This document shows positions 1 through 27,368 of a DNA stretch of 27,368 nucleotides, in pieces; positions within the stretch are counted from its first letter, which is position 1, and each line of letters starts with the position of its first letter. The notes beneath the pieces were generated by a model. The model ran no database searches. It had not been told where the DNA came from and saw nothing but the letters and a program-made list of their open reading frames with translations. Source of the DNA: a virus. The translations under genes and the position numbers were made by a program. The stretch lies in IMG/VR virus record IMGVR_UViG_3300027851_000111, positions 1 to 27,368 of that record. One strand, 5' to 3'.

Positions 1-2
1 TA

Positions 3-1403
3 TGCAAACGCGTGGATTTGCTGCCGTGCAGGAATCGTCCAGGATTCGTGGATAATGAATTTGCGTTTCGCCGGTGCAGGGAAATCGAGGCGAATCCGAA
101 TGGATACATTGACTTATGGAGTCGTGAACACTGGAAAAGTTCGATAATCACTGTAGGGCTGACCTTGCAGGATATATTGAAAGACCCGGAAGTGACGATC
201 GGGATTTTTTCGCATACGAGGCCGATTGCGAAGGCGTTTTTGCGGACGCTGATGCGGGAGATTGAGAATAACCGCGTGTTGCACAGGGCGTTTCCTGATA
301 TTTTCTATGGGACGGATATTCGGTCGTATGCGAAGTTTTCCGAGGATGACGGGGTGATTGTTAAACGGAAAGGCAATCCGAACGAATCGACGATTGAGGC
401 GTGGGGCCTGGTGGATGGGATGCCGGTGAGTAAGCACTTCAAGATTTTGCTGTATGACGATATTGTGGTGCAGGGAAGTGTGGCGACACCTGAAATGATT
501 GAGAAAACGCGGGAGGCGTTGGAGTTGTCGTATAACCTTGGGACGGTGGGTGGTGCGCGCCGGATTGTGGGGACGCATTATCACTTTAACGATGCGTACA
601 AGACAATGCTTGGGCGGGGGACGTTCAAGGAGAGATATTATCCGGCGAGGGTAGGCGGTACAGAGGATGGCGAGAGCGTTTTGTGGTCAGAAGAAACGCA
701 TCGGGAAAAGCGTGTGGCGATGGGCCCGCACACGTACAACACGCAGATTTTGCTCGATCCGCGTGCCGACAATCTGCAAGGATTCAAGCGCGAATGGTTG
801 CGGTATTACACGAACAAGCCGGTCAAGACGAATAATTACATCCTGGTGGATGCGGCGAATGGGAAAAAAAGAGGTTCTGATTACACGGCGATGTGGGTCA
901 TTGGTTTGGCGGATGACGGGAATTTCTATGCGCTGGATATGGTGCGCGACCGGTTGAACCTGACGGAGCGGACAGGGCGGTTGTTTGACTTGCACAGGAA
1001 ATACAAGCCGCTACAGGTGAGATATGAGCGGTATGGGATGATGGCGGACATAGACCACATCAAGACAGAGCAGGAGCGTCAGCAGTATCGGTTTGATATT
1101 ACCGAAGTGGCCGGACAGATGAAGAAGAATGACCGGATCGGGCGATTGATCCCGATATTCGAGCAGGGTAAATTTTATCTGCCAAAGACGTTGCATGTGA
1201 CGGATTACCAGAAAGTGACGCATGATCTGGTGCATGACTTTATTGAGGAAGAATATATGGCGTTTCCGGTGGCGTCCCATGATGACGCTTTGGATTCCCT
1301 GGCTCGTTTGGCGGAACCCGATTTGCGCCTGATCTGGCCGCAGGAACAGAAAACACAGTCGAGGCCGCGCACGGTACGGGCGGCACACGGCGGTTGGCGT
1401 TGA
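3..1403 (+). CDS. terL: Terminase large subunit, 5'-truncated by the window edge
   Basis: DNA-packaging motor: an ATPase that drives DNA into the prohead and a nuclease that cuts the concatemer. The frame is open to the left edge; a GTG exists at base 12, but homologous podovirus terminases usually have extra N-terminal residues, so the true start is probably outside. The ATPase shows a Walker-A-like SREHWKSS followed by TVGLTLQDIL, a SHTRP segment, and a Walker-B-like KILLYDDIV. The nuclease part starts near NYILVDAANG (first acidic metal ligand) and includes SDYTAMWVIG and a late SHDDALDSLARL. The small subunit is not in the window. Family assignment is firm; the packaging mode (cos, pac or terminal repeats) cannot be told. 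Confidence 0.93.
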   Translation, partial: CKRVDLLPCRNRPGFVDNEFAFRRCREIEANPNGYIDLWSREHWKSSIITVGLTLQDILKDPEVTIGIFSHTRPIAKAFLRTLMREIENNRVLHRAFPDIFYGTDIRSYAKFSEDDGVIVKRKGNPNESTIEAWGLVDGMPVSKHFKILLYDDIVVQGSVATPEMIEKTREALELSYNLGTVGGARRIVGTHYHFNDAYKTMLGRGTFKERYYPARVGGTEDGESVLWSEETHREKRVAMGPHTYNTQILLDPRADNLQGFKREWLRYYTNKPVKTNNYILVDAANGKKRGSDYTAMWVIGLADDGNFYALDMVRDRLNLTERTGRLFDLHRKYKPLQVRYERYGMMADIDHIKTEQERQQYRFDITEVAGQMKKNDRIGRLIPIFEQGKFYLPKTLHVTDYQKVTHDLVHDFIEEEYMAFPVASHDDALDSLARLAEPDLRLIWPQEQKTQSRPRTVRAAHGGWR

Positions 1404-1411
1404 CGCCACGC

Positions 1412-1439
1412 TTGACACCCGATGTGAAATGGTTATGAT
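1412..1439 (+). promoter_or_regulatory. Sigma70-like promoter between terminase and portal
   Basis: TTGACA at 1412-1417 and TATGAT at 1434-1439 are separated by exactly 16 bases, in the 64-base gap between terminase and portal genes. The predicted transcript would start near 1446 and lead into the portal gene at 1468. The -35 is a perfect consensus and the -10 differs at one position. The assignment is inferred from sequence only. Confidence 0.6.
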
Positions 1440-1467
1440 TGCGCGAATTACGGGTTAAACTACTGTT

Positions 1468-3816
1468 ATGGCAAAAAAACCACGCGAACCGAAGGCTGGC
1501 GAAAATACGGCGAAGAAAGACGAATTCGCCGAACTCCGTGAACGATTCACGAAACTGGCCGATATGTGGTCGGAAGACCGTGATCGGTACAAGAAGGACA
1601 CCCATTTTCTCTATGTGGATCACTGGCCAGATAATGTCCGCCGTTTGCGTGAAAGCAGCCTGAATCCACGCCTGTGCCTTGAAATTGACCAGTTAGGACA
1701 GTACCAGCGGCAGGTTATCAACGATTCACGGCAGAATCGCCCGCAGATCAAGGTACGCCCCGTGGATTCAGCGGCAGATATTGAAACCGCACGCATATAC
1801 GATGGTTTATGCCGCCATTGGCAGGAAGCTGGAAACGCCGATACCTGCTATGACGTTGCGCTGGAATGTTCGACTGGAGGCGGTTTCGGGTATTTCAGGA
1901 TTCTAAAGGATTACCTGCATGACGGCACTTTTGAGCAGGACTTCAAATTTTCCCCTGTCATCAATCCGCTGACGGTTTATTACGGCGAACACAAGGAGCT
2001 GGATGGGTCGGACGCCAGGGAATGCTGGATCGTCGAGGAAATACCAAAGGATGAGTACGAAGCCGAATTTCCTGATTTCAAGACAACCTCATGGGAAGGC
2101 GAAACATCGAAATATGGCGATTGGTGCGGAGAAAAAATCCGTATCTGTGAGCGATATGAAATTCGCCTTGAGCCACGCCTTATGCTGTTGCTGGAAGATG
2201 GTACGGTCACTTCACAGGAAGATTATCAGATCGCCATTGAGAACGGATTACAGCCTGCGGCAATCAAGGAGCAGCGCGAGATTCCGAAAAAATGCCTGTA
2301 CTGGTCGAAGTTCAATGGTTCAGAATATATCGAACCGCCACGCAAGGAACCGGGTGATCGGATACCCGTATTCCCGGTGTGGGGTAATGTACAGAACATC
2401 GACGGCAAGGTACGCCATGTTTCGATGATCCACAAGTCGAAGGATGCGCAACTGCTCTATGATTACGCGCAAACCGCTTTTGCCGAACGTGTTGGGCAGA
2501 CGCCGGAGGCATCATGGATTGCCGCCGAAGGACAGATTGACCCCTATAGCAAGGAATGGGATGGCAGTGAGCAGGTGGCGTCGAGAACATATAAACCTAT
2601 GTCACTAGACGGGCAGGTATTACCACCACCACAACGGAGTTCTCCGGTGGATATTCCTGCCGGATTCGCGCAGACCATGCAGCAAGCCGAGCATGGCGTA
2701 CAGACATCGCTTGGCATGTATTCCGCGTCGATTGGTCGCCGGGGTAATGCCACTAGTGGTGTGCAAGAACAGGAACAGGCGCGCAAGGGCGATGTATCGA
2801 GCTTTCACTATCACGACAATCTGGCGCGGGCGATACGTTCAGCCGGACGTTATCTGGTCTCCGCTGCGCCAAAGGTGCTGGATACCAAGCGCGTCGTCCG
2901 AATTCTTGGATTGGATGGCAAGGCAGAGAACATTCAGCTTGATCCTTCGCTGAAATCCGCCAGTGTCACGCAGGGAGCCAAGCAGATATTTAATATCGGC
3001 GTGGGCACTTACGATGTCGCCGTGGATGTCGGGCCAAGCTATCAGACTTCGCGCCAAGCGAGTGCCGCCGGAATGCTGGCGTTGGCGCAGGCTGATCCGA
3101 CCATGTGGCAGACGCATGGCGACCTGATAGCGGAATCGCAGGATTGGCCTGATGCGCAACGGTTTGCGCAGCGCTCCAAATTGTTGTTGCCGCCACAGAT
3201 TGCGCAGGCCGAGCAAAGTGGGGAATCGCCGGAAGTTCAGCAGGTGAAGGTTCAGGCGCAACAAGCCATACAGGAGCGCGATCAGATGCTACAGATGGCA
3301 CAGCAGGAAATGCAGAAGATGAGCGAAGAATTGACTGCCTTGAAAAACAAGGAAATGTCGAAGGCGGGTGAGATTGCGGTAAAACGCGATGAAGTCGCCA
3401 TCAAGGGATTCGAGGCCGAAACCGAGCGCATCAAGGTGATTGAAGAAGGTGCTATGTCGAAGATCGAGACGTTGCTGGCTGCACACGAAGCAAAGGTCAA
3501 GGAGTTGGTCGCTGCCGGACAAGAGTTATCCGCCGCCGGACAGGAATTGGCAGGAAATGGTGAAGATACTGATGATATTGCCAAACAGAATATGCAGCAG
3601 GAAATATCGAATCAGGTGATCGCAGCGGTTGAACAGTCCCACGCGGAAACCATGCAGGCTGTCGCGCTGATTGTGCAATCCATGCAGGAACAGCAATCCG
3701 CGTTGAATCAGCCGCGTATAAAAAAAGCACAGGCCATACGTCAACCTGACGGGAATTACACCATGACCAGTATTGACTCTCCAATGATGCAGGATATGCC
3801 GATGGAAGTCACCTGA
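1468..3816 (+). CDS. Portal protein, P22-type
   Basis: Forms the dodecameric ring at the capsid vertex through which DNA enters and leaves, and onto which terminase and later the neck proteins dock. At 782 residues it is close to the P22 portal (725). The N-terminal part (about 15-110) has the charged FTKLADMWSEDRDRY start and QLGQYQRQVINDSRQNRPQI, typical of this family. The middle contains the ECSTGGGFGYFRI strand-loop. Residues about 590-700 are a long Glu/Lys/Gln-rich helix, as in the C-terminal barrel region of P22-type portals. ATG 1468 has no strong Shine-Dalgarno site but lies just after the promoter at 1412-1439. The stop overlaps the next start (TGATG). Confidence 0.92.
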   Translation: MAKKPREPKAGENTAKKDEFAELRERFTKLADMWSEDRDRYKKDTHFLYVDHWPDNVRRLRESSLNPRLCLEIDQLGQYQRQVINDSRQNRPQIKVRPVDSAADIETARIYDGLCRHWQEAGNADTCYDVALECSTGGGFGYFRILKDYLHDGTFEQDFKFSPVINPLTVYYGEHKELDGSDARECWIVEEIPKDEYEAEFPDFKTTSWEGETSKYGDWCGEKIRICERYEIRLEPRLMLLLEDGTVTSQEDYQIAIENGLQPAAIKEQREIPKKCLYWSKFNGSEYIEPPRKEPGDRIPVFPVWGNVQNIDGKVRHVSMIHKSKDAQLLYDYAQTAFAERVGQTPEASWIAAEGQIDPYSKEWDGSEQVASRTYKPMSLDGQVLPPPQRSSPVDIPAGFAQTMQQAEHGVQTSLGMYSASIGRRGNATSGVQEQEQARKGDVSSFHYHDNLARAIRSAGRYLVSAAPKVLDTKRVVRILGLDGKAENIQLDPSLKSASVTQGAKQIFNIGVGTYDVAVDVGPSYQTSRQASAAGMLALAQADPTMWQTHGDLIAESQDWPDAQRFAQRSKLLLPPQIAQAEQSGESPEVQQVKVQAQQAIQERDQMLQMAQQEMQKMSEELTALKNKEMSKAGEIAVKRDEVAIKGFEAETERIKVIEEGAMSKIETLLAAHEAKVKELVAAGQELSAAGQELAGNGEDTDDIAKQNMQQEISNQVIAAVEQSHAETMQAVALIVQSMQEQQSALNQPRIKKAQAIRQPDGNYTMTSIDSPMMQDMPMEVT

Positions 3817-4802
3817 TGACCGCCATCCCCGTTATCCCGCTCACCGCAGCGCAAGCCGTCGACCTAACCGATGCAGGCGACTCGGCGCTGCACTACCACG
3901 CTGCCGACCGTGCGCTGGCGAATGCCACAGGCACGCTGGCCGTAGCCAATGGCGGAACCGGCGCAGGCAGCTTCACCGCTGGCCGGTTGCTGATAGGCAA
4001 TGGGACGGGGGCGGTGGCGACGGATGCGGGGCTGACTTGGCTTGGCGGAGCAAACCCGACGTTGCTTCTTAGCACCATTCAAGAAACAGACTCGCTGGCA
4101 AGATTTTCGTTCGATAACGGCTCAATGAATTTTTTTGGAGCAGATAGCTTATACGCTGGGTCCATCTCTCTCTCTGGCGGCAACGGCGATGGAACAGCGG
4201 GCTCTATTGGTGGCGGCTTTAATTTATACGCTGGTGGCTCCGCTGGGGCTGGTGGCGCAGGAGGAGAATTCCTGTTATATGGAGGGGACGGCTACGGGAC
4301 TGGCGCTACCCTAGGCGGTGGGATTACACTCAAGCCCGGCTCTGGTGCAACCAATGGCGTAGGCCATCTGCAAGATGCGTTGTATTCCGATGTCATAACA
4401 TGGACAGATAACACCACCGCCTCGCAGCTTGGCTTCTTCGCCGCAACGCCTGTCATCCAGCCAGTAGCAGCCACAGCCCTGCACACAGCCCTTAGCAATC
4501 TTGGCTTGCGCGCTGCGGGTAGCCCAAACGACTTCGCCTTAGATTTCACCAACACCGCCACAGTAGGCAATGTCACCATCAACAAGGCCAGCGGCACGGT
4601 GAATCTCGGCGCTGGTGGTACGACGCTGACGCTGACGAACAGCCTAATCACGGCCAACTCTCGCATCATGCTCACCTTAGCTTCTAATCCAGGTGTCGCC
4701 ATCGGTAGCCTGTACGCCGTGCCTGCTGCGGGTAGCTGCACGATCAATGTCACCACCGCTGTGGTCAATCAAACCAAGATTGCATTTGAGGTCATCAATT
4801 GA
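3816..4802 (+). CDS. Glycine-rich fibre-like protein, possible head fibre
   Basis: 328 residues. I do not recognise a named family, but it has fibre features. Residues about 15-40 carry DAGDSALHYHAADR followed by ANATGT, a motif also found twice in the tail protein at 11934. Then comes GTLAVANGGTGAGSF, a segment common before trimeric phage fibre stalks. The middle is extremely Gly/Ala-rich with two related repeats (GGNGDGTAGSIGGGFNLYAG and GGDGYGTGATLGGGITLKPG). The C-terminus is beta-rich (NKASGTVNLGAGGTTLTL). Its place right after the portal and before the scaffold suggests a head fibre or vertex appendage rather than a tail fibre. Codon use is more GC-rich than in the neighbours, suggesting acquisition. 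Function is inferred. Confidence 0.7.
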   Translation: MTAIPVIPLTAAQAVDLTDAGDSALHYHAADRALANATGTLAVANGGTGAGSFTAGRLLIGNGTGAVATDAGLTWLGGANPTLLLSTIQETDSLARFSFDNGSMNFFGADSLYAGSISLSGGNGDGTAGSIGGGFNLYAGGSAGAGGAGGEFLLYGGDGYGTGATLGGGITLKPGSGATNGVGHLQDALYSDVITWTDNTTASQLGFFAATPVIQPVAATALHTALSNLGLRAAGSPNDFALDFTNTATVGNVTINKASGTVNLGAGGTTLTLTNSLITANSRIMLTLASNPGVAIGSLYAVPAAGSCTINVTTAVVNQTKIAFEVIN

Positions 4803-4822
4803 ACCAACCAAGGAGAACCACC

Positions 4823-5122
4823 ATGCTCAAGCAACTATCGCTCAAGACCGAAACCGGCATCGACCTGTCGAATTACACGGCGGACAAGGCCGCGAATCGC
4901 GTCGTTATCACCAAAGGACTGGCGGGCAACTTTGTCATCCAGTCGGCCACGTATGACATCGACACGACCACGACCCCGCCGACCGTCAAGACGGCCATCG
5001 GCGAGCCGAAGAACATCAATGCGGACAGCATTACCGCGCTGCGTACCGGTCTGGATGCGCTCGAAGCCGAGATCGCAACGGCACGCGCTGAACTGGATGC
5101 GGCGGCGGCGGATATGGTGTAG
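4823..5122 (+). CDS. Small protein after the fibre-like gene, function unknown
   Basis: 99 residues. The start is fixed by an AAGGAG site 8 bases before ATG 4823; an upstream in-frame TTG at 4799 has none. The N-terminal two thirds look like short beta strands (LSLKTETGIDLSNYTADK, NRVVITKGLAGNFVIQS). The C-terminal 30 residues (SITALRTGLDALEAEIATAR onward) form an amphipathic coiled-coil-like helix, which fits a small oligomeric virion or chaperone-like protein. It lies in the insert with the glycine-rich fibre gene and shares its GC-rich codon use, so it may belong with it. No family recognised. Confidence 0.75.
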   Translation: MLKQLSLKTETGIDLSNYTADKAANRVVITKGLAGNFVIQSATYDIDTTTTPPTVKTAIGEPKNINADSITALRTGLDALEAEIATARAELDAAAADMV

Positions 5123-5124
5123 GC

Positions 5125-5436
5125 ATGTTTTTCTCGGTCGCCTATCCATCATCCATGACCGGCCTGGTGGGCACGGTGGGCTATACGCAAGTCAAAGCAG
5201 ACGGCACAACAGCGGCAGCCAGAACAACGACAGGCATCGTCGAGCTAGGAAATGGCGCGTATGGCGTCACGGTAACGCCAGATGCTGCAACCGCCATCAT
5301 CAAATGGGATAGCGGCGGCGGTACGCCGATGTATGCGGTGGAAGATATTGTCCATCGCGCCAACATTTTGCGTGTAGTGGATATTGATGTTGGCGGTGCT
5401 GGAACAGAATCTAATCCTTGGGGGCCAATTTTGTGA
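5125..5436 (+). CDS. Small beta-rich protein, function unknown
   Basis: 103 residues, starting two bases after the previous stop. The first 70 residues read like an immunoglobulin-like beta sandwich (MTGLVGTVGYTQVKADGTT, GIVELGNGAYGVTVTPDAAT), a layout common in small phage virion accessory proteins. After this comes VDIDVGGAGTESNPWGPIL. The stop overlaps the GTG start of the next gene (GTGA), so the two are probably translationally coupled. No strong Shine-Dalgarno site is visible. A structural or fibre-accessory role is a guess from location and fold type. Confidence 0.7.
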   Translation: MFFSVAYPSSMTGLVGTVGYTQVKADGTTAAARTTTGIVELGNGAYGVTVTPDAATAIIKWDSGGGTPMYAVEDIVHRANILRVVDIDVGGAGTESNPWGPIL

Positions 5437-5867
5437 CATCGGCTTGGGGAAAATCATGGGGTTCCGCATGGAATGGCGCATGGGGAAGTATTGCGCAAAA
5501 CTTGGTTTCAAGTGGCGGTTACTATGAGCCGATCACCCGCAGAAAGACAAAAGAGGATGTCCATGCCGAGCGTATCCTATACGGCATGCTCAAGCAACCG
5601 GAGGCAGTACAGGCGATAGAACAGGTTGCAGAAGCGGTTATTGAGGCTGATGCCAAGACTGGACTGACGTTATCTGAACAGGAACAGTCAGCCCTGCTCA
5701 AAAACCTGCTTGCTGAAAAAGGCTTGATAATTGAAAGTTTCTTTGATATAAAGCATTTATTGAATGAAGTCATCGAGCTGGAAGTTCGCCGTTTGATTGA
5801 ATTGCGTTTGATGGCGGAACGATTTGAAGAAGAGCAGATAGTGATGTTGATGTTCAACGAGTTGTGA
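5433..5867 (+). CDS. Small alpha-helical virion-associated protein, function unknown
   Basis: 144 residues from GTG 5433, chosen because it overlaps the previous stop as GTGA; an in-frame TTG at 5418 is less likely. The N-terminus has a Trp/Gly repeat, SAWGKSWGSAWNGAWG, seen in many small genes of phage head modules. The rest is strongly helical and charged (DVHAERILYGMLKQPEAVQA, VIELEVRRLIELRLMAERFE). I do not know a function. It closes the four-gene insert between portal and scaffold. Codon use here is more like the scaffold gene than like the fibre gene. Confidence 0.75.
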   Translation: MTSAWGKSWGSAWNGAWGSIAQNLVSSGGYYEPITRRKTKEDVHAERILYGMLKQPEAVQAIEQVAEAVIEADAKTGLTLSEQEQSALLKNLLAEKGLIIESFFDIKHLLNEVIELEVRRLIELRLMAERFEEEQIVMLMFNEL

Positions 5868-5910
5868 ATTCTGGTTAACTGTTTTAACACGTCAGAGACG
5901 GAGAAAATAA

Positions 5911-6765
5911 ATGAGCGACGATGGGATTATTTCGACTGCACCACCGGCAACGCCTGTTAGCGAACCTGCTGCTGCGCCACAAAGCGAATCGAAAAGTGCC
6001 ATAGAGACCACAGCAGAGCCGATCAATGAAACACAAAATGAAACTGAACCAGCGAAACCAGAGTCGCCCAAGGAACTGACGGCAGAAGAACTGAGGAAGA
6101 AGTTTGACCGTGACGCCGCCATGCAGCGCAGGCGGTATGAAAAAGACTTGCAATCTGAAAGAGAAGCGCGTATAAGGCTTGAGGAACAGGTAAGGCATTT
6201 GCGTCCGGTTTCACGTGAAATAGAGGGCAATGCGCCGAAACTGGAAGATTATGAGAATTTCGATGAGTATGTGACTGCGAAAGCTGAGTTTATCGCGGAG
6301 CAGAAAATCCAGGCGGCTTTAGCCAAGAATGGTGAAGCAGCCGCAGCAGAAAAAGCGAAGGTGGCGCGGGAACAATCCATCGCAGGCTATCAAGAAAAAG
6401 TAGCCAAGTTTGTCAAAGAAGCACCAGACTTCCATGAACGTATGGAAGCCGAGGCAAACGACATACCCATGTCTGCGCCGATGGAACGGGCAATTATTGA
6501 GTTTGAAAATGGGCCGAAACTAGCGTATTACTTGCTGGATCACCCTGACGAAGCTGAAAAGATTTCAAATATGACGCCAGCAATGGCGGTACGCGCACTC
6601 ACGCTGATTGAGGAAGGCTTTAAGAAGCCTGTTGCCGTAACACAAGCAACCCCGCCGATTACTCCGGTCGGATCACGCTCAACCAACGTGCGATCATTGT
6701 TAGAAGTGACTTCACAGAGCGAGTTCGAGAAGAGACGACGGGAATTCATTGCCAAGCGGAATTGA
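5911..6765 (+). CDS. Scaffolding protein
   Basis: 284 residues, directly before the coat gene, the normal place for a P22-type internal scaffold that guides coat assembly and leaves the prohead. The N-terminal 60 residues are disordered and rich in Ala, Pro, Glu and Thr. Residues about 60-100 are a charged helix (EELRKKFDRDAAMQRRRYEK). The middle is helical (AKAEFIAEQKIQAALAKNGE). The C-terminus is basic (SEFEKRRREFIAKRN), as expected for the coat-binding end of a scaffold. A GGAG site precedes ATG 5911. Assignment rests on position, composition and length (P22 scaffold is 303 residues). Confidence 0.85.
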   Translation: MSDDGIISTAPPATPVSEPAAAPQSESKSAIETTAEPINETQNETEPAKPESPKELTAEELRKKFDRDAAMQRRRYEKDLQSEREARIRLEEQVRHLRPVSREIEGNAPKLEDYENFDEYVTAKAEFIAEQKIQAALAKNGEAAAAEKAKVAREQSIAGYQEKVAKFVKEAPDFHERMEAEANDIPMSAPMERAIIEFENGPKLAYYLLDHPDEAEKISNMTPAMAVRALTLIEEGFKKPVAVTQATPPITPVGSRSTNVRSLLEVTSQSEFEKRRREFIAKRN

Positions 6766-6770
6766 ATTCC

Positions 6771-6788
6771 GTGAGGCGATAACCTCAC
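6771..6788 (+). promoter_or_regulatory. Hairpin in the coat-gene leader
   Basis: A perfect six-base inverted repeat (GTGAGG, six-base loop CGATAA, CCTCAC) lies in the 38-base gap between scaffold and coat genes, just before the TAGGAG ribosome binding site at about 6790. There is no T-run, so it is not a terminator. It could stabilise the coat mRNA or mark a processing site between scaffold and coat messages, which need very different protein amounts. Role inferred. Confidence 0.4.
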
Positions 6789-6803
6789 TCTAGGAGTTTC
6801 ATC

Positions 6804-8024
6804 ATGGCTAACGCTTTTGTTGTTACCGATCTGGTAGCACGTGAATCTCTGCGCATTGCGCATGAAAAATTGCAGTTCATCGGCACTGTGGATCGTCAAT
6901 TCGATTCCTCTTTCCGTTATGACCCGTCAGCCGGTAAGCATGGCCAGACGTTGCGCATAAAATCGCCAAATGTGTATAAACCACGCGAAGGTTCCCGCGT
7001 TATGGAAGTTCAGGATCAAGCGGAGATTTCGCAAACCATTACTGTTGCAACACAGGACGGCGTGGATATGCGGTTCAATTCGCAAGAATTGATTCAGTCC
7101 GTCGACTCGGATGGCGCTTTCGATGATCTTAGTAGGCATCACATAACTCCGGCTATTTCAGGACTTGTATCATTGATTGAATCAAAAATGATCGCCGCCA
7201 GCACCAAGGCAACCTATCAAGTGGCCGGAACCGCAGGCACGGCGCTAACCGATCTGACCGTAGTGGGTGCTGCCCGCGCCAAACTGAATCAGCAACTCGC
7301 GCCGAAGGATGGGCAACGCTACATTCAGGCGGATTCTGTCACGATGGCCAGCATGGTCAATGGCATGAAAGGGCTGTTCCAGGATTCAGCACAGATCAAG
7401 GAGCAGTACCGCGAGGGCATGATGGGCAGAACCGCAATGGCCGACTGGTATGAAAACGACCGTATGTGGACGATGCCGAATAGTGCTGATGTGGCCGGTG
7501 CAATCAATGCCGGTACGCTAACTTCGGGTATTACTGCGCTGACAGTTAATGGCTTCAGCGCCGCGCCGGTTGCCGGGATGGTGTTCACCATTGACGGCAC
7601 TTATGACGTGCATCCTGAAACCAAGGTGGCTTTCCCGCACCTCAAGCAGTTCACGATCACGTCGGCGACCACAACCACGCTGAATTTCACGCCAGCGGTG
7701 ATTTACGATACCACCAATCCTCGCCAGAACTGTTCCGGTGCGCCTACTAGTGCCGATGCTATTACTTTTATCGGTTCAGCATCCACGAACTACGTTCAAA
7801 ACCTGATGTACCACAAGGAAGCCTTTCAGTTCGTTACTGCCGATTTGCCCATTCTTGATGATGCGCACAAATGTGTTCGCGTCAATAAGGATGGATTGTC
7901 ATTGCGCGTATGGATGAGTTCTGACATTCGCAATGATGAATTGCTGATGCGTGTGGACATCCTGTACGGCATGGCGGCGCTTCGGCCAGAGTGGGCTTGC
8001 CGGATGATCGGCTCTGCGGGTTAA
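6804..8024 (+). CDS. Major capsid (coat) protein, P22 gp5-like
   Basis: 406 residues (P22 coat is 430); builds the icosahedral shell with an HK97 fold. The N-terminal arm includes VARESLRIAHEKLQFIGTVD and a beta-hinge-like GQTLRIKSPNVYKPREG. The spine helix region is about VSLIESKMIAAST. Residues about 225-315 (AGTLTSGITALTVNGFSAAP to the LNFTPAV strand) match the position of the beta-barrel insertion domain of P22-type coats. The end, LYGMAALRPEWACRMIGSAG, lines up with the LWYGVNATRPEA ending of P22 coat. TAGGAG precedes ATG 6804. The coat should be the most abundant product of the block, and a terminator follows one gene later. Confidence 0.9.
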   Translation: MANAFVVTDLVARESLRIAHEKLQFIGTVDRQFDSSFRYDPSAGKHGQTLRIKSPNVYKPREGSRVMEVQDQAEISQTITVATQDGVDMRFNSQELIQSVDSDGAFDDLSRHHITPAISGLVSLIESKMIAASTKATYQVAGTAGTALTDLTVVGAARAKLNQQLAPKDGQRYIQADSVTMASMVNGMKGLFQDSAQIKEQYREGMMGRTAMADWYENDRMWTMPNSADVAGAINAGTLTSGITALTVNGFSAAPVAGMVFTIDGTYDVHPETKVAFPHLKQFTITSATTTTLNFTPAVIYDTTNPRQNCSGAPTSADAITFIGSASTNYVQNLMYHKEAFQFVTADLPILDDAHKCVRVNKDGLSLRVWMSSDIRNDELLMRVDILYGMAALRPEWACRMIGSAG

Positions 8025-8057
8025 TCGTATTCATACCATTCTTGAAAGGAAATTATC

Positions 8058-8294
8058 ATGGCTTCATACGAAAATCTTGATTACGGCAGTCCTGACGGGT
8101 GCATTATTGGTCTGACTCCGCTGAAAAAGGTGGGTTTCTACGGAAAAGTTCCCGTAGTGCAACGGCCTTATTCGAGCGCAGTTCATGCCACATCAGCCAT
8201 TTCATCGTCTACTGACTTCGGCGCTACGCAACTGGCTTGGGCGCAGGAAGTGACGAATACGCTGATTGGGTTGGGTGTTTGGGCAACGGTGTAA
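8058..8294 (+). CDS. Small protein after the coat gene, possible head decoration
   Basis: 78 residues with a good AAAGGA site before ATG 8058. It begins ASYENLDYGSPDGCIIG and ends AWAQEVTNTLIGLGVWATV. Small genes of this size follow the coat gene in many podoviruses, and this one shares the coat's message up to the terminator at 8301, so it is probably made in high amount. That pattern fits a decoration or minor head protein, but no motif proves it. No transmembrane segment or Cys pairs are seen. Confidence 0.75.
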   Translation: MASYENLDYGSPDGCIIGLTPLKKVGFYGKVPVVQRPYSSAVHATSAISSSTDFGATQLAWAQEVTNTLIGLGVWATV

Positions 8295-8300
8295 ATTGGG

Positions 8301-8330
8301 TGGGAGGGCTTCGGCTCTCCCATTTAATCT
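8301..8330 (+). terminator. Terminator after the coat operon
   Basis: A nine-pair stem (TGGGAGGGC with GCTCTCCCA, one G-T pair) closes a TTCG tetraloop with a C-G pair, spanning 8301-8322, then TTTAATCT. The tetraloop and GC-rich stem are typical of intrinsic terminators. The T-run is short and interrupted, so some transcription probably reads through into the neck genes. This would set capsid genes at a higher level than downstream genes. Confidence 0.72.
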
Positions 8331-8333
8331 AAT

Positions 8334-9086
8334 ATGTCAGTCACCACGATAGATACGCCATTTAATTTTCCTTCTCATGCTATTAAAGATGATGAGGCTA
8401 AGAAGGTTGTATTTTGCATTCCAACGATTTCCAAGCCATATCAGGTAACGTTAGATAGTCTTAAAGCGTCAATTCCATTGATTACGGCGGCGGGTTGGGA
8501 AGAAGGAACTGTGTACCAAATCGGATGCCCGTATATCTCTGCGGCAAGGTCTACGATGCTCCGCAAGGCGTTAGATGCCAAAGCGACTGTGATTGTTTTT
8601 ATCGACCATGATCTTTCATGGGAACCAGAGAATTTGCTACAGTTGATTGAAACAGAAGGCGATGTTGTTGCCGGAACCTATCGCTTCAAGGGCGAGCCGG
8701 AAGAATACATGGGCGCTATTTTCCCCGGTGAGGATGAGTGCCCTATTGTCAGGGAAGATGGGTGCATCAAGGCGCATTCCATTCCAGCAGGATTTTTGAA
8801 AGTCACACGGCGTGCGGTCAACAAGTTTATTACGGCCTATCCCGAATTGACGTATGGCGAAAAGTGTTCGCCTGCAATCGATTTGTTCAATCATGGCGCG
8901 ATGGAAGGTGTGTGGTACGGTGAGGACTATGCGTTCGCAAAAAGATGGCGCGAACGGTGCGGCGATATTTGGCTGATTCCCGATATGAATATCTCCCATC
9001 ACACACCGGACAAGGAATACAAGGGAAATTTTCACAATTTCATGCTAAGGCAACCCGGCGGCACTGACTACAAAGGAGAATCGTAA
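8334..9086 (+). CDS. Glycosyltransferase, GT-A fold, family-2-like
   Basis: 250 residues. Transfers a sugar from a nucleotide-sugar donor; acceptor unknown. The strand VVFCIPTISKPY is followed by the region AARSTMLRKALDAKATVIVF and then IDHDLSWEPENL, where D91-H92-D93 is the metal-binding DxD-type motif of GT-A enzymes. VVAGTYRFKG and AGFLKVTRRAV are typical later elements, and GEDYAFAKRWRERCGDIWL matches the ED..F..R acceptor-side motif of family-2-like enzymes. No membrane segment, so cytoplasmic. It sits right after the capsid terminator and before the neck genes. ATG 8334 has no clear ribosome binding site; the nearest purine run lies inside the terminator hairpin. Enzyme class fairly sure, substrate unknown. 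Confidence 0.8.
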   Translation: MSVTTIDTPFNFPSHAIKDDEAKKVVFCIPTISKPYQVTLDSLKASIPLITAAGWEEGTVYQIGCPYISAARSTMLRKALDAKATVIVFIDHDLSWEPENLLQLIETEGDVVAGTYRFKGEPEEYMGAIFPGEDECPIVREDGCIKAHSIPAGFLKVTRRAVNKFITAYPELTYGEKCSPAIDLFNHGAMEGVWYGEDYAFAKRWRERCGDIWLIPDMNISHHTPDKEYKGNFHNFMLRQPGGTDYKGES

Positions 9087-9596
9087 ATGAAATACAGCCT
9101 ATTCGTACCTAAGCAGGCAGTGGGCGCTAACCTTGTCTATTTTGACCTATGGAATCCTGGGAACAGCTTTCTTGTTGAGCTTGAATCGGTTGTTCCCGTC
9201 GTCTCAGGCGCGGTAGCCGTCACCGGTGTTGTTGGCGTTGATCTCATCCTGACGCGGACTTCCGCCGTGGGAACTGGCGGTACTGCGGCAACCGTTGAGG
9301 GAACTGACACGACTGCGATGACATTCTCTGGAATCGACAATTCGCAGCCGCTATCCTTGCTCACCCTGAGTGCGCGATTAACGCCGTCAGGTGGCGCAAC
9401 GGCTGGCGCTGTACTTGAATGGGCGAGTGTATTCACTGAGGAAACGAATGCTGCTGCCTACAATGTGCAGGCCAACATGGTGGGTGCGACACCTGTTATC
9501 ATTTCACCATCCAGCGGAATTCGCGTTGTTCAAGGTGCAGTGGCTTCTGTCGGTAATATCGGCTTCAATGTTGTTGTCAGTCTTAAACCAAGGTAA
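9087..9596 (+). CDS. Beta-rich structural protein, function unknown
   Basis: 169 residues starting immediately after the glycosyltransferase stop, with AAAGGAG before ATG 9087. Almost all of it is predicted beta strand with Gly/Ala/Val/Thr-rich loops (VVPVVSGAVAVTGVVGVDLI, FSGIDNSQPLSLLTLSARLT). No Cys, no membrane helix after a charged start. The composition and place among neck genes suggest a virion protein such as a head decoration or fibre-base protein. No family recognised, and no catalytic motif visible. Confidence 0.75.
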   Translation: MKYSLFVPKQAVGANLVYFDLWNPGNSFLVELESVVPVVSGAVAVTGVVGVDLILTRTSAVGTGGTAATVEGTDTTAMTFSGIDNSQPLSLLTLSARLTPSGGATAGAVLEWASVFTEETNAAAYNVQANMVGATPVIISPSSGIRVVQGAVASVGNIGFNVVVSLKPR

Positions 9597-9607
9597 GGAG
9601 TATTAAA

Positions 9608-9853
9608 ATGGTCACATGGTTTGAACATCCGCAACACGGCAGGCATCCGGCAACCGGCGAGGAGATTGATGCGCTCAAATCTGCTGGATGGAAGCCTTGC
9701 CCGTCCTATGGTAGTATTGCGCCTGTTATCGAAGAAGCACCTGTTATCGTTGCACCCACCGTTTCACCACAGGAGCCGCAGAAACGTGCACCTGGCCGCC
9801 CTCCAAAAAATGCAGGAGATGTAGGCTATGGCGTCAGCACAATCCCTGATTAA
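9608..9853 (+). CDS. Small protein with an AT-hook-like motif
   Basis: 81 residues with an AAGGAG site before ATG 9608. The first 35 residues are compact (TWFEHPQHGRHPATGEEIDA). Residues 36-58 are Pro/Val-rich and flexible. Residues 59-67 read KRAPGRPPK, close to the GRP core flanked by basic residues of AT-hook DNA-binding peptides. The gene overlaps the start of the gp4-like gene by 26 bases, so the two are coupled. A DNA contact at the portal channel is possible but speculative. Its size and position are common in podoviruses, and the function is not known to me. Confidence 0.7.
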   Translation: MVTWFEHPQHGRHPATGEEIDALKSAGWKPCPSYGSIAPVIEEAPVIVAPTVSPQEPQKRAPGRPPKNAGDVGYGVSTIPD

Positions 9854-10535
9854 CCGTGCGCTTAAACAGATAGGCGCACTTTCTGCCGGTGAAACACCGA
9901 CATCCGAGGAAACGGATGACGCGCTGACCGCGATGAACGCCATGTTTGGCACATGGCGAAATGACCGGCTGATGGTCTATGCGCTGGCCGATAACAGCCT
10001 GACGCTAGTGGTTGGTCAATCATCCTACACTATCGGCATAGGTGGCGATCTGAGCATCACTCGTCCTGTTGCCTTCGATAGCGCCTATACAACGGAAAGC
10101 GGTACGGATACGCCAGTCCGCCTGATTGACGAGGCATACTATGACGCGATACCGGATAAAACGGTAACAAGTTCTCTGGTGCAGGTAGCCTTTTACAATC
10201 CGACTATGGCATCCAGTCAGGGAACGCTGAAAGTCTGGCCGGTTCCATCAGTAGCTAATACGCTGCATCTAGTGACATGGATTGAACTTGCGCCGATCAC
10301 GTCACTGTCTGCCGCCATCGTCTTGCCGCAAGGGTATGAAGATGCGATTGCATCGAATCTCGCCCTGCGGATAGCACCTGAATATCCTACCGCTAAAGTT
10401 TCGCCCTTGCTGGTCAAGATGGCAAACGATTCGCTGAATGCCATCAAGCGCATCAATAAACCAATGCTGCATTTAACGAGTCCGATGGCGAAGGATTTTC
10501 ACGGGCATCGGTCAAATATACTGATTGACGCTTGA
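9828..10535 (+). CDS. Head-tail connector, P22 gp4-like
   Basis: 235 residues. Proteins of this type bind below the portal after packaging, extend the neck and help keep DNA inside. The start SAQSLINRALKQIGALSAGE and the segment SEETDDALTAMNAMFGTWRN are the hallmark of the gp4 tail-accessory family, in which an N-terminal helical bundle packs against the portal. The middle has FYNPTMASSQGTLKVWPVPS, and the end has LPQGYEDAIASNLALRIAPE, both typical. It is longer than P22 gp4 (166), as is common in related phages outside the enteric group. It precedes the gp10-like gene, as in P22. Confidence 0.88.
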   Translation: MASAQSLINRALKQIGALSAGETPTSEETDDALTAMNAMFGTWRNDRLMVYALADNSLTLVVGQSSYTIGIGGDLSITRPVAFDSAYTTESGTDTPVRLIDEAYYDAIPDKTVTSSLVQVAFYNPTMASSQGTLKVWPVPSVANTLHLVTWIELAPITSLSAAIVLPQGYEDAIASNLALRIAPEYPTAKVSPLLVKMANDSLNAIKRINKPMLHLTSPMAKDFHGHRSNILIDA

Positions 10536-10536
10536 T

Positions 10537-11937
10537 ATGAATATCCCCTTCGTTGGCATGGAATACACATCACGATCCCTGAATGAAAATGCGCAGGTGT
10601 TGATGAATCTGTTTCCTGAACTCGATAAATCAGGAAAATATCCTGTTGCCCTGTATGGAACGCCGGGACTGTTATTACTGGGAACCATAGGCAGTGGGCC
10701 TGTTCGTGGCATGTTGCCGGTTGGCAGTGTGCTGTATGTCGTCTCCGGCACTGAATTGTACAAAGTCACGACAGCGTATAGCGGAACGTTGCTTGGCACA
10801 ATCAGCGGCACTGGCGCTGTGTCCATGAAAGCCAATGTAACGCAGTTGATTGCCGTCAATGGCACGACAGGATACATCGTCACGTTGGCGACAGATACCT
10901 TTGCGGAAATTACTGACGCTGATTTTCCGGCGAATCCTGTCACCGTAGATTATCTTGACGGGTATTTCCTTGTGAATGACCTCAACACGCAGGCATTTTA
11001 TTACTCGACGAATGGGCTGGTATGGGCGGCGCTGGATTTTGCTTCCGCTGAGGGCAATCCAGATAATATCGTTGCCGTCTTTGTCGACCATCGGGATCTG
11101 TTGCTGTTTGGCGACCAGACTGTGGAATCATGGTATTCGTCTGGCTCGGCAAGTTCTCCATTCCAGCGCAGGGATGGCGCTTTCATGGAAATTGGATGCG
11201 CGGCTCCGTTCTCGATTGCCAAACTTGATAACACGGTTGTCTGGTTGGGCAAGGACGATAAAGGCAAGGGCATGGTGTGGAAGGCCAACGGCTATACACC
11301 ACTGCGAATTTCTACCCATGCCGTTGAGTTTGCCATCCAGAACTATGCGACGATTTCCGACGCCATTGGGTACAGCTATCAGCAGGAAGGACATGCCTTC
11401 TACGTGCTGACTTTTCCGACTGCCGAAAAGACATGGGTATATGACGCATCGACAAACGCATGGCATCAACGCGGATATTGGCAACAGGCGGCTGGCACTT
11501 TTACCCGGCATCGCTCGAATTGCTTTGCGGTATTTAACGGGCAACTGGTGGTTGGCGATTACCAGAACGGCAAGCTTTATGAACTTGATCTCGATACCTA
11601 TACAGACAATGGAGACATTCTCCGGCGTGTCCGCGCCTGTCAGGTGATCTATGACAAGAGCACGCTGGGCAGAGTGCTGCATGGCGCGTTACAGGTGGAT
11701 ATGGAAGTCGGTGTTGGCTTGATTAACGGACAGGGTAGTGATCCACAGGCGATGCTGCGCTGGTCAGACGATGGCGGGCATACCTGGTCGAATTATCACT
11801 CGCGTACCATCGGCGCAATCGGAAAATACGCAACAAGGGTTATCTGGCGGCGGCTCGGCATCGCCTTCCAGCGGGTTTATGAGTTGAGTATCAGCGATCC
11901 CGTGAAGGTCGTTATTCTTGGGGCGGTACTGCAATGA
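10537..11937 (+). CDS. Packaged-DNA stabilisation protein, P22 gp10-like
   Basis: About 466 residues from ATG 10537; an in-frame TTG at 10525 lies inside the previous gene and is less likely. Binds the gp4 ring and closes the neck before the tail needle and fibres attach. The start NIPFVGMEYTSRSLNENAQV with VNLFPE-like MNLFPELDKSG and GTPGLLLLGTIGSGPVRGML matches the gp10 pattern. The middle carries repeated beta strands expected for its propeller (VDHRDLLLFGDQTVESWYSS, VVWLGKDDKGKGMVWKANGY, TWVYDASTNAWHQRGYW). The end (RRLGIAFQRVYELSISDPVK) matches the P22 gp10 C-terminus in style. The stop overlaps the next ATG (ATGA). Confidence 0.88.
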   Translation: MNIPFVGMEYTSRSLNENAQVLMNLFPELDKSGKYPVALYGTPGLLLLGTIGSGPVRGMLPVGSVLYVVSGTELYKVTTAYSGTLLGTISGTGAVSMKANVTQLIAVNGTTGYIVTLATDTFAEITDADFPANPVTVDYLDGYFLVNDLNTQAFYYSTNGLVWAALDFASAEGNPDNIVAVFVDHRDLLLFGDQTVESWYSSGSASSPFQRRDGAFMEIGCAAPFSIAKLDNTVVWLGKDDKGKGMVWKANGYTPLRISTHAVEFAIQNYATISDAIGYSYQQEGHAFYVLTFPTAEKTWVYDASTNAWHQRGYWQQAAGTFTRHRSNCFAVFNGQLVVGDYQNGKLYELDLDTYTDNGDILRRVRACQVIYDKSTLGRVLHGALQVDMEVGVGLINGQGSDPQAMLRWSDDGGHTWSNYHSRTIGAIGKYATRVIWRRLGIAFQRVYELSISDPVKVVILGAVLQ

Positions 11938-12791
11938 CCGTGCAAATTCAATTTGTGCCGCCGCGCATTCCATTTGTCGATCTCAAGACAGGCGAGATTA
12001 ACCGTCCTTGGGAAGATTTTCTGCGCAGTCTGTTTACGATTGTTGGCGGAAGCAGTGGCGTGATTGACCACGCGACATTGACAAATCTCAACAGCGCTGT
12101 ATACACCCATTTATCGGCTGTCAATGCAACAGACCTGATTGATGGTGGCGATACCTTGCTGCACTACCACGCATCAGATAGAAATAGCGCGAACTTCACT
12201 GGGACTAACTGGACAGACCTGACGGATGCTGGGGATTCTGTGCTGCATTTTCACGCCAGTGACCGGGCGAGAGCAAACCATACCGGAACGCAGGCGAAGA
12301 GCACGATCTTTGACTTTCCATCATTCCCTGTCTATCTGTTCAACCACTTCGCCGATGTCGGCAATGTCGGGACGGGGGAAGATGATCTTTATTCGGATAC
12401 GATTGCGGCGGGACAGCTTGCCAGCAATGGTGACCGATTGGAAATCGAATATGGCGGTACTTTCCTGAATCACGCCACAGCAACGAGACAGTTAAAGGTT
12501 TATTTTGGCGGTACGCAGATATTTGCCACTGGCGCACTAACCATCAGTGCTGCATCTGGATGGACTGTTTATGTCAGTATCATCCGTGTCAGCTCCAGCG
12601 TTGTGCGCTACATGGTGTCTATGAATACGATGAATGCAGCGCTGGCTGCTTACACGGCGGTTGGTGAAGTCACCGGATTGACACTGGCCAATACGAATGT
12701 TTTGAAAATAACTTCAGAATCCGCAGGAGTTGGGGCTGCCGACTCCGACATCGTAGCGAAACTTGGTTCCGTGGTGTACAGGCCGATATGA
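11934..12791 (+). CDS. Tail protein with HYH motifs
   Basis: 285 residues. The first 45 (VQIQFVPPRIPFVDLKTGEI, then RPWEDFLRSLF) are the conserved start of a podovirus tail protein that follows the gp10 gene. Residues about 60-120 contain two copies of a motif, DGGDTLLHYHASDR and DAGDSVLHFHASDR, each followed by AN.TGT. The C-terminal 150 residues are beta-rich and look like a small trimeric knob (NGDRLEIEYGGTFLNHATAT, YVSIIRVSSSVVRYMVSMN). It probably forms the tail needle or a fibre on the neck. Both ends overlap neighbours by four bases (ATGA). The exact role is inferred. Confidence 0.78.
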   Translation: MTVQIQFVPPRIPFVDLKTGEINRPWEDFLRSLFTIVGGSSGVIDHATLTNLNSAVYTHLSAVNATDLIDGGDTLLHYHASDRNSANFTGTNWTDLTDAGDSVLHFHASDRARANHTGTQAKSTIFDFPSFPVYLFNHFADVGNVGTGEDDLYSDTIAAGQLASNGDRLEIEYGGTFLNHATATRQLKVYFGGTQIFATGALTISAASGWTVYVSIIRVSSSVVRYMVSMNTMNAALAAYTAVGEVTGLTLANTNVLKITSESAGVGAADSDIVAKLGSVVYRPI

Positions 12792-13177
12792 AAATATGCG
12801 ATGAACCGCAGGAAGAAATTACCCGCGTGGCTTTTGAAGCATCGAGAGAGGTATTGCCAGAGGATTTCACTTTCGATGACATGCGGAAACAACTAGGACA
12901 TTGGCGCTTGCGCGGAATTTTTGATAATGATAAATGCGTAGGTGCGATTATGGATAACGAAGGCATTGTGCATATTTCTGTGCTGCCTGAAGCACGTAGG
13001 CAATGGGCTTCCAGAAACTTGCTGAAACAGGCGATTCATGGTGCTATGATTGATGGTAAGGTGAGCACGTTTGTATTCAATGGCGATAGAGAACGGGCGA
13101 AATTTGCTGAACGGCTAGGATTTATCCGCAAGACTGAAAACGATGAAGTAGCGAGGTATGACTATGTTATTCACTAA
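12788..13177 (+). CDS. GNAT-family acetyltransferase
   Basis: 129 residues. GNAT enzymes move an acetyl group from acetyl-CoA to an amine; the target here is unknown. Seen: RLRGIFDNDKCVGAIMDNEG (central strands), HISVLPEARRQWASRNLLKQ (strand 4 and the acetyl-CoA-binding helix, with a degenerate form of the usual R/Q-x-x-G-x-G/A loop), and FNGDRERAKFAERLGFIRKT, the classic C-terminal GNAT segment where A-x-x-F/L-x-x-x-G-F packs on CoA. The gene is locked into the tail operon by ATGA overlap upstream and a 20-base overlap downstream. Related GNAT genes occur in this place in other podoviruses. A capsid- or host-protein target is possible. Confidence 0.8.
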   Translation: MKICDEPQEEITRVAFEASREVLPEDFTFDDMRKQLGHWRLRGIFDNDKCVGAIMDNEGIVHISVLPEARRQWASRNLLKQAIHGAMIDGKVSTFVFNGDRERAKFAERLGFIRKTENDEVARYDYVIH

Positions 13178-14336
13178 AAGACAGGTAATGTATGTTAGCC
13201 GAGCGACAGCGAGAGCTATGTCGGCAGAAATGCCCATAGGCGATCCCTATGGTGGCCCCGCCTATGGTCAAAAAGAAGATTGGGGAACTGCCATATCCGT
13301 CGGCGGAAGTCTGCTTGGTGGTGTACTTTCAAACGATGCTTCATCCGATGCGGCGAATACGCAAGCGAGTGCGGCTAACTCAGCAGCGCAGCTTGAAGCC
13401 CAGGCCGCACAAAGGGCGCTGGAAGAACAGAAGCGCCAGTTTGATCTTTCCCGCTCCGATTTGGCTCCTTGGAAGAATACAGGGAATGCCGCATTAGATC
13501 AACTTTCACTAATGACAGGTATTTACCCGCAGAGCCAGAGGTTGTCTAGCCTGGGTTCTATGGGCGGAAGCATGGGTGATTACAAAGCTGTCAATTCTCC
13601 TGATTTGATAGATACATCAAAGGGGGGTGCATTTAATCCCAATGCTGATTTATACGCATCCAGTCCAGAATACAAGGCTGCCTATGATAAATTCATGGGA
13701 TGGCATCAGTCCCGTTATGGGAAATCGCCAAATCTTTCTTTGGGTTCCGATGAACAAATAGCAGAGAAACAGATTCAGGATTTTGGTTTCAATCTTGGAA
13801 ATTACAATACAAATAAAAAAACATCTTACGACAAGAATTTACAAGATAATTCTGCCGCTGCACAAGCCAAACAGGATGCTTATAGCTTTGCATCAACTGA
13901 CCCAAGCTATGCCTTCCGCCAATCAGAGGGAAACAAAGGCATTGAAGCCGCCTTGCGCGCACGTGGCATGTATGGCTCTGGCGGTGCACTGAAAGAACTG
14001 ACCGAATACAACTCGAATCTTGCCTCGACTGAATACGGCAATCAGTTTGGCCGTCTGTCGACATTGGCCGGATATGGGCAGAATGCGACGAATTCAGGTA
14101 ACACGCTCGGTGCACAGTATGCGGCCAATGCCGGGAATATCGGTATTAACAGCGCGGCCAACTCTGGCAATGCACTGCTGGCCGGTGCGAATGCCCGCGC
14201 ATCAGGGTACGTCAATAGCGCAAATAACTGGGGGAATACGCTAGGCAATGTTGGTGGCACATTGGCCGACTACTACAAGAGAAATGGCAGTGGCGGTAGT
14301 GGTTCTGAAAGCTATCCTTGGAATTATAATTGGTGA
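13158..14336 (+). CDS. Ejection (DNA-transfer) protein 1
   Basis: 392 residues from ATG 13158; ATG 13164 is also possible. Proteins in this slot are packed in the head and injected to form a conduit through the cell envelope. It has a Gly-rich start (GTAISVGGSLLGGVLSND), a long Ala/Gln helix (AANSAAQLEAQAAQRALEEQ), the DLAPWKNTG element and YSFASTDPSYAFRQSEGNKG with RARGMYGSGGALKELTEYNS, which are strongly conserved in podovirus DNA-transfer proteins. The last 100 residues are Asn/Gly/Ala repeats (NAGNIGINSAANSGNALLAG). Three such proteins in a row match the P22 gp7-gp20-gp16 layout, though sequence relation to P22 itself is not claimed. Confidence 0.82.
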   Translation: MTMLFTKRQVMYVSRATARAMSAEMPIGDPYGGPAYGQKEDWGTAISVGGSLLGGVLSNDASSDAANTQASAANSAAQLEAQAAQRALEEQKRQFDLSRSDLAPWKNTGNAALDQLSLMTGIYPQSQRLSSLGSMGGSMGDYKAVNSPDLIDTSKGGAFNPNADLYASSPEYKAAYDKFMGWHQSRYGKSPNLSLGSDEQIAEKQIQDFGFNLGNYNTNKKTSYDKNLQDNSAAAQAKQDAYSFASTDPSYAFRQSEGNKGIEAALRARGMYGSGGALKELTEYNSNLASTEYGNQFGRLSTLAGYGQNATNSGNTLGAQYAANAGNIGINSAANSGNALLAGANARASGYVNSANNWGNTLGNVGGTLADYYKRNGSGGSGSESYPWNYNW

Positions 14337-14340
14337 CATC

Positions 14341-15558
14341 ATGGCTAATTACGGATTACTCGATACCAGCATTCCAGGACAAGCGCAGAATACGCTTGCT
14401 TCTGCATTCAAGCAGACACAGGACACGCTGAAAGCCGGGCGGCTGTCTGACTTGCAATATAAGCAAGCCGAGCGCCAAGGAAAGGTGCAGGATTTGCAGC
14501 TGCAATCCGCCCAGCGCAACGCGGCCATAGATGCGCGAACGGATGCCTACCTCAAATCGCCGGAAGTACAGGCATTGCAACAAGAGCCGGATAAGGCGAA
14601 GGCATATCAGACATTCTTGGGTGGGATCATGCAGATTGGCGGTTTTAAGACGGCGGAAGAGGCGATGGGATACATGAAATCGCGGGCTGAGACAGAAAAG
14701 CCGATTACAGTTTCAGCCGGATCAACTCTAGTTAAACCAACTGGTGAGCCACTCTACACTGCGCCGCCTGTTGATAAGGTAGCACCGCGTCCCGCATGGT
14801 TGAAAGATGATGGAACAATCGACCAGACGATATATGAAGGATTGAAGGGGCTTAACCCGAAATTCTCAATATCTTCTGGTGGAGGAACTCCATATTCTGT
14901 TCCTGTCTATACCCCGCAGGGCGTAATGGCATTCAATACAAGAAACGCATCATTGACGCCATTGCAGGTAGAAGGCACACCAGTAATGCGTGCGACAGAT
15001 GATCCAACATTGCAAGGAAGAATCACTGCTTCCAAAAAAGAAGGCGAAGTGTTTGGCGAGAAGAAGGGGAATATGGTTGGAACAGAAAACGCATTGGAAT
15101 CAGTGGGTAAGGCAAAAGCATTATTGAAAGCTGGTATTTATTCAGGATCATGGGGGCCGCTTGGTAAGGGTATTGCCAAATGGACACCCGGAATGGATAA
15201 AACAAAAGCATCGAATACTGAAACTTTTATTTCAGAAATTGGAAATACAATCGTTCCACGTTTGAAAGAATTTGGTGGCAATGACTCAAATGAGGAATTG
15301 AGATACTTAAAGATGATTCAAGGTGGGGACACTACTTTTGAACCTGCTGCACTGGAAAGCATCCTTAATAGTGTTGAAGCAAAGATTCGGCGCGGAATTG
15401 ACCGCGTGAATCAGGGGCTAACGCCAGATGGTAGGCCAAAAGCACAATCATCGCTCAAAGGCGCAGCCGTTCCTGTCAGAAGTGAAGCGGAAGCGCTTTC
15501 GCTTCCGGCAGGGACAAGGTTTAAGCTGCCGGATGGCAGGACAGGGACAGCGCAATAA
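14341..15558 (+). CDS. Ejection protein 2
   Basis: 405 residues. ATG 14341 lies four bases after the previous stop; an in-frame GTG/ATG farther upstream lies within the previous gene. The start NYGLLDTSIPGQAQNTLASA and the Gln/Lys-rich helix GRLSDLQYKQAERQGKVQDL are typical of the second ejection protein of podoviruses. The middle has ALESVGKAKALLKAGIYSGS and FISEIGNTIVPRLKEFGGND. The end (SEAEALSLPAGTRFKLPDGR then TGTA) is a short C-terminal motif found at the ends of many phage ejection and tail proteins. It should be a virion-internal protein delivered with the DNA. Confidence 0.82.
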   Translation: MANYGLLDTSIPGQAQNTLASAFKQTQDTLKAGRLSDLQYKQAERQGKVQDLQLQSAQRNAAIDARTDAYLKSPEVQALQQEPDKAKAYQTFLGGIMQIGGFKTAEEAMGYMKSRAETEKPITVSAGSTLVKPTGEPLYTAPPVDKVAPRPAWLKDDGTIDQTIYEGLKGLNPKFSISSGGGTPYSVPVYTPQGVMAFNTRNASLTPLQVEGTPVMRATDDPTLQGRITASKKEGEVFGEKKGNMVGTENALESVGKAKALLKAGIYSGSWGPLGKGIAKWTPGMDKTKASNTETFISEIGNTIVPRLKEFGGNDSNEELRYLKMIQGGDTTFEPAALESILNSVEAKIRRGIDRVNQGLTPDGRPKAQSSLKGAAVPVRSEAEALSLPAGTRFKLPDGRTGTAQ

Positions 15559-15560
15559 TC

Positions 15561-17057
15561 ATGGCTAAAACGCTTGTATTCGATACGCCGGAACCTTCCT
15601 CGACAGGGAGGCAGTTGGTATTTGATGATGCGTCAGATACTACGCCGCCACATGAAGAAATAACCACCCCGCTAAAGATGGGGGGTGATCGTCTGGCCGA
15701 TGATTTACGGGAAACCCTGCGCGGAACAGATTGGGCAACGCGGAATATCGCTGGTGCTGGAACTGCGCTTTCTGATATTTACCAAGGCGCAAAGCAAATG
15801 ATAGGTCTTGGCGACCAACAAGCGATTGAGTTAAACAAAGTCATTTCACAGGAAGCCCCTGTAGGCGCTTTTGCGGGGAATGCAGCATTGACTGCGCTAC
15901 CCTTTGGGATGGTAGGGAATAGCGTCAAAGGCGCTGCGGCAGTTGGCGCAGGGTATGGCGCATTACAGCCAGTAAGCGGAGAGCAAACGGCTGGAAACAT
16001 CCTTAAGGGGAAAGTCATCAATACTGGGCTTGGGGCTGCATCTGCTGCTGGTGGTCAGGTGCTTGCAAATAAAGCAAGTGGATATGTTAGCAAAAAACTA
16101 TCTGATCTAGCAGCAAAGCGTTCAAGGAACGCGCCGATAGACGCCACAATTAAGGAGGCACTCGATGCCGGATTTGCCATACCGCCTGGACAGGTTAACC
16201 CAAGTTTTGTTAATCGCCGATTGGAAAGTGCTGGCGGCAAGATTGCTACCCAACAGATGTTTTCTAGCAAGAATCAGCAAGTCATGGATGATCTTGCTCG
16301 CAGCGCAGCGAGTCTTGCGCCGGATTCTCCGATTACGCCGGAAACATTAAAGGCTGCGCGTGATGTTATCAAAAAACCATACCAAGATATTGCTGCACTC
16401 GGATTATCCGGCCCATTAGATGCTTTGGATGTCGCTCGGAATGAAGCAAATGCGGCTTGGAGAGAATATGGCAGACAAGGAACACGCGCTGCGCTCAATG
16501 ATTACAAAGCATTCAAGGCGGAAGCAAAAAATATAGAATCCGCTATCGAAAGGGCGCTAATAAAATCAAACAAGCCGCAGTTAATGAGGGCATTTCGTGA
16601 TGCACGTATTGCGCTTGCCAAGAATCACGACATAGAAACTGCACTCATTGAAGGCGGTGGCTCTGTTGATGCGCGTGCGATTGGCAGAATGTTCCAGCGC
16701 GGCGACAAAATGACAGATGAACTCAAGATCATGGGGTCTTTCGCCAATAACTTTCCGAAGATCGTTCAACCTGACAAAATGGTTGGGACGCCTGCGGCGA
16801 GTAATTTGACGCATGTCCTTTCTGTACTTGCCGGTGGTGGTGGATTTGCCGGTGGAGGAATCCCGGGCGCATTAGCTGGCGCGGCGGCTGTTGAAGGTGC
16901 GCCAGCGGTAGCACGGTCGATTATGTTGTCAAAACCAATGCAACAGCGTTTAATCAATAGCTATGCTCTTGGAACTCCTACCAAGACGCTTGCTGACCTC
17001 ATGCGCTATGCGCCCATTGGCGGCGCTGTAGGGAGTCTTGAAGCGTTCGGCCAATAG
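15561..17057 (+). CDS. Ejection protein 3
   Basis: 498 residues, starting two bases after the previous stop. The N-terminal 40 residues are polar and flexible (LVFDTPEPSS, LVFDDASDT). Residues about 90-180 are Gly/Ala-rich and hydrophobic (VGAFAGNAALTALPFGMVGN, AAAVGAGYGALQPVSG), fit for membrane insertion on ejection. The long middle is helical. A second Gly/Ala-rich hydrophobic stretch near 430-460 (VLAGGGGFAGGGIPGALAGA) follows. The end is IGGAVGSLEAFGQ. Length and composition fit the last large ejection protein. The last 108 bases overlap the minus-strand gene at 16950. Confidence 0.8.
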   Translation: MAKTLVFDTPEPSSTGRQLVFDDASDTTPPHEEITTPLKMGGDRLADDLRETLRGTDWATRNIAGAGTALSDIYQGAKQMIGLGDQQAIELNKVISQEAPVGAFAGNAALTALPFGMVGNSVKGAAAVGAGYGALQPVSGEQTAGNILKGKVINTGLGAASAAGGQVLANKASGYVSKKLSDLAAKRSRNAPIDATIKEALDAGFAIPPGQVNPSFVNRRLESAGGKIATQQMFSSKNQQVMDDLARSAASLAPDSPITPETLKAARDVIKKPYQDIAALGLSGPLDALDVARNEANAAWREYGRQGTRAALNDYKAFKAEAKNIESAIERALIKSNKPQLMRAFRDARIALAKNHDIETALIEGGGSVDARAIGRMFQRGDKMTDELKIMGSFANNFPKIVQPDKMVGTPAASNLTHVLSVLAGGGGFAGGGIPGALAGAAAVEGAPAVARSIMLSKPMQQRLINSYALGTPTKTLADLMRYAPIGGAVGSLEAFGQ

Positions 17058-17183
17058 CTGATCCTTTAACCAACACGGGGGCATATTGCGCGCTATGAAT
17101 AACCTGATACCAACACCGATTACGCCGAATAGAAATGCCGCTAACAGTGGGCCGAATGCCGCGCCTAATATCCAAGTGTCCAT
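16950..17183 (-). CDS. Small membrane protein, antisense moron candidate
   Basis: 77 residues, the only minus-strand gene in the late region. The first 42 codons fill the 163-base gap between the ejection gene and the tail fibre; the rest overlaps the ejection gene antisense. Residues 4-30 form a clear transmembrane helix (WILGAAFGPLLAAFLFGVIG), followed by RNMPPCWLKDQLLAERF, an amphipathic basic stretch. Small one-helix proteins ending in a W-L-K-x-x-L-L motif occur in related podoviruses. The place matches the P22 immI region, where sieA for superinfection exclusion is also read against the late genes. A TATAAT box lies six bases before the ATG, so the message may be leaderless. Function inferred. 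Confidence 0.6.
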   Translation of the reverse strand: MDTWILGAAFGPLLAAFLFGVIGVGIRLFIARNMPPCWLKDQLLAERFKTPYSAANGRIAHEVSKRLGRSSKSIAID

Positions 17184-17189
17184 TTCGGT

Positions 17190-17195
17190 ATTATA
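17190..17195 (-). promoter_or_regulatory. Candidate -10 box for the antisense membrane gene
   Basis: Read on the minus strand, TATAAT is followed by six bases and then ATG at 17183. This spacing would put the transcript start at or next to the start codon, giving a leaderless mRNA. No good -35 is seen at 16-18 bases, so the promoter is weak or needs an activator. Confidence 0.35.
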
Positions 17196-17220
17196 CTACA
17201 AACAATCAAGGTAAATAATC

Positions 17221-18855
17221 ATGGCAAATCTCACCCCGTCGCCAAAGTTTCAAGCATTCGACACAAACGGAGACCCGCTGAGTGGGGGGAAGCTATTTAC
17301 ATACCTTTCCGGTACATCCACGCCAGCGACTACCTACACAGACGCAGGTGGTGGAACGCCGAATGCGAATCCAGTGATTCTCGACTCTCGCGGTGAAGCC
17401 GATGTATGGCTACCAGTGGATGTCGCCTATCGCTTCACACTGAAAACCGCTGCTGATGTTTTGATCTGGACGGTGGACGGAATTTACGGCCAGCTAACGA
17501 CAAGCGGATTGCAAAACAACACCACCAACTGGGTCGTCGCCGGTGGTACAGCTGATGCGATTACCGCGACGTATTCGCCTGCCATTACCACTTTGGCGGA
17601 TGGGCAACTATGTTTCTTCCGCGCCTCAGCTGCAAATGCGACGACGACACCGAGTTTTTCGCCGAATGGACTGACTGCGCGGACAATCACGCTTGAGGGT
17701 GGCGCTGCTTTGCGTGCCGGCGAAATACCTGGCGCATTGGCCGAAGTTATCCTGCGCTACAACCTGGCGAACACGCGATGGGAATTGCTGAATCCTGCGT
17801 TTGCGCGGATCGGAGCCAACGCCGACATCACCTCAGCATCCGCGATGGCACCGTGGAGCAATGGCCTGATCAACGGCGGCTTCGAGCTTTGGCAGCGCGG
17901 AGCCGGTGGATCGGCTTCTATCGCCGTGGCGGCATCCAGTGCTGCTTACACGGCGGACAGATGGCGGCTGGAAACGCTGGCCAATCAAGCCTGCACGGTC
18001 AGCCAACAGGCGGGGCTGATAGATGGCTCGCAGTATTCGGGGCGGGTGCAGCGCAACTCAGGGCAAACCGGCGTCGGGCAACTGGTCTTCGAGCAACCGT
18101 TTGAGCTGGCGGAGATTGTCAAATACCGGGGCAAGACGATTACGGTCAGCTTCCGGGCTTCGACCGGAGCTAACTGGTCGCCTGCCAGCGGCACTTTGAA
18201 CGTAAGCATATTCTGCGGCACTGGCGCGGCGCGGGCGAGAGCCAATACTGGTTACACCGGCGAAACCACGCCGATGAACAATGCCACCAACATCGCCGCA
18301 GGCAGTGCCTCCGCCGCATACAGCATCACCAGCGCAGCCGTAATCCCGACCAATACCACGCAGATGTCACTCGTCTTGTCTTGGACGCCAACAGGCACGG
18401 CTGGCGCGAATGACTGGTTCCAGCTGGATGATGTGATGTGGTCGGTGGGCACTGGCGCGCAGCCCTTCGAGCGCATGAAGTTTTCAGCCGAACTGGAACT
18501 ATGCCGCCCATGGTACGAAAAGTCGTTCAACTACGCCACCGCCCCGGCGCAGAACGTGGGTGTCAATACGGGTGAAGCGAAAGGCATTACTGGCAAAGCC
18601 GGTGCAGTGAGCTCCGCCGCCCGCATCATCGTATCCTACAAGACGCCGAAACGTGTGGCTGCGGCAACTATCACCCTGTTCAATCCGGCGGCGGCCAATG
18701 GTGAAGTGAGAAATCAAATTACATCTGCTGATCTAACGGCAACGACTGCCGGAAATAATAATGAGAATGTGTTTTTGGTGACTGCCACAGGCGATGCAGG
18801 CGGCGCGGTTGGCGATTTGGTGTCAATCCACTGGACAGCCTCAGCGGAGCTATGA
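17221..18855 (+). CDS. Tail fibre or tailspike protein
   Basis: 544 residues; the receptor-binding protein. AAGG lies nine bases before ATG 17221. Residues 1-90 (NLTPSPKFQAFDTNGDPLSG, GGKLFTYLSGTSTPATTYTD) are a well-known N-terminal particle-binding domain of podovirus fibres and spikes. Residues about 100-200 are beta-rich. From about 210, LINGGFELWQRGAGGSASIA and TADRWRLETLANQ start a carbohydrate-binding-like beta sandwich ending near WFQLDDVMWSVGTGAQPFER; the motif PFERMKFSAELELCRPWYEK is common near the end of such fibres. The last 90 residues are a C-terminal beta knob. No catalytic depolymerase motif is evident, so it may only bind. The stop is one base from the next ATG. Confidence 0.85.
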   Translation: MANLTPSPKFQAFDTNGDPLSGGKLFTYLSGTSTPATTYTDAGGGTPNANPVILDSRGEADVWLPVDVAYRFTLKTAADVLIWTVDGIYGQLTTSGLQNNTTNWVVAGGTADAITATYSPAITTLADGQLCFFRASAANATTTPSFSPNGLTARTITLEGGAALRAGEIPGALAEVILRYNLANTRWELLNPAFARIGANADITSASAMAPWSNGLINGGFELWQRGAGGSASIAVAASSAAYTADRWRLETLANQACTVSQQAGLIDGSQYSGRVQRNSGQTGVGQLVFEQPFELAEIVKYRGKTITVSFRASTGANWSPASGTLNVSIFCGTGAARARANTGYTGETTPMNNATNIAAGSASAAYSITSAAVIPTNTTQMSLVLSWTPTGTAGANDWFQLDDVMWSVGTGAQPFERMKFSAELELCRPWYEKSFNYATAPAQNVGVNTGEAKGITGKAGAVSSAARIIVSYKTPKRVAAATITLFNPAAANGEVRNQITSADLTATTAGNNNENVFLVTATGDAGGAVGDLVSIHWTASAEL

Positions 18856-18856
18856 C

Positions 18857-19711
18857 ATGAAAAAACTACTAGCCTCACTTTGCTTCATCTGCGCACAGGC
18901 GCTGGCGTATTCGGAAATCCCCTGCCCAACGCCGCAATCCGGCGATGTGGTGGTTATCGTCGCCGGGCAGTCGAACGCAGGGAGTTACGGGGACGTGGCT
19001 TATTACGAGCCAAACAACGATGTCCAGTTTTACTTCGGCAACGGCAAGTGCTATCCGCTGGCTGATGCGCTCGCCGGTTTCCCTGTGCCGCCAATGCCGA
19101 ATTCAGGCGGCTCGATCTGGACACGGTTCGCATCCATTTATCACGCGGCCTATCCGTCCGGCGGGCGCATCATCTATGCCAACATCGCCCGCAACGGCGT
19201 GCCGATTCAGAACTGGCGCGCGCCAGATGGACAAGATTATCCGCGCATCCAGCAAGCCGTTACAGGGCTGGCCGCAAAGGGCTGGACAGACATCAGGGCA
19301 ATGCTGTTTATGGGCGGAGAAACAGACGCGATGGCTCCCTACGGCAGCGGTGCGCTGGCAACGAGTGCGCTCAATACGATGGTCGACGGTATCCGCGCCA
19401 ATGGCAACAGCTTCCCTGTTTTTGTTGGCATCGTCTCCACCTGCCGTTTCAAGACGGATGGAACGAGCGCTGGCACAGATTTTCAGGCTCTGTCAAGAAC
19501 AGAGGCGGCGTCGCGAATGGCGAAGCAGCATGAGATTCAGTCTGCCCTGATGAAAATAGAAGCACCAGTGAAAGGACTTTATGCTGGCGCGAATACCGAC
19601 TTGATCAGCCCGTCATCGCGTTGGGATAACTGCCACTTGAATGGCTACGGGCAATGGCTTGCCGCGCAGATGTGGTTCGATTTGCTGACGCAAAAAGGAC
19701 TGCTGCCGTGA
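18857..19711 (+). CDS. Secreted SGNH/SASA-type esterase
   Basis: 284 residues from ATG 18857, one base after the fibre stop. Probably removes acetyl or similar esters from a surface polysaccharide. Residues 1-17 are a signal peptide (KKLLASLCFICAQALA). The catalytic serine is S39 in VAGQSNAG (block I of the sialate O-acetylesterase group). MLFMGGETDAM (E155, D157) matches the Q-G-E-x-D block, and RWDNCHLNGYG supplies D257 and H260 of the triad. The length fits a single SASA domain. A Sec signal is unusual on a tail enzyme: the protein may act in the periplasm or on the cell's own surface rather than on the virion. Fold and catalytic residues are well supported; the role is not. Confidence 0.85.
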   Translation: MKKLLASLCFICAQALAYSEIPCPTPQSGDVVVIVAGQSNAGSYGDVAYYEPNNDVQFYFGNGKCYPLADALAGFPVPPMPNSGGSIWTRFASIYHAAYPSGGRIIYANIARNGVPIQNWRAPDGQDYPRIQQAVTGLAAKGWTDIRAMLFMGGETDAMAPYGSGALATSALNTMVDGIRANGNSFPVFVGIVSTCRFKTDGTSAGTDFQALSRTEAASRMAKQHEIQSALMKIEAPVKGLYAGANTDLISPSSRWDNCHLNGYGQWLAAQMWFDLLTQKGLLP

Positions 19712-19767
19712 GCCTGACGATCCGGCCATTTGCGAATGCCAACAAAAGGTAACCAAGGAGAGTAGCC

Positions 19768-20037
19768 GTGATACAAGACCGCCGCAACAACGCCGACCTG
19801 ATCGAAGCCATTGCCGACGCCGTTCGCGGTGAAATTTCACGTCTCACCGTGTCCGCTGAAATGCACTACGAACACCACGAATTTATCAGAGAGTGGATCG
19901 AGGAGCGCAAACGCAAGCGCGAATGGCGCGACAAGGTGAAGGCGCAGGTCGGCGGCTGGATGATTATCTCCATCCTCGGCGTGATCGGCACTGGCGCATG
20001 GACTACGTTTCAGTATCTGAGGGATCACCTGAAATGA
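19768..20037 (+). CDS. Holin-like small membrane protein
   Basis: 89 residues from GTG 19768, with a strong AAGGAG site seven bases before it. The N-terminal 60 residues are charged and helical (DRRNNADLIEAIADAVRGEI, EWIEERKRKREWRDKVKAQ). Residues 62-83 are a single transmembrane helix (GGWMIISILGVIGTGAW). Proteins with this layout and place, just before an endolysin, are often called holins or phage membrane proteins. The stop overlaps the endolysin start (ATGA), so they are coupled. It could be the holin or a regulator of it; the gene at 20372 is the competing candidate. Confidence 0.75.
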   Translation: MIQDRRNNADLIEAIADAVRGEISRLTVSAEMHYEHHEFIREWIEERKRKREWRDKVKAQVGGWMIISILGVIGTGAWTTFQYLRDHLK

Positions 20038-20375
20038 GCCTCCGCCAGACACAATCCAAATTCGCGGCGCTTGTCCCGCGCCTGATCGACAAGGCCATCG
20101 AACTTGGCTTTGAGGTCACACTCGGCGATGCCTTTCGAGACCCGCGCGTATTCGGACAGATCGGCGAGAGAATGGGCTATGGACACGCCAGCAGCGCCCA
20201 CAAGCAGCGCATGGCCATTGACTTGAACCTGTTCAAGGACGGCACGTTTATGGCCGACACAGAGGCGCACAGGCCGCTTGGCGAGTGGTGGGAGAAGCAG
20301 CACCCGCTGGCGCGATGGGGCGGTCGCTTTAAGGACGGCAATCATTACTCTTTTGAAGTGGGAGGCATCAAGTGA
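20034..20375 (+). CDS. Endolysin, M15-family zinc peptidase
   Basis: 113 residues from ATG 20034 (ATGA overlap decides this start). Cuts peptide bonds in the stem peptide of peptidoglycan, as the phage T5 L-alanyl-D-glutamate peptidase does. Zinc ligands are H56 and D63 in SSAHKQRMAIDLNLF and H104 in DGNHYSFE. D101 lies three residues before H104, as the catalytic Asp does before the last ligand in T5 endolysin. EWWEKQHPLARWGGRF is the usual segment before the last ligand. No signal peptide, so it needs a holin to reach the wall. It lies in the lysis block with the holin-like and spanin genes. Confidence 0.92.
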   Translation: MSLRQTQSKFAALVPRLIDKAIELGFEVTLGDAFRDPRVFGQIGERMGYGHASSAHKQRMAIDLNLFKDGTFMADTEAHRPLGEWWEKQHPLARWGGRFKDGNHYSFEVGGIK

Positions 20376-20605
20376 TAAAACTCATCAAGCAGATCATCCA
20401 TGACTGCCTGACTGGCCGGGACGGCATCACCTATGATCCGGCAAGAATCTATCTTGCCATGGCGGTCAATGTATTCCTTGCAGCAACCATCATGGACGCC
20501 GTGCATAACATCAAATTCGACCCGCAAGCATTTGGCATCGGCTTCGGTGCCTTGCTGGCTGGTGGTGGGCTTGGTGTATCACTCAAGGCGGGGACGGAGC
20601 CATGA
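20372..20605 (+). CDS. Second holin-like membrane protein
   Basis: 77 residues from GTG 20372, overlapping the endolysin stop as GTGA. It has two hydrophobic segments: 24-43 (ARIYLAMAVNVFLAATIMD) and 53-71 (AFGIGFGALLAGGGLGVSL), with the ending LKAGTEP. The pattern FDPQAFGIGFGALLAGGG and a KAGTEP-like end is very widespread in phage lysis blocks and usually labelled holin or hypothetical membrane protein. With two helices it resembles class II holins. It could be the main holin, with the gene at 19768 as a regulator, or the reverse. The stop overlaps the next ATG. Confidence 0.8.
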   Translation: MIKLIKQIIHDCLTGRDGITYDPARIYLAMAVNVFLAATIMDAVHNIKFDPQAFGIGFGALLAGGGLGVSLKAGTEP

Positions 20606-20985
20606 ACCCGGATAGCAAAAAAAAATTGCGCATTTCCGATGACGGCTTAACGCAATTCTTTTGCCCAGGATGCCTGCATCGGCACGCAATCCAAGTTGGA
20701 GAAGGCGAGCACCCTCACTGGGCTTGGAATGGCGACATGGATAAGCCAACGTTCACGCCGTCGATCCTCGTTACTGGTAGAAAATTTACCCCAAAAGGAC
20801 GGGCTGACTATGAGGCATGGTATGCAGCCGGGTGTCCAAAAAATGAAGACGGAAGCCTCCATGAGTTTGAGGGTGCTGAATCACGTTGTCATAGTTTTAT
20901 CACCAATGGGCAAATCCAATTCTTGAGCGATTGCACTCATGGATTAGCAGGCCAAACCGTACCGCTGCCTTATCTGGATAACTGA
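20602..20985 (+). CDS. DUF6527-like protein, probable metal binding
   Basis: 127 residues, cytoplasmic by composition. FFCPGCLHRHAIQ gives a Cys-x2-Cys pair at residues 21 and 24 with nearby His. WAWNGDMDKPTFTPSILVTG and SRCHSFITNGQIQFLSDCTH with GLAGQTVPLP are the core motifs of the DUF6527 family, small proteins common in phages near lysis genes. Additional Cys residues (AAGCPKNEDGS) could complete a zinc site. The biochemical role of the family is not known to me. The start overlaps the previous stop and the stop is one base from the Rz start, so it is part of the lysis operon. Confidence 0.82.
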   Translation: MNPDSKKKLRISDDGLTQFFCPGCLHRHAIQVGEGEHPHWAWNGDMDKPTFTPSILVTGRKFTPKGRADYEAWYAAGCPKNEDGSLHEFEGAESRCHSFITNGQIQFLSDCTHGLAGQTVPLPYLDN

Positions 20986-20986
20986 C

Positions 20987-21484
20987 ATGAACCTAGACCT
21001 CGTTCGCGCCATCCCCACGCCCTACATGCTGCTCGGCATCGCCGCGCTGGTTGCCGCGTCAATGGGCTTTGGCTATGTCAAGGGCATGAACCACGAAGCC
21101 GACCGGCACACCGAGTACGTGAGGCAAGTCACCGAAGCAAACGCCAGACTGGAGGCAGAAAATGCACGCATCAAACGAGAGACCAAACGCATCAACAAAG
21201 AGACCACGGCAGGCTGGGCTGCTGCTGTCGATCATCTGCGCCGCCACCCTGTCAGCGTGCGGCGGACAGACTGTGGTGCAGCAAAAAGCGCCGCCGTATC
21301 CGCCAGTGCCGGACGCCCTGAACCGGATGCCGCTGAACGCGGACTTGGTGCCGGACTCAGCACGCCCATTGAGATACCGGCAGAGCAGTGCGAGGCCAGA
21401 CTGAACGCGGCTGCACGAGATGCCGCGCAGGTCATGTGGTTGCTGGATTGGGCGGCTGCGCAACGAGAGGCTACGGAGGATTGA
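20987..21484 (+). CDS. Rz: Inner-membrane spanin subunit Rz
   Basis: 165 residues. The i-spanin links the inner membrane to Rz1 in the outer membrane and fuses the two at the end of lysis. Residues about 13-32 form the N-terminal membrane anchor (YMLLGIAALVAASMGFGYVK). The periplasmic part starts with a coiled coil (EANARLEAENARIKRETKRI), as in all Rz proteins. The C-terminal half is Ala-rich with ARLNAAARDAAQVMWLLDWA. The Rz1 gene lies entirely inside it in the +1 frame, the arrangement known from lambda-type spanins in its fully nested form. The length is close to lambda Rz (153). Confidence 0.9.
   Translation: MNLDLVRAIPTPYMLLGIAALVAASMGFGYVKGMNHEADRHTEYVRQVTEANARLEAENARIKRETKRINKETTAGWAAAVDHLRRHPVSVRRTDCGAAKSAAVSASAGRPEPDAAERGLGAGLSTPIEIPAEQCEARLNAAARDAAQVMWLLDWAAAQREATED
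21162..21404 (+). CDS. Rz1: Outer-membrane spanin lipoprotein Rz1, nested in Rz
   Basis: 80 residues wholly inside Rz in another frame. A strong GGAGG lies six bases before ATG 21162. Residues 14-33 are a lipoprotein signal: basic KRPRQ, a hydrophobic LLLSIICAATL core and the lipobox LSAC with C33 as the lipidated residue. The mature protein (48 residues) is Pro-rich (KAPPYPPVPDALNRMP), a hallmark of Rz1 proteins, which bind Rz across the periplasm. The dual coding explains why the overlapping part of Rz is unusually Ala/Arg-rich. Confidence 0.9.
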   Translation: MHASNERPNASTKRPRQAGLLLSIICAATLSACGGQTVVQQKAPPYPPVPDALNRMPLNADLVPDSARPLRYRQSSARPD

Positions 21485-21485
21485 A

Positions 21486-21686
21486 ATGGACGACGCCGAC
21501 TACGCATCAGACCGCGAAGATATTGCCCGCGAACAAGCCATCGCCGCTGTCAGGCGCAGAAAGAACGAACTCCCGCCGATAGGATTCTGCTATTACTGCT
21601 CGGAGCCAGTGCCAGCCGGTAGCCGATTCTGCGATGCGTCATGCCGCGATGACCATGAGACAGAGCAGCGGCTAAGGTCACGCTAA
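21486..21686 (+). CDS. Small TraR/DksA-like zinc-finger protein
   Basis: 66 residues. ATG 21486 has GGAGG six bases upstream, and lies just after the Rz stop, so longer in-frame starts in Rz are rejected. Residues 5-28 are a charged helix (YASDREDIAREQAIAAVRRR). C35, C38, C49 and C53 in FCYYCSEPVPAGSRFCDASC form a four-Cys finger like that of the TraR/DksA and related short phage proteins. True TraR proteins bind RNA polymerase; whether this one keeps the needed acidic tip is unclear. It is the last gene of the rightward block, and its stop overlaps that of the convergent gene at 21683. Confidence 0.75.
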   Translation: MDDADYASDREDIAREQAIAAVRRRKNELPPIGFCYYCSEPVPAGSRFCDASCRDDHETEQRLRSR

Positions 21687-21841
21687 CCCTTACGTAGCCG
21701 CAGCACCTTCACCGGCTTCGCCTGCTCCACTCGCGCATCTTCCGCCATCTGCTTGCGGATGCGCGCGAAAGTCTTGGCGACATCCGTCAGGCGCGACGGT
21801 GTGTATTTGAATCGCATGTCTATTTTGTCGATGTGTTTCAT
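21683..21841 (-). CDS. Small basic protein, 52 residues, function unknown
   Basis: The last gene of the leftward array. GAGGAG lies a few bases before ATG 21841, which supports it strongly. It begins MKHIDKIDMRFKYTPSRLTD and continues with a basic helix containing AKTFARIRKQMAEDARVEQ, ending KVLRLRKG. Net charge is strongly positive, so nucleic-acid binding is possible. No family recognised. Its stop codon lies within the last codons of the convergent zinc-finger gene (three-base overlap), so the two transcription blocks meet here with no gap. Confidence 0.7.
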   Translation of the reverse strand: MKHIDKIDMRFKYTPSRLTDVAKTFARIRKQMAEDARVEQAKPVKVLRLRKG

Positions 21842-21850
21842 GGTTTCTCC

Positions 21851-22093
21851 TCAGTTCGTTTCCGCTTTCATGCAACCAGTTTCATTACCATCTGCGCTGC
21901 GCCACCGCGCCTCACCGTTCATGCACCGGATAAGTTGCTCCTCACTCGCCGCTGCGATCTGCTGCGCTTCCAGCGCTTGTTCGCAGTAGTCAAGTGTCAT
22001 CGCCAGCAGCAGGATGGCCAGCGCGGAAACGAGGTGCAGGGTGTAGGACTTTTCGCGGATGATGAGCGGGCGGATTGGGGTTTTAGGTTTCAT
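21851..22093 (-). CDS. Small membrane protein with periplasmic Cys pair
   Basis: 80 residues. A basic N-terminus (KPKTPIRPLIIREK) precedes a transmembrane helix at about 18-36 (YTLHLVSALAILLLAMTLDY). The C-terminal 45 residues are polar and carry C57 and C74 in EEQLIRCMNGEARWRSADGN and ETGCMKAETN, which could form a disulfide in the periplasm. The start overlaps the end of the previous gene by 11 bases and has GTGAG nearby. Function unknown; accessory lysis or host-envelope role are options only by topology. Confidence 0.65.
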   Translation of the reverse strand: MKPKTPIRPLIIREKSYTLHLVSALAILLLAMTLDYCEQALEAQQIAAASEEQLIRCMNGEARWRSADGNETGCMKAETN

Positions 22094-22349
22094 TGCTCAC
22101 TTTCTTGGAACCAAAGTTTGCTACGTACCACTTGTCAATTTCTTCTGACGACATAGAGTCAATTTGCTCATCAGTAAGCGCTTGCCCATCAAAATGCGTA
22201 TTCGCGCAATCCTTGTGAAAAGGTACATCACAATGAGTGCATCTATAGACCGCTTCCCAGCTTTCAATTTCCTTGCCACATCCAACGAGTCGAGCTGGTA
22301 GTACATCGTTTTGTCCGCAGATAGGCGGGCGGATTGGGATTGTGGGCAT
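22083..22349 (-). CDS. Small zinc-finger protein, function unknown
   Basis: 88 residues. GAGAGG lies before ATG 22349, inside the last codons of the upstream gene. Cys and His residues at 11, 24, 37, 40, 45 and 48 (CGQN, LVGCGKEI, YRCTHCDVPFHKDCA) resemble a RING or PHD-type cross-brace finger with H-x2-C at the end, although short. The C-terminus is acidic and helical (ALTDEQIDSMSSEEIDKWYV). The first residues (PTIPIRPPI) echo the KTPIRPLI start of the next gene. The binding partner is unknown. Confidence 0.7.
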   Translation of the reverse strand: MPTIPIRPPICGQNDVLPARLVGCGKEIESWEAVYRCTHCDVPFHKDCANTHFDGQALTDEQIDSMSSEEIDKWYVANFGSKKVSNET

Positions 22350-22351
22350 GG

Positions 22352-22585
22352 TTATTTCCTCTCAAAAGTGTCTGGTATCCAGCCGATCAAGTCTGAAAAC
22401 AGCGCCGTGTTACTGCTCATGTAGAACGAGTTGCTGTCTCCCTTGCGGACGATGCAGTAATGCTCGCCGCCGTTCTTGTCGATCCCAATAAACCGAAACC
22501 CGTCCTCGTTCTTGATCTTGGAAAGAGGGATGAGCTTCGACGGCCCGCAGTAGTTCTTGCTCATCAACTCGTGTGGCATCCTCAT
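22352..22585 (-). CDS. Small protein, function unknown
   Basis: 77 residues from ATG 22585, which overlaps the MazG-like stop as ATGA; ATG 22579 is a second choice. GAGAGCAAGC, with AAAGGAG, comes from the end of the upstream gene. The protein is mixed alpha/beta (SKLIPLSKIKNEDGFRFIGI, KNGGEHYCIVRKGDSNSFYM) and ends SDLIGWIPDTFERK. The last residues, TFERK, belong to the PTFE-type 3' tail shared with three other genes nearby. No family recognised. Confidence 0.7.
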   Translation of the reverse strand: MRMPHELMSKNYCGPSKLIPLSKIKNEDGFRFIGIDKNGGEHYCIVRKGDSNSFYMSSNTALFSDLIGWIPDTFERK

Positions 22586-22935
22586 GCTTGCTCTCCTTTT
22601 TCAAAAGTCGGCACCCCAAGGGCACTTCCTGCGGGGCGCGCTGGTGATACGGCAACCGGCGCATCGACCTGCACATGCTGCGGGGATCGCTGGTAGTTGT
22701 AGCGATCAAGGCTCATCGCCAACCGCACGGCCATTGCCGCCGTCTGAATTGCCTCCGTCCGCACGTTGTCCAGAGTGGTCTTGTGGGGTTCGTAGGTCAG
22801 TTGCAGCATGTCTTTGGTTAGCTCACCGAATTCCTCCCCGAGGACGGCCAGCGCGTGCAACGGATCAGTTGGCCAAGTTGGAAACTTCTGTGTTGCTTTG
22901 GTCACTTCGGTAATGATCTGATCAATTACGCTCAT
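22582..22935 (-). CDS. MazG-like nucleotide pyrophosphohydrolase
   Basis: 117 residues from ATG 22935, with AAAGGAGC before it. Family members hydrolyse (d)NTPs to monophosphate and pyrophosphate, or lower ppGpp-type alarmones, in the cytoplasm. The core is AVLGEEFGELTKDMLQ, the E-E-x-x-E metal site, followed by VRTEAIQTAAMAVRLAMSLD, which gives the second acidic helix (E-A-x-Q-x-A-A-x-A-x-R). The C-terminal 30 residues are a flexible Pro/Ala tail ending GVPTFEKGEQA. An in-frame extension upstream to 23274 is a Leu/Gly artefact of the alanine repeat in another frame and is rejected. Probably tunes nucleotide pools during infection. Confidence 0.8.
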   Translation of the reverse strand: MSVIDQIITEVTKATQKFPTWPTDPLHALAVLGEEFGELTKDMLQLTYEPHKTTLDNVRTEAIQTAAMAVRLAMSLDRYNYQRSPQHVQVDAPVAVSPARPAGSALGVPTFEKGEQA

Positions 22936-23584
22936 TTTTTGCTCCTTTGGTAAAAGTCGGCGCTGGCGGGACGGCAACACTTCCCATTGCGTTTTCACCG
23001 TTTTCTGATAGCTTGCAAATCCGGATAAGTTCTTTTTCTTGAGCAGCCCTAACAGCCTCCCAAGCAGCCTCCCTATCAGCATCCCTAGCAGCCCTAGCAG
23101 CCTCCCTAGCAGCCAAAGCAGCATCACAAGCAGCATCCCCAGCAGCCAAAGCAGCAGCCCAAGCAGCCTCCCTATCAGCATCCCTAGCAGCCCTAGCAGC
23201 CTCCCAAGCAGCATCCCCAGCAGCATCCCAAGCAGCAGCCCCAGCAGCATCCTTAGCAGCCTCCCTAGCAGCATCTAATTCTTCTTTTGTGGCTTGGCCA
23301 TTTGCGAAAGCCTCGGCAACATCTAGCGCGTTCAGGCTTCGTTGGTCGGTCATAAGATGCTGTACTTGTCTAGCGCACCAAACTGTGTACAGGCGTATTT
23401 TTTTTTCGCAACCTTCGACGGCGCGCAAGCACCATATAGCATCATCTAACCCGTTGCTTTCAAGGATTGCAAGGATTGATAGTGGATCATCATCGGCTTT
23501 TGTTTTGCCGAGACTTCTCAGCAGCTTTTCCCATCCCGGCTCACATGGCTTATGCTTTCTGATAGCGGTTAATGTGGTCTGCAT
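22922..23584 (-). CDS. Alanine-rich helical repeat protein, Imm-5-like
   Basis: 220 residues from ATG 23584, with GAGGGG before it. Residues 1-100 form a folded domain (PGWEKLLRSLGKTKADDDPL, NGLDDAIWCLRAVEGCEKKI, RLYTVWCARQVQHLMTDQRS). From LNALDVAEAFANGQATKEEL on comes about 80 residues of A-A-x-D-A-A and A-A-W-D-A-A repeats in one long amphipathic helix, then AAQEKELIRICKL. Proteins with this whole pattern are widespread in phages and resemble the Imm-5-like group (putative immunity protein); this link is from memory and moderate. The repeats are 46-base direct DNA repeats in part. The C-terminus (PAPTFTKG) is a PTFE-type tail carrying the next gene's ribosome binding site. Confidence 0.78.
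   Translation of the reverse strand: MQTTLTAIRKHKPCEPGWEKLLRSLGKTKADDDPLSILAILESNGLDDAIWCLRAVEGCEKKIRLYTVWCARQVQHLMTDQRSLNALDVAEAFANGQATKEELDAAREAAKDAAGAAAWDAAGDAAWEAARAARDADREAAWAAALAAGDAACDAALAAREAARAARDADREAAWEAVRAAQEKELIRICKLSENGENAMGSVAVPPAPTFTKGAKNERN
23041..23280. repeat. Low-complexity GCAGCC repeat block in the Ala-rich gene
   Basis: About 240 bases made of variants of CTAGCAGC and CCAAGCAGC units. A 46-base stretch at 23061-23106 recurs exactly at 23160-23205, offset 99 bases (33 codons). The block has no stop codons in several frames on both strands, giving false long ORFs. Likely to expand and contract by slippage or recombination. Confidence 0.85.
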
Positions 23585-23585
23585 T

Positions 23586-23825
23586 TCACTTCCCCTCAAA
23601 AGTTGGCACTGGTGATACGGCGGCCTTGCCATCCTGGATGCGCGTTGCCAGCAGGCGCAGTTCGAGCGCGGTGGTGAGTGCGTCGTCGTGGACTGCTTGC
23701 GCGAATGGCATCACTCGCCAATCTAGGTTTCGCGGATCGCTGTTGCCCCATTCGCGCATCTTTACGGCAGCGGATTCCAGCAACTCGGCGGCGTGCAGCA
23801 GCGTGGTCTGGGCGGTGGTGGTCAT
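23586..23825 (-). CDS. Small helical protein, function unknown
   Basis: 79 residues. ATG 23825 is chosen since it overlaps the previous stop as ATGA; a GTG at 23870 is in frame but lies within the previous gene. It begins TTTAQTTLLHAAELLESAAV and is almost wholly helical (MREWGNSDPRNLDWRVMPFA, TTALELRLLATRIQDGKAAV). The end, SPVPTFEGK, is a PTFE-type 3' tail that also holds the ribosome binding site of the Ala-rich gene. No motif gives a function. Confidence 0.7.
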   Translation of the reverse strand: MTTTAQTTLLHAAELLESAAVKMREWGNSDPRNLDWRVMPFAQAVHDDALTTALELRLLATRIQDGKAAVSPVPTFEGK

Positions 23826-23959
23826 ATCCTGCAATCCATTTTCATCGCCTGATCGTGCCACCTGTCCCACAAATCAGGCTCGCCGGTGAATATGAAAAAT
23901 AGGCCAAGTACACCGGCAATCAATACTGCCATCGCCAGCGATTCAAAGAATTGGTTCAT
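23822..23959 (-). CDS. Tiny membrane protein, 45 residues
   Basis: A one-helix protein: residues 9-26 (AMAVLIAGVLGLFFIFTG) span the membrane, followed by EPDLWDRWHDQAMKMDCRI. Both ends overlap neighbours by four bases (ATGA at 23956-23959 and at 23822-23825), the coupling used throughout this array, which supports it being a real gene despite its size. No function known; the acidic/Trp-rich tail would lie on one side of the inner membrane. Confidence 0.65.
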   Translation of the reverse strand: MNQFFESLAMAVLIAGVLGLFFIFTGEPDLWDRWHDQAMKMDCRI

Positions 23960-24339
23960 CCTGCCGCCCTCCCAGTCTCGCCACATGCCTTACATGGCCT
24001 GTACGTTGTCCCCTCGGTAATACTCCACCTGTAAAATTGTTTCCCGCTACCAGTGCATTCGGCGCACTTGCCGGTTTTCTTCTTCCATTCCTGAATCCAT
24101 GCTTCATGTTCTTGTGGCGCGATGTATACGGTTTTGTCAGTGGCTACGTCGCGCTTTTCCCAGTTCGGCAGGCCTTTGTATTTGCCGCGCGTTTTGAGTG
24201 GGGCAATAGCGCCAGTAATTCGGAACAGCTTTGCAGATGAGTTTGCGTCCGGCGTATGGCCAATGACTTCGAGATGGTACGAATTCCACTCTGGCGGCAT
24301 GCCAAGCAGCTCTCTTGCTTGTTCGGTTAGCAGGTTCAC
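23956..24339 (-). CDS. DnaJ-type zinc-finger protein, function unknown
   Basis: 127 residues from GTG 24339 (GTGA overlap with the previous stop, AAGGAG seven bases upstream). The N-terminus reads NLLTEQARELLGMPPEWNSY. The middle is basic (LKTRGKYKGLPNWEKRDVAT). C92, C95, C116 and C119 in KCAECTGSGK and PCKACGETG are two C-x-x-C-x-G-x-G repeats, like one zinc centre of DnaJ. In phages, such fingers often sit on small adaptor or DNA-associated proteins. It is not a chaperone, as there is no J domain. Function unknown. Confidence 0.72.
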   Translation of the reverse strand: MNLLTEQARELLGMPPEWNSYHLEVIGHTPDANSSAKLFRITGAIAPLKTRGKYKGLPNWEKRDVATDKTVYIAPQEHEAWIQEWKKKTGKCAECTGSGKQFYRWSITEGTTYRPCKACGETGRAAG

Positions 24340-24632
24340 TTTGCAACTCCTTCCTTCAGTTGAACGTGATGATCGAATAGATGCGTGCCATTTTCGTCCA
24401 CATACTCCGTGTCGATGGTTCCCTTGCCATCGTCGATCCACACGCTCGTTTCCGGCCACTGAACGATGTCTTCAACTTTCTGGCCGGAGACTTCAGCGAG
24501 TCCAAATTCAAGCAGCGCCGACATTGCCTTTACCTGCTCCATGGCGATAGCGAGTTCATCCATGCACGTCTTGATCCGGTCGGCAGGCACCATGTCGAAT
24601 ATGTCTTTTATCGTGGTGAGTTGATATTTCAT
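24336..24632 (-). CDS. Small acidic protein, function unknown
   Basis: 98 residues with AAAGGA before ATG 24632, provided by the end of the upstream gene. The N-terminal 50 residues are helical (QLTTIKDIFDMVPADRIKTC, MDELAIAMEQVKAMSALLE). The C-terminal half has short strands (VQWPETSVWIDDGKGTIDTE, ENGTHLFDHHVQLKEGVAK). No motif with known function is seen. The stop overlaps the GTG of the next gene, and its last codons hold the AAGGAAGGAG ribosome binding site for it. Confidence 0.7.
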   Translation of the reverse strand: MKYQLTTIKDIFDMVPADRIKTCMDELAIAMEQVKAMSALLEFGLAEVSGQKVEDIVQWPETSVWIDDGKGTIDTEYVDENGTHLFDHHVQLKEGVAK

Positions 24633-24635
24633 AAT

Positions 24636-24664
24636 TTATCCTTTCAATTTAATTTTCCCCGGCC
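24636..24664 (-). repeat. PGKIKLKG gene-end cassette, copy 1
   Basis: These 29 bases encode the last eight residues, the stop and the next gene's AAAGGA site. They match 24909-24937 at 25 of 29 positions, and all four differences are silent at codon positions that leave PGKIKLKG unchanged. Confidence 0.8.
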
Positions 24665-24905
24665 CAGCCGCATGAGCATCGCGCACGTGGTCTGTAAGTC
24701 CGGTAATCTTGACCCGCTTCCCACATTGCGGACATCTGGTTTTCGTCTCCCTGTAGTGCGTGTGCGTTGCAGTCTTCAGCGCATCTACACGCTGGTCTTT
24801 CTGGCATCTGTGACAGCGACGTGGATAGTCGACCGGCTCGCCAAGATAGACGCCGCAGCCCTCGCACAGCGTGCCATCAAGGATCATGTCTGTTAAATCG
24901 CCCAT
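24636..24905 (-). CDS. Double zinc-finger protein, function unknown
   Basis: 89 residues. C14, C17, C31 and C34 (TLCEGCGVYLG, RRCHRCQKD) form a zinc ribbon; C58, C61, H73 and H78 (RCPQCGKRVKITGLTDHVRD then AH) form a C2H2-like finger. Proteins with the LCEGCGVYLG box occur in phage early regions and may bind nucleic acid or RNA polymerase. The end PGKIKLKG is identical at the protein level to the end of the next upstream gene. These last codons supply the AAAGGA of the following gene. Confidence 0.72.
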   Translation of the reverse strand: MGDLTDMILDGTLCEGCGVYLGEPVDYPRRCHRCQKDQRVDALKTATHTHYRETKTRCPQCGKRVKITGLTDHVRDAHAAGPGKIKLKG

Positions 24906-24908
24906 TAT

Positions 24909-24937
24909 TTATCCTTTCAGCTTGATCTTCCCCGGCC
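24909..24937 (-). repeat. PGKIKLKG gene-end cassette, copy 2
   Basis: Second copy of the 29-base gene end. It ends the helix-turn-helix gene and carries the ribosome binding site for the zinc-finger gene starting at 24905. The host proteins are otherwise unrelated, so only the end was duplicated, exchanged or selected. Confidence 0.8.
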
Positions 24938-25106
24938 TGACGCGGCCAGCGGGCGATACGGTCGGGTTATCCGGCAGCAGCCACGGCGATGTCTTCTTGG
25001 CGGGATCGAGCTTGTACGCGCCGCTGATCCTGCCCGCTGCGCAGAGTTCGGTAACTCTATGCCGGCATACGCCGAGCAGTTTGGCGGCTTGGGTGACAGA
25101 GATCAC
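24909..25106 (-). CDS. Small helix-turn-helix DNA-binding protein
   Basis: 65 residues from GTG 25106 (GTGA overlap with the previous stop). Residues 1-30 (SVTQAAKLLGVCRHRVTELC, AAGRISGAYKL) match the helix-turn-helix of the excisionase/MerR-like or HTH_17 group: V-T-x-A-A-x-L-L-G-V, R-V-x-x-L, G-R-I, A-Y-K-L. Residues 38-52 (KKTSPWLLPDNPTV) form a wing-like strand. It could be a small transcription regulator or an Xis-like protein. No integrase lies in the window to pair with it. The C-terminus is the PGKIKLKG tail. Confidence 0.78.
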   Translation of the reverse strand: MISVTQAAKLLGVCRHRVTELCAAGRISGAYKLDPAKKTSPWLLPDNPTVSPAGRVRPGKIKLKG

Positions 25107-25375
25107 CGAAGCACCTCTGCACGGCTGTCTGCCGCTATGGCTTTTAGAAACAGGGATTCAGATATTGGTGAGGCAAGTTGATCTTCGGTGATTGGGTTCG
25201 CCATAAAACATTCACCTGTTCCAATGTAATCGACTGTGAATTTTGTCACGTTGTAAAGCGCATCGCCGTCAATGCATTTATAAGTACCGACGCCAGGCCA
25301 AGCGGTACACGAAGTCCATTCTTCAGGACGCTTTTCAATCATTATCACTTCAATCACGAATTTCTTGGTTTCCAT
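25103..25375 (-). CDS. Small protein, function unknown
   Basis: 90 residues from ATG 25375, with AAAGGAGC seven bases upstream; the open frame farther upstream has no site. It starts ETKKFVIEVIMIEKRPEEWT and has CTAWPGVGTYKCIDGDALYN, then VTKFTVDYIGTGECFMANPI. It is beta-rich with a helical C-terminus (PISESLFLKAIAADSRAEVL). The arrangement suggests a small alpha/beta fold. No family recognised. Stop and next start overlap (GTGA). Confidence 0.7.
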   Translation of the reverse strand: METKKFVIEVIMIEKRPEEWTSCTAWPGVGTYKCIDGDALYNVTKFTVDYIGTGECFMANPITEDQLASPISESLFLKAIAADSRAEVLR

Positions 25376-25401
25376 TTTCTGCTCCTTTGGTTGTTTAATT
25401 G

Positions 25402-25692
25402 CTAAATCTTGCCCCGCTCTGCATCTTTCCTGGCCTGCTCCAGCAGATATGCGCCGACATCGCATCGCAGGCAGCCGACATTAACTGCCATATTCCCGTA
25501 ACACATAACAAGATCGGCGAGTGTCTTCTGCGCCGACTCGCTATCGGCAATCAGCACAGCCAGCGCGTCGATGACATACTCAGGATCGCGCATTCGCGTG
25601 TAGACGGCATCTTCAATGCGGCGCTCGGTAGCCTTTTCGTCTGCAATCTGGCGCGGGGTTGGCTCTGGCGGTGTGTCTGGTAGTTCAAACAT
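25402..25692 (-). CDS. Small helical protein, function unknown
   Basis: 96 residues from ATG 25692, with AAGGAG eight bases before it; a TTG two codons upstream is in frame but less likely. It starts FELPDTPPEPTPRQIADEKA and is helical after this (ERRIEDAVYTRMRDPEYVID, ALAVLIADSESAQKTLADLV). C-terminal part has VGCLRCDVGAYLLEQARKDA with a C-x2-C pair. The first 15 residues recur in the 38-residue ORF at 26145. Function unknown. Confidence 0.7.
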   Translation of the reverse strand: MFELPDTPPEPTPRQIADEKATERRIEDAVYTRMRDPEYVIDALAVLIADSESAQKTLADLVMCYGNMAVNVGCLRCDVGAYLLEQARKDAERGKI

Positions 25693-25694
25693 TT

Positions 25695-25883
25695 TCAATG
25701 CTCCTTTGTTGTGTTGTCTGGTTCTGTATCACAGACTAATTCGCTGACGTCGCCTTCCCATCCGCATTCTTCGCACCTTCGCCCTTGGGTATCTTCCTCG
25801 CCATTTTCATCCTCGTAGTCGGTTTCTGTAATGGTCGAGTTTCCGCAGCGGGGGCAATAAATAAATCTCTTTGTGCTGTTCAT
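25695..25883 (-). CDS. Zinc-ribbon protein, 62 residues
   Basis: C10, C13, C37 and C40 (YCPRCGNST and RRCEECGWEG) form one zinc ribbon with an acidic loop (DYEDENGEEDTQG) between the pairs. The C-terminus is acidic. ATG 25883 overlaps the previous stop (ATGA) with AAGGAG upstream. Small acidic ribbons in phage early regions often bind RNA polymerase or mimic DNA, but no such role is shown here. The stop is two bases from the next start, and its last codons include AAAGGAGC. Confidence 0.72.
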   Translation of the reverse strand: MNSTKRFIYCPRCGNSTITETDYEDENGEEDTQGRRCEECGWEGDVSELVCDTEPDNTTKEH

Positions 25884-26155
25884 GAATTCTCCTTTGCCTT
25901 CTTCGCACGCTTCAGATGCCCGCGAAGGCTGGCGTTGCTGCGCTCTAAGTGTTGGCGAATGCCGCGCAAGCGAGTAACTTCGTTTTGCGCATAATCACGC
26001 TGGCGAATTAGCTCGTCATACCGTTGTGCCATCTTCTCTACGGCGTCGGCGATTCGTAGCAGTGCGCCCTGATTGATCTCCTCATTTGTGCAGCCAAGAC
26101 CGGCTTCTTTCCCCCAGTCCATGCTGCTTGCTTCTCTGAACCCTCTATGAGCCAT
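25880..26155 (-). CDS. Coiled-coil protein, function unknown
   Basis: 91 residues from ATG 26155, with AAAGGAGC before it. The N-terminus reads HRGFREASSMDWGKEAGLGC. From about residue 28 it is a long, charged helix (EEINQGALLRIADAVEKMAQ, ELIRQRDYAQNEVTRLRGIR, HLERSNASLRGHLKRAKKAK) with heptad-like spacing of Leu and Ile, so a dimeric coiled coil with a basic end is likely. No family recognised. It overlaps the 38-residue ORF by 11 bases. Confidence 0.7.
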   Translation of the reverse strand: MAHRGFREASSMDWGKEAGLGCTNEEINQGALLRIADAVEKMAQRYDELIRQRDYAQNEVTRLRGIRQHLERSNASLRGHLKRAKKAKENS

Positions 26156-26261
26156 GATTGCTCCTTTCGTTTGGGTATCCGGCAACCATCTGGCGCGGCG
26201 TTGGCTCTGGCGGTGTGTCTGGTTGATAGAGTAATTCTCTTGTGTCTGGTTGTTCAAACAT
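26145..26261 (-). CDS. 38-residue chimeric ORF
   Basis: ATG 26261 has a good AAAGGAG site and overlaps the previous stop by eight bases, so it fits the operon's pattern. The N-terminus, MFEQPDT then QPDTPPEPTPRQ, matches the start of the gene at 25692. The C-terminus, VAGYPNERSN, matches the AGYP end of the methyltransferase gene. A short QPDT duplication sits between. It looks like a gene body lost by recombination between repeats, leaving head and tail joined. It may still be translated, mainly to couple its neighbours. Confidence 0.55.
   Translation of the reverse strand: MFEQPDTRELLYQPDTPPEPTPRQMVAGYPNERSNHGS
26190..26224 (-). repeat. Copy of the 25692-gene 5' end
   Basis: About 35 bases match 25649-25683 with one or two differences. 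They code for the PDTPPEPTPRQ head motif in both genes. The flanking TTCAAACATTTTT around the start codon is also shared (26254 and 25684 regions), but is separated here by a 29-base insertion. Confidence 0.75.
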
Positions 26262-26487
26262 TTTTAGGTCTCCTTTTATTGTGGGTAGAGCGCATCTTCA
26301 AGATTGCCTCTGCTATTGCTTCCGCATCGCGTCCGGAGGCGGTTTCATCGGCCAATGCCGCAGCAGCTTCACACGCCGCATCCCACGCTCTTCGCTCCCA
26401 TGCTTCGTGTGGGCAGTTGTCAGTGTCCCCATTCAGTTGCTTGTGGTGCCATTCGTCAAAGTCCATTGGGGTGGGGTTAATCACCAT
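26254..26487 (-). CDS. Small protein, function unknown
   Basis: 77 residues from ATG 26487, chosen because AGGAG lies eight bases upstream; an in-frame ATG at 26505 has none. It begins VINPTPMDFDEWHHKQLNGD, and the middle is Trp/Ala/Glu-rich and helical (HEAWERRAWDAACEAAAALA). The end is basic (KMRSTHNKRRPKNV). It overlaps the previous gene by 11 bases. Related short sequences are common in phage early regions, but no function is known to me. Confidence 0.68.
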   Translation of the reverse strand: MVINPTPMDFDEWHHKQLNGDTDNCPHEAWERRAWDAACEAAAALADETASGRDAEAIAEAILKMRSTHNKRRPKNV

Positions 26488-26746
26488 AAGGATGGCTCCT
26501 GCCAAAGTAGTAGCTCATGTTTGGTGCATTTAATCTTATCCGCAATCTTCGTAATGCCTCTTTGCACGCCCATAGTTTTGCCGCATTAGTGCCTTTGGGT
26601 CTCATAAATGAACTGTCACGATCTACTGATGATTCAGGTATTTCCACAAACTCAGCCTCCCCTTCTTGAATGTTTCGGCCAAGAAGTGCAAATCCGCAAT
26701 TGCCATCAATCCCTAACTCTGCGCGTTGTGTCACGTTTAAGTACAT
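26477..26746 (-). CDS. Small protein, function unknown
   Basis: 89 residues; ATG 26746 is preceded by AAAGGAG from the methyltransferase gene end. The N-terminus has beta character (NVTQRAELGIDGNCGFALLG, EGEAEFVEIPESSVDRDSSF), followed by a helix (AAKLWACKEALRRLRIRLNA) and SYYFGRSHPYGD. No motif with a known role. It lies directly after the methyltransferase gene in the leftward array and is likely co-expressed with it. Confidence 0.7.
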   Translation of the reverse strand: MYLNVTQRAELGIDGNCGFALLGRNIQEGEAEFVEIPESSVDRDSSFMRPKGTNAAKLWACKEALRRLRIRLNAPNMSYYFGRSHPYGD

Positions 26747-26749
26747 ATC

Positions 26750-27325
26750 CTATTCTCCTTTCTCTGGGTATCCGGCATCCTGCCATTGATCCGCCATTGC
26801 GCTCGCTATGCCAGGATACGTCCTCGATCTGTTCTTCCATCGGTCTGGCCCAGGGGGTTCTCTCCAGCATTTTTGTTCCCTCCCTTCAACAATATCGGTA
26901 GGTACTAATTTCGCCAAACCTTTTAACCACAAGCAAGTCGTTTTTGTGTATGGGTCGCCAAACATATACGGCTGAATCACCTGATCCGGTTTCCGAATGC
27001 GTGATGAAATGATACTCACTGGGTTCTCCAGCGCGATGCGCTTGATCGGCGCGGCCAGTAACAGACGCACGAAGTCCAGCGCCTCGGCCTGCTCCGCCTG
27101 CTTGTGCCTGAACCATCTGGCACCGCTGACGGCAAGATGCGTGCACGGCGGGTGAAAAATAGCCAAGTCCCAGCCTTGATCGAGTAGCTTGCTGACATCA
27201 CCTTGAATATGAAATTCAGAATCATCCTCGCTTGGCAGCAGATCGCAAGACCACGCATCATGCCCACGGTCTCTGAATGCCTGCCTGACGCGGCCTGAGT
27301 ATTCGCAACCGACAAGCACTCTCAT
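26750..27325 (-). CDS. Cytosine-C5 methyltransferase-like protein
   Basis: 191 residues from ATG 27325, selected as it overlaps the upstream stop (ATGA); an in-frame GTG at 27358 is rejected. RVLVGCEYSGRVRQAF is the AdoMet-binding first motif, AWSCDLLP the second, FHPPCTHLAVSG holds the catalytic Cys (C61) in a PPC loop, and ALENPVSII is the ENP motif of cytosine methylases. KTTCLWLKGL follows. There is no large target-recognition domain, so it is a compact phage version often annotated as DNA methyltransferase. It could modify phage DNA against restriction, but activity at carbon 5 is not proven. Confidence 0.78.
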   Translation of the reverse strand: MRVLVGCEYSGRVRQAFRDRGHDAWSCDLLPSEDDSEFHIQGDVSKLLDQGWDLAIFHPPCTHLAVSGARWFRHKQAEQAEALDFVRLLLAAPIKRIALENPVSIISSRIRKPDQVIQPYMFGDPYTKTTCLWLKGLAKLVPTDIVEGREQKCWREPPGPDRWKNRSRTYPGIASAMADQWQDAGYPEKGE

Positions 27326-27368
27326 AGCCCGGCATCCTGCAACACGGTTAATTGGCACGCCAGCCGAT
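27322..27368 (-). CDS. 3' end of an upstream gene, cut by the window edge
   Basis: The frame from the right edge is open for 14 codons, reads RLACQLTVLQDAGL and stops in an ATGA overlap with the methyltransferase start. The LQDAG end resembles the WQDAGYPEKG end of the methyltransferase, the third tail family of this array. Nothing can be said about the function. Confidence 0.45.
   Translation of the reverse strand, partial: RLACQLTVLQDAGL

Follow-up and report, generated by a model that had tools for sequence, protein, structure and literature searches.

A real, new and unannotated family of membrane microproteins is widespread in P22-like podophages, encoded antisense to the late genes in the slot that separates the last ejection gene from the tail fibre gene. 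The family was recognised through one gene in the window, by which we mean the whole 27,368-nucleotide stretch of viral DNA analysed here. This gene is almost certainly a genuine protein gene, and its message is very probably leaderless, with a transcription start predicted at the A of its ATG codon. The best reading of its function, to which we assign a probability of roughly 45%, is that of a SieA-like superinfection exclusion microprotein of the inner membrane, which would act on incoming ejection proteins.

The microprotein gene and its surroundings

The window belongs to a P22-type podophage, as its portal (1468-3816) matches Pfam P22_portal (E=1.9e-139) and its coat protein matches Pfam P22_CoatProtein (E=1.6e-22). 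The microprotein gene (P0001) occupies 16950-17183 on the minus strand, with its ATG at 17183, and encodes a 77-aa product, MDTWILGAAFGPLLAAFLFGVIGVGIRLFIARNMPPCWLKDQLLAERFKTPYSAANGRIAHEVSKRLGRSSKSIAID. It faces the last ejection-type gene (15561-17057, plus strand, 498 aa), the positional counterpart of P22 gene 16. This gene was assigned by position and by the likeness of its product to the 'putative internal protein C' of Xanthomonas phage PBR31 (31.5% identity, E=5e-24), not by similarity to P22 gp16. On its other side, the microprotein gene stands back-to-back with the tail fibre or tailspike gene (17221-18855, plus strand, 544 aa), whose product has a conserved N-terminal domain and matches a PHROG tail fiber protein (E=1.2e-28).

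The original prediction placed the gene between the ejection gene and the fibre gene, with a span of 16950-17195. The slot holds, but the reading frame lies partly outside the gap: the true intergenic gap is 17058-17220, and the last 108 nt of the gene (16950-17057, minus strand) lie opposite the 3' end of the ejection gene. This 3' part is mostly a C-terminal extension that has no counterpart in the relatives aligned. Likewise, the frame itself is 16950-17183, while position 17195 is the outer edge of a TATAAT hexamer and not the end of the frame. The PBR31 member (L086:2067-2417, minus strand) is 116 aa long and has a C-terminal extension that runs for about 170 nt antisense into its ejection gene; such extensions are present in the window and PBR31 members, unlike most relatives.

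Other genes of the region include a GNAT acetyltransferase gene (12788-13177, plus strand) amid the tail and ejection genes, with a PBR31 acetyltransferase (orf028) at the same position. Directly after the tail fibre, a SASA-type carbohydrate esterase domain is encoded at 18794-19711 on the plus strand (Pfam E=5.4e-07), possibly a receptor deacetylase. A DUF6527 protein gene (20602-20985, plus strand) is flanked by endolysin-like and spanin-like genes.

A slot-bound family

The window protein is the most diverged member of its family. Direct searches with it found no match (tblastn against phages and a pattern search of viral contigs), and the ejection gene as bait found none either. The family was reached by using the conserved N-terminal fibre domain to compare slots, followed by profile searches. 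The slot comparison revealed a similar small minus-strand membrane protein in locus L054, PBR31 (L086), Rhodoferax phage P26218 (L089) and Manatee Spring phage MW202557 (L091). A profile built from four seeds (window, L054, PBR31 and P26218) and run on 15,469 ORFs recovered the MW202557 protein as an independent fifth member, in the slot (E=3.7e-9). A profile search of 26,667 ORFs from 207 loci gave 15 matches, every one on the minus strand, with the next match at E=1.9. Searching viral contigs with the microprotein alone yielded further loci, and in the first scan 17 of 17 lay in the same slot. In total, 32 distinct proteins are known, and leave-one-out profiles also recover other diverged members. 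The arrangement is the same in all of them: the gene is antisense, its 3' end meets the 3' end of the last ejection-type gene, and its 5' end is back-to-back with the fibre gene. For example, the neighbour of member L217 matches a DNA ejection protein (E=2.5e-38). A broken frame in the slot of related phages, named beforehand as a refuting result, was looked for and not found; the frame in these relatives is under purifying selection.

The family has so far escaped description. For the members tried, Pfam, PHROGs and NCBIfam gave no significant match, and a Foldseek search against viral models returned nothing (best E 4.6), as expected for one helix. Neither a pattern scan of prophages in bacterial genomes nor plasmids yielded a family member. 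No prior report was found in the literature searched, which left out most subscription journals. The gene is unannotated in PBR31 and P26218, while in MW202557 (L227 29095-29229, minus strand) a 44-aa hypothetical protein is annotated on the late strand over the antisense microprotein gene; this annotation is probably a mis-call.

Protein features and selection

Members are as a rule 48-77 aa long (about 50-60), with the PBR31 protein as the exception. The family consensus is MxWhhAhhh[KR]PhxALILFGLICLPxRLAVQ[RK]WMPEG[RK]hKRxLL, in which P12 and L43 are invariant and K40 is nearly so (alignment A7). Every member has one strongly hydrophobic N-terminal stretch, an N-terminal net charge of 0 or -1 and a basic C-terminal tail with a net charge of +4 to +13. 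For the window protein, the expectation of one strong transmembrane helix was borne out: the best 19-residue Kyte-Doolittle mean is 2.38, and an AF2 model of moderate confidence (mean pLDDT 71.5 overall, 82-86 at residues 11-30) has a helix at residues 3-33. By this model, hydropathy and the alignment, the predicted membrane helix with its invariant Pro12 is encoded at 17085-17177 on the minus strand. It is followed by a conserved post-membrane segment, residues 35-46 (17046-17081, minus strand), for which the family consensus is M-P-x-G-[RK]-h-K-R-x-L-L and the window has PPCWLKDQLLAE. By the positive-inside rule, the N-terminus would lie outside and the C-terminus inside.

Outside the overlap with the ejection gene, pairs within the P26218 group give a dN/dS of 0.06-0.30 and four further pairwise comparisons give 0.07-0.13, and nucleotide changes concentrate at third codon positions of the minus frame. 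Together, these two patterns indicate real coding.

A leaderless start

In the window, TATAAT lies at 17190-17195 on the minus strand, six bases from the ATG across the spacer ACCGAA, exactly as originally described. This predicted -10 box covers positions -12 to -7 from the start codon, which is the geometry of a leaderless message. The comparison across the family points in the same direction. Of 29 distinct upstream regions, 11 have a match to TATAAT at five or six of six positions with a spacing of exactly 6 nt from the start codon, while at any other offset (0-29) such hexamers occur at most once among the 29. Local shuffles placed the hexamer at 6 nt in a mean of 0.15 cases (maximum 3 in 5000), and it stands at that distance before none of the 889 further ATG ORFs that the member loci contain, and before none of 150 in the window. 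The hexamers seen are TATAAT, TATACT, TATAGT, TACAAT and TAGAAT, and the spacers vary (ACCGAA, CAGCGA, TGGGGG, GAAAAG, TGTGGG, GAGTAG, GAGTTG, TTCGGG and TGGCCC). Conservation of the hexamer beside a changing six-base spacer speaks for a promoter under selection, with the restriction that three of the 11 (L206, L209 and L212) have an identical spacer and do not count as independent cases.

None of the 11 regions with the hexamer has a Shine-Dalgarno sequence, which is found in 5 of the remaining 18, so the family appears to start translation both ways. A strong -10 box at 6 nt is absent from these 18 regions. Neither a conserved -35 element nor an extended -10 was found upstream of family genes. 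The box is scattered over a poorly resolved tree that supports neither a single origin nor several.

A further feature of these regions is a late-strand hairpin, usually with a T-run, that abuts the -10 box in eight of the 11 (L206, L054, L209, L212, L244, L218, L221 and L249). It just precedes the fibre gene, is mostly terminator-like and is absent in the window.

Carriers and other occupants of the slot

A P22 portal was identified in 18 of 30 carrier records searched, many of which are fragments. An integrase scores above the family cut-off in 12 of the 30, PBR31 included, and none lies within the 27 kb of the window. P26218, MW202557 and their relatives have no integrase, and P26218 and MW202557 have their own DNA polymerase. 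Some carriers are temperate (PBR31 and others with integrases), while the P26218/MW202557 group is apparently virulent, so a purely lysogen-based reading is not established. Among records of at least 35 kb, an integrase match is found in 6 of 6 with the leaderless box (that of L240 being below the cut-off) versus 3 of 10 others, a comparison confounded by clade.

Slots that lack the family are not always empty. With a gap of 90-450 nt, another antisense membrane ORF is present in 11 of 41 distinct family-free slots, against 1.0 expected (the shuffle mean; maximum 3 in 30 shuffles). Antisense single-helix ORFs unrelated to the family occur in L129, L131, L134, L135, L187, L188, L192 and L113. 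Those of L129 and L131, minus-strand ORFs whose starts lie about 95-100 nt ahead of the fibre gene, form a homologous pair with dN 0.20 versus dS 0.62. The L134/L135 pair is unconvincing (dN 0.33, dS 0.40) and overlaps the ejection gene to a greater extent. In L113, CATAAT stands 6 nt before a TTG start.

Possible functions

From the computed gene, membrane helix, slot, purifying selection and leaderless geometry, we infer expression, topology, exclusion and target as follows. The microprotein would be the single-pass inner-membrane product of a 'reverse moron', and the most likely transcript of the window gene would be a leaderless message made from a -10-only promoter of its own. Once inserted, the helix would have its short N-terminus, which is neutral or acidic, on the outer side and its basic tail in the cytoplasm. 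Located in the inner membrane of a cell that is infected or lysogenic, the protein may then interfere with the conduit that the ejection proteins of incoming related phages form, and DNA entry would be blocked.

The exclusion reading is preferred because a membrane microprotein is strictly bound to this slot in related phages and P22 sieA occupies the same slot and strand. Also counted in its favour are the integrases of several carriers and the unrelated antisense membrane ORFs of family-free slots, which recall the diversity of SieA types. Against it stands the lack of similarity to SieA or HK97 gp15. In the apparently virulent P26218/MW202557 group, moreover, prophage-borne exclusion cannot be the role, and any exclusion would need to take effect during a single infection cycle. 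The explanation as a whole is further weakened by the 18 of 29 upstream regions without a strong -10 box, the missing -35 conservation, the divergence of the window protein and the absence of an integrase from the window.

Other readings must be weighed against this one, beginning with those in which the protein has no role. Antisense ORFs of 77 aa are numerous on the minus strand of the window, and length alone does not set this one above chance. It is conservation that does so: a profile built without the window ORF recovers it at E=4.5e-9 among 575 window ORFs (next 0.34), and its slot, strand, start and -10 position are as in its relatives, with a TATAAT-like hexamer at the same distance. 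A chance ORF is therefore hardly credible. If only the antisense RNA or the DNA mattered, to regulate the ejection transcript at its 3' end or through the terminator, the frame would be incidental; the hairpin at the -10 box in eight of 11 leaderless members, most with a T-run, suits such a role. This reading is nevertheless strongly disfavoured by the low dN/dS of the minus frame where no plus-strand gene overlaps, and by profile matches at the protein level across very diverged DNA.

Among protein functions, the main rival to exclusion is a microprotein that modifies the host membrane without acting on incoming phage DNA, either in early takeover or in lysogenic conversion, by binding an inner-membrane enzyme, a transporter or a respiratory complex. 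Such a role is possible and would come naturally to the apparently virulent carriers as an early host-directed function. It also fits the position opposite the structural genes in PBR31, P26218 and MW202557, and small inner-membrane phage proteins can bind membrane complexes, as PfsE does with PilC (PMC8764522). It leaves unexplained, however, why members are found only beside ejection genes and why unrelated membrane ORFs occur in the same slot. An antiholin or a pinholin-like peptide read from the opposite strand is unlikely. The small size, the N-terminal transmembrane segment and a very weak PHROG holin match (E=0.35, the only one) would suit a lysis regulator, but the gene is no part of the lysis cassettes, and its strand is not the one expressed late. 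The annotated holin, lysozyme and spanin of PBR31 and the peptidoglycan-degrading gene of P26218 and MW202557 all lie on the late strand, and the endolysin- and spanin-like genes of the window lie apart at 19893-21484. Less probable still is a helper in the virion or in DNA delivery, working in partnership with the ejection protein or the fibre. The strict linkage to both genes and the presence in virulent and temperate carriers speak for this idea, while the antisense orientation takes the gene out of late expression and most phages with the same fibre domain lack the microprotein.

Building on the exclusion reading, a more general proposal can be offered tentatively. P22-like podophages may reserve an antisense locus, placed between the ejection and the receptor-binding genes, for single-helix microproteins of unrelated families, which would have filled it repeatedly; the largest of these families would be expressed from a conserved leaderless -10-only promoter. 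All would be minimal exclusion proteins adapted to the ejection proteins encoded next to them, with target and exclusion gene travelling together.

The findings add an unannotated protein family to the well-studied P22-type phages, provide a rare comparative case of a leaderless phage gene and suggest a general role for the sieA slot as a locus of antisense exclusion genes. SieA is some 160 aa long, and how it contacts the ejection conduit has yet to be worked out; a single helix of 50 aa, if the exclusion reading is true, would be a much smaller handle on the block to DNA entry. They also highlight that gene callers miss this class of microprotein, which is unannotated in two named phages and overwritten in a third.

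Comparison with known systems

The closest positional parallel is P22 SieA. In P22 (NC_002371), gene 16 ends at 13313, sieA lies at 13336-13830 on the minus strand and tailspike gene 9 starts at 16204, so the analogy of slot and strand drawn in the original prediction is upheld, and the family is carried by phages with a P22 portal. All sieA genes examined are located between 16 and 9 (PMC10883804). SieA is an inner-membrane protein and the microprotein a predicted membrane protein, and the expectation that it would be much smaller is correct (77 aa, one helix). SieA has 162-164 aa and three transmembrane segments, with an FxRYPxEAxxFNK motif in the cytoplasm, and relatives of it have been reported from P22-like prophages of enterobacteria only. 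It blocks the injection of DNA and is escaped through mutations in gp16 and gp20. Its annotated promoter (13861-13891) and CDS start (13830) imply a leadered message, unlike that predicted for the window microprotein. Homology to SieA was rejected, with an hhalign probability of 0.2%, no FxRYPxEAxxFNK motif and one helix versus three.

HK97 gp15 is similar in kind. It is a 62-aa moron product, a predicted membrane protein encoded beside the tape measure gene, and is listed as a DNA-injection blocker that phages escape through changes in the tail tube or tape measure (PMC10883804). It differs in being encoded on the late strand of a siphophage and shows no profile similarity; homology was rejected at an hhalign probability of 2.1% over 14 columns. 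PfsE of Pseudomonas phage Pf is also a small inner-membrane protein that mediates superinfection exclusion, by binding PilC (PMC8764522). The likeness drawn here is one of description, and PfsE differs in coming from a filamentous phage, acting on PilC and having a cytoplasmic N-terminus.

As for expression, a TA-like signal about 12 bp upstream of the start codon is a mark of leaderless genes in bacteria (PMC3160421). The microprotein genes with the box resemble these in having a TATAAT-like hexamer at that distance and no Shine-Dalgarno sequence. They differ in that no -35 was found and that diverged phages have kept the box in front of one microprotein gene. Finally, like the 'reverse moron' gp23 of HK97, an antisense moron in a late gene cluster, the microprotein gene is an extra gene amid late genes with its own -10 box and variable presence, being found in 10 and absent from 163 of the fibre-anchored loci measured.
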